Shown: one piece after another, positions 1 through 64,000 of the stretch
Layout of the letters: each line of letters opens with the position of its first letter
Numbering within the stretch: position 1 is the stretch's first letter
The notes under the pieces: model-generated
Seen by the model: only the letters and a program-made list of their open reading frames with translations
Told to the model about the DNA's origin: nothing
Databases searched by the model: none
Translations under genes and position numbers: made by a program
Origin: Phycisphaeraceae bacterium
GTDB taxonomy: Bacteria; Planctomycetota; Phycisphaerae; Phycisphaerales; UBA1924
Direction: 5' to 3'
Assembly: GCA_007693965.1 (NCBI GenBank)
Contig: RECQ01000032.1
Coordinates: 1-64,000 of the forward strand
DNA: 64,000 bases

Positions 1-304
1 CGGACTCGGCGTCTCGAAGCAACACGCGGCCCATGCGCTGCGAATCGCCATCCAGTGACGGGTCGCGCTCGATCTGGAACAGATCGGCGATCGACTCGCG
101 CCCCTCCCGAGGCGCGGGGCTCGCCGCTGCGGCGTCCGGCGGTTGACTGCCGGAAGCATTCACGGCGCCATCGCCGCCGGATGACACGTGCGACAGGGAC
201 TGGCCAGTGATCAGACACAAGACGATGGCGCAGAGCAGCGCCAGGGATCCGAGGGTGATCCTCCCGGACCGAGCCGACTCAAAACGCAGATGCGCATGAT
301 CCAT
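1..304 (-). CDS. N-terminal fragment of a membrane-anchored or exported protein (runs off the window edge)
   Basis: An open frame of 101 codons reads leftward from an ATG whose last base is at 304 and has no stop before the window edge. A short charged N-terminus (MDHAHLRFESARSGR) is followed by one hydrophobic segment at about residues 17-35 (LGSLALLCAIVLCLITG), then a Ser/Gly/Ala/Pro-rich stretch and a more polar region beginning near GRESIADLF. This looks like an uncleaved signal anchor with an extracytoplasmic linker. A G-rich stretch lies just upstream of the ATG. The family cannot be recognised from the part visible. That it is coding is inferred from the open frame and the plausible anchor. 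Confidence 0.55.
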   Translation of the reverse strand, partial: MDHAHLRFESARSGRITLGSLALLCAIVLCLITGQSLSHVSSGGDGAVNASGSQPPDAAAASPAPREGRESIADLFQIERDPSLDGDSQRMGRVLLRDAES

Positions 305-517
305 TGTCGAGACCCCCACAATAGCGCGCCCACGTGCGCGCTCAATTCATATCACAATTACGCACATATTGAAAGAGAGTCAACAAGAAAGTTGGAATTT
401 TGCACGGGAATGCTGTCGGCGTTCGTTGAATGCCTGACACAGCGAGATGCCAGTTTGCATAGGTAAGTGATTAAGGTAGCGGCAGGTCTGATGACTGGAT
501 TCGGATTGAATAGCAGT

Positions 518-1261
518 TCAATCCGAACCAACAGCCAACTGCTCTAACAACTCTCGCGGCGCCCCGATGTCGCCCACGATCACCTCGCCGGTCCACGCGC
601 TCGCGCCCGGCTCGAAAAATCCGATCTTCATGCCCGCCAGCGTGACGGTCAGGTCGGCGCGCACCGCGCTGTCGTTTCCTGTTCCGAGCGGGCGTCCGGT
701 GTCGCAGTCCAGACCGCTGGGGATGTCCACCGCGACGATGTCCACGCCGCCCCGGCCGCGCTCGTTGATCCAGGAGACGATGGCCGGATACGGCTCGCGC
801 ATCGGGCGGTCGAGGCCGGTGCCGAAGATCGCGTCCACGATCATCGTCGGCTCACCGTGCGACTGCACAGCGGCGTCAAGGACTGAGGTCGGATCAGAAT
901 CGCCGGCGATGAAGAGCGGCAGGCCCATGCGCTCGACGATCCGCAGGTTGGTCGCGGCGTCGCCTTCGTACCGATCCGGCGACCTGGCGAGCACCGTCGC
1001 GGTCCGGACGTGTTCGTTGTCCAGTCGGCGGGCCAGCGCCAGGCCGTCGCCGCCGTTGTTGCCCGGGCCGGTGACGATCAGCGCCAGTGGATCGGCGCCG
1101 TCCAGTCTCGGCAGGCATGCATCGCGCAGCGCCGTCGCGGCGTTCTCCATCAGTGCGACGCCGGGAATGCCGTATTTCTGAATCGCAGCCTCGTCGACTG
1201 CGCGGATCCCCGCACGGCGGAAGACCAGTTGGCGTCGATCTGGACGCGCGGGTGGTTTCAT
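518..1261 (-). CDS. nnrE: NAD(P)H-hydrate epimerase, stand-alone YjeF_N domain
   Basis: 247 aa. The enzyme converts R-NAD(P)HX to the S form so that a separate dehydratase can repair hydrated nicotinamide cofactors; it acts in the cytoplasm. The sequence shows the YjeF N-terminal signature: an N-terminal helix with AVDEAAIQKYGIPGVALMEN, the nucleotide-binding GPGNNGGDGLALAR, DAIFGTGLDR and VDIPSGLDCDTG. The ADP-dependent dehydratase half found fused in many bacteria is absent, so this is the epimerase alone. It lies 33 bp downstream of the amidohydrolase-fold gene on the same strand, so the two are probably cotranscribed. The assignment is firm at family level. Confidence 0.9.
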   Translation of the reverse strand: MKPPARPDRRQLVFRRAGIRAVDEAAIQKYGIPGVALMENAATALRDACLPRLDGADPLALIVTGPGNNGGDGLALARRLDNEHVRTATVLARSPDRYEGDAATNLRIVERMGLPLFIAGDSDPTSVLDAAVQSHGEPTMIVDAIFGTGLDRPMREPYPAIVSWINERGRGGVDIVAVDIPSGLDCDTGRPLGTGNDSAVRADLTVTLAGMKIGFFEPGASAWTGEVIVGDIGAPRELLEQLAVGSD

Positions 1262-1294
1262 GAGGATGCCGAAGGTCGAGCAAGTGAATCGTTG

Positions 1295-2218
1295 TCAGAC
1301 TCTGCCGTTCTCCGCGGCGACACGCTCGGCAGCGCCGGCGCCGACCGCAACGCCATTGACCTCGCTGGGCGCACGCTTGGGGGCGTCGTCCGAGGTCGAA
1401 TTGTGCGCCGCCTGGAGAAGATGGTCCAGCCCGAGGCATGCGAGCGCATCGCGCTCGATGATCTGACGGAGAAACTCGCGCGGGATCATGGGCATCGCAG
1501 AGCCGGCGCGCTGGCTGTTGATGGTGTAGATCCGCTCGATGGCCCGATTGGGGCACTCGGCGGGGTAGTTGGAGCCGAAGAGCAGTTTCTGGATGACGCC
1601 GCGCTCGTTGGCTGTGATCAGTGTGTTGTAGAGCGCCCACGGACGACTCACCACGCCGCTGATTTCGACGTAGACGCGCGGGTGCTTGGCCGCGAGCGTG
1701 AAGGCTTCATCCAGCCAGCCGGCGCCGATGTCGCCGAGCAGCATGGTGAGTCCGTCGATCGATCCGGCGGCGTCGTCGAGTGTCTCGGGGCGGGCGAACT
1801 CAAGCCTGCTGCCGGAATGGTTCAGGCAGGGGTTCGCGATCAGGACGGGCATGCCGTGTTCAGCGCATCGCGCGAGTGCGTCCAGGCAGCGATCGTGCGT
1901 GGCGCGACAGCCCTGATCCGCAGGGGAGATGGACACGCCGGCGAGGCCGAGTTCATGCGCGCGGTCGATGTCTTCAAGCGCTCCATCAGTGAGCGGGTCG
2001 ATCCCTGCGAACCCGAGGCGCCGGGTCGGGCACTCGTGGACCAGCGCTGCAATCGTCTCGATGGGATCGTGGAGGCCAAGTCGATCGGACCTGAAGCCCG
2101 CGATGATCGACGCGTCGACACAGGCCATCGCGGCGCGATGGGCTGCGGAGGCCGATTCAAGGCTCGGGTCCTGTGGATCGCTGAAGGCGCCGATCCGTGT
2201 TCTGACGTCGATGATCAT
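1295..2218 (-). CDS. Amidohydrolase-2 fold protein with lost metal ligands (probable pseudoenzyme)
   Basis: 307 aa from ATG at 2218, which has GGAG about 8 nt upstream; longer in-frame extensions have low-complexity Arg-rich translations and are not believed. The pattern follows the Amidohydrolase_2 TIM barrel: IIDVxTxI at the N-terminus, GLAGVSI, HGMPVLI, KHPRVYVEISG and LFGSNYP. Active members have DxHxH at the start; here it is D4-V-R6-T-R8. The later His after PVLI is Ala-Asn (128-129), the His before the conserved Gly near 162 is not present, and the metal/catalytic Asp of FGSDYP is Asn217. It therefore probably does not hydrolyse anything and may be a ligand-binding or structural homologue. 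It is transcribed divergently from the secreted protein gene at 2440 and precedes nnrE. Confidence 0.75.
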   Translation of the reverse strand: MIIDVRTRIGAFSDPQDPSLESASAAHRAAMACVDASIIAGFRSDRLGLHDPIETIAALVHECPTRRLGFAGIDPLTDGALEDIDRAHELGLAGVSISPADQGCRATHDRCLDALARCAEHGMPVLIANPCLNHSGSRLEFARPETLDDAAGSIDGLTMLLGDIGAGWLDEAFTLAAKHPRVYVEISGVVSRPWALYNTLITANERGVIQKLLFGSNYPAECPNRAIERIYTINSQRAGSAMPMIPREFLRQIIERDALACLGLDHLLQAAHNSTSDDAPKRAPSEVNGVAVGAGAAERVAAENGRV

Positions 2219-2439
2219 CGAGGATCTCCGGAATTCCTGCTCAAAGCATATCGTCGAGACCGTGATCGAGCCGCGAAAAATGCCCTCACGGGCCTGCGCT
2301 CGCATTCGGGACCTCCTGTGGGCCGATTCAACGGATCCCGAACGGTTCTGGACCGTAGGATAGGGAGTCGACGGATTCTCCGGCCGCCCGCCTCGCTCCA
2401 CGAGCATCCGGCGCCGCCGGTCGCCAAGAGGAGGCGGAT

Positions 2440-3513
2440 ATGGCTCGACGTACACGCTCAATAATGTGGACAGCCCCCGCGATCGTTCTTTCCTTTGGCG
2501 TCCTGACGGCTTCGACCGCCGCAGGCGCCTCCGACGCCTCTTCATCCGACGCATCCAACCGCGGCGATGTGGCCGGTGGTGGAGAGCGGGTGGTGACGCC
2601 GACCAGTTCACGTCTTCGCAATGGATCTGACTCCGGATCGCGTCTGCGTCCCGGCTTCGGAACCGGATCTCGCCTCGGCAGCGGCTTCGGAACCGGCTCG
2701 CGCCTCGGCGCCCGGCCATCCACTGCTCAGCCCGTCATCCCCGGCCCCGGTGATCTGCACGAGCCCCACGCCGATCCACCCTTCACCCACCCGGACGTGC
2801 GGCGTCATCCGAAGGCATTCCCCACGTGCCGCCGCACACCCGCGCCCTACTGGCCCAACAGTAATGTCTATTTCGGAACCGGCCGCTACGGGCTGGGCAT
2901 AGCGGACTGGCGGTTGCACGGCTTCCCGACCGCGGCCATTTTCGGCCCGCTCGACCAGCTCGATCCCCGCCTCGGGTTGGGTGTGGATTCGCCGGAGGGC
3001 GTCGGATCGCTCGACTATCCCGACGATCCGCCCCGCACCGCCGAGCCGGCGCCCGAGCCGGTCCCGCCTTCGGTGCTCATGGCTCGCGAGGGCGTCGAAG
3101 CGCTGCGGACCCGTCAATACGACGATGCCGTGGGCGTATACGCCCGCCTGTCGACGCTGGAGACGGATGAGCCGGAGCATCGGCGTCGGCTGGCGCTCTC
3201 GCTGCTGGGATTGGGTTTGGTTGAAGACGCCGCCGCGGCCATGGCGCGGGCCTATCTGGAGGCGCCCGAACTGGCCTGGCGCCCCCTCGACGCCCCCGGT
3301 CTGCTCGGCGGCGCTGCGGAGACGCGCCGCCTGCTCAACCGCGCGGTCACCTTCGCCAACCGATCCGACGACGTGGGGGCGAACCTGCTTGCGTCCATCC
3401 TGATGCAGAGCGAGGGGCGTGAGGCGCCGGCCCTGCGGATGCTGGACCGGGCGGAGACCGCCGGCCTGGATGAGCACGTGGTCGCGGCGATGCGTCTTTC
3501 GCTGGGCGGCTGA
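2440..3513 (+). CDS. Secreted repeat-containing protein with C-terminal TPR-like helices
   Basis: 357 aa. ATG 2440 follows a strong AGGAGG site (within 2426-2434). The N-terminus is a signal peptide ([20 protein letters not shown]...ASTAAGA). Residues about 60-92 contain a tandem 10-residue repeat ([28 protein letters not shown]) also visible in the DNA. A Pro/His-rich middle is followed by [12 protein letters not shown] and, from about residue 210, helical repeats such as [20 protein letters not shown] and [20 protein letters not shown] that look like TPR helices. It is probably periplasmic or outer-membrane associated. No enzymatic motif is visible. It sits about 210 bp upstream of rplK and is likely a separate transcript. 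The function is unknown. Confidence 0.7.
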
Positions 3514-3545
3514 CGGGGAGCGGACGCCGTTCCAATGGCCCCCGC

Positions 3546-3574
3546 TTGCATGCGGCCACGCCGGGGCTTACAGT
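3546..3574 (+). promoter_or_regulatory. Candidate sigma-70 promoter for the rplK operon
   Basis: TTGCAT (3546-3551) is separated by 17 bp from TACAGT (3569-3574). Transcription would start near 3581 and give a leader of about 140 nt before rplK. In other bacteria L1 represses this operon by binding the leader. I did not identify a convincing L1 site here. Confidence 0.35.
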
Positions 3575-3721
3575 ATTCGGCTCGCCCGGAAGGACCGGGC
3601 AGGCATATTCAAGAACCGATCGAACCACCGCGACAAGCGGGCTCACTCCCGACCCCCGGGGCCTGGGAGGCGACGTGGCGGCCACCACGCGAGCGACGCG
3701 CCGGTGGGAGGTGGAGACACA

Positions 3722-4153
3722 ATGGCCAAGAAAGAAATCACTGCGAAGTTCAAGATCACCGCGCCCGGCGGTCAGGCCACGCCTGCGCCGCCGCTCGGTC
3801 CGGCGCTGGGCGGCAACGGGGTCAATCCCGGCCAGTTCATCCAGCAGTTCAACGCCGCCACCGCCAAGCTGAACGGCAAGGTCGTCGGCTGCGTGATCAC
3901 GGTCTATAAGGATCGCTCCTTCGAGTTCGAGATCAAGAGTTCGCCCGCCGCGGCGTTGATCAAGTCCGCCGCCGGTGTGCCCAAGGGCTCGGGCGTTCCC
4001 AACAAGGAAAAGGTGGGCTCGATCACGAAGGCGCAGGTCCGCGAGATGGCCGAGGAGAAGCTGGAGGATCTGAACGCAGCTTCAGTCGAGTCGGCGATGC
4101 GGATGATCGAAGGCACAGCCCGCTCCATGGGCGTCACCGTGGTGGAGGGCTGA
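3722..4153 (+). CDS. rplK: Large ribosomal subunit protein L11 (uL11)
   Basis: 143 aa, the usual length. L11 binds the GTPase-associated region of 23S rRNA with L10/L12. Conserved blocks are visible: [22 protein letters not shown] near the N-terminus and [15 protein letters not shown] at the C-terminus. ATG 3722 is preceded by GGAG with about 5 nt spacing; the longer in-frame extension is noncoding leader. It is the first gene of a rplK-rplA-rplJ-rplL-rpoB-rpoC run and is 3 bp from rplA. In most bacteria secE and nusG precede it; here they do not. Confidence 0.98.
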
Positions 4154-4156
4154 TCC

Positions 4157-4879
4157 ATGGCGAAGGCAACCGGTGAAAAGAAACCCCGCGGCGTCAGCAA
4201 GCGCGCCTTTGAGAACGAGAAGCTCCGTCCCACGACCCAGCTTGAACCTGTTGAGGCGGTCGCGGCGCTGAAGAAGTTCAAGGCGCCCAAGTTCGATCAG
4301 ACCGTCGAGGTCTGCCTCTCGCTCGGCATCGATCCCAAGCAGGCAGACCAGGCCATCCGCGGCTCAGTCGCGCTGCCCAAGGGCATCGGCGCCACGAAGC
4401 GCGTCGTCGCGTTCTGCGGCCCGGACGCCGCGAAGGAGGCCCTGGAGGCGGGCGCCATCAAGGCCGGCGCCGATGAGCTTGTCGCCGAGATCGAAAAGGG
4501 CTGGATGGACTTCGATGTCGCCGTCGCCAGCCCCGACATGATGCGCGTGGTGAGCAAGCTCGGACGCGTCCTCGGCCCCAAGGGCCTGATGCCGTCGCCC
4601 AAGGCCGGCACGGTCACGCCCAATGTGGCCCAGGCCGTGAAGGAGTATTCCGCGGGCAAGGTCGAGTACCGCAACGACAAGGGCGGCAACGTGCACGCCG
4701 CCATCGGCAAGATGAGCTTCCCTGAGAGTGACCTCGTCGAGAACCTGAAGCACTTCATTTCGACGATCGAGAAGGCCCGCCCCGGCTCGACCAAGGGAAC
4801 GTACATCCGGAAGATCACCATCAGCGGAAGCATGAGCCCCGGTGTCCAGATCAAGCATGAGGCTGCTGTCGTCGCCTGA
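4157..4879 (+). CDS. rplA: Large ribosomal subunit protein L1 (uL1)
   Basis: 240 aa. L1 forms the mobile stalk that guides deacylated tRNA out of the E site, and in many bacteria it represses its own operon. It is recognised by VEVCLSLGIDPKQADQAIRG, VLGPKGLMPSPKAGTVT and the C-terminal VENLKHFISTIEKARP and GTYIRKITISGSMSPG. The N-terminus carries about 15 extra basic residues (MAKATGEKKPRGVSKRAFE) before the usual core. It starts 3 bp after rplK and ends 33 bp before rplJ. Confidence 0.98.
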   Translation: MAKATGEKKPRGVSKRAFENEKLRPTTQLEPVEAVAALKKFKAPKFDQTVEVCLSLGIDPKQADQAIRGSVALPKGIGATKRVVAFCGPDAAKEALEAGAIKAGADELVAEIEKGWMDFDVAVASPDMMRVVSKLGRVLGPKGLMPSPKAGTVTPNVAQAVKEYSAGKVEYRNDKGGNVHAAIGKMSFPESDLVENLKHFISTIEKARPGSTKGTYIRKITISGSMSPGVQIKHEAAVVA

Positions 4880-4912
4880 GGCGATCGGGCAGATTGAATA
4901 GAGAGGATTGCG

Positions 4913-5458
4913 ATGAGCAAGGCAGTCAAAGAACTGATGATCCGGGACTACCGCTCCCTCTTCGACGAGGTGGGCGATGCGCTGGTGGTCTCGATCCGCG
5001 GCGTGCCCGCCAACGACAACAACCGCATGCGCATCGGCCTGGCCAAGAAGGACATCCGCATCACCGTCGTGCGCAACAACCTGATGCGCAAGGTGGTGGA
5101 GGGCGGCTCGATGGAGGGCCTGTCCAACTTCTTCGAGGGCCCGAGCGCCATCGCCTACGGCGCTGAGTCGGTCGTCGATGTGGCCCGCGAACTGGTGGAT
5201 TGGGCCAAGGAAGTCCAGAATCTTGAGCTCAAGGGCGCGGTGCTGGACGGCGTCATCTTCGAAGGCAAGTCCGGCGTCGAGGCCCTCAGCAAGTATCCCA
5301 CCCGCGAGGAGGCGATCGCCAAGGTCGTCACGCTGGTGCTCAGCCCCGGCGGCAAGCTCGTCTCCCAGGCCCTCGCGCCGGGCGCGAACCTCGCCGGCAT
5401 CATCAAGACCATCCAGGAGAAGCTGGAGAAAGGCGAGACGATCAGCGCCGTCGGCTGA
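4913..5458 (+). CDS. rplJ: Large ribosomal subunit protein L10 (uL10)
   Basis: 181 aa. L10 is the base of the L12 stalk. Typical features are the N-terminal SKAVKELMIRDYRSLF, the rRNA-binding segment with VVRNNLMRKVVEGG, and FFEGPSAIAYG; the C-terminal helix (SQALAPGANLAGIIKTIQEK) is the L12-dimer docking site. ATG 4913 has GAGAGGA upstream with good spacing. A 144-bp gap separates it from rplL, longer than the other gaps in this operon, and leaves room for a leader or promoter there. Confidence 0.97.
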   Translation: MSKAVKELMIRDYRSLFDEVGDALVVSIRGVPANDNNRMRIGLAKKDIRITVVRNNLMRKVVEGGSMEGLSNFFEGPSAIAYGAESVVDVARELVDWAKEVQNLELKGAVLDGVIFEGKSGVEALSKYPTREEAIAKVVTLVLSPGGKLVSQALAPGANLAGIIKTIQEKLEKGETISAVG

Positions 5459-5602
5459 TCGCTTCGCAGCGAATCACGAGACTTCCGGATCTGGACTGGC
5501 CCGCAAGGGTTAAAGGCTGAGCGTTTCAGCCCCTCTCCAGTCCGCCTGTCGGGCGGGCAGCGCCGAGCGCGAACGCCTTTGAGATACATGGAGTGAACTG
5601 CA

Positions 5603-6007
5603 ATGTCCGAGACAGAAGCCAAAACGTTTGATTCCAAGATCACCGACCTCGGCGACAAGCTCGCCGGCCTCACCCTCAAGGAGGCGGTCGATCTTGGTGA
5701 CTACATGAAAGAGAAGTACGGCATCGAGCCCGCGGCGGGCGGCGCTGTGATGATGGCCGCCGGAGCCGGCGGCGGCGAGGCGGTGGCCGAGGAGAAGTCG
5801 TCCTTCGACGTCATTCTCGCCGGCGCCGGCGACAAGAAGATCCAGGTCATCAAGGTGGTCCGCGAGATCACCGGCCTCGGCCTCAAGGAGGCCAAGGACC
5901 TGGTCGACGGCGCCCCCAAGCCCGTGAAGGAAGGCCTCAGCAAGGAAGAGGCCGACGAGCTCAAGGCGAAGCTGGAAGAGTCCGGCGCCAAGGTCGAAAT
6001 CAAGTAA
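5603..6007 (+). CDS. rplL: Large ribosomal subunit protein L7/L12 (bL12)
   Basis: 134 aa. L12 dimers on L10 recruit translational GTPases. There is an N-terminal dimerisation helix region (about residues 1-40), a flexible Ala/Gly-rich hinge ([16 protein letters not shown]) and a C-terminal globular domain with [20 protein letters not shown] and [26 protein letters not shown] lies 9 nt before ATG 5603. It is followed by a strong hairpin (6062-6103) and then a promoter-like element ahead of rpoB. Confidence 0.98.
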
Positions 6008-6061
6008 TCCCCACAGGTCTGATCCGTCCCGCAGGGGGCGGACGGCCGGTTCGGTCCGCGC

Positions 6062-6110
6062 AGAAGCGGGCCGCGTTTGAGCATTCAGATGCGGCCCGCT
6101 TCTCTTTCTC
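6062..6110 (+). terminator. Hairpin terminator/attenuator between rplL and rpoB
   Basis: A perfect 13-bp stem, AGAAGCGGGCCGC (6062-6074) with GCGGCCCGCTTCT (6091-6103), encloses a 16-nt loop and is followed by the pyrimidine run CTTTCTC. The position matches the partial attenuator known between rplL and rpoB in Escherichia coli, which makes less RNA polymerase than L12. The tail is short on uridines, so read-through is likely. Confidence 0.7.
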
Positions 6111-6190
6111 TGCGGGCGTTCCGGTGGGGCGAGATTTGTTTGTAATTTGTCAGGCGTTCCCGATCGCCGGGCTTTCCCATGGTATGCCAC

Positions 6191-6219
6191 TTGCTAGCAT
6201 GGCCGCTTCTGTATAGGAT
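6191..6219 (+). promoter_or_regulatory. Candidate sigma-70 promoter for rpoBC
   Basis: TTGCTA (6191-6196), 17 bp, then TAGGAT (6214-6219). It lies downstream of the rplL hairpin and about 100 bp before the rpoB start, so rpoB-rpoC could be transcribed independently of the ribosomal protein genes. Confidence 0.45.
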
Positions 6220-6323
6220 GCTGGGCTCGGCGCGATACGGGTGTGAATTTCCGAAACTGCTCCATTCTGCTTTCGGCTCCGGCCCAGGGGCCGCGGTTGT
6301 AGGCAACCATCGCGAGGACTTCG

Positions 6324-10136
<3,813 letters not shown>

Positions 10137-10197
10137 ATTCCTCCGGCTCGGGCGCCGCCACGGCCCCCGCGCACGAGAGAGACAGGACAGTTCGGTT

Positions 10198-10734
10198 ATG
10201 AAGAGATTCTGCTCAATCACGATGATCGCGCTGCTCGCGGCGGGAATCACTTCCTGCGGCGGAGGCGCCGACGATGAAAACGATGTCGAAGTCGCAGAGC
10301 GCCCGACCGGGCGCGATGTCCTCAGCAACGCGACGGCGCCGCGACCCCAGGACGATCGCGCCGCCCGCGCCGATGTGGAGGTGTCCACCGACACCGCCGA
10401 CGACGCGATCGCATCGTTCATGAACCTGCTGATCGCCGGCGAACTCGACGCCGCGGTTGAGCTGTGCGTCCCCGATTCTTCGGGGCGGGCCGAGCTGGCC
10501 CGGACTGCGGCGGGGCTCGACCGCGCTGTTGAAGAAGGCGGCATGGACCGTTCAACCATCGTCACGATGTTGACGGGAGACCTGAAGACGATCACCTGGG
10601 AGAAGACTTCCGAGGAGGACGGCCGAGCCGTCTTCCGGCTCTCCAGCCCCACGCATGAGAACAGGGGGGACATCGAGGTTGTGCGCACGAACGGCGACTG
10701 GCTTGTTGTTCCGCCGCCCGGCGGCGTCCCCTGA
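10198..10734 (+). CDS. Small lipoprotein encoded between rpoB and rpoC
   Basis: 178 aa. The N-terminus is a lipoprotein signal: MKRF, a hydrophobic stretch, then lipobox ITSC with Cys at residue 19, so it is probably anchored in a membrane. An acidic, low-complexity linker (about residues 23-60) leads to a compact domain starting at DTADDAIASFMNLLIAGELD and ending with NGDWLVVPPP, which resembles small NTF2-like/DUF4878-type lipoprotein domains (inference from pattern only). AGGACAG lies upstream of ATG 10198. It is 61 bp after rpoB and 118 bp before rpoC on the same strand, so it must be cotranscribed unless rpoC has its own promoter. The function is unknown. Confidence 0.8.
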   Translation: MKRFCSITMIALLAAGITSCGGGADDENDVEVAERPTGRDVLSNATAPRPQDDRAARADVEVSTDTADDAIASFMNLLIAGELDAAVELCVPDSSGRAELARTAAGLDRAVEEGGMDRSTIVTMLTGDLKTITWEKTSEEDGRAVFRLSSPTHENRGDIEVVRTNGDWLVVPPPGGVP

Positions 10735-10852
10735 GCGTTCGCCCGCCACGCCCTGGCGACGCACGACGACTGGCCCACGTGCAACGGGCCGCGCAGCGAT
10801 TGAAGATTGACAGCACCCCCGCCTCTCCCTTGAGCAATGGAGCACTCCGGAC

Positions 10853-15244
<4,392 letters not shown>

Positions 15245-15279
15245 CCGTCGTCGCCCATCCGGGCGGCTCGCTCACGCCA

Positions 15280-16248
15280 TCATGAATCTTCAGACCCCGC
15301 GCTCTTGGGCGCGGGGTCTTTTTCATGCGCGGCGGGCGCCGGCGTCGCGGCGATGGGGCGGCGCTTCGGCACGGGAAAATCCTTCCCATCGCACAGCCAG
15401 AGCCGCGACAGCGGGGCGCGCAGGCGGGGCGGGAGCAGGATCTTCACCAGCGATCTTGCGATCGGACGCCCGAACCACATCCCGAGCAGCAGGGCGCCGG
15501 CGCCGACGAGCAGCGTGTGGATCATCACCCGGTCGGCCACGTGCGCCTTGGCCAGCGTGTAGCTGGAGATGTTCACCATCGCCGTTGGCCCCAGCGACAA
15601 GAAATGCATGGTGAGGAACACTCCCGCCAGACCAGCGATGAATACGCCGAACAGCGGCAACAGCCGCCGCCGCGCGTGCAGCAGCAGCGTCGACCAGACA
15701 ACCCCCGCACCGAACAGAATCGCAGCCTGAAGCAGCCAGAACGGCAGCAGGTGGGTCAGCGCGAGACTTTGGTATCCGCCAATATTGTCAAGCGCCTCCT
15801 CGACATCCGCATCCGCAAGCCACTCCGCGAGGAGTGTTCTCTGGCGCTGCCAGTCCATGGAATCGACATCATCGAACGATTGTCGCCACGTCTCGAAGGA
15901 CAGGTCCATATCCCGACTCACCAGCCGGCTCGCTTGCTCCAGCCCGCCCATGTTGAATCCAAACAGCATCATGGCGGTCGCGCCAAGTCCGCCCAGCAGC
16001 AGGATCAGCCAGATCGACATGACAACCCCTGTGGCGAAGCCGATCCACCGCGTGGATCGCGGCGATTCGTGCATCGCGGCGACAGCGCCGCACTCGGGGC
16101 ATCGCGCGATGTGCATCCTGTAGTGCCGCTCGCGAAATATCTTCTGGCCGTAGAGGTTGAAGCCGCACGCATCGCACACGCGATCACCGACCACCACGTC
16201 CACAACCGGCTCGGCCTCGACAGGGCGTCCCGCCTTCTCATCGCTCAT
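15280..16248 (-). CDS. Zinc-ribbon membrane protein
   Basis: 322 aa from ATG 16248. This start overlaps the stop of the preceding gene as ATGA and has AGGAG 9 nt upstream, so translation is probably coupled; an ATG 9 bp further upstream sits directly on the AGGAG. A zinc ribbon lies near the N-terminus (CDACGFNLYG, then CPECG, about residues 25-55), followed by four likely transmembrane segments (ATGVVMSIWLILLLGGLGA; LPFWLLQAAILFGAGVVW; LPLFGVFIAGLAGVFL; IHTLLVGAGALLLGMWFG). A loop of about 75 charged residues separates the first two. The C-terminal residues EKDPAPKSAGSEDS are encoded by the rpoC terminator. The function is not recognised. Confidence 0.75.
   Translation of the reverse strand: MSDEKAGRPVEAEPVVDVVVGDRVCDACGFNLYGQKIFRERHYRMHIARCPECGAVAAMHESPRSTRWIGFATGVVMSIWLILLLGGLGATAMMLFGFNMGGLEQASRLVSRDMDLSFETWRQSFDDVDSMDWQRQRTLLAEWLADADVEEALDNIGGYQSLALTHLLPFWLLQAAILFGAGVVWSTLLLHARRRLLPLFGVFIAGLAGVFLTMHFLSLGPTAMVNISSYTLAKAHVADRVMIHTLLVGAGALLLGMWFGRPIARSLVKILLPPRLRAPLSRLWLCDGKDFPVPKRRPIAATPAPAAHEKDPAPKSAGSEDS
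15292..15323 (+). terminator. Intrinsic terminator of the rpoBC operon
   Basis: A perfect 10-bp stem, AGACCCCGCG (15292-15301) with CGCGGGGTCT (15310-15319), has an 8-nt loop and runs into TTTTT. It lies 47 bp after the rpoC stop. It falls inside the last codons of the convergent gene that ends at 15280, so one DNA element serves as terminator and coding sequence. Confidence 0.9.
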
Positions 16249-16949
16249 GATCTGCATCTCCTGCGCCGGGCCCTGGCGAGTTTTCGCATCCAGCGTGCAT
16301 GTCGGCGCGATGTGTCAAACCCGTGGGCGCCCACCCCGACCGCGCAGCCTGCGCCGGTCACGGCGATGGTCGTCAACAGCGTCGCCCATCTCGCTGCGGC
16401 TCCTGGAGGCTGGTATGGCCTGATGCTCACATCGCCAAAGAGTGACTGAGCCGCACGGATCAGGTCCGGCGTCCAGTGCAGGGCGATGATGATGACAGCC
16501 CATCCAGACAGCACAATCCATAGAGCGATGTGACGCATCGAGGCCCCCAACCACACGCCGCAGACCGCCGCCGGAATCAGCCATGCGAACATCTCATACG
16601 CCTCCAGGCCGCTGAAGTATGCAATCAGAGGCGTAGAGCGATCGGAGATCGACTGCGCTTCAGCGCTGCTGGCGCCTGCGCTCTGAAAATCCATCGCATC
16701 GGCGATGGCGAGCACGATGAAGTGGATCACCAGTAGAAAGAGGGCGGCGCAGACCATCTGCCCCGACAGACGTGCGAGCGCGAGAACGGCTTTTCTTCTT
16801 CGACGGGCCTCGAGCTTCGCCATCCGCCGAGCTGTGACGCGTCCGCACCCGGGGCACACCGCCACGAGCAGCCCGTAGCGCGGCTCCCGGGTCGTCGGCG
16901 TCCGCGCCAGGTCGACGCCGCAGCCCGGACAGGCGTGGGAAGTGCGCAT
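16245..16949 (-). CDS. Membrane protein with N-terminal double CPGCG zinc ribbon
   Basis: 234 aa. Residues 1-36 hold a zinc ribbon with two CPGCG knuckles (ACPGCGVDL, VCPGCGRV). A basic segment (MAKLEARRRRKAV) precedes a long hydrophobic helix (MVCAALFLLVIHFIVLAIA); further helices follow at about residues 120-140, 142-160 and 190-210. The C-terminus is very Arg-rich. It overlaps the downstream zinc-ribbon gene by ATGA and shares its layout, so the pair probably forms one membrane unit. No clear SD precedes ATG 16949. The function is unknown. Confidence 0.7.
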   Translation of the reverse strand: MRTSHACPGCGVDLARTPTTREPRYGLLVAVCPGCGRVTARRMAKLEARRRRKAVLALARLSGQMVCAALFLLVIHFIVLAIADAMDFQSAGASSAEAQSISDRSTPLIAYFSGLEAYEMFAWLIPAAVCGVWLGASMRHIALWIVLSGWAVIIIALHWTPDLIRAAQSLFGDVSIRPYQPPGAAARWATLLTTIAVTGAGCAVGVGAHGFDTSRRHARWMRKLARARRRRCRS

Positions 16950-16996
16950 GACGACAGTGTATTCGCAGGACGCTCAAGCCGATTTCAGATCGCCTT

Positions 16997-17023
16997 CCGG
17001 GGGCCGGGGGCCGGGGGCCGGGG
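16997..17023. repeat. Short tandem heptamer (CCGGGGG)n
   Basis: Three exact CCGGGGG units (16997-17017) and a partial fourth lie about 50 bp upstream of the start at 16949, in the same intergenic gap as the larger heptamer array at 17085. Confidence 0.75.
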
Positions 17024-17084
17024 CGGGGAGGCAGCTCAGTTTGAAAGCGTGGAGGCCGAGCGATGAGCAGCTCATGGCTCAACG

Positions 17085-17168
17085 CCCAGAACCCAGAACC
17101 CAGAACCCAGAACTCAGAACTCGGTACTCGGTACTCGGTACTCGGTACTCGGTACTCGGTGCTCAAAA
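17085..17168. repeat. Heptanucleotide tandem array (CCCAGAA)4-CTCAGAA-(CTCGGTA)5-CTCGGTG
   Basis: Eleven contiguous 7-bp units, 17085-17161, shift from CCCAGAA to CTCGGTA in register; a degenerate CTCAAAA follows to 17168. The array ends 6 bp before the metK stop, so it lies in the metK 3' region. On the minus strand it would encode STEYRVP repeats, but I do not regard that as a gene. It resembles the heptameric short tandem repeats (STRR) described in cyanobacteria. Confidence 0.85.
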
Positions 17169-17173
17169 CTCCC

Positions 17174-18337
17174 TCACACCGACTTCCGCAGCGCCTCCGC
17201 CTTGTCCGTTCGCTCCCAGGTGAAGAAGTCGCCGTCCGGCACGCGGCCGAAGTGGCCGTGGCGGGCCGTGGCCCGGTAGATCGGCTTGAGCAGGCCCAGC
17301 GACTCGATGATGCCCTTGGGCGTCAGGACGAAGGTGTCGCGGATGGCCTTTTCGATCTTTCGCTCATCCGCCTTGTGGGTGCCGAAGGTGTTGATGTGCA
17401 CGCTTGTCGGCTCGGCGACGCCGATGGCGTAGCTGAGCTGGATTTCGCACACCTCCGCCAGTTCGGCGGCGACCACGTTCTTCGCGATGTGCCGCGCCAT
17501 GTAGGCCGCCGAGCGGTCCACCTTCGTGGGATCCTTGCCGGAGAAGGCGCCGCCGCCGTGGCGGCCCATGCCGCCGTAGGTGTCGACGATGATCTTGCGC
17601 CCGGTCAGCCCCACGTCGCCGTGCGGCCCGCCGATCTCGAAGCGGCCCGTGGGATTCACATGGATTTTGATCGAATCGCGCCACAGGTCGCCCAGCACCG
17701 GCTTGATGATGTGCTTCACGCACTCACTCTTGAGGGCGTCCTGCTTGTCGTTCCAACGCTTGTCGTGCTGCGTGGAGAGGACGACGGTGTCGATGCCCGT
17801 CGGCTTGCCGCTCTCGGCGTATTCGAGCGTGACCTGGCTCTTGGCGTCCGGGCGCAGGCCGGGGATCTCCCCCGAAACGCGCACCTGCGCCTGCTTCTCG
17901 ACGATCCTGTGTGACAGGAAGATCGGCAGCGGCATCAGGGCGTTGGGGTCGAGCGTGTCAGTCTCGCGGCAGGCGTAGCCGAACATCATGCCCTGGTCGC
18001 CGGCGCCCTCCCTGTCCACGCCCATGGCGATGTCCGGAGACTGCTGCTTGATGCTGGTGAGCACCGCGCAGGTCTCGTAGTCGAAGGCCATGTTGGGGTC
18101 GGTGTACCCGATGTCCTTGACCATCTCGCGCACCACATCGGGGATCTCGACGTATGCCTCCGTCGTCACCTCGCCGGCGACGACCGCCATACCGGTGGAG
18201 ACCATCGTCTCGACGGCGGCCCGGGATTTCGGATCCTGGGCCAGCATGGCGTCCAGCACGGCGTCGGAGATCTGATCGGCGACCTTGTCAGGATGGCCCA
18301 TCGAGACGGATTCAGAGGTGAAAAGGTACGCGGACAT
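17174..18337 (-). CDS. metK: S-adenosylmethionine synthetase
   Basis: 387 aa, the usual size. The enzyme makes AdoMet from methionine and ATP in the cytoplasm. Signature segments: [20 protein letters not shown] at the N-terminus, the ATP-binding [13 protein letters not shown], the phosphate loop [19 protein letters not shown], and the C-terminal [11 protein letters not shown] 18337 has GGAG about 10 nt upstream; a much longer upstream extension of the frame is noncoding. It is divergent from rsmD, with 172 bp between the starts containing a small hairpin. No classical SAM riboswitch could be matched by eye. Confidence 0.97.
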
Positions 18338-18389
18338 GGTTGAATGGCTCCGGCAGAGGTCGCAGTGGGAGAGAAATCGGTTTGAACCG

Positions 18390-18411
18390 TTCATCCGGAT
18401 ACACGGATGAA
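18390..18411 (-). promoter_or_regulatory. Hairpin in the metK 5' leader
   Basis: An 8-bp perfect stem, TTCATCCG with CGGATGAA, and a 6-nt loop lies 53-74 bp upstream of the metK start on the transcribed strand, next to a second small hairpin (CGGT/ACCG). There is no U-run. The leader could fold into a regulatory element, but it does not match SAM riboswitch consensus sequences I know. Confidence 0.25.
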
Positions 18412-18509
18412 GCAGCAGGGACACTCTATCGCGCCGGGCCTCTGACGGCAACTTCCCGCCTCTTCGCCCTTGACGCCGCGGCCTTGTGACGGTCCGATCA
18501 TCCCACTTC

Positions 18510-19130
18510 ATGCGCGTCATAGCAGGCATACACCGGTCACGAAAGCTCCTCGGCCCGCCCGACGCCGAGCGCACCCGCCCCATGCCCGACCACGTCCGCG
18601 AGGCGCTCTTCAACCTCCTGCGCGGCCACACCGAGGGCGTCGCCGTCGTCGACGCCTTCGCCGGCACAGGATCGGTCGGCATCGAGGCCCTCTCCCGCGG
18701 CGCGACGCAGTGTCTCTTCGTTGAGCGCGATCGCGAGATCGCGGCCATACTGAAACAGAACATCGAGACGCTCGGGCTGGAGGAGGCCGCCACCGTTGTC
18801 GTCGGCGATGCGCTCGGCCCCGGCGCCCTCGCCCGCTGCCCGCGACCCGTGCACCTGGTCTTCTTCGATCCGCCGTACCGGCTCATCACCGAAGAAGAAC
18901 AGCGCCCCCGCGTGCTGGAGCAGTTCGAGCGCATCGCGGCCCTGCTCGACCCCGACGGCTTCGCCGTCCTGCGCACCCCGTGGCCCCTGGAGATATCCCG
19001 CGGCGCCGATCCGGAGGCGCTCGCCTACCTGCGCTTCGAATCCCTCGATGGACCCGAAACGCACGTCTACGGAACTATGGCGGTGCATCTCTACGCGCCG
19101 AAGCGCACGAGCGCGGTTGACGAGGATTGA
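18510..19130 (+). CDS. rsmD: 16S rRNA (guanine-966 N2) methyltransferase
   Basis: 206 aa. RsmD methylates G966 of 16S rRNA using AdoMet. The N-terminus [17 protein letters not shown] matches the family start (MRIIAGxxRGRxL), so ATG 18510 is preferred over GTG 18486, although neither has a clear SD. The AdoMet-binding motif is [20 protein letters not shown], the acidic ribose-binding residue is in FVERD, and the catalytic motif is FFDPPY. It ends exactly where the convergent truB stop begins (no intervening base). Confidence 0.93.
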
Positions 19131-19823
19131 CTACACAAGCGGCGGGTTTTCGGGAATCTCCTCCAGCGCAATTGCATCGTCGATCGTGTACGGCCCGACG
19201 CGCGTGCGGCGAAGACTCTGCAGCCGGCCGCCCGTTCCCAGTTTCACGCCGATATCCCGCGCCAGGCTGCGGATGTACGTCCCCTTAGCGCAGCGGACAT
19301 CGATCGTCACCACCGGCCACTCGTAGGCGAGCACCTCGATGGCGTGGATCAGCGCCGGCCGGGCTTTCATCTCCGGCGCCTCGCCCGCCCGCGCCAGCTT
19401 GTACGCCGAGCGGCCGCCCATCTTGATCGCCGAGAAGACCGGCGGCGTCTGCATGATCTCGCCGACGAACGCGGCGCACACGCGCTCGACATCCCCGCGC
19501 CCCGGCTCTGAACCCGGCGAGACCTCGACCGGCGTCGGGTCGCCCTCCATGTCGTCCGTCGTTGAAAAGGCGGACAGATCGACCTCGGCGAGGTAGCCCT
19601 TTTCGCCCGCCATGAGTTCAGGCACGCGCTTCGTCGCCTCGCCCAGGCAGACGACCAGCACGCCCGTCGCCAGCGGATCGAGCGTCCCCGCATGGCCGAC
19701 CTTGGCGCCTCCGGTGATGCGGCGCACGCGCCGGCACACCGCGGCGGAGGTGACGCCGAGCGGCTTGTCCACCACGAGCACGCCGTTCAGGTCGGGTCGA
19801 TGGTTCTTGGGGCGTCGGGGCAT
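19131..19823 (-). CDS. truB: tRNA pseudouridine-55 synthase
   Basis: 230 aa. TruB isomerises U55 in the tRNA T loop. Motifs: NGVLVVDKPLGVTS, KVGHAGTLDPLATGVLVVCLG with the catalytic Asp in HAGTLDP, TPPVFSAIKMGGRSAYKLAR and RCAKGTYIRSLARDIG. The PUA-like C-terminal domain of larger TruB proteins is absent or very short. ATG 19823 was chosen because the core begins at once (MPRRPKNHRPDLNGVLVVDK); upstream sequence overlaps the tRNA-Ser gene on the other strand. It is convergent with rsmD. Confidence 0.95.
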   Translation of the reverse strand: MPRRPKNHRPDLNGVLVVDKPLGVTSAAVCRRVRRITGGAKVGHAGTLDPLATGVLVVCLGEATKRVPELMAGEKGYLAEVDLSAFSTTDDMEGDPTPVEVSPGSEPGRGDVERVCAAFVGEIMQTPPVFSAIKMGGRSAYKLARAGEAPEMKARPALIHAIEVLAYEWPVVTIDVRCAKGTYIRSLARDIGVKLGTGGRLQSLRRTRVGPYTIDDAIALEEIPENPPLV

Positions 19824-19876
19824 CGCTTGGAAGTGGCTGCTCAGCCCCGAAGGGCGCGGGATCGTCGAGATCGACG

Positions 19877-19905
19877 CTGACAAGGCAGGATCGAGACGGT
19901 ACCCT
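19877..19905 (+). promoter_or_regulatory. Candidate promoter for tRNA-Ser
   Basis: CTGACA (19877-19882), 17 bp, TACCCT (19900-19905). A start near 19912 would lie 30 bp before the tRNA. The -10 match is weak. Confidence 0.3.
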
Positions 19906-19941
19906 TTCCCCTCCCCCGGGGCGAACCCGCGGGAATGCTCC

Positions 19942-20028
19942 GGAGAGGTGTCCGAGTGGCTGAAGGAGCGGCACTGGAAATGCCGTATACGGGCAACCGT
20001 ATCGGGGGTTCGAATCCCCCCCTCTCCG
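19942..20028 (+). tRNA. tRNA-Ser (anticodon GGA)
   Basis: An 87-nt class II tRNA. The acceptor stem GGAGAGG (19942-19948) pairs with CCTCTCC (20021-20027), with discriminator G20028. The anticodon stem CGGCA/TGCCG encloses CTGGAAA, giving anticodon GGA. A long variable arm (ATACGG/CCGTAT) is typical of tRNA-Ser. The T stem is GGGGG/CCCCC around TTCGAAT. CCA is not encoded. Confidence 0.97.
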
Positions 20029-20152
20029 CTTTCCCCGTGCCCGCGGTGATGGGCGAATGAAAACCAGATCGCCAGGTCGAAGTCGTTGTTGGTGTGCTTC
20101 GTCCGGGACTTCCGCGAAACCGGCGCCGACATCGCCACATCCTGAACTCGCC

Positions 20153-20560
20153 TCACCGCAGGATCACCGCCAAGTCCCGCGCAAACGCAAGGATCAATCC
20201 GATCGCCTCCCGTCCGTCGGCCGCGGTTTGCAGCTTCTCCGCCAGCCGCTCGCGGGCCGAGGCCGCGGCGGCGTAGTCGTACCCGTCGTCTAGCGCCGGC
20301 TCATTCATCCTCCGGCGGATTTCCCCAAGCGCTTCGGCGGCGATGCGTCCGATGCGCTCGCTCGACTCTTCGTGCAGTGTGAGCAGGCGGGCCAGGCGCA
20401 GCATGGCGAGTTGGTCGGCGCCGAGCTGGCGCAGGACGCCCAGGAGCAGGCTTCGCTCCGCGGCGTCGAGCGTGACGGGTTCGTCCGCGGCGAGGCGTCG
20501 GGCGAGCGACTCGATTGCGGTCGCATCTATGGTCATGGCGTTGTGTGTTGAATTCTTCAT
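20153..20560 (-). CDS. Small helical protein of unknown function
   Basis: 135 aa, almost entirely predicted helix with many Ala, Leu, Arg and Glu and no signal peptide (MKNSTHNAMTIDATAIESLA). GGAG lies 8 nt upstream of ATG 20560. It follows the lipoprotein gene ending at 20622 by 61 bp on the same strand, so the two are probably an operon. No catalytic motif is visible and I do not recognise the family. Confidence 0.6.
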   Translation of the reverse strand: MKNSTHNAMTIDATAIESLARRLAADEPVTLDAAERSLLLGVLRQLGADQLAMLRLARLLTLHEESSERIGRIAAEALGEIRRRMNEPALDDGYDYAAAASARERLAEKLQTAADGREAIGLILAFARDLAVILR

Positions 20561-20621
20561 TGCATGGTCTCCGTATGTTGCGTGCTGCCCCTGATGATTT
20601 CCGCCAGGCGCCGTTCACTGT

Positions 20622-21362
20622 TCACTGGGTTTCAGTCTTTGTGTCCAGATTGAAGATGAGCGAGAGCAGCGTCTGCATGGCGCGCTCCGCCGCTTCCTGC
20701 TTCTCAGGGTTGTCAAGCGATTCCACCACGCCCATGCGCCACAGCTCGATGGCGCCGGTGCGGGCCAGGCGGTCGGACTCGGGTTCGAAGCGTGTGTAGG
20801 CGAGGAGGGCTTCGGAGGACTGAAGGGCGTCCGCCGCCAGGACGCCGAGGCGGGCGGCGTGGGTGTCGAGGGCTTCGAGCAGGGCCGACCCGGCGTCGTC
20901 GCGTTCGCGCAATGGCGTGAGGCGGGAGAGCAGGCGATCGCGAGTTTCGAAAGATTCTTCCAGGCGCGTGGCGGCGGCGTAGTCGCGCAGCCATGAAAGC
21001 GCTTCGTCCGGAGTCATGGCGCCTCGGGCGACTTCGTCTGCGAGCGGGCTGGCGTGCGATTCTCCGGATGCGATGTCATCCAGCAGCCGGGCCGCGTCCG
21101 CATCCCCGGTGGCCGTGAGCAAGTGGCCTGCGATCGCACGCTCGATGGCGCCGCGGGTGGTTTCCCGATCGATTGTGAGCAGCGCCTCGGTCGCCCCCCG
21201 CAGCGCAGCGAGATCCTGCCGATGGGCGTCGGCCAGTCGGGCCATGGCCTGGAGCTGGGCCGCGGCCACCGGCTCGGCGTCCCGGCGCGACACACAGCCG
21301 GGCGCGCCGGCCGTAAGAACGATGACAGTCAGAACCGGAATCGAAAAACGTGTGCGAATCAT
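20622..21362 (-). CDS. Alpha-helical lipoprotein
   Basis: 246 aa. Signal peptide with lipobox APGC (Cys at residue 23: MIRTRFSIPVLTVIVLTAG, then APGC). The mature part is helical and rich in Ala, Leu, Arg, Asp and Glu, with no recognised domain. A strong SD (GGAGG, 7 nt before ATG 21362) supports the start. It is upstream of the small helical protein gene. It is probably an envelope protein of unknown role. Confidence 0.7.
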   Translation of the reverse strand: MIRTRFSIPVLTVIVLTAGAPGCVSRRDAEPVAAAQLQAMARLADAHRQDLAALRGATEALLTIDRETTRGAIERAIAGHLLTATGDADAARLLDDIASGESHASPLADEVARGAMTPDEALSWLRDYAAATRLEESFETRDRLLSRLTPLRERDDAGSALLEALDTHAARLGVLAADALQSSEALLAYTRFEPESDRLARTGAIELWRMGVVESLDNPEKQEAAERAMQTLLSLIFNLDTKTETQ

Positions 21363-21617
21363 GCGTCGTCCTCCATGTGAGTGAACGACATCGACGATCG
21401 CACATGGCGCCGGAGCCGCAAGAGTGAAGACGGGCGAACATGAAAGTTTCAGTTGAAATTCGTCGCACTGACGGAGGCGGTGCGCATGGGAGCGCTGTTG
21501 CGCCGTTTTAGCGCGTTTCTCCGTTTGAATCGGGCGTTGGAATGCCGGGCGAGTTCCGACTCAAAGGTCGGTTCTGTGCGCACGGATGCGTGTGATGCTG
21601 TGTCTGAAGGAAGAGAG

Positions 21618-21645
21618 GCATCGGGCATCAGGCACTGGGCATCAG
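21618..21645. repeat. Heptamer repeat running through the dus stop codon
   Basis: Four consecutive 7-bp units: GCATCGG, GCATCAG, GCACTGG, GCATCAG. The final dus codons (ending LMPSA and the TGA stop at 21628-21630) are made from this repeat. Confidence 0.7.
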
Positions 21646-22884
21646 TTCGCGGGTGTGCTCGTAGTGCGTGTTGAGCACGGTGCGCCAGTCTTCGACCGTC
21701 TTCACGGCGATGAATTCGCGCCGGACTTCTTCGCCCTGCGGATGGTGGGCGGCGAAGCGGACGCCGAATTTCCGCATCATCAGGCCCGCCTTGCGCTCGC
21801 CATTGAGGGCGACGGAGAGCATGAAGTGCTGCTCCAGCACATCGCGCTGCTCTGCGATGGTGGGGGGCGTGGGCGTTTCGCCGGCCATCATCTGGCGTGC
21901 CTGGCGGAAGATCCACGGGTTGCCGATGCAGCCGCGGGCGACGCTGACGGCGTGGACGCCGGTGTAGGCGATCATGCGGAAGATGTCATGGACATCCCAC
22001 ACGTCGCCGGAGCCGAAGATGATGCAGTCCGGGCGGCGCTGCACAAGCTCGCGCAGGAAAGTCCAGCGGCTGGGGCCGACGTATTTCTGCTCGACGGTGC
22101 GCCCGTGGACCGTCGTCCAGGCGCAGCCCAGCTCATAGGCGCCGTCGAAGAGGCGCATGAAGTTGCGCTCGGCTTCGGGGGAGTCATCCGAGCCGCGGCG
22201 GAGCTTGACGGTGACGGGGATGGATTCGGGAACGGCCTGGCGCACGGCTTTGAGGATTTCGAGGGCGCCATCGGGGTCGGCCAGCCAGTGCCCGCCGCGG
22301 GCCTTGGCGGAGATTTTCTTGACCGGGCATGCGAGGTTGACGTCGATGGCCTGGAAGGTGGCGTCGGGGTTGATGAGCGATTCGTCGGCGGCGTGGTCCT
22401 TCGGTTCCTCGCGATCGCAGCGTCGGGGGAACTCGCCGGGGCGTGTGTAGACCATGTCGCGGTAGGCCCGCTCGCCGCGGCGGCCCTGCTCGGCCATCTT
22501 GACGGCGCCGACGGCCATCTCTTCGGGGTCGCTGCCCATGATCTGGCCGACGAGGGGGTGGTCCTCGGCGCCGCCGGGGATGTTGTCGTGGAGATCGCCG
22601 AGGTCGGCCTTGGCGAAGCCGCGGCCGCCGGCGAGGAGTGTGCGGTCGAGGAGGGCCTCGGTGACGCAGCAGGGGCAGCCGAGTCGGCGGGCAATGATGC
22701 GCATGGCGGCGTCGGAATATCCGGCGAGCCCGGCCTGGAAGAAGGGGGCGTCGAAGCCGGGCATGAGGGCGGGGATGCGCGGGTCGATGCGCGCGCCGAG
22801 GGCGGCCTCGGCGGGGTCGATCCGCTCGGCGCCGGGGGCGATGGCGGGGGAGGGGGGCGTCGCGTTGTTGCCATGGCAGGCCAT
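21628..22884 (-). CDS. tRNA-dihydrouridine synthase
   Basis: 418 aa from ATG 22884. Dus enzymes reduce uridines in tRNA using FMN. The TIM-barrel signature is present: QAGLAGYSDAAMRIIARRLG, QIMGSDPEEMA, VNLACPVKK with the catalytic Cys, PVTVKLRRG, TVHGRTVEQKYVG, IIFGSGDVWD and VSVARGCIGNPWIF, the last two binding FMN phosphate. The N-terminus has about 35 extra residues, and an insertion (CDREEPKDHAADESLINPD) precedes the active-site segment. No SD is evident upstream. The start is only 18 bp from that of the divergent lipoprotein. The C-terminus ends inside a heptamer repeat. The subfamily (A, B or C) cannot be fixed by eye. Confidence 0.93.
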   Translation of the reverse strand: MACHGNNATPPSPAIAPGAERIDPAEAALGARIDPRIPALMPGFDAPFFQAGLAGYSDAAMRIIARRLGCPCCVTEALLDRTLLAGGRGFAKADLGDLHDNIPGGAEDHPLVGQIMGSDPEEMAVGAVKMAEQGRRGERAYRDMVYTRPGEFPRRCDREEPKDHAADESLINPDATFQAIDVNLACPVKKISAKARGGHWLADPDGALEILKAVRQAVPESIPVTVKLRRGSDDSPEAERNFMRLFDGAYELGCAWTTVHGRTVEQKYVGPSRWTFLRELVQRRPDCIIFGSGDVWDVHDIFRMIAYTGVHAVSVARGCIGNPWIFRQARQMMAGETPTPPTIAEQRDVLEQHFMLSVALNGERKAGLMMRKFGVRFAAHHPQGEEVRREFIAVKTVEDWRTVLNTHYEHTRELMPSA

Positions 22885-22902
22885 AGAGGTGAGTATACGC
22901 GC

Positions 22903-23343
22903 GTGCGGAAGATTCCCGGATCCATGATTGCGTTGATTCTGCTCTCGCTCGCGGGGGCGCCGGCTTTCATTCTGGGCGGCTGCGCCAGCGCTGAGATCCG
23001 GGGCGGACGCCCATACCCGTCGCAACTGGAGCGGCTGACGCCGCTGGATATCCAGGTCTTTCGTGATGTCGGGCCGCGCGAGCTGCGACTGACCAACACT
23101 TCGGCGCGGTCGCTGGGCCCTTCCAGACTGTGGATCAACGCGTGGTACAGCGCGAGCGTCGAGCCATTGGAGGTCGGCCAGACCATCAGTGTGCACATCA
23201 GCCGTTTCCGCGATGAGCACGGGGAGCGGATTCGCGGCGGGGGATTCTTCGCCGCCCGGGCTCCGGAGCCAATCGTGCTCGCCGAACTCGAGACGGACGG
23301 GGGCCTGCGCCCGATTGTTTACGTCCCGATGCTGGACCGGTGA
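22903..23343 (+). CDS. Small lipoprotein
   Basis: 146 aa from GTG 22903. This start is chosen because GAGGTGAG (22886-22893) lies 9 nt upstream and because it adds the basic n-region MRKIPGS to the hydrophobic segment MIALILLSLAGAPAFIL and lipobox LGGC. The ATG at 22924 would lack both. The mature part is a compact beta-rich domain (FRDVGPRELRLTNTSARSLG; VGQTISVHISRFRDEHGERI) ending in VYVPMLDR. No known family is recognised. It is divergent from dus. Confidence 0.7.
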   Translation: MRKIPGSMIALILLSLAGAPAFILGGCASAEIRGGRPYPSQLERLTPLDIQVFRDVGPRELRLTNTSARSLGPSRLWINAWYSASVEPLEVGQTISVHISRFRDEHGERIRGGGFFAARAPEPIVLAELETDGGLRPIVYVPMLDR

Positions 23344-23841
23344 CGTTGGCGCCAAGCGTGAACTTCTGACAAACAACTGAATAGGGAGTGGCGAACAGTT
23401 GAGGTCGCTGACCGGTCCCCGCTTGCGCAGCGGGGCGATCTTATAGGACCATCATGTTCAGCGCATAAAAAACCCACCATACCAGGGGAAGCATGGTGGG
23501 TAGGAGGGAAGAAACACGTCGCTTGCAGTATACGAATCAGGATTTTCAAAGCAAGCGGATTCCACTCCCGGCCCACGCATTGAGGTCCGATTTTCCGATC
23601 GGGGGATCTGGGGTGTGGCAGGAATCTGGGGGATCCACCTTGTTCCGACGGGGCGTTGCGGGGCGCTCAGCGGCGTCAGGACACCGGGCGCTTCCGTGGG
23701 CGAGGCGAATCGGAGGATTCCTGTGGCGTATCCGCGGCGGGTGGCCTTGAGCGAGAGGGCGGGCGGGCCGATGGAGAAATCGTCGATTTTGCGTCTATCG
23801 GCCTGTACGCCGGGACCTTCCCGGCGGCGCCTGGAGAAGTG
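23344..23841. other. 498-bp intergenic region upstream of cheB
   Basis: No supported gene. It holds a GC hairpin at 23417-23435 (CCCCGCT/AGCGGGG) after the lipoprotein gene, possibly its terminator although it lacks a T-run, and a minus-strand terminator-like hairpin at 23466-23501. No convincing promoter for cheB was found; an in-frame upstream extension of cheB (from 23656) has no family support. Confidence 0.6.
23466..23501 (-). terminator. Minus-strand intrinsic terminator with no obvious gene
   Basis: Read on the minus strand, a 9-bp stem TACCCACCAT.../ATGGTGGGT (arms 23493-23501 and 23472-23480, 12-nt loop) is followed by TTTTTT (23472-23467). All annotated genes to the right for 13 kb are on the plus strand, so it would end an unannotated antisense or small RNA. 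Confidence 0.55.
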
Positions 23842-24915
23842 ATGCTGCGAGTGCTCGTTGTTGATGACTCCGCCTTTATGCGCAAGGCGCTGGTTCGCAT
23901 GATCGAATCGGACTCCGATCTCAAAGTGATCGGCCAGGGGCGCAATGGGGAAGATGCGGTGAAGCTCGCGGCGGAACTGAAGCCGGATGTGATCACCATG
24001 GACATCGAGATGCCGGTGATGGATGGCCTGACGGCCCTCACCCGCATCATGGCCGAGACCCCGACGCCGGTCCTGATGTGCTCCAGCCTGACGACGCAGG
24101 GCAGCCGCGATGCGCTGAAGGCCCTGCGCCTCGGAGCGCTTGATTTCATCGCCAAGGACGCCAGTTATGTGAGCATTCACATCGATGCGATCCGCGATGA
24201 CCTGATCGGCAAGATCAAGGCGGTCGGGCGCCAGAAGTTGAAGCCGACTCCGAAAGGCCCTGCTTTTGAGGCGCCGGAGAAGACGATCGCGGGCTTCGCG
24301 CCGGATCAATTCGAACTGATCCTGATCGGTTCGTCGACGGGCGGGCCGCCGGTGCTCGAGCATATTCTGTCCAACCTTCCTCCCGACATGGCGGCGCCGA
24401 TCGTGGTGGCGCAGCACATGCCGAACATTTTCACCAAGTCGATGTCCGAGCGTCTGGACTCGCTGTGCGCGGTGACGGTCGTGCATGGTGAGCACGGAAT
24501 GCCGCTGTATCCGGGGACCGTCTACATCGGGCAGGGGGGCAAGCACGTGCACGTGGCGCGTACGCCGGGGGGGCGCTGGTCGCTTCAGATTGATGATGAG
24601 CCAGCGGGCGCTCTCTACAAACCGAGCGTGGATGAGCTGTTCCGCTCCGGGGCCAGAACGGCGGGGGCACGATGCCTGGCCATCGTGCTGACCGGCATGG
24701 GGGCCGACGGGCTGCTCGGCGCCCGCGAGCTCAAGGCCAAGGGCGGGATCGTGCTGGCCCAGGACGAGGCGACGAGCGTCGTCTATGGGATGCCCCGCGC
24801 GGTGGCCAGGGAGGGGCTGGCCGATGCGAGTCTGCCTCCGACCGGCATCATCACGCACCTGACGGCGCTTCGCGGCGCTCCGGCGTCCGGCGCGCCGATG
24901 CGGACCTCGGCGTGA
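23842..24915 (+). CDS. cheB: Chemotaxis protein-glutamate methylesterase
   Basis: 357 aa. CheB removes methyl groups from chemoreceptors (and deamidates Gln) when phosphorylated by CheA. The receiver domain is residues 1-120: Asp pair VVDDS, phosphorylated Asp54 in ITMDIEMPVMDG, Lys105 in DFIAKDA. The methylesterase domain is about 165-350, with the catalytic triad visible: Ser165 in IGSSTGGPP, His192 in AQHMP, Asp289 in TGMGADG. ATG 23842 follows GGAGAAGTG. First gene of the che cluster; 154 bp to cheW. Confidence 0.96.
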   Translation: MLRVLVVDDSAFMRKALVRMIESDSDLKVIGQGRNGEDAVKLAAELKPDVITMDIEMPVMDGLTALTRIMAETPTPVLMCSSLTTQGSRDALKALRLGALDFIAKDASYVSIHIDAIRDDLIGKIKAVGRQKLKPTPKGPAFEAPEKTIAGFAPDQFELILIGSSTGGPPVLEHILSNLPPDMAAPIVVAQHMPNIFTKSMSERLDSLCAVTVVHGEHGMPLYPGTVYIGQGGKHVHVARTPGGRWSLQIDDEPAGALYKPSVDELFRSGARTAGARCLAIVLTGMGADGLLGARELKAKGGIVLAQDEATSVVYGMPRAVAREGLADASLPPTGIITHLTALRGAPASGAPMRTSA

Positions 24916-25069
24916 GTCGACTGCCCATTTGGGGGGATTCTCCCTGCTTGGGGCGGATGACCTGTTGAGTCGCTTCTCGCCATCGCCGATAGCTCGCGGA
25001 GCCGGAGGCGCGCATCCGTCGGGATGAGGCGGGGGCGTCAGTGCTGGCCTTGTGCAGGAGCGATAAGAC

Positions 25070-25591
25070 ATGGAAAGCGCATCAGCGACACTCGACCAGT
25101 TGACGACGGGCGACACCGGCGCCGAGCGGGACCAGCTTCAGCTTGTCACGTTCGAGGTCGGCAAGGAAGAATTCGCCATTGACATTCTCTCCGTTCAGGA
25201 GATCAACCGGATGATGGACCTCACCCGCGTGCCGCAGAGCCCGCCGGAGGTTGAGGGCGTCATCAATCTGCGCGGGCGGATCATTCCCGTGATCGATCTG
25301 CGCAAGCGGTTCAACATGGATAGGGGCGAGCGGGACCAGCACAGCCGCATCGTGGTTGTCGAGGTGAAGGGGCGTGTGCTCGGGTTCATTGTGGACCGTG
25401 TGCACGAAGTCCTGCGGATCGATCGCAAGATCGTGGATGCGCCTCCGAGCATGGTCTCGTCTGTGGACTCCGACTTCATCGCCGGCGTGGGCAAGCTTCC
25501 CGACCGCCTGCTGATTCTTCTCGACCTCGACAAGCTCTTCGCGAGCGAGGTGCTCGGCGCTGCGGACATCGCCATGCAGCGCGCCTCGTGA
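25070..25591 (+). CDS. cheW: Chemotaxis coupling protein
   Basis: 173 aa. CheW links receptors to CheA. A single CheW domain starts at about residue 22 (LQLVTFEVGKEEFAIDILSV) and includes QEINRMMDLTRVPQSPPEVE, GVINLRGRIIPVIDLRKRF and GFIVDRVHEVLRI. The first 20 residues are an acidic lead. AGGAG lies upstream of ATG 25070. It is followed 68 bp later by cheR. Confidence 0.96.
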   Translation: MESASATLDQLTTGDTGAERDQLQLVTFEVGKEEFAIDILSVQEINRMMDLTRVPQSPPEVEGVINLRGRIIPVIDLRKRFNMDRGERDQHSRIVVVEVKGRVLGFIVDRVHEVLRIDRKIVDAPPSMVSSVDSDFIAGVGKLPDRLLILLDLDKLFASEVLGAADIAMQRAS

Positions 25592-25659
25592 TCTGAACCG
25601 TACGCACACTTCTCAGGATATCGGCTCGGCGCCCGAGACGGCGCCCGGGAGCGCCGCGC

Positions 25660-26526
25660 ATGAGCACCACTGCTGAAAAGCGACATATGTCTGAACCGCA
25701 GTTCAACAGACTGCGCGACATCATCTACGAGCGGAGCGGCATCCACTTCCAGCCGGAGAAGAAGTACGTGCTGGAGTCGCGGCTCGGCCGCCGTCTCGAA
25801 GAGCTCGAGATGGACAACTATGACCAGTACATCTCCTTCCTGACCATGGGACCGTACAAGGACGACGAGTTTCAGGAGATGTTCAACAAGATCACGATCA
25901 ACGAGACCTCATTTTTTCGCAACGAGCCTCAGCTCGATGTCTTTGAGAAGCAGGCGCTTCCCAGGCTGATCGAGGCGCGAGCCACGACCAAGCGTCTGCG
26001 GATCTGGTCCGCGGCGTGCTCCTCGGGCGAAGAGCCCTACACCATCGCCATGATGCTGCACCGCACCCTGGGCGTGCGGTTGCCGGACTGGCACATCGAG
26101 ATTCTCGGCACCGACATCTCGGAGAAGGCGCTCGATATCGCCGCGGAGGCGAAGTACACCTCGTACTCCATCCGCTCGACGCCCGCCCACGTGCTCAGCC
26201 GCTATTTCAAGGTCGACGGTCCGTACCAGGTTCTCGATCCGACCATCAAGTCGATGGTCAACTTCGAGCAGCACAACCTGAAGGATCGTCTCGCGGCGCG
26301 CAGGCATGGCACGTGGGACGTGATCTTCTGCCGCAACGTGATGATCTACTTCGATGAAAAAATGAAAGAGCAGGTCGTGCGCATGTTCGGTGATCAGCTC
26401 GCAGACGATGGCTGGCTCTTCATCGGGCACTCTGAATCGCTGCGTGGACTGAACCTTCCGTTCGAGTCGGCGCCCTTCCCGCAGGGATTCTGTTACCAGA
26501 AGATCGGCGTTCAGACCGCTCAGTGA
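25660..26526 (+). CDS. cheR: Chemoreceptor glutamate methyltransferase
   Basis: 288 aa. CheR methylates receptor glutamates with AdoMet during adaptation. An N-terminal helical domain (FNRLRDIIYERSGIHFQPEK) contacts the receptor; the methyltransferase domain contains KITINETSFFRNEPQ, RIWSAACSSGEEPYTIAM (AdoMet site), ILGTDISEKALDIA and FCRNVMIYFD. The C-terminal FIGHSESL is typical. It lies between cheW and cheA, 39 bp before the latter. Confidence 0.97.
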   Translation: MSTTAEKRHMSEPQFNRLRDIIYERSGIHFQPEKKYVLESRLGRRLEELEMDNYDQYISFLTMGPYKDDEFQEMFNKITINETSFFRNEPQLDVFEKQALPRLIEARATTKRLRIWSAACSSGEEPYTIAMMLHRTLGVRLPDWHIEILGTDISEKALDIAAEAKYTSYSIRSTPAHVLSRYFKVDGPYQVLDPTIKSMVNFEQHNLKDRLAARRHGTWDVIFCRNVMIYFDEKMKEQVVRMFGDQLADDGWLFIGHSESLRGLNLPFESAPFPQGFCYQKIGVQTAQ

Positions 26527-26565
26527 ACACGGGCGCCGGCCCGCAGCGAGCATGGAGAGACGACG

Positions 26566-28893
26566 TTGAGCATGTTCGACCCAGAAATCCTGCAGGACTT
26601 TCTCACCGAATGCGGCGAACTGCTCGAGCAACTCGATTCGGAGCTGGTGGCTCTCGAATCCACACCCCAGGATCCGGAGCTGCTCAACAAGGTCTTCCGC
26701 GCCCTGCACACCATCAAGGGAAGCGGGTCGTTCCTGGCGCTCACGAATCTTGTGGGTATTGCACACGCTGCGGAGGAGGCGCTCAACGCCGCCCGCCGCG
26801 GCGACGTCGTGATCGATCGCTCGGTGATGGACCTGCTGCTCGAGGCGGTGGATCTGCTCCGCAAACAGTTTGTCGAACTGGAGGCGGGGACGCCCCTCAC
26901 AGCGCCGCGGCAGGAGCTGGTCGATGCGCTGACGCGCGTCGGCGCGGGCGACAAGGTCGCCGCCGCGTCGGCAGCCGGAGGCGCTGATCCAACCGCGCCT
27001 GCGCAAAGCGCGTCCCTGGCTGAAGCGGCAAGTCCCGTCGCCGCTGAGGGGGATGAATTCACCCTCCCGGAGAGCAAAGCCGACCTGCTCGAGTTCATGG
27101 TCGCGGATCTGGACGAAACTCTCGCACGGCTGGATGCGCAGATCGATGCGCTGCGCAGCGAGACGGAACGAGACACGATTTCCGGCGAGATCTCGCACAT
27201 CTGTGAATCGCTGGCCCGCAGCGTCGAGTTCTTCGAGTTCTCGCCGATGAGCGCGCTGGTGAGCGTGCTGGAGATTTCCTCTGAGCGGCTCGGCCAGCTC
27301 GACGACGACTGCCTTGATCAGGTCACGCCGCGGTTGAAAGCGGTCGTGGAGCTTCTTCGTCGCCAGACGGAGGGTCTGCGCCACCGGCGTCTTCTCCCAT
27401 GTGACGCGAGTGAGCTGGGCGGGCGCGTGGTGGACCTGGTGCTCGGCCACGCGATCGACGAGGCGGCCCATCTCGGGAAAGACGCCGACATCGACACGGT
27501 GCTCAGGATCGACGGCGTCGTCATGGCGTGGTCCGGCGCCGGCTCGGGGGACGCATCGGACCCGGTGGAAGACGAGTTGGGACTTCAGACTTCGATGATC
27601 GAGGAGAAGGCGCCGGCGATGGAGAGCGCTGCCGGCGTCGGCGGCTCGGCTGAGCCCGGCCCTGAAGGCTCCGGCGGCCCGACGCGCATCGAGCAGACGA
27701 TCCGCGTTGAAGTGTCGCGGCTGGAGTCGCTGCTGAACCTCGTGGGCGAGCTGGTGCTGCAGAAGAATCGCGTGGGCGCCATGGCGCGGCACATCGTGCG
27801 TGAGGATCTGGTGACGCAGGATCTCCGCGAAGCGGTGGCGCAGTCGAGCAGCGATCTGGATCGGGTCACCAGCGACATCCAGGTCGCCGTGATGCGCACG
27901 CGCATGCAGTCGCTGGACAAGCTGTTCGGGAAATACCCGCGCCTGATCCGGGACCTCTCGCGGAAGACCGACAAGAAGATCAACCTGGTGATCGAGGGCG
28001 GCGACACCGAAGTGGACAAGTCGGTGATCGAGGAGCTGGGCGATCCGCTGGTGCACCTGCTGCGCAACTCCGCCGACCACGGCGTCGAGCCTCCCGCCGA
28101 TCGCGCTGCGGCGGGCAAGAGCGAGACCGGCACGATCAAATTGAAGGCGTCGCAGCAGGGCGATCACGTTCTGGTGCAGATCATCGACGACGGTCGCGGC
28201 CTCGATCGCGACAAGCTCATCGCCAAGGCCATTGAGAAGGGTCTGATCAGCGAGGACGAGGGGGCGTCGATGAGCGATCGCGACGCGCACCGGCTCATTT
28301 TCCTGCCGGGCTTCTCCACCGCCGCCGAGGTATCGGACCTGTCCGGCCGCGGTGTGGGCATGGATGTGGTGAGAACCAATATCGAGAAGCTCAAGGGCGC
28401 CATCGACCTTGAGTCTGCGCCGGGCATGGGCACAACCCTTTCAATCCGCATTCCCCTCACGGTGGCGATCATGCCGGCCATGATGGTGGGGGTGGGGTCC
28501 GAGCTTTACGCCGTTCCGCTGACCAACATCCTTGAGATTGTCCGCCCGGAAGCCGATCTTGTGAGCACGATCAATGGTCGGCGCGTGATGCGGCTTCGCG
28601 ACACCGTGTTGCCGCTTGTGAGCATGAGCGAGCTGTTCGAGCAGGCTCAGGACAATCGTGAGGTGGAGCAGTTCGCCGTCGTCGTTGAGTTGAATGAGCA
28701 GCGGGCGGGGTTGATGGTCTCGAGGCTGATTGGTCAGCAGGAGATCGTGATCAAGCCGCTGGACGGAATTCTGGCGGACTCCGGCGCCGTGAGCGGAGCC
28801 ACGGTTCGGGATGATGGGGGCGTCAGTCTGATCGTGGACATCGCCCGGGTTATCAGGACAGCGCAGGAAGTCAAGGCGGCGATGGCGGCGTGA
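26566..28893 (+). CDS. cheA: Chemotaxis histidine kinase, with a degenerate second HPt-like domain
   Basis: 775 aa. The P1 domain (about 1-110) has phosphorylated His48 in FRALHTIKGSGSF. A second helical region (about 167-275) has the HPt layout, but the motif after the equivalent His211 is HICES instead of HxxKG. P3 dimerisation (about 380-450) contains LESLLNLVGELVLQKNRV. The P4 ATPase has the N box ELGDPLVHLLRNSADHG, G1 IDDGRGLD and G2 DLSGRGVGMDVV. The P5 CheW-like domain occupies the last 150 residues. TTG 26566 has GGAGAGA 8 nt upstream; ATG 26572 is the alternative. It phosphorylates the CheY and CheB encoded nearby. Confidence 0.95.
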   Translation: MSMFDPEILQDFLTECGELLEQLDSELVALESTPQDPELLNKVFRALHTIKGSGSFLALTNLVGIAHAAEEALNAARRGDVVIDRSVMDLLLEAVDLLRKQFVELEAGTPLTAPRQELVDALTRVGAGDKVAAASAAGGADPTAPAQSASLAEAASPVAAEGDEFTLPESKADLLEFMVADLDETLARLDAQIDALRSETERDTISGEISHICESLARSVEFFEFSPMSALVSVLEISSERLGQLDDDCLDQVTPRLKAVVELLRRQTEGLRHRRLLPCDASELGGRVVDLVLGHAIDEAAHLGKDADIDTVLRIDGVVMAWSGAGSGDASDPVEDELGLQTSMIEEKAPAMESAAGVGGSAEPGPEGSGGPTRIEQTIRVEVSRLESLLNLVGELVLQKNRVGAMARHIVREDLVTQDLREAVAQSSSDLDRVTSDIQVAVMRTRMQSLDKLFGKYPRLIRDLSRKTDKKINLVIEGGDTEVDKSVIEELGDPLVHLLRNSADHGVEPPADRAAAGKSETGTIKLKASQQGDHVLVQIIDDGRGLDRDKLIAKAIEKGLISEDEGASMSDRDAHRLIFLPGFSTAAEVSDLSGRGVGMDVVRTNIEKLKGAIDLESAPGMGTTLSIRIPLTVAIMPAMMVGVGSELYAVPLTNILEIVRPEADLVSTINGRRVMRLRDTVLPLVSMSELFEQAQDNREVEQFAVVVELNEQRAGLMVSRLIGQQEIVIKPLDGILADSGAVSGATVRDDGGVSLIVDIARVIRTAQEVKAAMAA

Positions 28894-28926
28894 GCCCGGG
28901 TCGCGATTCAAGGAGCATAGAAAGTC

Positions 28927-29427
28927 ATGGACGCAGGATACATCACACCATTCATGCAGAGCACCCAGAATGTCTTCGCGACGATGCTGCAGCTCCAGGT
29001 GCAGATCGGCGAGCCACGGGTGAAGACCGACCGCGCCGCCAGTTACGACATTTCAGGCATCATCGGGATGAGCGGAGATGTGACCGGCTCCGTCGTTCTC
29101 AGCTTTCCGACCGAAACCGCCGAGCGCGTCGTCTCGCTCTTTACGGGCGAGGAGATCACCAAGGCGCACGATGACTTCGCCGACGCCGTGGGCGAGCTGG
29201 TGAACATGATCGCGGGCGGCGCCAAAGGCCGCTTCAAGGATCGCAAGGTCAGCATTTCGTGCCCGAGCGTGGTGGTCGGCAAGGACCATGTCGTGTCCAC
29301 ACAGAAGGACGTTCCCTGCATCGCGATCCCGTGCGAGACGGATTGCGGTCAGTTCGTGATCGAGATCAGCATTCAGGACCGCAAGCCGAACGAAACGGCC
29401 GACGCCGCCGCAGCAGCGTCCGCGTAA
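28927..29427 (+). CDS. cheX: CheY-P phosphatase CheX
   Basis: 166 aa. CheX dephosphorylates CheY-P. The family motif is present as DAVGELVNMIAGGAKGRF, which contains the catalytic Glu-x-x-Asn pair. The preceding SGIIGMSGDVTGSVVLSFP and the following FVIEISI fit the CheX/CheC-like fold. The C-terminus is an Ala-rich tail. It lies between cheA and cheY (33 bp and 56 bp gaps), which supports the role. No cheZ is present in the cluster. Confidence 0.9.
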   Translation: MDAGYITPFMQSTQNVFATMLQLQVQIGEPRVKTDRAASYDISGIIGMSGDVTGSVVLSFPTETAERVVSLFTGEEITKAHDDFADAVGELVNMIAGGAKGRFKDRKVSISCPSVVVGKDHVVSTQKDVPCIAIPCETDCGQFVIEISIQDRKPNETADAAAAASA

Positions 29428-29483
29428 ACGGGTGCGCAGTCACACCCTTCGCAGACGAATCGGGAACACGAGGAAGCAGCGCC

Positions 29484-29855
29484 ATGAAGATTCTACTTGT
29501 TGATGACTCTAAGACGATGCGGAACATTCAGAAATCCGTGCTGACCCAGATGGGTCATACGCAGATCGAGGAGGCCTGCGACGGCCAGGACGCGCTCAGC
29601 AAGGTCGGCGCGTTCCAGCCCGAGCTTCTCCTGGTCGACTGGAACATGCCGAACATGGACGGACTCAGTTTCGTCAAGGCGTTCCGCCAGCAGGACAAGA
29701 CCACGCCGATCATCATGGTCACCACCGAGAGCGAGCGCGCCCGCGTGGTCGAGGCCATCAAGGCCGGTGTGAACAATTACGTCGTCAAGCCCTTCACGCC
29801 TGACATTCTGAATCAGCGCATTACAGAAACGATGTCGAAGCTGGCGACAGTCTGA
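29484..29855 (+). CDS. cheY: Single-domain response regulator (CheY)
   Basis: 123 aa, receiver domain only. Acidic pair in ILLVDDSKTMRNIQKSVL, phosphorylated Asp52 in LLVDWNMPNMDGLSF, Thr-Thr in IIMVTTESERARVVEAIKAG, Lys in NNYVVKPFTPDIL. ATG 29484 has GAGGAAG upstream; the in-frame extension to 29259 overlaps cheX and is not real. The output is presumably a flagellar motor or another target encoded elsewhere. Confidence 0.95.
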   Translation: MKILLVDDSKTMRNIQKSVLTQMGHTQIEEACDGQDALSKVGAFQPELLLVDWNMPNMDGLSFVKAFRQQDKTTPIIMVTTESERARVVEAIKAGVNNYVVKPFTPDILNQRITETMSKLATV

Positions 29856-29906
29856 TCGCGCAGTGGGGGACACAGCTTTCGTCCTGAGCGGGCGGAAGGG
29901 GGCCGT

Positions 29907-31394
29907 ATGGCCGGGGATGCCGTTGACAAGTCGATTCATGTTGAGTTGCCCAGCGACGCCATGAGCGCGACGATTGTGATCGAGCCGGGGCTCGATCCTG
30001 CGCTCGTGACCGTCGAGGTCTGCGAGGCCGTGCTCAGCGACCGCAAGGTCGTCATCACCGGCGAGGTGAAGAAGGCGATCGTCTCGCTCGTCAAGGCCTA
30101 TACCGACAATCCCGAGGTTGAGGCCCGCAGCCAGGTCGCGACGGGCTCGGCGCCGGTCCACGGCGAGGACGAGCGGATTGAATTCGAGGCGGGGCTCGTG
30201 CCCTTGGAGGATGACTCCGAGGCCTCCACCGTCAGCCATTACGACCGCTCCTCATTCAAGACCGTCTCCAGCGGCCAGAGGCTCGGTAAGTTGATCCCGG
30301 CGACGGAGGGGTCGGACGGTCAGACCGTGCTGGGCAAGGTGCTGAGCGCCAAGGCCGGGCGATCGCTCGGGCTTCGCACCGAGGAGAGCGTCACTCTTTC
30401 GGGCGACGGCGTGATTGTCGCCAACGTGGATGGGTTGCTGTGCTATCGCGACAACCTGCTTCGCATCCTCACGATTCTTGAGGTGCCGGAATACGTCGAC
30501 TTCTCAACGGGCAACATCGATTTCGGCGGCGACGTCGAGATCCGTCGCGGCGTGCGCGATTGTTTCATCGTCACCGCGACCGGCTCGATCACGGTTCGGG
30601 GCCTGGTGGAGGCCGCGACCATCCGCGCCGGCCTCGATGTGCGCCTCGAAGGAGGCATGGCGGCGCGGGAGAAGGGCGTCATCGAAGCCGGCCGCGACCT
30701 GCACGCGCGTTATCTCGACAGTGTGAAGGGGACAATCGGACGCAATGTCGAGGTGATGAAGGAGCTGGTGAACAGCAGGCTCAACGTGTGCGGAGAGATG
30801 CGCTCCGGTCGCTGCGCCATCATCGGAGGCCGGCTGGTCGTGAGCGGGGCATGCGATGTCGGCATCGTCGGGGCCGGCGGCGGGAGTCCGACGGAGCTTC
30901 TCGTCGGAAGAATCGCGGAGGTGGACGAGCTTCGAGATGTCTGCCGCAAGCTTCACCCGAAGGTCGAAGCGCGCCTGACCCGGTTCCGCGGCGAATTCGA
31001 GACACTGGTCAACTGCGCCGGAAAACTCTCGCCCTCGCAGGCGGAGCGCATGACGGAGCTTCAGTACGAGGTGGGGACGCTGGAGGGGCTGATTCAGAAG
31101 CTGGAGGAGGCGGGCCAGCGACTCGATGACCTGCAGAACAAGTACGCCGAGGTTGATCTCTCCATCCAGACGCGCGTCCACCAGGGCGCCAAGCTCGTTC
31201 TGCGCGACATGGTAGTCGAGTTCAAGGACGACCTGAAAGGCCCCTTCCGCCTCACGTTGGACAAGCGGGGCGAGCCGGTGATGACCGACCTGATCCGCGA
31301 CACGCCTGTGGAGGTTCGCACCGTCGCTCGGGTCTATCCCTATGTGGAAGACCAAGAGCAGAACGAAGCGGGGCAGTCATCCCGGGCGGCGTGA
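29907..31394 (+). CDS. FapA/DUF342 family protein
   Basis: 495 aa. It resembles the FapA (flagellar assembly protein A, DUF342) family: an N-terminal alpha/beta region, then a right-handed beta-helix-like section with TILEVPEYVDFSTGNIDFGG, VEIRRGVRDCF, VRGLVEAATIRAGLDV, GVIEAGRDLHARYLDSVKGT and VNSRLNVCGEMRSGRCAIIGG. A coiled coil occupies about residues 380-430 (QAERMTELQYEVGTLEGLIQ). In Vibrio FapA tethers a glucose-phosphotransfer protein away from the pole; elsewhere its role is not known. It is 51 bp after cheY, so it is likely part of the che operon. Confidence 0.85.
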   Translation: MAGDAVDKSIHVELPSDAMSATIVIEPGLDPALVTVEVCEAVLSDRKVVITGEVKKAIVSLVKAYTDNPEVEARSQVATGSAPVHGEDERIEFEAGLVPLEDDSEASTVSHYDRSSFKTVSSGQRLGKLIPATEGSDGQTVLGKVLSAKAGRSLGLRTEESVTLSGDGVIVANVDGLLCYRDNLLRILTILEVPEYVDFSTGNIDFGGDVEIRRGVRDCFIVTATGSITVRGLVEAATIRAGLDVRLEGGMAAREKGVIEAGRDLHARYLDSVKGTIGRNVEVMKELVNSRLNVCGEMRSGRCAIIGGRLVVSGACDVGIVGAGGGSPTELLVGRIAEVDELRDVCRKLHPKVEARLTRFRGEFETLVNCAGKLSPSQAERMTELQYEVGTLEGLIQKLEEAGQRLDDLQNKYAEVDLSIQTRVHQGAKLVLRDMVVEFKDDLKGPFRLTLDKRGEPVMTDLIRDTPVEVRTVARVYPYVEDQEQNEAGQSSRAA

Positions 31395-31457
31395 GTTTCA
31401 CGATTCTCTCGGACTCCCTGTGGACAGATCGCGCCCTGCGACGCAACAATCTGCTCC

Positions 31458-32744
31458 ATGAGCAAAGGACACATTTCCGGGATCCGTCTGCATGGCGCCG
31501 TGGCGGCTGCCCTGCTCGCCCTCCTCGGCTGCCTGCTGGCGCCCGTCACCACCCGGGCGATCAGCGATGATGGCGACACATCCGAAGCAGGGGAGTCCGA
31601 CGAGGCGGAGTCTTCGCTGCAGGAGGTCGTCATCGTTCTGCGCGGCGGGCAGCGGATTCGTGGGCTCCTGATCAGCGAGGACGCCAACCAGGTCGTCATT
31701 CGCGTCGCCAGCGTGAACGCCAGCATCTCCCGCGAGGAGATCGAACAGATCATCCCCCAGCGGCCCGCCATCGAGCGTTATCGTGAGATGCGCGCTGTCA
31801 TCGACGACAACGATGTGGACAGGCTGCTCCTGCTCATTGAGTGGCTTCGCGGGCAGGAGCTGCTCAAGGAGGCTCTTGAAGAAGCGCAGCACGTGCTCAG
31901 CGTCGAGCCTCGCAACGGCGAAGCCCTGCGACTGATGGCGCTCATTGAACGTCAGCTCGAGCTGCGTGACTCGATGCGGAGGCCGGAGGACCGTGAGCCG
32001 CGTGAACGTGTCGAACGTCCGCGGCGGCTGGGCGTGGATGAGTTCCCGCTCCTCACGCCGGACCAGGTGAATCTGCTCAAGGTCTATGAGGTGGATCTGA
32101 ACGATCCTCCCAGGATCCTCATCGAGCGCGAGACGGTGAGCGAACTGCTTCAGCAGTACCGGGATCATCCCTCGATCCCGACCTCGCCGGAGGGTCGGGC
32201 CGCGTTTCATCGGCAGTCCGGCGAGGAGATCCTGCGCACCATGTTCGAACTGCAGGCTCGCGATCTGTATCCCAAGGTGAAGGTGCAGGGGCTTCCCAGA
32301 TCACTCCTTAAGTTCCGCAACCAGGTGAACAGCACGTGGCTGGTCAACACCTGCGCCACCACGCGCTGCCACGGCGGCGCCGAGGCGGGTCGCCTGATGC
32401 TCTACAACCGCAATCCGAACTCCGAGGCGAGCATCGCGACCAACTTCCTGATCCTGGAGCGGTTCAAGCTGGCGGATGGCGAGCCGCTGATTAACTATGT
32501 CGAGCCCTCACGGTCGCCGCTGCTGCATATGGGACTTCAGCGGGACAGGGCCATCCGCGAGCATCCCGACGTGCACGGGTGGCGCCCTGCCTTCCGCACG
32601 CCCTCCGATCGGCGTTTCCGGCAGGCGGTGGAGTGGATCCAGTCGATGCATCGGCCCCGGCCTGAGCATCCCATCGAATATGAGCCTCCGAGCACGGAGA
32701 AGGATGGAACCTCGGACAGGGATGGTGCGCAGGACAACCGGTGA
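31458..32744 (+). CDS. Secreted planctomycete-type cytochrome domain protein with CX4CH motif
   Basis: 428 aa. The signal peptide ends near TTRAISDD. Residues about 50-100 form a small beta domain (VVIVLRGGQRIRGLLISEDA, Sm/SH3-like in pattern), followed by helices. The C-terminal third has NTCATTRCHGGAEAG, a CX4CH haem-attachment variant, then SRSPLLHMGL, HPDVHGWRP and FRQAVEWIQSM, a pattern I know from planctomycete-specific cytochrome c-like domains. One haem in the periplasm is the likely reading; covalent attachment through CX4CH is inferred. It is 63 bp after the FapA gene, and the relation to chemotaxis is unclear. Confidence 0.75.
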   Translation: MSKGHISGIRLHGAVAAALLALLGCLLAPVTTRAISDDGDTSEAGESDEAESSLQEVVIVLRGGQRIRGLLISEDANQVVIRVASVNASISREEIEQIIPQRPAIERYREMRAVIDDNDVDRLLLLIEWLRGQELLKEALEEAQHVLSVEPRNGEALRLMALIERQLELRDSMRRPEDREPRERVERPRRLGVDEFPLLTPDQVNLLKVYEVDLNDPPRILIERETVSELLQQYRDHPSIPTSPEGRAAFHRQSGEEILRTMFELQARDLYPKVKVQGLPRSLLKFRNQVNSTWLVNTCATTRCHGGAEAGRLMLYNRNPNSEASIATNFLILERFKLADGEPLINYVEPSRSPLLHMGLQRDRAIREHPDVHGWRPAFRTPSDRRFRQAVEWIQSMHRPRPEHPIEYEPPSTEKDGTSDRDGAQDNR

Positions 32745-32893
32745 CAGCGTCGGCGATGCGTCCAATTCCGGGTTGCTAAACTTCCTGAGCGGGCGCCGCC
32801 GCCGGCCGCGGCCGCTTATCAGCCCCGAAGCCCCCAACGCCCCCGGCGCCGGAGCACCAACCGGCGGTCCGGATCAATCAATCCGAGTGAATT

Positions 32894-34294
32894 ATGAACG
32901 AGCTTCATCGCAACCAGAGCCCCCGCCGCAGACGCACAGGCGTTCTCACACTGACCGCGCTGATCGGCCTGGCGCCCTTCCTGTTCGCCGGCTGTGATTC
33001 GACGGCCGAGAAGGCCGAGACGGACGCCATCGAGACCGTGCAGCGGCGGATGGAGGCCATCAACGCCGATGCGGCCAATCCCGGCGATCCCACCCAGCGG
33101 GCGGATCTGTACACCCAGGCCATCGCCACGCTGCAGCCGGCTCGCGACAGCGACCACCCAGCCCGTCGGGCCGCGGCCCGCTCCCTCACCACCCGGGCCC
33201 AGGCGGGGCTCGGGGAGCTGCAGGCGGATGCGGCTTTGCAGCTGCGCAGTAAAGCGCTTGAAGAGATCATCCAGGCTGGGCGGCTGCTCGATCGGCGCGC
33301 CAATCATCTCGATCTCGCTCGGGCGCTGGTCGCGCACGATCCTTCGGACGAAATGTCGCACCTCCGATCCGAATTCGCAGACCGTGAGCAGGCGCTTGCG
33401 ACTGTGGAGGCCGAGCGCGTTGAAGTCGAGGGGCGGATCGCCGATCTGCGTAGCCGGATGGAGGAATTCATCGACTCCGCGCGTGAGCTGCGTGCGCGTG
33501 AAAACCAGCTCCGCATCGAGGTGCTCGACATGTCGGCCGAGGAGCGGTCCAGTCGCATGGAGGATGTGTATGTGATTCAGCGGCAGGCGGACGCGGAGGA
33601 GGTCCGGGCCGGCAACCTGGAGGCGGAGCTCGCCAGTGTCTCGCCGGAGCTCAACCGGATCGGCAACGAAGTGGAGCGATACCGCTCGCAGCGCGACCTG
33701 CTGCGCCAGTCGATGCGCCAGCTTGAGTTGCGACTGGAATCGGCCCGCGAGCAGGCGGACGCCAATCGCACCCAGGCCGCCGAAGCGGCACGCAGCTTCG
33801 ACAGGATGATTCTCGAGATTGAGGAGCGACTTGACGGACCAATCACCGAGGCGTTCGACCTTGCGATCCGCTCGTACCAGTCCGCCATCGGCACGGCCCG
33901 ATCGAACGCGACCGGGCCCGGCGCCGACCGGGGCGTGGCGCAGATGACGCTCGGTCGCCTGCACCAGGAGTTCGCGGCATTGCAGAGGGCCCGGGCCCAG
34001 ATGTGGGAGACGCTCGCGGCGATGACCCGCAAGGCGGCGCAGAGCGAGCACCCGCTGCCGGAGCGGGACCGGTACACGGCGTTGACGACACGCGCCGAGG
34101 AATTGCGACGCGACGCCCTGATCGCGTCGTCGGAGGCCTTCGGGGTCGCCAGGGACAGCTACCAGCAGGCGGACGTGCGCGGCGAGGCCTCCACGCTGAT
34201 CGAGCGCGTGGTCGAAGAAATGAACGCGCTTCAGCAGGCCATGCGTGAACAGGCCGGCGTGGAGTCGGAGCCTGTCTCCATGCTCGCGCGATGA
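32894..34294 (+). CDS. Coiled-coil lipoprotein
   Basis: 466 aa. The signal peptide has Arg-rich n-region SPRRRRTG and lipobox FAGC (Cys at residue 34). Most of the mature protein is a long coiled coil, roughly residues 150-330 (for example REQALATVEAERVEVEGRIA, RDLLRQSMRQLELRLESARE), flanked by helical parts. Its layout recalls envelope spacer proteins. No enzymatic motif. It lies 149 bp after the cytochrome-like gene on the same strand. The function is unknown. Confidence 0.75.
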   Translation: MNELHRNQSPRRRRTGVLTLTALIGLAPFLFAGCDSTAEKAETDAIETVQRRMEAINADAANPGDPTQRADLYTQAIATLQPARDSDHPARRAAARSLTTRAQAGLGELQADAALQLRSKALEEIIQAGRLLDRRANHLDLARALVAHDPSDEMSHLRSEFADREQALATVEAERVEVEGRIADLRSRMEEFIDSARELRARENQLRIEVLDMSAEERSSRMEDVYVIQRQADAEEVRAGNLEAELASVSPELNRIGNEVERYRSQRDLLRQSMRQLELRLESAREQADANRTQAAEAARSFDRMILEIEERLDGPITEAFDLAIRSYQSAIGTARSNATGPGADRGVAQMTLGRLHQEFAALQRARAQMWETLAAMTRKAAQSEHPLPERDRYTALTTRAEELRRDALIASSEAFGVARDSYQQADVRGEASTLIERVVEEMNALQQAMREQAGVESEPVSMLAR

Positions 34295-34395
34295 CGGAGC
34301 CTCCGTGCCTGACGGCGGATCGACTTTGTATGTGAGAGCATCGACGACGCACCGGCATACGCCGCGACGTTGAACGACCTGTGACACGAGGAAGC

Positions 34396-35364
34396 ATGAG
34401 CACACCAGTGAAGTCCGGCAAGACCGGCGGCGGGGTGATCCTGCCGGAGGTCAAAATGCACCTGGTTCGGCCGAATGCGCCCGTGAAGGGCGTGGTGGTT
34501 CGCAGTGAGCGCTGCACGTCGCCGAAGTCAGCGGGGTTCGTGCGTCATGTCGATATCGATGTCTCCGGCACGCCTCTGGAAGGGGCCTTCCGCGCGGGCC
34601 AGTCCTTCGGCGTCATCCCGCCCGGTGAGGACGAGCGAGGCAAGCCGCACAAGGTGCGCCTGTACTCGATCGCAGCCCCGACGCGCGGCGAGGATGGCGC
34701 GGGGAAAGTGCTCTCCACCACCGTCAAGCGCACCATCGATGAGCATTGGGACGATCACCGACTCTTTCTCGGCGTCGCCTCGAACTACCTGGCGGATCTG
34801 CAGGAGGGCGACGAAGTCGCCATCAGCGGACCCAACGGCAAGCGCTTCCTGCTTCCCGAAAACCTCGGGGGTCATGACTACATCTTCATCGCCACCGGCA
34901 CCGGCATCGCGCCGTTCCGCGGCATGCTGCTCGACCTGCTGGAGGCCGATTGCGCGAGCAAGATCCTGCTCATCATGGGCGTGCCCTACGCCACCGAGCT
35001 GCTCTACCACGATTTCTTCCTGCAACTGCAGGAAAAGCATGAGCACTTCACCTATCTGACCGCTCTCAGCCGCCAGGAGCAGGAGCACGGCGGACGCCCC
35101 ATGTATGTCCAGCAGCGCCTGGAGACTGATCGCGAAATCGTGCTCCCCATGCTCTCCAATGATCGCACGCTCATGTACATCTGCGGCATCGCTGGCATGG
35201 AGCTGGGGATCTTTCAGGAGCTGGCGCGCTTGCTGACGGGAGAGTCGCTGGAGCAGTATCTCCAGTGCGATCCGCAAACGCTGGCCGATGAGACCAGCTG
35301 GTCCCGCCGCATGATCGGGCGTGAGATCAAGCCGACCGAGCGGGTCTTCCTCGAGGTGTATTGA
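34396..35364 (+). CDS. Plant-type ferredoxin-NADP(+) reductase
   Basis: 322 aa. The FAD/NADP(H) oxidoreductase transfers electrons between ferredoxin or flavodoxin and NADP(H). FAD binding: KVRLYSIAAP and VLSTTVKR; NADP binding: IATGTGIAPFRGMLLDLL and MYICGIAGMELGIF; the C-terminus RVFLEVY carries the terminal Tyr that stacks on FAD in plant-type FNRs. ATG 34396 follows GAGGA at short spacing; GTG 34381 is an alternative adding five residues. Membership of the plastid-like rather than bacterial FPR group is inferred from the C-terminal aromatic. Confidence 0.93.
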   Translation: MSTPVKSGKTGGGVILPEVKMHLVRPNAPVKGVVVRSERCTSPKSAGFVRHVDIDVSGTPLEGAFRAGQSFGVIPPGEDERGKPHKVRLYSIAAPTRGEDGAGKVLSTTVKRTIDEHWDDHRLFLGVASNYLADLQEGDEVAISGPNGKRFLLPENLGGHDYIFIATGTGIAPFRGMLLDLLEADCASKILLIMGVPYATELLYHDFFLQLQEKHEHFTYLTALSRQEQEHGGRPMYVQQRLETDREIVLPMLSNDRTLMYICGIAGMELGIFQELARLLTGESLEQYLQCDPQTLADETSWSRRMIGREIKPTERVFLEVY

Positions 35365-35535
35365 GCGGACCGGCGACTGGTGAGGCCGGGAGGGCGAGTG
35401 CGGAGCCATGTCTCGGACGACGGGCCTGAGATGCTCTGGATGCAGCTCAAGAGCATCGAAAACGCCATGACCGATTGTGACCTGACGCCCACTGGGAGTG
35501 AATCGGTTCGTGAGCGGATCTGCGAGGGGCTTCAC

Positions 35536-37041
35536 TCAGTTCAGCGGAAGGTCCTTGGACTTCCACAGCCGCCGCAGCGCTTCGAGCTCGATGGGCTCCA
35601 TGACGCCTCCGTTGGCGAGCTGTCTGCGGATCAGTTCGCCATCTGCGCTGAGAATGGAGATTTCCTCGGGTGAGTTTTCATCCGGGCGCGAGCGCAGGCG
35701 CCAGGCGCCATCTTCATCGTCGGCGTCGTTGAGTGGTTCAAGGATGTCGCGGCGGAGCGCGATTTCCGCGGTGGATGACTGGTATCGGTAGAAATTGAAG
35801 ATCGTCGCTGCGCTGCGCTGGGCGAGAATGCGCGGCAGCAGATAACTTTCAACCTGCGACAGGTACGCCTCTGCCGGCTTGCGCCACTGTTTCAGGACCG
35901 GCGTCTGGCCCGGCTGGTCGATGGTCACTTTGATGTCGCCGCCGCTGCGCACGCCGGTCTCCGTCCAGCCTGTTTCGCTGCGTCCCTCGCGCACAACCAT
36001 GCGCAGGGCCCATGCTTCTGCATCGCGATCGAGCGAGAGGAAGAAGATGGACTCGCTGTCCACATGGCGCGAACCATCGAGAAACCGACCGATGATCGTC
36101 ACGATGAAGCCGGGCTCGTGATCGGCCTGGGTCCAGCGGCGTACGGGTTTACGGGGATCCAGCTCGCCGCGGCGGCCCATCCGCATGTCAATTTGCTGGT
36201 ACGCGATTTCCTCGGCGTCGGCGCGGGCGCCGGTGGGGGCGGGTCGGTACAGGCGGTAGAAGGCCGGCTGATCGAGCAGGGCGGCTTCCAGGTCGGATCG
36301 GTTCAGGCTGCTGAGCAGCGCGTTGCCGGCGCGCACGCCCGCCGCCCGCTCCGCAGCCATGTCGGCGGGATCACGGAACTCGGCAGTGGCGACAACGGTC
36401 TCGTAGGCGGCGCGAGCGCGGGTATATTCGGCCTCCATGCAGTCCATCTGGAGGATTGCGAAGCGGCCTGCGCCCACCTGGAAGATGGTATATCCGCTCA
36501 CAATCGTGGCGCCGCCGACGTTGCCCGGAATGCGGGCGTAAAAACGGGCGGCGGGGAAATCGTTGATGTTCAGCTCGACCGAGCGATCGAGAATCTCAAC
36601 GGCGGAGCCGACCTGACGCTGCCCGCGACGATCCTGCTCCATCTGCGACCTCGACTGACGCAGCTCGTCGATGAGATTATCGGCGACGCTCTCGGGGTTG
36701 AGCGTCAGGTCCGAGCTGCTGGGGCTGTGCAGAATCATCCGCCAGGTGTTGTCAGAGGCGACCATGGAGAAGCTGGCCTGGCCGCCGGTCATGCGGTCGG
36801 TGTTGTAGGAGGCCCCGACCGGCAGGCGAATGGACATGCCCAGGCTCTGAATCAGCACGGGCTGGTCGATCAATTCGACGGCCGCGCCGCGGGACTGGCC
36901 CTCGCCACGGCTCTGGGCGGCGGCGTTCGGGGCGCCGGGGAGAGCGGCGCCGAGGAGGAGAAGGCCCGCCGCCAGCATGGGGGTCGGTCGTGGGATCCGG
37001 CGATGGGGCATGGGATTAATCCATTTTCTGATATTCATCAT
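35536..37041 (-). CDS. Large secreted protein of unknown function
   Basis: 501 aa from ATG 37041 (AGGA 5 nt upstream; ATG 37047 and a downstream Met are alternatives). The signal peptide is PMLAAGLLLLGAALPGAPNA with cleavage near AAAQS. The mature protein has alternating polar and beta-like stretches (QSLGMSIRLPVGASYNTDRM, DNTWRMILHSPSSSDLTLNP, FQVGAGRFAILQMDCMEAEY, PGFIVTIIGRFLDGSRHV) and ends in LRRLWKSKDLPLN. No known domain is recognised. It is convergent with the FNR gene and divergent from the rpsJ operon. Confidence 0.7.
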   Translation of the reverse strand: MMNIRKWINPMPHRRIPRPTPMLAAGLLLLGAALPGAPNAAAQSRGEGQSRGAAVELIDQPVLIQSLGMSIRLPVGASYNTDRMTGGQASFSMVASDNTWRMILHSPSSSDLTLNPESVADNLIDELRQSRSQMEQDRRGQRQVGSAVEILDRSVELNINDFPAARFYARIPGNVGGATIVSGYTIFQVGAGRFAILQMDCMEAEYTRARAAYETVVATAEFRDPADMAAERAAGVRAGNALLSSLNRSDLEAALLDQPAFYRLYRPAPTGARADAEEIAYQQIDMRMGRRGELDPRKPVRRWTQADHEPGFIVTIIGRFLDGSRHVDSESIFFLSLDRDAEAWALRMVVREGRSETGWTETGVRSGGDIKVTIDQPGQTPVLKQWRKPAEAYLSQVESYLLPRILAQRSAATIFNFYRYQSSTAEIALRRDILEPLNDADDEDGAWRLRSRPDENSPEEISILSADGELIRRQLANGGVMEPIELEALRRLWKSKDLPLN

Positions 37042-37456
37042 GCTCATCCTAGTCCGGCGCGTTCGTTCGGGGTATGATTGGGATCCGGATCGGGAGCGGG
37101 CCGTCGCCCCGGTGCGGACCTGGTCGGTGGAATAGTTGTCCAGAATCAGTGGTCGGCTTGACACCGGCGCTGACTTGCTTACATTTTCCGGCTCGCTCCT
37201 GTTCGGGGCGGCTTCGTCGTCGGCCCGTCGTAGGACGCCGCGGTGGGCGAAGCGGTTCAGATTGAAACGGCGACTTTTGGCGGATGACGCCGGGGACGCA
37301 TGGCTGCTTCCAAGCCATGCACTCAACTCCCCTCATCCGAAATCGAGTGCGTACAAGTGTTGATCGGATGTCGGCGACGCCGTGTCGCCGCTCCGTATGG
37401 GATTCTTCGCTGTGAACTCAGGGCCACGATGGCCCGCGAGAATATGAAGGCACGGA
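37042..37456. other. 415-bp divergent intergenic region with rpsJ leader
   Basis: It contains a strong promoter-like element (37158-37185) facing rpsJ and a leader of about 265 nt. A 7-bp hairpin CGGCGAC/GTCGCCG (37372-37378, 37384-37390) lies in the leader. No gene seen. The leader could be a target for autogenous control, as L4 does in E. coli, but no specific match is claimed. Confidence 0.55.
37158..37185 (+). promoter_or_regulatory. Promoter of the S10-spc-alpha run
   Basis: Perfect -35 TTGACA (37158-37163), 16 bp, TACATT (37180-37185). It is the best -35 match seen in this window and lies 272 bp upstream of rpsJ. Confidence 0.6.
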
Positions 37457-37765
37457 ATGAGCGGCGGCAAAATCAGAATCCGAATGGAAGCCTACGACCA
37501 CCAGGCGCTCGATTCCTCCGCGAAGGAGATCGTCGATCACGCCAAGCGCACCAACGCGAAAGTGGCCGGTCCGATCCCTCTGCCCACTCGCATCGAGCGG
37601 TACACCGTTCTGCGCGGGCCGCACATCGACAAGAAATCGCGCGAGCAGTTCGAGATCCGGACGCACAAGCGCATCATCGACATCACCGAGCCCAACGCCC
37701 GCACCGTCGAGGCCCTGAACCGGCTCGTCGTCCCCGCGGGCGTGTTCGTGAAGATCAAGGCGTAA
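37457..37765 (+). CDS. rpsJ: Small ribosomal subunit protein S10 (uS10)
   Basis: 102 aa, normal length. It also serves as NusE in antitermination. Family segments: [63 protein letters not shown] lies 6 nt before ATG 37457. It is the first gene of the run; the str genes (rpsL, rpsG, fusA, tuf) that usually precede it are absent. A 193-bp gap to rplC follows. Confidence 0.98.
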
Positions 37766-37958
37766 GGAAGAGAAATTCGGCCGGCTCCCGTAGAGGGCCG
37801 GCCTGTTTGTTGAGTGAAGTTCAGAGAAACAGTTCGACGGCTCCTCTGCTTCTGCCGGGTCGGTCCCGCGGGCACGAGCAACAAGGCCTGGGCGAACGCC
37901 GGGCCGGGCACGACCGCGACGCATGCGGGCGGCTTCTGAAAGAAGGATGGAAACGGGC

Positions 37959-38657
37959 ATGGCCCTCTCGATGCTTGGAACAAAAATCGGCATGACTCGG
38001 ATGTTCACCGAGAGCGGCGCCAACGTGCCGGTCACGGTGATCCAGGTCGGTCCGTGCGTGGTCACCCAGGTGAAGACGCCCGAGCGCGATGGCTACGCCG
38101 CGGTGCAGATCGGCTACCACGACGCCAAGCCCCGCCGCTCGCCGATGCCCATCATCGGGCACGACGCCAAGGCCGGGGCCGCCCCGAAGCGTTTTCACCG
38201 TGAGTTCCGCGTCGAGCCCGACGAGGTCGAGACCTACACCCTCGGCCAGGAACTGACCGTCGAGCAGCTCGAGGGCCTCGCCTTCGTCGACGTGATCGGA
38301 ACCAGCAAGGGCAAGGGGTTCCAGGGCGTCATGAAGCGGCACAACTTCGCCGGCCTCGAGGCGAGCCACGGCGTCGAGCGCAAGCACCGCTCCGCGGGCT
38401 CCATCGGCGGTCACGCCACCAACCTCGGCACCGGCCCCAAGCCCAAGAAGGGCAAGCGGATGGCCGGACACATGGGCGCCGAGCGCGTAACGGTTCGGTC
38501 GCTGGATGTGATCAGCATCGACAAGGAACAGGGCCTGCTCATGGTGAAGGGGCCCGTGCCCGGCGCCAACAAGGGCATGGTCGAAATCAGAACACCCTCC
38601 CGCCTGTATGCTCCAAAGGCCAGGCGGCAACGTGAGACAACGAAAAACGCCGGCTGA
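37959..38657 (+). CDS. rplC: Large ribosomal subunit protein L3 (uL3)
   Basis: 232 aa. L3 organises the peptidyl-transferase surroundings. [16 protein letters not shown] fixes ATG 37959; upstream in-frame Met codons at 37947 and 37923 are less likely. Also [30 protein letters not shown] (with the long loop reaching the active site) and [17 protein letters not shown]. The stop region forms a GCCGGCT/AGCCGGC hairpin that continues into the 271-bp gap before rplD. Confidence 0.97.
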
Positions 38658-38928
38658 GTGAGCCGGCTCGACAGCGGACAAGGATGACGGCGAAAGCCGG
38701 CGGCGGGACGCAGCAAGACAGCGTTCCGTCGGCCCGACAGGTCCTCGGAGCGAGCGTCGCCCCGAACGATGGAAACCGTCGGGTTCAACAACGAGTTTCA
38801 ACTGACGCCGAGTCAGAGCCGGGTCGCCCTCCAGAAGTGACAGGAGGCGGGCCGGCCGAGGCGAGCGAACATCCGACCGGGACGGTTCCGGCCGGCGAAC
38901 AAGAGGCGACGACGAGCGAGAATTTCCG

Positions 38929-39603
38929 ATGGAAGTGCCCGTCTATAACAGGCAAGGGAAAGAGGTCGGCTCGATGACCATCGACGAAAAGTCGTTGGGC
39001 GAGCGGATCAATCACGCGCTGCTTAAGCAAGCGTATGTGATGTACCATGCCAACACCCGTCAGGGTTCAGCCCGAACGAGAAGCAAGAGCTTCACCTCGG
39101 GCTCCACGCGCAAGATCTACAAGCAGAAGGGAACCGGCCGGGCCCGCATGGGCGCCGTTCGCACCCCCGTCCGTCGCGGCGGCGGCCACACCTTCGCCAA
39201 GACGCGCACCCGCGAGGACTATCACCAGTCCATGCCGGTCAAGATGCGCCGCAAGGCCAATCTCAACGCCCTGCTGGCGAAGCTGATCGACAACGAGGTG
39301 AAGGTGATCGACAACCTGCACATTGACTCGCCGCGGACGAAGGACTTCGTCGCGGTGGTCGAGGCGCTGGGGATCGATCGCCGGGCCCTGGTGGCGCTGG
39401 GCGATGAGAACAAGAACGCGCGTCTCTCGGCCCGCAACATCGACGATGTCACGACGTGCCCTGTGCATGAACTGACCTGTTTCAACATGCTCAACCACCG
39501 CTATCTCATCATCGAGAAGGCGGATCTTGAAGCCTGGCTCTCCGGTCCCTCCGCCCGCACGGGCAAGGACGGCAAGCGCCGCGCCGGGAAGGAGGCCGCC
39601 TGA
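38929..39603 (+). CDS. rplD: Large ribosomal subunit protein L4 (uL4)
   Basis: 224 aa. L4 lines the exit tunnel and in enterobacteria represses the S10 operon. Typical segments: VYNRQGKEVGSMTIDEKSLG, the tunnel loop GSARTRSKSFTSGSTRKIYK and KGTGRARMGAVRTPVRRGGG, and LNHRYLIIEKADLEAW. A short basic tail (about 20 residues) extends the C-terminus. It is preceded by an unusually long gap (38658-38928) and its stop overlaps the rplW start (TGATG). Confidence 0.97.
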   Translation: MEVPVYNRQGKEVGSMTIDEKSLGERINHALLKQAYVMYHANTRQGSARTRSKSFTSGSTRKIYKQKGTGRARMGAVRTPVRRGGGHTFAKTRTREDYHQSMPVKMRRKANLNALLAKLIDNEVKVIDNLHIDSPRTKDFVAVVEALGIDRRALVALGDENKNARLSARNIDDVTTCPVHELTCFNMLNHRYLIIEKADLEAWLSGPSARTGKDGKRRAGKEAA

Positions 39604-39881
39604 TGAACCCGATTCACGTGATCAAGCAGCCGCTGCTCACCGAGAAGAGCACCTTCGGCGCCAGCGAATTCAACCAGCATGCGTTCCTGGTGGACACGCG
39701 GGCCCGCAAGGACGAGATCAAGGCCGCCATTGAGGAGCTGTACGGGGTGCGCGTGACGCACGTCACCACGCAGAACCGCAAGGATCGTCGCCGGCGCTAT
39801 CGCTACGGCATTGTCCCCGGACGCACCACCAAGAAGGCCATCGTGAGGCTCCACCCCGAGGACGCCATCGAGCTGCTCTGA
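39603..39881 (+). CDS. rplW: Large ribosomal subunit protein L23 (uL23)
   Basis: 92 aa, normal length. L23 sits at the tunnel exit and docks SRP and trigger factor. Recognised from HVIKQPLLTEKSTFGASEFN at the N-terminus, DTRARKDEIKAAIEELYGV and the C-terminal KKAIVRLHPEDAIELL. ATG 39603 overlaps the rplD stop by one base, indicating translational coupling. Confidence 0.97.
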   Translation: MNPIHVIKQPLLTEKSTFGASEFNQHAFLVDTRARKDEIKAAIEELYGVRVTHVTTQNRKDRRRRYRYGIVPGRTTKKAIVRLHPEDAIELL

Positions 39882-39901
39882 GCAGCGTCTGAGGAAAAGT
39901 C

Positions 39902-40756
39902 ATGCCCATCCGCATCTACAAACCGACCAGCGCCGGACGCCGCAACGCTTCGGTGAACCTCAACGCCGAGGTCACCAAGAAGAAGCCGGAGAAGTCGCTG
40001 CTCGCCCCGCTGAAGAAGTCGGGTGGACGCAACCACTCCGGCAAGATCACCGTGCGCGGCCGCGGCGGCGGACACAAGCGCCAGTACCGCAAGATCGATT
40101 TCAAGCGGATCGATCGCTCCGAGATCAATGCGAAGGTGATCGGCATCGAGTACGACCCCAACCGCACGTGCCACATCGCGCTGCTGCAGTATGAGGACGG
40201 CGTCAAGCGGTACATCATCTCGCCCGTCGGCCTGAAGGACGGCGACACGATCGTCAGCTCGAACAAGCCCGCCGAGATCAAGCCCGGCAATTCGATGCCG
40301 ATCAAGCACATCCCGACCGGTCTGAACGTGCACTGCGTCGAGCTGCAGCAGGGCAAGGGCGGCCAGATGTGCCGCTCCGCCGGCTCCTACGCCCGCCTGA
40401 CCAACAAGGAGGGCAAGCTGGCCACGCTGGTGCTTCCCAGCGGCGAAATCCGCCAGGTGAGCATCGAGTGCCGCGCGACCATCGGCCAGGTCGGCAACAC
40501 CGATCACCAGAACCGGCGCCTGGGCAAGGCGGGCAAGAGCCGCCACCTCGGTCGCCGGCCCATCTCCCGCGGCGTGGCCCGCGACCACGCCTCGCATCCG
40601 CTGGGCGGCGGCGAAGGCCGGTCCAAGGGCAATCGTCCCCCGGTCGGACCCACGGGCGTCTCGTCCAAGGGCGGATCCACGAGAAACCGCAAGCAGCATT
40701 CCGAAGAGCTGATCCTCCGCAGGCGCAAGAGCAAGCGGTACGGTCAGCTGAAGTAA
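39902..40756 (+). CDS. rplB: Large ribosomal subunit protein L2 (uL2)
   Basis: 284 aa. L2 is required for subunit association and peptidyl transfer. Segments: [66 protein letters not shown] and the C-terminal [19 protein letters not shown], which carries the conserved His of the catalytic-centre loop. GAGGA lies 6 nt before ATG 39902. Confidence 0.98.
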
Positions 40757-40818
40757 ACGACTCACACGACTCGAGCAGGAAGCACGCCGCAACGCGGCGA
40801 CGCGACAGGAACAGGCCA

Positions 40819-41103
40819 ATGAGCAGATCGCTGAAAAAAGGCCCATATGTTGATGAGAAGATCTTCCGCAAGGTGGAGAAGCTCAACCAGCAGAACAAGC
40901 GCGAACCCATCAAGACTTGGGCGCGTCGCTGCACCATCGTTCCCGAATTCGTCGGGCACACTTTCAAGGTGCACAACGGCCGCGTTTTCTTTGATGTGTT
41001 CATCACGGAAGACATGGTGGGCCACAAGCTCGGCGAGTTCAGCCACACGCGCACGTTCCGCGGGCACACGAACAAGAAGGAGGGCGTGCGGTCGGGACGC
41101 TGA
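40819..41103 (+). CDS. rpsS: Small ribosomal subunit protein S19 (uS19)
   Basis: 94 aa. S19 in the 30S head pairs with S13. [20 protein letters not shown] fixes ATG 40819, preceded by AGGAACAGG. Further segments are [19 protein letters not shown] and [16 protein letters not shown]. It lies 62 bp after rplB and 39 bp before rplV. Confidence 0.98.
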
Positions 41104-41142
41104 TCAGCGTCACGGGCCCCGCCAGAAGGCAGGATTACTGCA

Positions 41143-41688
41143 GTGCAGATCAACAGCGACAAAATGAAGAAACTGGTCAAGCAGGCCGGTCTCACCGAGG
41201 AGCAGCTTGCCCAGGCGATCACCCGTCCGGGCATGGGCGAGCGCGAATCCCTCGCGGCCATCCGCAACTGGCTCCAGTGGCGAGGCCACCCGCGCCCCAA
41301 GGTCCAGGACATCAACGCCCTGGCCGAGGCGCTGGGCTGCGAGCCCAAGGATTTCGCTCGCTTCGTGAGCATCTCGCGCTTCCAGCGCTCCAGCCCGCGC
41401 AAGGCCCAGCTCATCGCCGACCTCATCCGCGGCCGCAGCGTCGACGAGGCCATCACGATGCTCAGCTACAACAAGCGCCGGGCCGCAACCCAGGTGATGA
41501 AGACGCTCAAAACCGCCATCGCCGACGCCGAGCTGGCCGACGCGGATGTCGGGGCCCTCATCGTCGCCGAGTCGCGCATCGACAAGGGCGTGATCATCAA
41601 GAGATTCCAGCCCAAGGACCGCGGCCGGGCCCACCCGATCCAGAAGCGCACCAGCCACATCATCGTCGGCGTCGAGGAGGCTGCCTGA
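41143..41688 (+). CDS. rplV: Large ribosomal subunit protein L22 (uL22) with N-terminal helix-turn-helix-like domain
   Basis: 181 aa against about 110 for ordinary L22. The canonical L22 begins near residue 76: FQRSSPRKAQLIADLIRGRS, DEAITMLSYNKRRAATQVMK, HPIQKRTSHIIVGVEE. Residues about 8-74 read like a Cro/C1-type (XRE) helix-turn-helix: LTEEQLAQAI, ESLAAIRNWLQWRG, RPKVQDINALAEALGCEPKD. GTG 41143 has AGGA upstream. An in-frame GTG at 41365 (Val75) would give an ordinary-length L22 but has only AAGGA at poor spacing. The open frame across both parts favours a fusion. The stop overlaps rpsC by one base. Confidence 0.9.
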   Translation: MQINSDKMKKLVKQAGLTEEQLAQAITRPGMGERESLAAIRNWLQWRGHPRPKVQDINALAEALGCEPKDFARFVSISRFQRSSPRKAQLIADLIRGRSVDEAITMLSYNKRRAATQVMKTLKTAIADAELADADVGALIVAESRIDKGVIIKRFQPKDRGRAHPIQKRTSHIIVGVEEAA

Positions 41689-42395
41689 TGGGACAGAAAA
41701 CGCATCCATTCGGATTCCGCGTCGGCATCACCGAGGCGCACAAGAGTCGCTGGTACGCCCCCAAGGCGCTGTACGGCGAGCTGCTGGTCGAGGACTTTCG
41801 CATCCGCGAGTTCGTCGACAAGCGGATGAACCGCACCCCGCCCTTCGCGGCGGTGAGCGACATCCACATCGAGCGCACCCGCGAGGAGCTGAAGGTCATC
41901 ATCAAGACGGCCCGTCCCGGCCTGGTGATCGGCCCCAAGGGCGCCGAGGTCGACAAGCTGACCGAGGAGCTGCAGTACCTGACCGGCCGCAAGGTCTCGA
42001 TCGGAATTCTCGAGATCAAGAACCCGGACACGAACGCGCAGCTCATCGCCGAGGGCATCTCCGAGCAGCTCAAGAAGCGGGCGAGCTTCCGGCGCGTGGT
42101 CAAGCAGCGGGCCGAGGCCGCGATGCAGAACGGCGCCAAGGGCGTGCGAATCCTGCTGGGCGGGCGTCTGGGCGGCGCCGAGATGAGCCGCACACTGGAC
42201 ACGCGCATGGGCTCTCTGCCCCTGTCGACGCTCCAGGCCAACATTGATTACGGCTTCGCCGAGTCGTTCACGACCTACGGGGCGATCGGCGTGAAGGTGT
42301 GGGTGTGCCGCGGGATGTACACCGAAGAGCAGAGCGAGGAAGAAGGCCAGAGCCGTGCCGCGGGCGCCCGTCCGCGAGCCCGGGGCCGCCGTTGA
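41688..42395 (+). CDS. rpsC: Small ribosomal subunit protein S3 (uS3)
   Basis: 235 aa. S3 forms part of the mRNA entry channel. GQKTHPFGFRVGITEAHKSR at the start, the KH domain with KVIIKTARPGLVIGPKGAEV, then QLKKRASFRRVVKQRAEAAM, GRLGGAEMSRT and GAIGVKVWVCRGM. A basic, low-complexity C-terminus (RAAGARPRARGRR) follows. ATG 41688 overlaps the rplV stop (TGATG) with GAGGAGG upstream. Confidence 0.98.
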   Translation: MGQKTHPFGFRVGITEAHKSRWYAPKALYGELLVEDFRIREFVDKRMNRTPPFAAVSDIHIERTREELKVIIKTARPGLVIGPKGAEVDKLTEELQYLTGRKVSIGILEIKNPDTNAQLIAEGISEQLKKRASFRRVVKQRAEAAMQNGAKGVRILLGGRLGGAEMSRTLDTRMGSLPLSTLQANIDYGFAESFTTYGAIGVKVWVCRGMYTEEQSEEEGQSRAAGARPRARGRR

Positions 42396-42448
42396 TTCCT
42401 CTTTCCAAGATTGTTCAGGACCACAGCAAGAGAACGCGAGACTGATCC

Positions 42449-42868
42449 ATGCCTCGAATGCCGAAAAGAGTGAAGTTCCGGAAGGAGTTCCGCCGGGTCC
42501 GCGACCGCAAGGCGACGAAGGGCAACTTCGTCGCGTACGGCGACTTCGGGCTGCAGTCGATGGAGCGCACGTGGCTGACGGCCCGCCAGATCGAGGCGGG
42601 GCGCATCGCGGCCCAGCACTTCCTGAGGCGCGAGGGCAAGCTCTACATCCGCGTCTTCCCGGACAAGCCGGTCTCCAAGAAGCCCCTCGAAACGCGAATG
42701 GGCAAGGGCAAGGCGGACGTCGAGTACTGGGCGGCGCGGGTCAAGCCCGGCACCATGCTCTACGAGATCAGCGGCGTGCCCGAGGACATCGCCCAGCGGG
42801 CCATGGTCCGCGTGGCGATGAAGATGCCGGTCAAGTGCCGTTTCGTCGGGAGGCGCGTCAGCGCGTGA
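42449..42868 (+). CDS. rplP: Large ribosomal subunit protein L16 (uL16)
   Basis: 139 aa, normal length. L16 positions the A-site tRNA. Family segments: [79 protein letters not shown]. It starts 53 bp after rpsC and is 9 bp from rpmC. Confidence 0.98.
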
Positions 42869-42877
42869 GGTGAGCCA

Positions 42878-43090
42878 ATGAAAGCAGCAGAAGTCCACAA
42901 GCTGAGCGACGAAGAGATCATGGTTGAGCTGCGCCGACTGTCGCGCCGGCTCTTCGACCTGCGGACGCAGGCCGTGACCGAGAAGATCGAAGATGTCACC
43001 CAGTTCAAGAAGATCCGCAGCGACATCGCCCGGCTCAAGACGGAGCGGCGTGGTCGTGAGATTCGCAGTGAGCAGGAGAACGCCTCGTGA
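42878..43090 (+). CDS. rpmC: Large ribosomal subunit protein L29 (uL29)
   Basis: 70 aa. L29 is a two-helix protein near the tunnel exit. KLSDEEIMVELRRLSRRLFD and LRTQAVTEKIEDVTQFKKIR match the family. GAGGTGA is 5 nt before ATG 42878. The stop overlaps the rpsQ start as GTGA. Confidence 0.96.
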   Translation: MKAAEVHKLSDEEIMVELRRLSRRLFDLRTQAVTEKIEDVTQFKKIRSDIARLKTERRGREIRSEQENAS

Positions 43091-43368
43091 CGACCGCGAG
43101 CACACAGGAAATGGCGGCGGTGAAGGGCGCGAAGATCGGCTTTGTCGAGTCCGACAAGCGATCGAAGACCCGCAAGGTCGTGGTCAAGTACCTGGCCAAG
43201 CACCCCAAGTACGGGAAGTATGTGCGCAAGCGCACCGTCCTTCACGTGCATGACGAGAACAACGAGTCCGGCGTCGGCGACCGCGTGGAAGTGGCGCCCT
43301 GCCGGCCCATGAGCAAGACCAAGCACTGGCGTCTCGTCCGCATTGTGGACAAGGCCAGAGGCGTCTGA
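43087..43368 (+). CDS. rpsQ: Small ribosomal subunit protein S17 (uS17)
   Basis: 93 aa from GTG 43087 (AGGAG 8 nt upstream; overlaps the rpmC stop). S17 binds 16S rRNA early in assembly. Segments: [60 protein letters not shown]. The first about 12 residues ([12 protein letters not shown]) are a short extension. A gap of 67 bp to rplN holds a six-codon ORF. Confidence 0.96.
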
Positions 43369-43418
43369 AAAAGCGACAGATGGCGCCCGGCCGACACCGG
43401 GGCCGACCCAGGAAGACA

Positions 43419-43439
43419 ATGAGCGTACGACAGCCATGA
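43419..43439 (+). CDS. Six-codon ORF overlapping the rplN start
   Basis: ATG AGC GTA CGA CAG CCA TGA (MSVRQP). It has a good SD (AGGAAG at 43410-43415) and its stop overlaps the rplN ATG as ATGA, while rplN itself has no SD. It could recruit ribosomes for rplN by reinitiation. That it is translated is inference. Confidence 0.4.
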
Positions 43440-43822
43440 TTCAGCAAGAAACACGATGTGAAGTCGCGGACAACTCGGGCGCCAAAGTCGCCTATGTCAT
43501 CCGCGTGCTGGGCGGCTCCACCGCCAAGGGTCGCTTCACCCGGCGCTCAGCCGGCGTGGGCGACAAGGTGGTCTGCTCGGTGAAGAAGGCGTTGCCCGGC
43601 GCGGACATCAAGGCCGGCGACAAGGTCAGGGCGGTCGTTGTGCGCACCAAGTACCCGACACGCCGCCAGGACGGCTCCAGCGTGCGGTTCGACACCAACG
43701 CCGTCGTGCTCATCAACGAAGACGGCAACCCCAGGGGCACCCGCATCTTCGGCGCCGTCGCCCGAGAGCTGCGTGACCAGAACTACATGAAGATCGTTTC
43801 ACTCGCCTCGGAGGTGCTCTGA
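43436..43822 (+). CDS. rplN: Large ribosomal subunit protein L14 (uL14)
   Basis: 128 aa. L14 is at the intersubunit face and binds the silencing factor Rsf[61 protein letters not shown] and the C-terminal [11 protein letters not shown] identify it. ATG 43436 is read without its own SD and overlaps the upstream six-codon ORF. It is the first gene of the spc segment and is 2 bp from rplX. Confidence 0.97.
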
Positions 43823-43824
43823 CA

Positions 43825-44334
43825 ATGCCCAGGCACGTGAGAAAGGGAGACACGGTCGTCGTCACCGCAGGCGACAACAAGGGCCGCACCGGCGTGATCA
43901 GCCGCGTCATTCCCGATGAGGACCGCGTGATCGTGCAGGGGGTCAACCTCCGCACCCGTCACATGCGCCCCACCCAGGCGAATCCCCGGGGCGGCGTCAT
44001 CACCAAGGAAGCGCCGCTGCACATCAGCAACGTGAGCCCGGTCATCGACGGCCGCGCCAGCCGCGTACGCTTTGAGACCAAGGCGGACGGCAGCAAGGTC
44101 CGCGTCGCAGCGACCACCGGCAAGGAGCTGGGCGTCGTCCGCGGCGCCGGCGCCGGCAAGCCCTCCTCGGGCGCGCCCGCCGCCAAGCCTACATCGCCCT
44201 CGAAGAAGAAGACCAAGAAGAAAGCCGCCTCCACCAAGAAGAAGACGGCCAAGAAACCCGCCGCCAAGAAGTCAGGCGCCGGGAAGAAGACCGCGAAGAA
44301 GAAGACCTCCAAGAAGACCACGAAGAAGAAGTGA
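43825..44334 (+). CDS. rplX: Large ribosomal subunit protein L24 (uL24) with lysine-rich tail
   Basis: 169 aa against about 105 for most L24. The KOW core (residues 1-100) is standard: VRKGDTVVVTAGDNKGRTGV, VIVQGVNLRTRHMRPTQANP, GGVITKEAPLHISNV. From about residue 107 the protein becomes a Gly/Ala/Ser linker and then a Lys tail (SKKKTKKKAASTKKK, AGKKTAKKKTSKK) in which about half of the residues are Lys, like histone H1 or chlamydial Hc1 tails. GGAGGTG lies 8 nt before ATG 43825. Confidence 0.96.
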   Translation: MPRHVRKGDTVVVTAGDNKGRTGVISRVIPDEDRVIVQGVNLRTRHMRPTQANPRGGVITKEAPLHISNVSPVIDGRASRVRFETKADGSKVRVAATTGKELGVVRGAGAGKPSSGAPAAKPTSPSKKKTKKKAASTKKKTAKKPAAKKSGAGKKTAKKKTSKKTTKKK

Positions 44335-44344
44335 GTCCTGATCA

Positions 44345-44974
44345 ATGGCCAAGGACAAGGACAAAAACAAGGACGGACAGGATGGCGGCGCCGTCGCTGC
44401 GCCCGCCGGGCCTCCCCGTCTGCGCGTTCGCTTCGAGGAGGAGGTTCTGCCCAAGACCGCCTCCCAGTACGGGCGTCAGAACCCCATGAGCCGTCCGCAG
44501 ATCGAGAAGATCGTGCTGAACGTGAACATGGGCCGCCACCTCGAGGGGAACAAGATTCCCGCGAACGTGCGCGACGCCGTGCTCGACACGCTCACGGTCG
44601 TCTCCGGTCAGAGGCCGGTGATCGCCAAGGCGAAGAAGTCGGTGTCGAACTTCAAGGTTCGCGAGGGCGCCGAGACCGCGGCCTACGTGACGCTCCGTCG
44701 CGAGCGCATGTGGCACTTCCTCGATCGACTGGTGAACCTGGTCACACCCCGAATCAAGGACTTCCGGGGCCTGCCCGAGAAGAGCTTCGATCCCGCGGGC
44801 AACTACTCGATGGGCCTGAGTGAGCAGGCGGTCTTCCCCGAGATCGACATGGCCAACGCGTCCTTCACGCACGGCATGCACATCAACATCGTTTTCAGTA
44901 ATTCGAATCCCGAGATCAGCAGGTTTGTCCTGGAAGAGCTCGGCATGCCCTTCCGCAAGCCCGAGGTGAATTGA
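44345..44974 (+). CDS. rplE: Large ribosomal subunit protein L5 (uL5)
   Basis: 209 aa with an N-terminal extension of about 30 charged residues (MAKDKDKNKDGQDGG...) before the core. L5 binds 5S rRNA and contacts P-site tRNA. Core segments: NPMSRPQIEKIVLNVNMGRH, SGQRPVIAKAKKSVSNFKVR, GAETAAYVTLRRERMWHFLD, PRIKDFRGLPEKSFDPAGNY. It is 6 bp from rpsN. Confidence 0.96.
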   Translation: MAKDKDKNKDGQDGGAVAAPAGPPRLRVRFEEEVLPKTASQYGRQNPMSRPQIEKIVLNVNMGRHLEGNKIPANVRDAVLDTLTVVSGQRPVIAKAKKSVSNFKVREGAETAAYVTLRRERMWHFLDRLVNLVTPRIKDFRGLPEKSFDPAGNYSMGLSEQAVFPEIDMANASFTHGMHINIVFSNSNPEISRFVLEELGMPFRKPEVN

Positions 44975-44980
44975 GGAATC

Positions 44981-45166
44981 ATGGCGACCAAAGCCCAAGT
45001 AGCGAGATCGAAGAGGACACCGAAGTTCAGCACCCGCAAGGTGCGCCGATGCGAGCTGACCGGACGCGCCCGGGGCGTGTACCGCAAGTTCCGCGTCAGC
45101 CGCATCATGCTCCGCACGCTTGCGCTGCAGGGGAAGGTCCCCGGCATGCGCAAGGCCAGTTGGTGA
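44981..45166 (+). CDS. rpsN: Small ribosomal subunit protein S14 (uS14), short type with degenerate zinc site
   Basis: 61 aa, the length of the zinc-binding (type Z) S14. The family core is clear: [43 protein letters not shown]. The four zinc ligands at positions 24, 27, 40 and 43 of the zinc form read Cys24, Thr27, Ser40 and Met43, so zinc binding is lost although the short form is kept. GAGGA precedes ATG 44981. Confidence 0.95.
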
Positions 45167-45222
45167 TTCCTTAACCGATCTCCGTCCCGTAAAGACCGTC
45201 TCGTACGCTGGAAAGACTCTCA

Positions 45223-45621
45223 ATGGCAATGTGCGACCCCATCGCTGACATGCTCACGCGGATCCGCAACGCGACCCGCAATCACGTGAAGACCGTCAAG
45301 TGCCTCAACAGCAAGGTCTGCCGCGGCATCGCGGACGTCCTGCGCGACGAGGGCTACATTGAAGGCTACGACGTCATCGATGACGGCAAGCAGGGGATCA
45401 TCCGCATCCAGCTCCGGTACGGACCGCGCGGCGAGGTGATCATCCGCAAGCTCCAACGTGAGTCCCGCCCCGGCCGTCGTCTTTACAGCAAGGTCGAAGA
45501 TCTGCCCCGTCCCCTGCAGGGCATGGGCATCTGCGTGGTGTCGACCTCGAAGGGCGTCTTTTCCGATCGCAAGTGCCGCAGTGAAGGCGTCGGCGGCGAG
45601 CTTCTCTGCACCGTTGAATGA
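45223..45621 (+). CDS. rpsH: Small ribosomal subunit protein S8 (uS8)
   Basis: 132 aa, normal length. S8 nucleates the 30S central domain; in E. coli it represses the spc operon. Segments: DPIADMLTRIRNATRNHVKT, GYIEGYDVIDDGKQGIIRIQ, GMGICVVSTSKGVFSDRKCR. GGAAAG lies upstream of ATG 45223. It is 64 bp from rplF. Confidence 0.97.
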   Translation: MAMCDPIADMLTRIRNATRNHVKTVKCLNSKVCRGIADVLRDEGYIEGYDVIDDGKQGIIRIQLRYGPRGEVIIRKLQRESRPGRRLYSKVEDLPRPLQGMGICVVSTSKGVFSDRKCRSEGVGGELLCTVE

Positions 45622-45685
45622 CCTGTGAATGACCCAATGCACGGAGCGGCCTCCTGTCGAGGCCCGGCTCCGGGAGCAAAGTGAA

Positions 45686-46237
45686 ATGTCCCGTATCGGA
45701 AAACAACCAGTCGAGATCCCCTCGGGCGTGAAAGTGTCGATCTCGGATCGCACCATCACCATGGAGTCGGGAGGCAAGAGCCTCACCTACACCCATCGTC
45801 CCGAGGTGCGCGTCGCGTGGGATGAGTCTGAGAAGCTCATCACCGTCGGCATCGAGGAGAAGGACGCGAAGAACCGCCAGGTTCGCGCCTACTGGGGCCT
45901 CACCCGCGCCATGCTCCAGAACATGGTCATCGGCGTGACCAAGGGTTACCAGAAGCGGCTCCAGGTGGTCGGCGTCGGTTGGGGCGCCGCCGTCAACGGC
46001 CAGAAGCTCGAGCTCAAGCTCGGGTTCGCCAGCCCCGTCATCGTGGCCATCCCGCAGGGGCTGGATGTCTCTGTCGAGCGCGACATGGTGACGATCAAGG
46101 GAACGAACAAGCAGCTCGTCGGGCAGTTCGCGGCGGATGTCCGCTCCCGGCGCAAGCCCGAGCCCTACAACGGCAAGGGCATCAAGTACGACGACGAAGT
46201 GATCAAGCGCAAGCAGGGCAAGGTTTTCGGCAGCTGA
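45686..46237 (+). CDS. rplF: Large ribosomal subunit protein L6 (uL6)
   Basis: 183 aa. L6 lies near the sarcin-ricin loop. [20 protein letters not shown] fixes ATG 45686 (GGGAG 9 nt upstream). Further: [20 protein letters not shown] and the C-terminal [20 protein letters not shown]. Confidence 0.97.
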
Positions 46238-46274
46238 TCCGATCCGCCACACCCTTCAGGACGGTTTGAGACAA

Positions 46275-46637
46275 ATGGACAAGCAGAAACTGAAAACAGT
46301 TCGACGTGCACGGCGCAGACGCGGCCTTCGCAAACGCCTCACCGGAACGCCCGAGCGTCCCCGCCTGAGCGTCTACCGGTCGCTCCGGCACATCTACGCC
46401 CAGGTCATCGACGATCTGGACGGCCGGACCATCGCCAGCGCCTCAAGCATGGACTCGTCGCTGGGCCTCTCCTCGACCGGCGGCGTCGCCGCGGCCGAGG
46501 CGGTGGGCGCCGCGGTCGCCGAGCGGGCCAAGGCCGCCGGCGTCACCAAAGTTGTTCTCGATCGCGGCGGCTTCCGCTACCACGGTCGGGTGAGAAATCT
46601 CGCGGACGCCGCGAGAAAGAGTGGACTTGAGTTCTGA
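46275..46637 (+). CDS. rplR: Large ribosomal subunit protein L18 (uL18)
   Basis: 120 aa. L18 delivers 5S rRNA. Basic N-terminus [20 protein letters not shown], then [39 protein letters not shown] and [23 protein letters not shown] 46275 is preferred over TTG 46266. It is 50 bp before rpsE. Confidence 0.97.
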
Positions 46638-46687
46638 ATTTCGCCGCAGCGGCGAGTCACAACACTGAGATTGGATCGAAGGCAGTC

Positions 46688-47449
46688 ATGGCAGAACTTC
46701 TCGACGAAGCCAGTCAACTCGAAAGCACCACGGTGGGCGTGTACCGCACCGCGGCGACCATCAAGGGCGGCAGGCGCTTCAGCTTCAGCTCCCTCGTGGT
46801 GGTCGGCGATCGGCACGGCCAGGTCGGCTTTGGCTACGGCAAGGCCAACGAGGTGCCCCCCGCGATCGAGAAGGCGCAGAAGGACGCCCGCAAGAGCCTG
46901 AATCGGATCACGCTTCACGGCGGGACGATTCCGCATCAGGTCACGGGTCGCTTCGGCGCCTCCGAGGTCCGCCTCATTCCCGCCTCGCCGGGAACCGGCG
47001 TCGTCGCGGGGTCTGCGGTGCGGGCCGTGCTCGATATGGTCGGCGTCACCGACTGTCTCTCCAAGTGCTACGGCTCCACCAACCCCCAGAACGTCGTCAA
47101 GGCGACCGTCGACGGCCTTCGCCAGTTGACCGCCAAGACCACCATCGCAGAACTCCGGGGCGTGGAGATCAATCGCACCGAAGTCGACGAGCTGCTCGAT
47201 CGCGGCGCCGCCTTCATGCCCTCGAGCGGCGCCGATCGGCCCAAGGCCAAGGCGCCCACCAACACCGTCGGTGAAGGCCGCGGTGGAGGCAGGGCCGGTC
47301 GCGGTGGTCGTGGCGGCGGCGCTCGCGGCGGTCGTGGCGGCGGACGCGGACGCGGACCAGCCGAATCAGCCCCACAGACAGACAGCGCCGCATCCGGTGC
47401 GACCGACGCATCCGGCGGCGGCACCGAGGGCGAAAAGTCCAACTCCTGA
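46688..47449 (+). CDS. rpsE: Small ribosomal subunit protein S5 (uS5) with C-terminal RGG-rich tail
   Basis: 253 aa against about 165 for most S5. The core is standard: [80 protein letters not shown]. After the core (about residue 190) comes a Gly/Arg tail, residues about 196-223 ([18 protein letters not shown]...), then an acidic Ser/Thr/Gly end. RGG repeats bind RNA in other proteins; eukaryotic uS5 carries them at the N-terminus. rpmD, normally next, is absent. Confidence 0.97.
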
Positions 47450-47531
47450 GGCGGAGCGACACAGCGTCGGGCCGCCATCATGCGGCCCGCCAGAGACAAG
47501 CGACGAAGACTGAGCAAGAGAGCCAATCGCC

Positions 47532-48158
47532 ATGATGATTCACGAAATCACTGTTGTCGTCGGACGCCACAAGGGGCGCAAGCGCATCGGGCGCGGCCGC
47601 GGCAGCGGTGTGGGCAAAACCTCCGGCCGTGGCCACAAGGGCTTCGGCAGCCGCTCCGGCAGCAGCACCAAGGCCGCCTTCGAAGGCGGTCAGATGCCCC
47701 TCTTCCGTCGCATGCCCAAGCGCGGCTTCACCAACGCGCCGTTCCGCACCCTCTTCTGGACGGTGAACCTGGGCGACATCGTGGCCCATCCGGAATTCGC
47801 CAAGGGCGGCGATGTCAACGCTGAGAAACTGGTCCGCGCCGGCCTCATCCGCGACACCACCCGGCCCCTCAAGATCCTCGGCGACCTCAAGGGCGCCGAG
47901 AAGCTGAACGTGCCCCTCAAGATTGAGGCCGAGCGCGTCAGCGGCAAGGTCCGCGAGCTGGTCGACGCCGCCGGCGGCTCGGTGCATGAGCTGGGCTCGC
48001 GCCGTGACCGCGTGCGCGGGATCGATCGCAATAGCCCGAACCCGGAGCCGAAGAACCTGACGAAGAAGCTCCGCCGCGGCGGAAACTCCAAGGCCGCCAA
48101 GGTCGCAAGAGCTGAAAAGGCCGAGAAGGCCAAGAAGAACGACAAGCAGGACGCCTGA
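47532..48158 (+). CDS. rplO: Large ribosomal subunit protein L15 (uL15), extended
   Basis: 208 aa against about 145. The core is clear: KRIGRGRGSGVGKTSGRGHK, EGGQMPLFRRMPKRGFTNAP and GDLKGAEKLNVPLKIEAERV. The last about 45 residues are a basic Lys/Ala tail (NSKAAKVARAEKAEKAKK). ATG 47532 is followed at once by a second ATG (47535). It lies 82 bp after rpsE without an intervening L30 gene. Confidence 0.96.
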   Translation: MMIHEITVVVGRHKGRKRIGRGRGSGVGKTSGRGHKGFGSRSGSSTKAAFEGGQMPLFRRMPKRGFTNAPFRTLFWTVNLGDIVAHPEFAKGGDVNAEKLVRAGLIRDTTRPLKILGDLKGAEKLNVPLKIEAERVSGKVRELVDAAGGSVHELGSRRDRVRGIDRNSPNPEPKNLTKKLRRGGNSKAAKVARAEKAEKAKKNDKQDA

Positions 48159-48244
48159 CCCCCCTGACCCCGACGAACAACCCACTCTGAACTGCATTGG
48201 TCCCGGACTCATCCGGGGCGCGATCCGGGAGCCACCTCTCTCAG

Positions 48245-49675
48245 ATGCTGCAAGCGATTCTCAACATCTTCAAGATCCCCGAGCTGCGGAACAAGGTCAT
48301 CTTCACGCTCGGGATGCTCGCGGTGTACCGCGTCGGTTTCTGGATTCCGATTCCGGGAGTCGACCAGGAAATGCTGCGCGAAGCCATGATGCGCGAAGTC
48401 GAGGAGGGCACGGCCGCGGGTCGGGCCAGCCAGTTCGTCGCCATCTTCTCCGGCGGCTCCTTCGGCCAGTCGACCATCTTCGGCCTGGGCATCATGCCCT
48501 ACATATCCGCGGCGATCATTTTCCAGATCCTGCAGTCCGTCTCTGCCACGCTGAAAAAGCTGAAGCAGGAAGGCCCCACCGGCCAGCAGAAGATCATGAC
48601 GTACACGCGCTACGCCACCATTGGGCTGTGCGTTATCCAGGCCGTCGGCTGGCTCATGTACATCAACGCCCAGGGCCTGATCTACCGTGAATGGGCCGCA
48701 AACCCGGTGTGGTGGCTGATGGCCATCACCGCCATGACCGCCGGCACCACCTTCCTGATGTGGCTGGGCGAGCAGATCGATAAATACGGCATCGGCAACG
48801 GCGTCTCGCTGATCATTACGGCGGGCATTCTGGCCCAGATGCCGCAGGCCGTGCTGTGGGTGATCACGAACTCGCCGGTCGGACAGATCGGGTGGATCGG
48901 CCGGATCTTCGGCATCGCGCAGACCGGCGTTGAGACGCAGATGAGCTGGATGGAGGTGATCTTCCTGGTCGCCTCGTTTGTCTTCGTCGTGGCCGGCGCC
49001 GTGCTCATTACGGTGGCGCAGCGCCGCATCCCGGTGCAGCAGGCCAAGCACACGCGCGGACGCAAGGTCTACGGCGGCCAGCGCTCCTACCTGCCCCTGC
49101 GCGTGAACCACGGCGGCGTCATGCCCATCGTCTTCGCCTCCTCGCTGATGATCTTCCCCTCGGTGATCTTCAGCGCCATGGACCAAGGCGCCGAGGGCAT
49201 GCCGGCCTGGTGGCGCGGCATCACCGGCTTCCTGAGCCAGGGATTCATGGTGGGCGAGTTCCCCTATGCCCTGCTCTACATCGGCATGGTCTACTTCTTC
49301 AGCTACTTCTGGACAACGATCCAGTTCAACCCCGAGGACATGTCCAAGCAGCTCCGCGACCACGGCTCCTTCATTCCGGGTCTGCGTCCCGGCCCCCGGA
49401 CCGCGGAGTACCTCGAAACCGTCATGGAGCGCATCACCTACGTCGGCGCCGGCTTCCTGTCGGTGATTGCGGTGGTGCCCATGATCGTGCAGAACGCCAT
49501 GAACATCCCCTTCTTCGTCGCCGCCTTCCTCGGCGGCACGGGTCTGCTGATTGTGGTCTCCGTGGGGCTGGACTTCATCCAGCGGATCGAGGCCAACCTG
49601 CTCATGCGGAATTACGCCGGCTTCCTCGGTGGCAACGACCGCGGCCAGGGGCCGAAGATCAGGGGGCCGCGATGA
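48245..49675 (+). CDS. secY: Protein translocase subunit SecY
   Basis: 476 aa, ten predicted transmembrane segments. SecY forms the Sec channel with SecE and SecG. Segments: MLQAILNIFKIPELRNKVIF, VGFWIPIPGVDQEML, plug/TM2 region FSGGSFGQSTIFGLGIMPYI, QQKIMTYTRYATIGLCVIQA, ISLIITAGI-like GNGVSLIITAGILAQMPQ, and the cytosolic loop GRKVYGGQRSYLPLRVNHGG. ATG 48245 is preferred over TTG 48197. adk and map, the usual next genes, are missing. Confidence 0.97.
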   Translation: MLQAILNIFKIPELRNKVIFTLGMLAVYRVGFWIPIPGVDQEMLREAMMREVEEGTAAGRASQFVAIFSGGSFGQSTIFGLGIMPYISAAIIFQILQSVSATLKKLKQEGPTGQQKIMTYTRYATIGLCVIQAVGWLMYINAQGLIYREWAANPVWWLMAITAMTAGTTFLMWLGEQIDKYGIGNGVSLIITAGILAQMPQAVLWVITNSPVGQIGWIGRIFGIAQTGVETQMSWMEVIFLVASFVFVVAGAVLITVAQRRIPVQQAKHTRGRKVYGGQRSYLPLRVNHGGVMPIVFASSLMIFPSVIFSAMDQGAEGMPAWWRGITGFLSQGFMVGEFPYALLYIGMVYFFSYFWTTIQFNPEDMSKQLRDHGSFIPGLRPGPRTAEYLETVMERITYVGAGFLSVIAVVPMIVQNAMNIPFFVAAFLGGTGLLIVVSVGLDFIQRIEANLLMRNYAGFLGGNDRGQGPKIRGPR

Positions 49676-49983
49676 GTCACGAACCGCGCGCCCGGCTCGC
49701 CATTCCCGCGGGATGGGGCCGTTGGGACTTGTTCGGGATGGTGGGACGGGTACAATGCCCGTTCCGATCCGGAGGCGAGGGATTCGCCGGGCTTCAACGC
49801 CCTGCCGGCGCCCATCGCCGACGTGCGACACCGCTCGCCCGCCGGCTCGGAACGTGGAAAGACAGTTTCAGGAGCTCCGGCCGTGTGGTCGGGGCCGCAA
49901 TCAGTGTCGAGTGGGCCGCGTGGCGGCCGGTGTCGGCAGGGGGGTAGTCCCCCGATCGCCTTGGAGATCGCAACAGAGCACGC
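49676..49983 (+). other. 308-bp gap between secY and infA
   Basis: No gene is supported. It carries a promoter-like element at 49729-49756 and a leader of about 220 nt with small hairpins (GGGGG/CCCCC at 49940-49953 and CGATC/GATCG just after). It replaces adk-map found here in many genomes. Confidence 0.55.
49729..49756 (+). promoter_or_regulatory. Candidate promoter for infA-rpmJ-rpsM-rpsK-rpoA-rplQ
   Basis: TTGTTC (49729-49734), 16 bp, TACAAT (49751-49756; five of six match the -10 consensus). A start near 49763 gives a long leader before infA. Confidence 0.5.
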
Positions 49984-50202
49984 ATGCCCAAACAGGAAGA
50001 CAAACTGACAATGGAGGCCACGGTGGCCGAGGCCCTGCCAAACGCGATGTTTCGCGTGAAGCTTCCCAACGACCACATTGTCCTCGCCTACGTCTCCGGA
50101 AAGATGCGCAAGCACTACATCCGGATCCTGCCCGGGGATCGCGTCACGGTTGAATTGAGCCCGTACGACCTCACCAAGGCGAGAATCACGTACCGGCATT
50201 GA
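49984..50202 (+). CDS. infA: Translation initiation factor IF-1
   Basis: 72 aa, normal length. IF-1 occupies the A site during initiation. The OB fold is recognised by [40 protein letters not shown] and [20 protein letters not shown]. No strong SD precedes ATG 49984 (GGAG is 17 nt away). It is 84 bp before rpmJ. Confidence 0.97.
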
Positions 50203-50286
50203 AGTGAATGGAAGGCGCCACGGCGCCACGGATAAGTAGCACGAACAGCCCGCCGCCCCGGCGTGCGGCGACGAACGGAAAGAGCC

Positions 50287-50403
50287 ATGAAGGTCAGATC
50301 AAGTGTCAAGAGAATCTGCAGCAGTTGCAAGATCGTGCGCCGCAAGGGCAAGGTCCGCGTGATCTGCTCGTCAGATCCGAAGCACAAGCAGGTCCAGGGC
50401 TGA
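50287..50403 (+). CDS. rpmJ: Large ribosomal subunit protein L36 (bL36), zinc-binding form
   Basis: 38 aa: [16 protein letters not shown], then [19 protein letters not shown] and VQG. Zinc ligands Cys11, Cys14, Cys27 and His33 are all present (C+ form), in contrast to the degenerate S14. GGAAAGAG lies just before ATG 50287. It is 40 bp from rpsM. Confidence 0.96.
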
Positions 50404-50443
50404 GAGACAGCGCCCCGCGAGGGGCTTCCAGGAGCAGGCGACC

Positions 50444-50821
50444 ATGCCACGCATTGCAGGTGTAGACGTTCCCGACCGCAAGAAGATCCGCTACGGCCTT
50501 CGCTATATCTATGGCGTCGGGCCGAAGCTGGCGGATGACATTCTTACCGAGTGCGACATCGACGGCGATACTCGCGCCAACGAGCTCTCCGAGCAGCAGC
50601 TCTCGTCGATCGCCGCGTGCATCGACGCGAACCATCTCGTCGAGGGCGGTCTGCGCCGGCAGACGGCGCAGAACATCAGCCGCCTCCGCGATATCCGCTG
50701 TTACCGCGGCGACCGTCACAGGCGCGGCCTGCCCTCGCGCGGCCAGCGCACCAAGTGCAACGCCCGCACCCGCAAGGGACGCAAGAAGACCGTCGCCGGC
50801 AAGAAGGGCGTCAAGGGCTGA
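50444..50821 (+). CDS. rpsM: Small ribosomal subunit protein S13 (uS13)
   Basis: 125 aa. S13 forms head bridges with the 50S and contacts P-site tRNA. MPRIAGVDVPDRKKIRYGLR, YIYGVGPKLADDILTECDID and the basic C-terminus CYRGDRHRRGLPSRGQRTKC, then NARTRKGRKKTVAGKK. AGGAG is 9 nt before ATG 50444. Confidence 0.98.
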   Translation: MPRIAGVDVPDRKKIRYGLRYIYGVGPKLADDILTECDIDGDTRANELSEQQLSSIAACIDANHLVEGGLRRQTAQNISRLRDIRCYRGDRHRRGLPSRGQRTKCNARTRKGRKKTVAGKKGVKG

Positions 50822-50874
50822 TTTCATCCGCGGCCTGATCGCCGCTTTTCTCAAGGCAGACTGCAGAGCAACAC

Positions 50875-51252
50875 ATGGCCAAGAAGACGAAGAAAGTCCG
50901 CAGGAACGTTGTCAAGGGGATCGCCCATATCCAGGCGTCCTTCAACAACACCATCGTCACCATCACCGACGCTGGAGGCGAGGCCCTGTGCTGGGACTCC
51001 GCCGGCACGATCGGCTTCAAGGGCGCTCGCAAGAGCACGCCCTTCGCCGCCACCCGCGCTGCCGAATCCTGCGCCCAGAAGGCCCGCAAGATGGGCGTCC
51101 TTGAGCTTGAGGTGCGTGTGAAGGGCCCCGGCCCCGGACGTGAGTCCGCCGTGAACGGCCTCACCAGCACCGGCATCAAGGTCACCGCAATCGAGGACCA
51201 CACGCCCGTGCCGCACAACGGCTGCCGCCCCCGCAAGAAGCGCCGCGTCTGA
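50875..51252 (+). CDS. rpsK: Small ribosomal subunit protein S11 (uS11)
   Basis: 125 aa. S11 lies on the 30S platform near the mRNA exit. [60 protein letters not shown] and the C-terminal [14 protein letters not shown]. rpsD, which usually follows, is absent; rpoA starts 170 bp later. Confidence 0.98.
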
Positions 51253-51422
51253 TTCCAGACGCCGGTTCAGGACGACCGACCGACCCGACCGACACACCGC
51301 CGCGAGAAAGAAGACATGCGAGCGGGGCGACTCAGCAGGCCCCGTTCCGGTCGATGGCTCACGGCGAATCGTTCTCCTTCACGAGCACGACCCTGCTGAG
51401 ACTGAATTTCGGAGCGATACAC

Positions 51423-52430
51423 ATGCGCATCAGATGGCGAGGCCTCGAGCTTCCGAGCAATGTTGTTCTCGACGAGTCGACTGTCAGCGACACCTACGGC
51501 AGGTTCATCATCGAGCCCTTCGAGCGGGGCTTCGGCACCACCGTCGGCAACAGCCTGCGCCGCATTCTTCTCTCCAGCCTGGAGGGCGCTGCGGTCACGA
51601 ACGTCAAGATCGTCGGCGCTGAGCACGAGTTCAGCTCGCTGCCCGGCGTTCTCGAAGATGTCACCGACATCATTCTGAACGTCAAGCGGATGGTCGTTCG
51701 ACTGGACGGCGACGAGGGCCGCGTGATGCGCCTGGCCGCCACCGGGCCGGGCGAGGTCGCCGCCGACCTGATCGAGGCCGACCCGTCCGTCACCATCCTC
51801 AGCAAGGACCTGGTGCTCGCCACGCTCACCGACGCGGTGGACTTCGAGATGGAGTTCCGCGTCGAGAAGGGCCGCGGCTATGTCCCCGCCAGCGAGCAGT
51901 ATGAGGATCAGGAGGAGCAGGAGATCGGCGTGATCCCCGTGGACGCGATCTACTCTCCCGTCCAGCGTGTCCGCTACAAGACCGAGGACACCCGCGTCGG
52001 CCAGAAGACCAACTACGACAAGCTGATTCTGGAGATCTGGACCAACGGCACCACCAGTCCCGAGATGGCGCTGGTCGAGGCCGCCAAGATCCTTCGCAAG
52101 CACCTGAACCCCTTCGTGCAGTACGCCGAGGTGGGTCGCGAGCGAATTTCGGCCGAGGCCGCCGCCGCCGCCAGCGTGGATGATGAGCTGGTCCGCAAGC
52201 TGCAGATGCCCATCGCGGACATGGAGCTGTCGGTGCGAGCGAGCAACTGCCTGGAGTCGGCCCGCATCAACACCGTGGGCGACCTTGTCTCCCGTGAAGA
52301 GGCGGACCTGCTGAAGGTTCGCTCCTTCGGCAAGACGTCGCTTCGCGAGGTCAAGCGGAAGCTGACTGAGATGGGCCTCACGCTGGGCATGGAGATGCCC
52401 GAGGGCGTCTCGACGGGAAATTCGAACTGA
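51423..52430 (+). CDS. rpoA: DNA-directed RNA polymerase alpha subunit
   Basis: 335 aa. Alpha dimers start polymerase assembly. The N-terminal domain has GRFIIEPFERGFGTTVGNSL, RRILLSSLEGAAVTNVKIVG, and YSPVQRVRYKTEDTRVGQKT. The linker is Ala-rich (about 240-255). The C-terminal domain (about 260-335), which binds UP elements and activators, has SVRASNCLESARINTVGDLV and LLKVRSFGKTSLREVKRKL. ATG 51423 has GGAG 8 nt upstream; the in-frame upstream extension is noncoding. Confidence 0.99.
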   Translation: MRIRWRGLELPSNVVLDESTVSDTYGRFIIEPFERGFGTTVGNSLRRILLSSLEGAAVTNVKIVGAEHEFSSLPGVLEDVTDIILNVKRMVVRLDGDEGRVMRLAATGPGEVAADLIEADPSVTILSKDLVLATLTDAVDFEMEFRVEKGRGYVPASEQYEDQEEQEIGVIPVDAIYSPVQRVRYKTEDTRVGQKTNYDKLILEIWTNGTTSPEMALVEAAKILRKHLNPFVQYAEVGRERISAEAAAAASVDDELVRKLQMPIADMELSVRASNCLESARINTVGDLVSREEADLLKVRSFGKTSLREVKRKLTEMGLTLGMEMPEGVSTGNSN

Positions 52431-52490
52431 TTCGGGAGATTTTTCGGGCGGTTTCCAGTACGATCACCGCCCCTTTTGGAGTATCGAGTC

Positions 52491-53162
52491 ATGCGTCACC
52501 GCAAGGCCGGCTACAAGCTCGGACGCACCACCGCCCACAGAACGGCCACGCTGCGCAATCTCGCCGCCGGCCTCTTCGAACATGGTCAGATCACCACGAC
52601 CGTGCCCCGGGCCAAGGCCGTCCAGCCTTTCGTCGAGAAGATCATCACCCTCGCCAAACGCGGCGACCTGCACTCGCGCCGTCTCGTGATCGCGAAGATG
52701 GGTTGGAACCGCACCGCCTTCGAGTGGCTGCTGCTCCCGCCCAATCCCACCGAGAGCGAGAAAAAGGGGCGCCAGCGCCGCATCGACCGCGCATCGGAAT
52801 ACTTCAATATTCCCGATGAGGACCTGGTCCGACGCAACCGCTATGGCGAGCTGACCAAGGCCCCGAAGCTGGTCAGCCACATCTTCGACAACGTCGCCCC
52901 GCGCTACGCCGACCGGCCCGGCGGTTACACCCGCATCATCAAGCTCGACAAGTCGCGACTCGGCGACGGAGGCGACCTGTGCGTCCTCCAGCTCGTCGGC
53001 GCCGAGGAGGGCCCGGAGCTCGGCGGCAGGCTCAGCACCCGCCGGCGCACCGCCGATAAGCGAACCGCGTATGCCTCCAAGCTGCGCAAGAGTTCAGCGA
53101 AGGCGCCCGCCAAGGCCGCAGCCGCTGAGCCCGAGGCGAAGCCCGAATCTGCCAGCGAGTGA
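52491..53162 (+). CDS. rplQ: Large ribosomal subunit protein L17 (bL17), extended
   Basis: 223 aa against about 120. The N-terminal core is standard: MRHRKAGYKLGRTTAHRTAT, LRNLAAGLFEHGQITTTVPR, AKAVQPFVEKIITLAKRGDL. About 50 residues are inserted after this (WLLLPPNPTESEKKGRQRRI...), then the core resumes with VSHIFDNVAPRYADRPGGYT. An Ala/Lys/Pro tail of about 45 residues ends the protein. GGAG is 9 nt before ATG 52491. It is the last gene of the run; a terminator follows. Confidence 0.96.
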   Translation: MRHRKAGYKLGRTTAHRTATLRNLAAGLFEHGQITTTVPRAKAVQPFVEKIITLAKRGDLHSRRLVIAKMGWNRTAFEWLLLPPNPTESEKKGRQRRIDRASEYFNIPDEDLVRRNRYGELTKAPKLVSHIFDNVAPRYADRPGGYTRIIKLDKSRLGDGGDLCVLQLVGAEEGPELGGRLSTRRRTADKRTAYASKLRKSSAKAPAKAAAAEPEAKPESASE

Positions 53163-53203
53163 ACCGCGCCCGCCGCGCCGGACTGATCTGAATACTTCAC
53201 CAG

Positions 53204-53236
53204 CGCCCGATGCAACGCATCGGGCGTTGTACTTTA
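53204..53236 (+). terminator. Intrinsic terminator after rplQ
   Basis: A perfect 10-bp stem, CGCCCGATGC (53204-53213) with GCATCGGGCG (53217-53226), has a 3-nt loop and a T-rich tail (TTGTACTTTAT). It ends the S10-spc-alpha run 40 bp after rplQ. The tail also contains TATAGT, a possible -10 element for pheS. Confidence 0.85.
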
Positions 53237-53270
53237 TAGTGTCAAGGGTGAACACCCGACGGAGGAAGTG

Positions 53271-54296
53271 ATGGCGGAGCTGCTGGACGATCTGAACTCG
53301 CTGGAGCGTGATGGGCTCGACGCCCTCGCAGACGCCTCCGACGCCGAGGGGCTGGAGTCGTGGCGGATCGCCTACCTCGGCGCCAAGGGGCGGCTGAAGC
53401 AGGCGATGGGCTCGCTCGGCGCCGTGCCTCGTGAGCAGAAGCCCGCCGTGGGCAAGCGGCTCAATGAGGTGAAGCAGTCGCTGGAGGCGGCCTTCGAGGG
53501 ACGCAAGTCAGAGCTTGGCGGCTCGGGCCCGGCGAAACGACTCGGCCCGGCGATCGATCTCACCGAGCCCGGCCTGGCCCCGCCAGTGGGGCGACGCCAC
53601 GTCATCACCCGCGTGCGCGATGAGCTGTACGACGTTTTCGGCCGCATGGGCTTCGAGGTCGCCACCGGCCCCGAACTCGAGGACGACGAGCACAACTTTC
53701 TCAAGCTCAACATCCCCGAGGAGCACCCCGCCCGCGACCCCATCGACAATTTCTATGTCGATGATCCTGCGACAACCGAGCGCCCGCGCATGCTGCGCTC
53801 GCAGACGAGCACGGTGCAGATCCGCGTGATGGAGACGCGCCGCCCGCCGCTCAAAGTCATCGCGCCCGGGCGCGTCTACCGCCCCGACACCGTCGACGCG
53901 ACGCACTCGTTCATGTTTCACCAGATCGAGGGGCTCTTCGTCGATCGCAACGTCACCATGGTCGACCTGAAGACGACGCTCTTCCAGTTCGCCCGTGCCT
54001 ATTTCGGTGAGGAGGCGGAGATCCGCCTCGTTCCCAGCTACTTTCCCTTCACCGAGCCCAGCGCCGAGTTCTACATGAAGATCCGCCTCCGCCCCGACCA
54101 GCCCGCCCGCTGGATCGAGCTCGGCGGCTGCGGCATGGTGGACCCCGCCGTCTTCGAAGCCGTGGGCTACGACCCCGAAGAGTGGACCGGCTTCGCCTTC
54201 GGCTTCGGCATCGAACGCATCGCCATGGGCAAATACAGCATTCCCGACATCCGCATGCTCTTTGAGAACGATGTGCGCTTCCTGAGCCAGCTCTGA
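53271..54296 (+). CDS. pheS: Phenylalanine-tRNA ligase alpha subunit
   Basis: 341 aa. PheS is the catalytic subunit of (alpha-beta)2 PheRS. An N-terminal coiled coil (about 1-85, with LESWRIAYLGAKGRLKQAMG) binds tRNA. Catalytic motifs: HPARDPIDNFYVDD, LRSQTSTVQIRVMET, KVIAPGRVYRPDTVDATHSF, HQIEGLFVDRNVTM, YFPFTEPSAEF, WIELGGCGMVDPAVF and FGFGIERIAMGKYSIPDIR. ATG 53271 follows GGAGG at 5 nt; GTG 53268 adds one residue. pheT is not downstream, although it usually is. Confidence 0.97.
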   Translation: MAELLDDLNSLERDGLDALADASDAEGLESWRIAYLGAKGRLKQAMGSLGAVPREQKPAVGKRLNEVKQSLEAAFEGRKSELGGSGPAKRLGPAIDLTEPGLAPPVGRRHVITRVRDELYDVFGRMGFEVATGPELEDDEHNFLKLNIPEEHPARDPIDNFYVDDPATTERPRMLRSQTSTVQIRVMETRRPPLKVIAPGRVYRPDTVDATHSFMFHQIEGLFVDRNVTMVDLKTTLFQFARAYFGEEAEIRLVPSYFPFTEPSAEFYMKIRLRPDQPARWIELGGCGMVDPAVFEAVGYDPEEWTGFAFGFGIERIAMGKYSIPDIRMLFENDVRFLSQL

Positions 54297-54317
54297 CATA
54301 CAGCAGGAGAACACCGC

Positions 54318-54967
54318 ATGAGCGAGCAGTCCCCCGAGCGTCCCGAATTCGAGCCGGACGAGGTCTTCGTGGCCCCCCCGGCGCCGATGACGACGAATGG
54401 ACCATGCCGCCCGAGCCCCCCGGCTGGGTGAAGCCCGTCGGCATTCTCAGCATCGTGTTCGGGTCGCTCGGGATCATCGGCTCCGTCTGCGGCCTTGCCG
54501 TATCGGGCTGGATGATCTCCCCCGTCTGGGACGACATGATGCGGCAGGCCGCCGAGGCGTCCGGCGACACCTACACGCCCATGCCCAAGCCCTCGATCGG
54601 CAGCCTCATGCAGCAGGCCGCCCTCTTTGCATGGGCCATTGTGCTGCTGGTCGCCGGAATCCAGACGCTCATGCGCAAGCCCGTCGCCAGGGCCCTGCAT
54701 CTGATCTGGGCCGTCGGCAAGGTCGTGCTCGTGATCTGGGGGACATGGATTGGTCTGCAATACAGCGCGCAGATGACGGAGTGGGCCGAACAACACGGTG
54801 ACCCGCAGGCGACCGGCATGATGGGCTTCGGCGGCGTCGCCAGCACGGCCACGACGGTGCTCATGATCATCTGGCAACTCGCCTGGCCCACCTTCTGCCT
54901 GATCTGGTTCGGGCTGGTGAAGACAAAGCCGGACGATATCACCGGAGGCTTCGAGCCCGCGGCGTGA
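54318..54967 (+). CDS. Four-helix membrane protein with apparent frameshift in a C7 run
   Basis: ATG 54318 has a strong SD (AGGAG) but its frame stops after 37 codons. The remainder, 187 aa from ATG 54404 in another frame, is a membrane protein with four hydrophobic helices (VGILSIVFGSLGIIGSVCGL; LFAWAIVLLVAGIQTLM; LIWAVGKVVLVIWGTWIGL; TATTVLMIIWQLAWPTFCLI). Adding one C to CCCCCCC (54373-54379) joins both frames into 216 aa with a sensible acidic N-terminus (MSEQSPERPEFEPDEVFV, then APPGADDDEWTMPPEPPGW). This could be a sequence error, slippage, phase variation or a true mutation. The family is not recognised; some resemblance to DUF4064-like small membrane proteins is possible. Confidence 0.65.
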
Positions 54968-54980
54968 TTCTCGCCGCCTA

Positions 54981-55146
54981 CGAGCCCGAAGCGCAAGCGA
55001 GGGTTCTCTGCCCGCTCACCGCGCCTCGATTGCCAGAGCGATCGTTGTACCAGGTCGCCGCGTTTGGCAAGCGCTGTCTCGGTTCGAGCGATGGAGATTG
55101 GAGAGGAGGAGGAGCCCTCACCCTGCCCTCTCCCAGGGGGAGAGGG
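54981..55146. repeat. Dispersed repeat elements: GAGCCCGAAGCGCAAGCGAG motif and a CCCTCTCCC palindrome
   Basis: Two motifs occur in this noncoding stretch. GAGCCCGAAGCGCAAGCGAG starts at 54982 and translates as EPEAQA(R), which I know as a common intergenic repeat in planctomycetes. CCCTCTCCC (55126-55134) with GGGAGAGGG (55138-55146) is a perfect 9-bp palindrome with a 3-nt loop, typical of REP-like elements. Small ORFs across it are repeat translations, not genes. Confidence 0.6.
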
Positions 55147-55179
55147 TTGTGATGCGTGCGCCGCATCCCGGCTCCCTTG

Positions 55180-56535
55180 TCACCCGACTTCGCGCTTCTG
55201 GAACAGGATCACCGCCAGCGCCAGCAGGCCGGTGATGTGCACCAGCGTGTAGATCCCCACGAGCCCGAGGTAGCGGGGGGGGATCGGGTGGTTCTGCGTC
55301 ACCGCGTCAACCAGCCAGAAGAACTGCAGGTTGGGCACAACGCCCCACGCCGCCCACGCCGCGGGATTGATGCGCGTGGGCCGCAGAAAGAGCGAATCGC
55401 CCTCGCGCGGCGGGCGCGACACCTGGATGCCTCCGACATTCAGCAGCACCAGTTCATTGGCTTCGATGTCGATCGAATGAATGATCAGCGCCTTCGGCCC
55501 TTCTGGATCGCGCGCGGCGCCGAGATCGGTCGGATCGCCCTCGAAGGGCTCATGGGCGGGCACGCGCAGGCCGATTCCGTTGGGGGTCGGGCCGTAGTAG
55601 ATCGAGCGTCCCGGCGCGAGATTCACCACCGGGTCCTGCAGCAGGCGTATACGCCATGTGTCGGCGCCGTCGAGGAAGTCGCCGTCGAGGTCGCGCTCCA
55701 CTTCCGCTGACGCCACCACGCCGATGGGTGAGTTCTGGAAGGCGTGCCGGCCGACAATGTGGTTCGAGAGCAGCCCCATCATGAAGGCGCCGGCGCAGAC
55801 CACGATCGTCATCACCTGACCCAGGCGCGTGGAGGCGGTCACCGCCACCGCGCACAGCACCGTCATGGCCAGCAACACACAGGCCGAGGCGATCATGATC
55901 TGCGGTTTAAAATCAGCGCTCAGCGGCTGGAGCTGCCACTCCTTGTCGAGGATCAGGATCGCAAGCCACCCGATCAGCGAAGCCGGCAGCATCACGAAGA
56001 TGCTCGTGGAGGAGAAGACCCATCCGTAGAAAAAATTCCCCCAGATTCCGATGCCGACCGAAAGCCCGATGATCAGCAGCGAGAAGAGGATCACCGGCCC
56101 GTCCGGCCGGTCGCGCGCTGTGGTCATCACGCCGTGTCGCATGGCGAAGTGGAAGAAGACCAGCATGATGGTGGTGGCGACGAGCACCGCCCCGACGACG
56201 CCCAGGTACTTGCCGAAGACGAAGCGGGGGCGTCCCACAGGCTTGCTGATGACCGTGAGGGCCGTCTTGTTCTCGATCTCGCGGGAGAGGACGGCGGTGG
56301 CGATGAAGGCCGCCAGCAGCGTCGCCAGCACGAAGACGGTGGCCAGTCCGATGTCCAGCAGGAGTTTGTCGTCGCCCGAGACCTCGGCGGTGTCGGTGTA
56401 CCCCATGCTGTAGCTGGAGAGCAGGGTGTTGAATATCTGGAGAATCCACCCCGCAATCACCAGCACGAAGAAGATCGGCTGGCGAACGCTCTCGAGGAAC
56501 GTGTTCCGGGCTATGGCGATGATCTGGCCGAGCAT
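55180..56535 (-). CDS. ABC-2 type transporter permease
   Basis: 451 aa. An N-terminal helix (ARNTFLESVRQPIFFVLVIA) is followed by at least five more hydrophobic segments, including LATVFVLATLLAAFIATAVL and ASLIGWLAILIL, and a soluble loop of about 130 residues (about 290-420) before a final helix (IYTLVHITGLLALAVILF). The signature ENKTALTVISKPVGRPRFVF, then GKYLGVVGAV matches the SKPVxRxxFxxGK motif of this permease group and recurs in the partial permease at 62798. It has no ATPase beside it on its own strand; it probably pairs with the ATPase at 61482. It is divergent from the SPFH cluster. Confidence 0.85.
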   Translation of the reverse strand: MLGQIIAIARNTFLESVRQPIFFVLVIAGWILQIFNTLLSSYSMGYTDTAEVSGDDKLLLDIGLATVFVLATLLAAFIATAVLSREIENKTALTVISKPVGRPRFVFGKYLGVVGAVLVATTIMLVFFHFAMRHGVMTTARDRPDGPVILFSLLIIGLSVGIGIWGNFFYGWVFSSTSIFVMLPASLIGWLAILILDKEWQLQPLSADFKPQIMIASACVLLAMTVLCAVAVTASTRLGQVMTIVVCAGAFMMGLLSNHIVGRHAFQNSPIGVVASAEVERDLDGDFLDGADTWRIRLLQDPVVNLAPGRSIYYGPTPNGIGLRVPAHEPFEGDPTDLGAARDPEGPKALIIHSIDIEANELVLLNVGGIQVSRPPREGDSLFLRPTRINPAAWAAWGVVPNLQFFWLVDAVTQNHPIPPRYLGLVGIYTLVHITGLLALAVILFQKREVG

Positions 56536-56859
56536 GGGCTGCGGGAGGAGGCGCCGGCGGAAGTCCGGCGGACGCCTGATTTACACGTCCTGATGAGGGT
56601 CAGGGGAGGGAGGGGAGCGTGGGTTGAAAGCCGCAGGCGTCGTGCGACCGATGTGAACATAGGGCTGGATCCTGCGTACATCAACGTATGGGTCTTGTCC
56701 GCGGTTCGCGCCGGGGCTGCGGTTTGGCCCCAGCGATGCAGGAATTCGCAACGGCCCGATTGGACAGATGACGCCCGAGCGGGAGAATACCCCTCCGCTC
56801 ACCCACCCGCAGGCCGGCCCTGACCGGCGCTGCCAGCACTCAGCACAGTGAAGACAGGT
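56536..56859. other. 324-bp divergent intergenic region
   Basis: It separates the minus-strand permease from the first SPFH gene. I see no gene and no convincing promoter on either strand. Its purine-rich start (about 56600-56618) is low complexity. Confidence 0.5.
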
Positions 56860-58923
56860 ATGAAGGCAGATCCGATCTCGTTCAAGCGTGCCGTCAGCGT
56901 CAGCCTCCTCGGTCTGGCCATCCAGATCGTCCTCGGGCTCACGATGCTGGTCTACGGCGTCTTCGGCCAGGACCAGACGGCGATTCTGGCGTTTTTCTAC
57001 AGCCTCATCGGTCTGCCGGTGTGGCTGGGGCTGGCGCTGGTCTACCACCAGCACAAGCTGGAGCGGCTCGAGGCCCAGGAGGCTGAGCTCTATGCCACCT
57101 CCAGCGCCGCCCAGGCCACCGTCTTCCAGGAGGTGGACGATGAGCTCCGCGTCGCGGCCCGCAGGCTCAAATGGATGCACCGCATCCTCATGCCGGTCCT
57201 GAGCCTCGTCGTCGGCGGCCTGCTGGTGGGCCTCGGCCTGTACTGGTTCAACGTCGGCCGGGCCGAGCTGGCGCCCGGGGCGTTTGATATGCCCCAGATG
57301 ACCGGCTGGGCCGTTTCGCTGGGCCTGGTCGTGGCCGTGATCGGCTTCATCTTCGCACGCTTCGTGGCTGGGATGAGCAAGCAGTCGATCTGGGCCAACC
57401 TGCGGGCCGGCGCCTCGTATGTCGTCGGCGCCGCCTTCATCGGCCTGGCGATCGCCCTCGGCCATGGCGCCGCCTTCGCCGGCACCGAAGCCGTGCTGAA
57501 GTATCTGCACGTCCTGATTCCGATCTTCTTCATGATTCTCGGCGCCGAGGTCTTCCTCAATTTCCTCCTCAACATCTATCGCCCGCGCCGGGCCGGCGAG
57601 ATCCCCCGCCCCGCCTTTGATTCGCGGCTGCTCGGCTTCATCGCGGCGCCGGACAAATTCGTTGAGTCGATCAGCGACGCGATCAACTACCAGTTCGGAT
57701 TCGATGTCAGTTCGACGTGGTTCTACCAGCTCATCAGCAGATCCTTCATGGCGTTGATTCTGCTGGGCGGGCTGATCATCTGGGGTCTGACCAGCTTCGC
57801 CATCGTCGAGCCCAACCAGCGGGCCCTCGTGCTCAGCTTCGGCAAGCTCCAGCGCGAGGTCGGCTCAGGGCTGGTCATCAAGGCGCCGTGGCCGTTCCAG
57901 ACGCTGGAGACGCATCCTGCGCTGGCGGTGACCCAGATCGACGCCGCAACCCCGCCGCCATCGCCCGATGAGGACATTCTCTGGACCACACCCCACCACG
58001 CCGGCGATGAGCGTCTGCTCCTGGTGCAGTCGTCGCCGGCGACGGGTGAGACCAGAGCGCACGACCTCTCCGTGCTGGCGGTCGAGACGCCCGTCCTCTA
58101 CGCCGTCACCGATCTGACGGCCTACCGAATGCTCGCCGCCGACAGTGAGAACCCGCGCGACCCCGACGCCCTGCGACGGACGATTCTGCAGATGGTGGCG
58201 TCCCGCGTTGTGATCGAGTACGTCGCCACCATGAGCATTGATGAAATCCTCGGACCGCGCCGCGTCGAGATGGGCCCCGCCCTGCAGCGCATGATCACCG
58301 AGCGTTTCAACGCCCTCGGCGCCATTGATCCGCAGACCGGTCAGCCCCGCGGCGCCGGCGTCGAGGTGCTCTTCGTCGGCGTCGCCGGCGCCCACCCGCC
58401 CGAGCGGGAAGAGGTCGCCCGGAATTTCGAGAGCGTCGTCGCCTCCGAGCAGCGCGGCAAGGCGATCGTGGAGACATCCCACGCTACGGCGATCCGGACG
58501 CTCGCCCGCGTCGCCGGCGATGTCGATCTCGCCCGGCGCATCGTCGACGAAATCGACCGCCTCGAAGAGCTCGAGAACCAGGGCGCCGACCGGCGCGAGA
58601 TTGTCGAGCAGGAGCTGCGAATCGAGGCGCTGATGGAGACGGCCGGTGGCGAGGCGGCCTCCAAAATTCAGCAGGCCCGCGCCGATCGCTGGGAGAGGCA
58701 GATGAGCGCCCGCGTCATGCATACCCGACAGGCGGGACGAGAGGCGCTCTACAACGCATCGCCCGCGTTCTATACCGCACATCTGTATCTCGATGCGCTG
58801 CGCAACGCCACGCGTGACGCCCGACTCTTTATCACGACATTTGATCATCCCCGTATGAGATTCAACTTCGAAGAGGCACAGGCGACATTCGCCGGCTTCG
58901 AGGCTCAGACCGCCCAGGAGTGA
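56860..58923 (+). CDS. SPFH/band-7 protein with N-terminal multi-helix membrane domain (HflK-like)
   Basis: 687 aa from ATG 56860 (GTG 56848 is an alternative; neither has a good SD). The first about 280 residues have five or six hydrophobic helices (for example VSLLGLAIQIVLGLTMLVYG, LSLVVGGLLVGLGLYWF, WAVSLGLVVAVIGFIFARFV), which ordinary HflK lacks. A further helix (LILLGGLIIWGLTSFAIVEP) leads into the SPFH domain: EPNQRALVLSFGKLQREVGSG and APWPFQTLETHP. An Ala/Glu/Arg helical region follows (IRTLARVAGDVDLARRIVDE). SPFH proteins form large membrane rings or scaffolds. First of three consecutive SPFH genes; 4 bp to the next. Confidence 0.85.
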   Translation: MKADPISFKRAVSVSLLGLAIQIVLGLTMLVYGVFGQDQTAILAFFYSLIGLPVWLGLALVYHQHKLERLEAQEAELYATSSAAQATVFQEVDDELRVAARRLKWMHRILMPVLSLVVGGLLVGLGLYWFNVGRAELAPGAFDMPQMTGWAVSLGLVVAVIGFIFARFVAGMSKQSIWANLRAGASYVVGAAFIGLAIALGHGAAFAGTEAVLKYLHVLIPIFFMILGAEVFLNFLLNIYRPRRAGEIPRPAFDSRLLGFIAAPDKFVESISDAINYQFGFDVSSTWFYQLISRSFMALILLGGLIIWGLTSFAIVEPNQRALVLSFGKLQREVGSGLVIKAPWPFQTLETHPALAVTQIDAATPPPSPDEDILWTTPHHAGDERLLLVQSSPATGETRAHDLSVLAVETPVLYAVTDLTAYRMLAADSENPRDPDALRRTILQMVASRVVIEYVATMSIDEILGPRRVEMGPALQRMITERFNALGAIDPQTGQPRGAGVEVLFVGVAGAHPPEREEVARNFESVVASEQRGKAIVETSHATAIRTLARVAGDVDLARRIVDEIDRLEELENQGADRREIVEQELRIEALMETAGGEAASKIQQARADRWERQMSARVMHTRQAGREALYNASPAFYTAHLYLDALRNATRDARLFITTFDHPRMRFNFEEAQATFAGFEAQTAQE

Positions 58924-58927
58924 CACA

Positions 58928-60061
58928 GTGCGAACAAGGCTTCCAATAATCGTTGCAGTGCTCATCGCGGCGGGCTTTCTGATGTTCGCCTTCACGCGCA
59001 CCATCCACTTCACCGAAGCGGCCGTGGTGTCCACGTGGGGACGCGCTGATGAAAGCAGCGTCGTCGTCGATCCGGGGCTCATCTTCCGCTGGCCCGCGCC
59101 GATCCAGTCTGTCACCGTCTACGACACCCGGGCCCGCATTCTGGCCACCCGAAGTGAGACGCAGCAGACCGCTGACAACCGGCAGATCGTCGTCTCCGCG
59201 TTCCTCACATGGCGCGTCGATGATCCGCTCCGATTCTTCCAGCGATTCAGCGGCGAGGGCTCGGAAGAGCGCCGCCACTTCTCCGCCGCCGAGCGCACGC
59301 TGCAGTCGCAGCTTCGCAGCGCCATGAGCGAGGTGAGCCGCTACCGCCTCGACGAGCTCTTCAGCCCCACGCCCGGCGCCTCGAAGCTCGCCGAGCTGGA
59401 GGATCGCATCTTCGCCCGCCTCATCGCCGCTTCGAACGACGGCGTTCGTGTCGCCGACTGGGGCATCGAGCCGGTGCTCGTGGGCATCGAGCGGATCGTG
59501 CTCCCGGAGGACACCACGCGCGATGTCTTCGAGCGCATGAAGGCCACCCGGCAGCGCATGGCCAGCGAGGCCGAGAGCCGCGGCGAGGCCGAGGGCGCCA
59601 CCATCCGCGCCTCGGCAGACTCCGCCGCCCGGCGCATCCTCTCCTTCGCCGACAACCGCGCCGCCCAGATTCGCAACCGTGGCGATGAAGAGGCCGCCCG
59701 CTACATGGAGGCGCTCAACACCGCCCCCGCGCTCGCCATATTCCTCGAGCAGATCGAATTCCTCCGCGCCATGTACGGCAAGCGGGCGACACTCGTGCTG
59801 CCCACGGAAATGCCCGGACTCGGGATCTTCCATCCGCACCTGCTTTCCAGGCTCAACTCCGGCGGCCTGCCCGACTTCGTCCAGGGCGCCTCCGAGATCG
59901 TCGAGAGTCACAGGCGCGACAATCCCGAATCGGTCGAACCGGCCGTCACCCCGCTGAGCGCGGAGAAGGCCGATCACCAGACTGAAGACGACGCGGAGGA
60001 TGAGCCCGCCGATCCAGCCCAACGACGCGCTGACGCCGCCGACGGAGACTCCATCCGATGA
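58928..60061 (+). CDS. SPFH/band-7 protein (HflC-like)
   Basis: 377 aa from GTG 58928 (AGGAG 7 nt upstream). One N-terminal membrane helix (LPIIVAVLIAAGFLMFAF), then the band-7 domain with AAVVSTWGRADESSVVVDPG, IFRWPAPIQSVTVYDTRARI, SAFLTWRVDDPLRFFQRFSG and VLVGIERIVLPEDTTRDVFE. The helical part includes RQRMASEAESRGEAEGATIR, the HflC signature region. A disordered acidic C-terminal tail (about 50 residues) ends the protein. It overlaps the next gene by 4 bp (ATGA). In E. coli HflKC surrounds FtsH; no ftsH is seen here. Confidence 0.9.
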   Translation: MRTRLPIIVAVLIAAGFLMFAFTRTIHFTEAAVVSTWGRADESSVVVDPGLIFRWPAPIQSVTVYDTRARILATRSETQQTADNRQIVVSAFLTWRVDDPLRFFQRFSGEGSEERRHFSAAERTLQSQLRSAMSEVSRYRLDELFSPTPGASKLAELEDRIFARLIAASNDGVRVADWGIEPVLVGIERIVLPEDTTRDVFERMKATRQRMASEAESRGEAEGATIRASADSAARRILSFADNRAAQIRNRGDEEAARYMEALNTAPALAIFLEQIEFLRAMYGKRATLVLPTEMPGLGIFHPHLLSRLNSGGLPDFVQGASEIVESHRRDNPESVEPAVTPLSAEKADHQTEDDAEDEPADPAQRRADAADGDSIR

Positions 60062-61437
60062 GCCAGTTCAACAGCCAGGAAGAGTTCACCACCGACGCAG
60101 CGAATGTGGACGAGATGGGCGCCCTCATGGACCCGGCCCAGCAATCGCTCGCCGACGCCCTGCGCATCACGTTTCGCGTGTTGCAGGTGGTCATGGCGCT
60201 GCTGGTCGCCCTCTTTCTCGGCAGTGGCTTTCAGACCATCGAGGAGTCGGAGCGCGGCATCAAGCTGGTCTTCGGACGCGTGGTGCAGGATGACATCCCC
60301 CCCGGCGTCACCTGGAACTGGCCTTTCCCCATCGGCGAGATGGTGAAGGTCCGCACCGGTGAGCAGCGCACATTCATCAACGACAAGTTCGGCCCGCAGC
60401 TCACACAGGAAGACCGGATGCGCCCCATCGCCCGCGTGGTTGGGCGAGCTTTCCAGCTCAACCCTTCGGAAGTCGGGTCCGTCATCACCGCCGACAGCGC
60501 TATTGCGCATACGTGGTGGAACGTCATCTGGCGACGCGATCAGCCCGCATTGAACACACGCAACGTGCATCAACCTGACGAAGAACGCATCGTGCGCGCC
60601 GCCGTTCACCGCGGCGTGGTGCGGGCGCTCGCTGAGATCGAGATCGACGACCTGCTCAAGCAGCGCACCACCGACGAGGTGGTCACCGGCGAGAGCTCGC
60701 TGGACGCCCGCGTCCGTCGCATTGCTCAGGAGACGCTGGATGCTTTCGGCGCCGGAGTGCGCATCGAACGCGTGAGCCTTGTCGAGAAGTCGCCGCCGGG
60801 TCAGACGCTGAACGCCTTCCAGCAGGTCACGACCGCTGAAAACCGCGCCGCCACACGGCGCGAACAGGCCGAGCAGGCCTCCCGCGAAGTGCTCAACAGC
60901 GTCGCCGGTGAGGCCCACTCCGTCCTGCTCGACCTCATCGACGATTACGAACGCGCCATCGAACTCGCAGACGACGCCGAGGCCGAGCGCATCCTCGCCA
61001 CCATCGACCGCATGATCGACGGCGAAATCGTCGAGATCAACGGGGTTTCCTACTCAGTTCGTGGCCAGGTCACCTCCGTCATCAACCGAGCCCGCCAGTA
61101 TCGCACCAACATCGTCTCCAACATCAGGTCGCGCGTGGCCACGTATGAGACCAAGTTCCCGCTCTACAGCGAGAACCCGGAGCTCTTCGTCGCCCGCGAG
61201 TGGCGCCCCGCCTACGAGGCGTTCCTCACCGGCGGCCTGGTCGAGATTCAGCTCGTTTCTCCCGAGGCGGATGTCGAGATATGGCTGAACCGCGATCCCG
61301 AGATCTACCGAGAGCGCGAACGCGCTGAGCACGGTCGCGAAGCCCGCGAGGCGTTCGAGGAGATGGACGAGCGCCGTGAGCGGGCATTCCGCGATCAGCA
61401 GCGCCGCGAACGTCTCCAGGGGCGCCCGAACCAATGA
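60058..61437 (+). CDS. SPFH/band-7 protein (HflK-like)
   Basis: 459 aa; ATG 60058 has GGAG 10 nt upstream and overlaps the HflC-like stop. One membrane helix near residues 40-58 (VLQVVMALLVALFLGSGFQT), then the band-7 domain: ESERGIKLVFGRVVQDDIPP, GVTWNWPFPIGEMVKVRTGE, and a helical region with TTAENRAATRREQAEQASRE (HflK-like). An insertion of about 65 residues (HTWWNVIWRRDQPALNTRNV) precedes the oligomerisation part. The C-terminus is highly charged (RERERAEHGREAREAFEEMD). Confidence 0.9.
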   Translation: MSQFNSQEEFTTDAANVDEMGALMDPAQQSLADALRITFRVLQVVMALLVALFLGSGFQTIEESERGIKLVFGRVVQDDIPPGVTWNWPFPIGEMVKVRTGEQRTFINDKFGPQLTQEDRMRPIARVVGRAFQLNPSEVGSVITADSAIAHTWWNVIWRRDQPALNTRNVHQPDEERIVRAAVHRGVVRALAEIEIDDLLKQRTTDEVVTGESSLDARVRRIAQETLDAFGAGVRIERVSLVEKSPPGQTLNAFQQVTTAENRAATRREQAEQASREVLNSVAGEAHSVLLDLIDDYERAIELADDAEAERILATIDRMIDGEIVEINGVSYSVRGQVTSVINRARQYRTNIVSNIRSRVATYETKFPLYSENPELFVAREWRPAYEAFLTGGLVEIQLVSPEADVEIWLNRDPEIYRERERAEHGREAREAFEEMDERRERAFRDQQRRERLQGRPNQ

Positions 61438-61481
61438 TCCGCACGAACGGCGCCGCGTTGCGCCGAGGGAGAGTGTGAACG

Positions 61482-62801
61482 ATGGCCCAGGCATCAGCCG
61501 CGACCGCCGGCGCCTCCACCAGGATCAGTCGAGCCGCACGCGCCGAGCAACCCGTCGTCGTGACGCAGGGGCTCACCAAGATTTTCCGGGATTTCTGGAT
61601 GCGATCCCGCGTGCGCGCGGTCGACAACCTTGATATGGAGATCCATCAGCACGAGATCTTCGGCCTCCTCGGCCCCAACGGCTCCGGCAAGTCGACCACG
61701 ATCAAGATTCTGCTGGGGCTGCTCCACAAGACGAGCGGCCGGGTCGCCGTCTTCGGGAAGCCGCCGTCGGATGTCGCGGTGAAGAGGCGCATCGGCGTGC
61801 TCCCGGAAGAGTCTTACCTCTATCCCTTCCTCAACGCCCGCGAGACGCTCGATTATTACGGCAAGCTCTTCGAGCTCGATCATCGCGTCCGCCGTAAGCG
61901 CATCGATGAACTGCTGGACATGGTCGGCCTCACCGCCGTGCAGTTCCGTCAGGTGAAGGAATACTCCAAGGGCATGCAGCGCCGCATCGGCATCGCCCAG
62001 GCGCTCATCAACGACCCCGAGTTTCTCATTCTCGATGAGCCCACCACCGGCCTCGACCCCATCGGCTCGCGCCAGATCAAGGATCTCATCCTCGACCTCG
62101 GCCGCCGTGGCAAGACCATCCTGCTCTCCAGCCACCAGCTCTCCGATGTGGAGGACTGCGTCGATCGTCTCGTCATCCTCTACGGCGGCAAGAAGCGGGC
62201 CCAGGGAACTTGCGACGAGCTTCTCGTCGCTCGCGAGCGAATGACCATCGAGACCGACATTCTGGATGAGCAGACCATTGAAGAAATCGATCGCGTGCTG
62301 CGCGAGCGCACCGGCTCCGCCATCACCCGTGTCTCCAAGCCGCGCCAGAAGCTCGAGGAGCTCTTCATCGACATCGTCGAGCGGGCCCGGGCAGAGCGCA
62401 TCGAGACCAGCGGCGCCGTCGCCGGCGGTCAGACCGCCTCCTTCCTCCTCGGTGAAGTCAGCGATCAGACCGAGGGCGACGCTTTGATCGACAGGCTCGT
62501 TGCCGAAGCCCCGCCGGCGCCGCAGAAGCAGCAGCCCGAGCAGCCGGCGCAACCACAAACACCCACAGGCCCCGATGCAGTGCTGATCGACGACCTGCTC
62601 TCGACGCCCGAGGAGGTCGAGGACGCCGAGGAGGCCACTGTCTCAGTCGATCGCGGCGACGACGCACCCCGACGCCGCCAGCCCGAGGCGTCTCCCGCGA
62701 AGCGTCCCGACGATTTCGATGAAGATCTGATCCGCTCTCTCATCGACACCGAGAAGAGTGCGGACAATGAGAAGCCGGAGAGCCGCGGAGGCGAGAGGTG
62801 A
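61482..62801 (+). CDS. ABC transporter ATP-binding protein with extended C-terminus
   Basis: 439 aa. The ATPase domain is residues about 25-260: Walker A GLLGPNGSGKSTTIKILLGL, signature EYSKGMQRRIGIAQALINDP (SKGMQ in place of SGGQ), Walker B FLILDEPTTGLDPIGS and switch His in LLSSHQLSDVEDC. The first 24 residues are an Ala/Thr-rich lead. After about residue 310 a Pro/Gln and acidic region of about 130 residues follows (disordered, e.g. PQKQQPEQPAQPQTPTGP), unusual for this family. GGGAGAG is 9 nt before ATG 61482. The stop overlaps the next permease start (GTGA), so the two form one transporter. Confidence 0.93.
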   Translation: MAQASAATAGASTRISRAARAEQPVVVTQGLTKIFRDFWMRSRVRAVDNLDMEIHQHEIFGLLGPNGSGKSTTIKILLGLLHKTSGRVAVFGKPPSDVAVKRRIGVLPEESYLYPFLNARETLDYYGKLFELDHRVRRKRIDELLDMVGLTAVQFRQVKEYSKGMQRRIGIAQALINDPEFLILDEPTTGLDPIGSRQIKDLILDLGRRGKTILLSSHQLSDVEDCVDRLVILYGGKKRAQGTCDELLVARERMTIETDILDEQTIEEIDRVLRERTGSAITRVSKPRQKLEELFIDIVERARAERIETSGAVAGGQTASFLLGEVSDQTEGDALIDRLVAEAPPAPQKQQPEQPAQPQTPTGPDAVLIDDLLSTPEEVEDAEEATVSVDRGDDAPRRRQPEASPAKRPDDFDEDLIRSLIDTEKSADNEKPESRGGER

Positions 62802-64000
62802 ATCTGCCGGAGCTTCCAGGCCGTCTGAACCGGCTTCAGCAGTCGCTCCGATTCAAGATCGCTGCGACCATCGTGCTGGTTGCGCTGGCGATCACGCTGT
62901 TCTCAGCGTGGTTTCTCTACATGCACGCCCCCGCCGCTTCAGAGCGAGCGGAGCGTGAAACCGCCGCGTGGGTTGAACGAGGCGATGCCGCTGCTCAGGC
63001 GGGGGAGCGCGTCGCGCCCCGCATCGACGCCACCGCGTTGCAGGAGGTGCTCGGCTCACGTGAGGCGACGCTCAGCGTCGCGCTCGGCGTCGCCCTCGTC
63101 ACCGGACTGGCGTGCCTGGTCGTCTGGCTGGGCGCGGGGCTGACCTACATGGGGCTGATCGCCGCGGGCGGCGCGATCGCGGCGCCGCTGCTCCATTTTG
63201 AATCCACACGGTCCTTCGGGCAGCTTCTCGCCGGGGTCATCATCCTCACCGCCAGCTTCACCGTGCTGATGCAGGCGCTGCGGACCGCCCTCTCCGGCGG
63301 CACGCCGATCATCGCGATCGCGCGCAACGTCGTGAACGAGGCGGTGCGGATGAAGATCAGCCTGATCTTCATCGTCCTGCTCATTCTGCTGCTTGCGGCG
63401 CTGCCGGGCCTGTTGGATGAAGCCCAGCCGCTGCGGAACCGGGTGCGGTCCTTCATGCAGTACGGAGTGAGCGGCGCCTTCTGGACGCTGGCGCTGATGA
63501 CGCTCTTCTTCTCCGCCGCCACCATCGCCTTCGAGCAGCGCGACCGCATCATCTGGCAGACCATGTCCAAGCCCGTGCGGCACGCCGAATACATTCTTGG
63601 CAAGTGGGTGGGCGTGATGGCGATCAACGCCGTGCTGCTCTCGGTGTCGGCGTCGGGCGTCTTTCTCTTCACCGAGTACATGCGCAACCAGCCCGCGATC
63701 GGCGAAGAGCGACCCTTCGTCAACGCCGACGGCTCCGCGAATCCGACCCGTGATCGCCTCCTGCTGCACTCTGAAGTGCTGGTGGCGCGCGTCGGGGTTG
63801 AGCCTGAGCCGCCCGAGATTCGCCGGGAGGATGTTGAGCAGTCCGTCGAACGCGCCATTCGCGAAGGTCTGGAGCGCGATGCTGAGCTGGCCGACAGCCC
63901 GCGCCAACTCGACCAGCTCCGAAGACGCATCGAGCAAGAACAGATGGAAATCTGGCATCGGCAGGCCAGGTCCGTCGAGCCGGGACAGGCGAGGCGATAC
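62798..64000 (+). CDS. ABC-2 type permease, partial at window edge
   Basis: 401 codons open to the edge from GTG 62798, which overlaps the ATPase stop as GTGA with GGAGG upstream. Hydrophobic helices: IAATIVLVALAITLFSAWFL, ALGVALVTGLACLVVWLGAG, AGVIILTASFTVLMQAL, ISLIFIVLLILLLAALPGLL, TLALMTLFFSAATIAF and GVMAINAVLLSVSASGVFLF. The motif RDRIIWQTMSKPVRHAEYIL, then GKWVGVM, matches the permease at 55180. A large charged soluble region follows at the visible end (EIRREDVEQSVERAIREGLE). The remainder lies outside the window. Confidence 0.85.
   Translation, partial: MNLPELPGRLNRLQQSLRFKIAATIVLVALAITLFSAWFLYMHAPAASERAERETAAWVERGDAAAQAGERVAPRIDATALQEVLGSREATLSVALGVALVTGLACLVVWLGAGLTYMGLIAAGGAIAAPLLHFESTRSFGQLLAGVIILTASFTVLMQALRTALSGGTPIIAIARNVVNEAVRMKISLIFIVLLILLLAALPGLLDEAQPLRNRVRSFMQYGVSGAFWTLALMTLFFSAATIAFEQRDRIIWQTMSKPVRHAEYILGKWVGVMAINAVLLSVSASGVFLFTEYMRNQPAIGEERPFVNADGSANPTRDRLLLHSEVLVARVGVEPEPPEIRREDVEQSVERAIREGLERDAELADSPRQLDQLRRRIEQEQMEIWHRQARSVEPGQARRY

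Follow-up and report, generated by a model that had tools for sequence, protein, structure and literature searches.

The ribosomal protein uL22 (L22) of this Phycisphaeraceae bacterium carries at its N-terminus a domain that resembles the XRE (Cro/C1) helix-turn-helix, and our analysis confirmed the fusion as a real observation and not an artefact. uL22 belongs to the core ribosomal proteins and contributes to the narrow stretch of the tunnel through which the nascent chain passes. The domain is family-wide in nine families of the class. A known fold and a known protein are thus joined in a combination of which we found no earlier report in the open-licence PMC literature on Planctomycetes ribosomal proteins, uL22 N-termini and HTH fusions.

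The rplV gene and its setting

The gene was analysed in a window of 64,000 nucleotides (the whole stretch of DNA under study), and its features are listed in Table 1. A first-pass annotation had read rplV as a frame of 181 codons whose C-terminal part is an ordinary L22. The frame is indeed open from its GTG to the stop codon, and the product matched Pfam Ribosomal_L22 (PF00237) over residues 78-177 with 107.1 bits against a cut-off of 28, as well as TIGR01044 with 98.4 bits against a curated cut-off of 73.65, which identifies it as a bacterial uL22. It is the only L22 detected in the 3.48-Mb genome, and its gene occupies the usual place in the S10 cluster, in the order rpsS-rplV-rpsC. Elsewhere in the window, the uL24 gene (43825-44334, + strand) encodes 169 residues, of which about 60 at the C-terminus form a histone-like tail with much Lys, Ala, Thr and Ser; a tandem-repeat finder flagged pieces of 44203-44331 in this gene.

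Table 1. Positions in the window of rplV, its parts and its neighbours.
Feature	Position	Strand	Evidence or remark
rpsS (S19), upstream neighbour of rplV	40819..41103	+	Gap to rplV of 39 bases
AGGA, Shine-Dalgarno-like	41131..41134	+	8 bases 5' of the rplV GTG
rplV frame	41143-41688	+	Open frame, GTG start, 181 aa
N-terminal XRE (Cro/C1)-fold domain of L22, residues 1-74	41143..41364	+	Pfam matches, model, solved-structure matches
Helix 3 (recognition-helix equivalent), residues 33-44	41239..41274	+	DSSP on models, column counts
Basic loop between helices 3 and 4, residues 45-53	41275..41301	+	Column counts
uL22 core, residues 75-181 (Pfam 78-177)	41365..41685	+	PF00237 E 6e-31; nearest solved chains are bacterial L22
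rplV stop codon	41686..41688	+	Overlaps the rpsC ATG at 41688
rpsC (S3), downstream neighbour of rplV	41688..42395	+	

Family matches and predicted fold of the N-terminal domain

When the first 80 residues of L22 were compared alone with Pfam, HTH_3 (E 1e-4), HTH_26 (3e-4) and HTH_31 (9e-4) were matched, all below their cut-offs. The whole protein scored 19.9 bits against HTH_3, for which the curated cut-off is 23, and the isolated 74-residue domain was printed at 23 bits, i.e., at the line. Because the XRE-family Pfam cut-off was not passed, we class the domain by its XRE fold and do not place it under HTH_3. Among 39 domain sequences, including that of the window, scanned singly at E up to 1, HTH_31 was matched by 28, HTH_3 by 22 and HTH_26 by 17, and the strongest HTH_31 match had an E-value of 2.6e-8.

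AlphaFold2, run on the full chain with a 39-row alignment, gave a model with a mean pLDDT of 93.4 and a pTM of 0.84. The domain modelled alone (pLDDT 94.8) showed the XRE helix order with high confidence. The predicted helices span residues 5-15, 19-26, 33-44 and 54-64 (DSSP on the AlphaFold2 models). In the model, a strand of residues 72-81 crosses the junction between the domain and L22 without a linker. Since this strand continues into L22, the model suggests a firm connection between the two and not a flexible tether.

A Foldseek search of the domain model against solved structures returned modest E-values (best 0.012, none below 0.001). The top Z-scores in VIA-align were those of C.Csp231I (9.8), BswR (9.1), P22 c2 (9.0), SinR (8.9) and 434 Cro (8.4), along with the XRE-like parts of the enzymes HEPD (9.6, 31% identity) and HppE (8.9). 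The XRE-like part of cyanase (7.9) and chains of two collided-ribosome entries (7o81, 7.8; 9rpv, 7.7) scored below about 8, a range in which a match may reflect merely a common arrangement; we take these ribosomal chains to be EDF1, which the entry titles do not name. Most of the top solved-structure matches are XRE folds, which places the model in the Cro/C1-type fold. Sequence, conservation and predicted fold therefore agree with the resemblance to an XRE helix-turn-helix that the first-pass annotation had noticed in residues 1 to about 75, and the structure prediction that it had suggested returned the expected helix order with Z up to 9.8. In a sequence search of the PDB with the domain profile, the best match was TniQ at about 3e-4, which weakened to 0.006 with more sequences; the matches after it were weak, and we do not regard any of this as kinship.

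Comparison with known systems

The domain shares its predicted fold, with the helix order kept over the whole domain, with XRE domains such as C.Csp231I, P22 c2, 434 Cro and SinR (Z 8.4-9.8). In line with the XRE consensus, it also has LA in helix 2, a Trp that closes helix 3, Gly and Pro within the loop and LA.AL in helix 4. Unlike these domains, it scores below the curated Pfam cut-offs, has a longer turn between helices 2 and 3 and variable base-reading positions, lacks a dimer part and is fused to a ribosomal protein.

Several fused or ribosome-bound systems are partly similar. With the enzymes HEPD/PhpD, HppE, MPnS and cyanase, L22 shares an XRE fold joined to an unrelated domain, and HEPD is among the closest folds; these proteins are catalytic, however, whereas L22 is a structural protein that binds rRNA. 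The XRE part of these enzymes is not known to bind DNA. EDF1/Mbf1 is likewise an XRE fold on the ribosome, with Z of 7.7-7.8 to the presumed EDF1 chains. Its helix-turn-helix sits between helices h16 and h33 of 18S rRNA (PMC7486125). EDF1/Mbf1 is, however, a separate small-subunit factor of eukaryotes and archaea, whereas the L22 domain is a covalent part of a bacterial large-subunit core protein. MBF1 has an N-terminal domain (eukaryotes) or a zinc ribbon (archaea) before its HTH, according to the same source (PMC7486125), whereas nothing precedes the L22 domain, which begins at the start codon and is not a member of MBF1/EDF1. Extra residues are also found in chloroplast uL22c: the spinach protein is extended at both ends, mostly on the solvent side (PMC5071890). 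Such additions are described as consisting for the most part of extended chain, whereas the one studied here is a folded domain (predicted) of a known DNA-binding fold. Finally, NCBIfam PRK12279, named 'L22/unknown domain fusion protein', likewise describes a fusion on L22 and matches our L22 part. The match covers only residues 79-175 (positions 8-106 of 311) with 53.8 bits against a cut-off of 526, and the added part there must be C-terminal, so the protein does not belong to PRK12279.

Distribution of the domain

A domain-only profile (A4) found the domain in 88 of 298 genomes of the class. These belong to nine families, in which 88 of 90 genomes carry it; it is absent from all 208 genomes of other families, including f2, f3 and f4, which belong to the same order as the window. 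By family (our labels), carriers numbered 27/27 in f1, 2/2 in f5 (one genus), 6/6 in f6, 4/4 in f7, 14/16 in f8, 24/24 in f114, 9/9 in f115, 1/1 in f117 and 1/1 in f118, and the two f8 genomes without the domain (G461, G557) also gave no L22 match. The front domain on which the first-pass reading depended is thus either present throughout a family or missing from it. In every one of the 88 carriers the domain is fused to L22: for 85, its main place equals the listed L22 place when the two are compared by eye, and the remaining three (G561, G586, G607) were read individually. In a phylum sample of 392 genomes, the domain occurred in 22, all of them in f1, f5, f6, f7 and f8. The best 80 of 492 matches among named relatives came from metagenome-assembled genomes, most of which are filed under Phycisphaerales, Phycisphaeraceae, Phycisphaerae or Planctomycetota; a few bear unexpected titles, for instance Leptolyngbya.

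Two further matches were set aside as unrelated, one at 4e-6 in the phylum sample (G178) inside a helicase-like frame of 912 aa and a weak one at 3e-4 in the class sample (G580) inside a frame of 1270 aa. No stand-alone or split gene for the domain was found in the short-L22 families with the A4 profile among the 298 class and 392 phylum genomes, a search that a very weak relative could escape (at most 14-19 candidates were scored per genome in the first look). A split-gene reading was rejected at the short-L22 loci L018, L023, L216, L217 and L219, where L22 closely follows or overlaps S19 and leaves no room for 74 codons.

Translation start and selection

The first-pass annotation had added the caveat that the GTG at 41365 (codon 75) could start a normal-length L22, with the front being an in-frame leader. 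In a broader form, L22 of ordinary size would arise by cleavage or from an internal start, so that the domain is removed or bypassed, and what lies before it would be a leader or a small protein of its own; we judge this very improbable. The GTG at codon 75 of the window does have AAGGA 13 bases before it. Of 81 sequences (the window and 80 relatives), 44-50 also have Shine-Dalgarno-like 4-mers ahead of codons 72, 74 and 75, which we put down to Lys-Asp codons. However, codon 75 is ATG, GTG or TTG in only 10 of the 81 sequences, and 23 contain none of these anywhere in codons 65-82. The start at codon 1, by contrast, holds the same position in 80/80 named relatives (60 GTG, 20 ATG; for rows L148 and L149 it was set manually a few codons before the BLAST match), and 61/81 sequences have a 4-mer or longer of AGGAGG 5-18 bases 5' of it, compared with 7-19 of 81 at control codons 30-70. 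This comparison of sequences largely removes the leader possibility. The junction, modelled as a strand with no linker, also argues against removal or bypass, as does the selection on the domain residues described below.

In the 10 closest pairs (full-gene dN < 0.07, six of them among four near relatives), dN/dS was 0.09-0.38 for the domain and 0-0.15 for the L22 core. These values indicate that the domain is under purifying selection in close pairs, looser than that on the core. The other 30 pairs of the 40 printed (823 pairs were kept) gave 0.36-1.63 for the domain and 0.28-1.02 for the core. Because core values near 1 imply that dS is underestimated there, through codon bias and saturation, we took these wider pairs as saturated. 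The domain evolves several-fold faster than the L22 core.

A conserved basic face and variable base-reading positions

Column counts over 97 sequences revealed Trp43 in 97 and Asn42 in 95, both at the end of helix 3, Pro50 of the basic loop in 96 and Ala61 in 89. In XRE domains the Trp, Ala and Pro serve the fold, and Asn42 presumably corresponds to Gln33 of the 434 repressor, a DNA-contact residue (aligned by eye). Positions 37 and 38, which we take to be the equivalents of the base-reading Gln28 and Gln29 of the 434 repressor (mapped by eye), vary widely or are Ser, Arg or Lys in the same sequences. XRE proteins usually have Gln at the position equivalent to 19, where Gln is not among the commonest residues in L22. 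The turn between helices 2 and 3 comprises residues 27-32 in the models and is longer than the standard XRE turn.

Residues 27-53 contribute +3.4 to the mean net charge of the domain (+4.4), and helix 1 has +2.1. Nine chosen face positions, partly picked after viewing the columns, carry +3.4, compared with 0.65 (sd 1.04) for random variable positions, and 33 of 10,000 draws were as high. Families differ in how basic the domain is on average, from +5.5 in f5 and +5.2 in f1 down to +1.8 in f114, with f7, f8 and f114 under +3. The loop between helices 3 and 4 mostly reads GRDHPRCK in f1 and KGLxKPxP in the other order that carries the domain.

These features bear on the possibility that free L22 is an autogenous regulator. 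When in excess over rRNA, its XRE domain would bind S10-operon DNA or mRNA and shut the operon down, and it would be silent in the ribosome. Ribosomal proteins often regulate their own operons, and both the predicted Cro/C1 repressor fold and the retention of the basic helix-3/loop face would suit such a role. However, the wide variation at positions 37 and 38 argues against one shared operator, and the rarity of Gln at position 19, the long helix-2/3 turn and the lack of a dimerisation part after the domain also speak against it. We therefore regard an autogenous regulator as unlikely. Gene regulation by the domain in general is possible but, beyond the fold, unsupported. A basic face of the backbone-contacting type together with unfixed base-reading positions would better suit a constant partner, such as rRNA, than one shared operator. 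The first-pass annotation had offered two readings, a new rRNA-binding extension or a link between ribosome assembly and gene regulation. The stable one-copy fusion, the variable base-reading positions and the kept basic face suggest that the former fits the evidence better.

Position on the ribosome and search for partners

The N-terminal strand bearing the domain belongs to the globular part of uL22. From published contacts of uL22, we infer that the domain should be found at the outer surface of the 50S subunit near bL32, bL17 and the rim of the tunnel exit. One structure used for this, entry 4v8i, is presumably that of Thermus. uL22 contacts both bL32 (Arg15, Arg37; entry 4v8i) and bL17 (PMC4881015).

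Such a position raises the alternative that the domain is mainly a platform for docking proteins at the tunnel exit, which would recruit or position factors at uL22 such as peptide deformylase (PDF), methionine aminopeptidase (MAP), chaperones or targeting factors. PDF and MAP bind at uL22 according to a review (PMC9099147), and it is to the N-terminal strand of this globular domain that the extension is attached. The helix-3/4 loop is also conserved in its own way in each carrier order. However, the kept face is basic and not hydrophobic, the C-terminal helix of PDF does not obviously differ by eye between long- and short-L22 taxa in the sequences compared, and no co-occurring partner came to light in the limited comparisons made. 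A docking platform thus seems to us rather unlikely, if less so than an autogenous regulator.

Among 25 genomes, bL32 and bL17 were found in all and PDF in 24, the genome in which PDF was not found being a short-L22 one (G077). bL17 match lengths and the sequences of bL32 and PDF showed no obvious change tracking the domain in these 25 genomes. In three f1 relatives (G270, G612, G095; L245, L246, L247), bL32 has lost two of the four zinc-ribbon Cys residues (CPLSGMP...C..SGY, CPVTSMP...C..SGY) and has a common tail with KLGIGV; the bL32 of the window's genome keeps all four. In bL17 (L273-L297), the match spans 327-453 bases for nearly the same 97 model positions, which indicates a variable internal insert; it is long in the window's genome (447) and G095 (450) and short in G270 (360).

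No change in 23S rRNA length tracked the domain among nine long-L22 and eight short-L22 genomes, i.e., no run of at least two alignment columns was present or absent with it. Six 23S positions track the domain by base; six were reached in 9 of 500 label shuffles in which relatedness was not kept, and the positions do not point to a site. Two of them resemble a base pair that closes a single hairpin loop. Large 23S inserts occur in G127 (L175; 229 and 58 bases), G372 (L185; 44 and 308) and G448 (L187; 301 and 156) and are perhaps intervening sequences or introns.

Evolutionary history

In a tree of L2, S19, S3 and L16 (81 rows, after six near-copies were left out of 87), the carriers are one clade of the other order (27 rows, SH-aLRT 99) plus f5 and f1 of the window's order, and the short-L22 family f4 stands beside f5 and f1. 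The clade of the other order is likely to contain cultured strains. The fewest gains and losses of the domain on this tree are three, of which well-supported branches force two. A tree of the L22 core, from which L023 was left out because its extraction was faulty, rejected neither all carriers as one clade (p-AU 0.47) nor the window's order as one clade (p 0.81). In a tree of the domain alone (51 rows and 76 columns, few columns for the rows), f1 is one clade (99) and the two f5 rows lie among rows of the other order (86), from which the f5 domain may therefore have come.

In carriers of the other order (L013-L017, L021, L024, L028, L048-L065, L067, L068), the hairpin of L22 contains an insert of three residues (AGxRxGTK or GGxRxxTR), in 27 of 27 rows compared. 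Their N-terminal strand has the motif AP (RYAPMSPRK, for example), whereas ARIS or ARIA stands there in 29/29 usable short rows (RFARISPRK, for example). The hairpin insert and the AP motif might affect the tunnel. The insert is absent from f1 and f5, as from the rest of the window's order, which speaks against the whole rplV gene having passed between the orders, although a single carrier clade is not rejected by the core tree. An ancestor would have joined an XRE-fold domain in frame to the N-terminus of L22, and the domain is old, with either repeated loss or movement between lineages since then.

Proposed role and significance

On balance, we think that the XRE domain is probably a built-in ribosomal extension of uL22 that contacts rRNA and/or neighbouring proteins. 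L22 would be made at full length from the GTG at codon 1 in the ribosomal operon, which would give one copy of the domain per large subunit. As a fixed extension beside bL32 and bL17, the domain would use its basic helix-3/loop face, the side that contacts the phosphate backbone in DNA-binding relatives, to hold on to a 23S rRNA helix at the surface and/or to a protein next to it, and it may help assembly or stabilise the exit-tunnel rim. uL22 could even have two functions: its XRE domain would be part of the subunit surface on the ribosome, whereas in free L22, or where ribosomes are stalled or unfinished, it would bind DNA, mRNA or another ribosome nearby. We consider this about as unlikely as the autogenous regulator; if it were true, a core tunnel protein would report the state of the ribosome directly to gene expression, with no separate regulator.

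If the domain is indeed a built-in extension, a fold for which 'transcription factor' is the usual annotation can form part of the ribosome itself, which calls for caution in annotation. Whole families in which a folded, repressor-type domain is fixed to uL22, alongside sister families that lack it, offer a natural experiment in how new parts are added to ribosomes.
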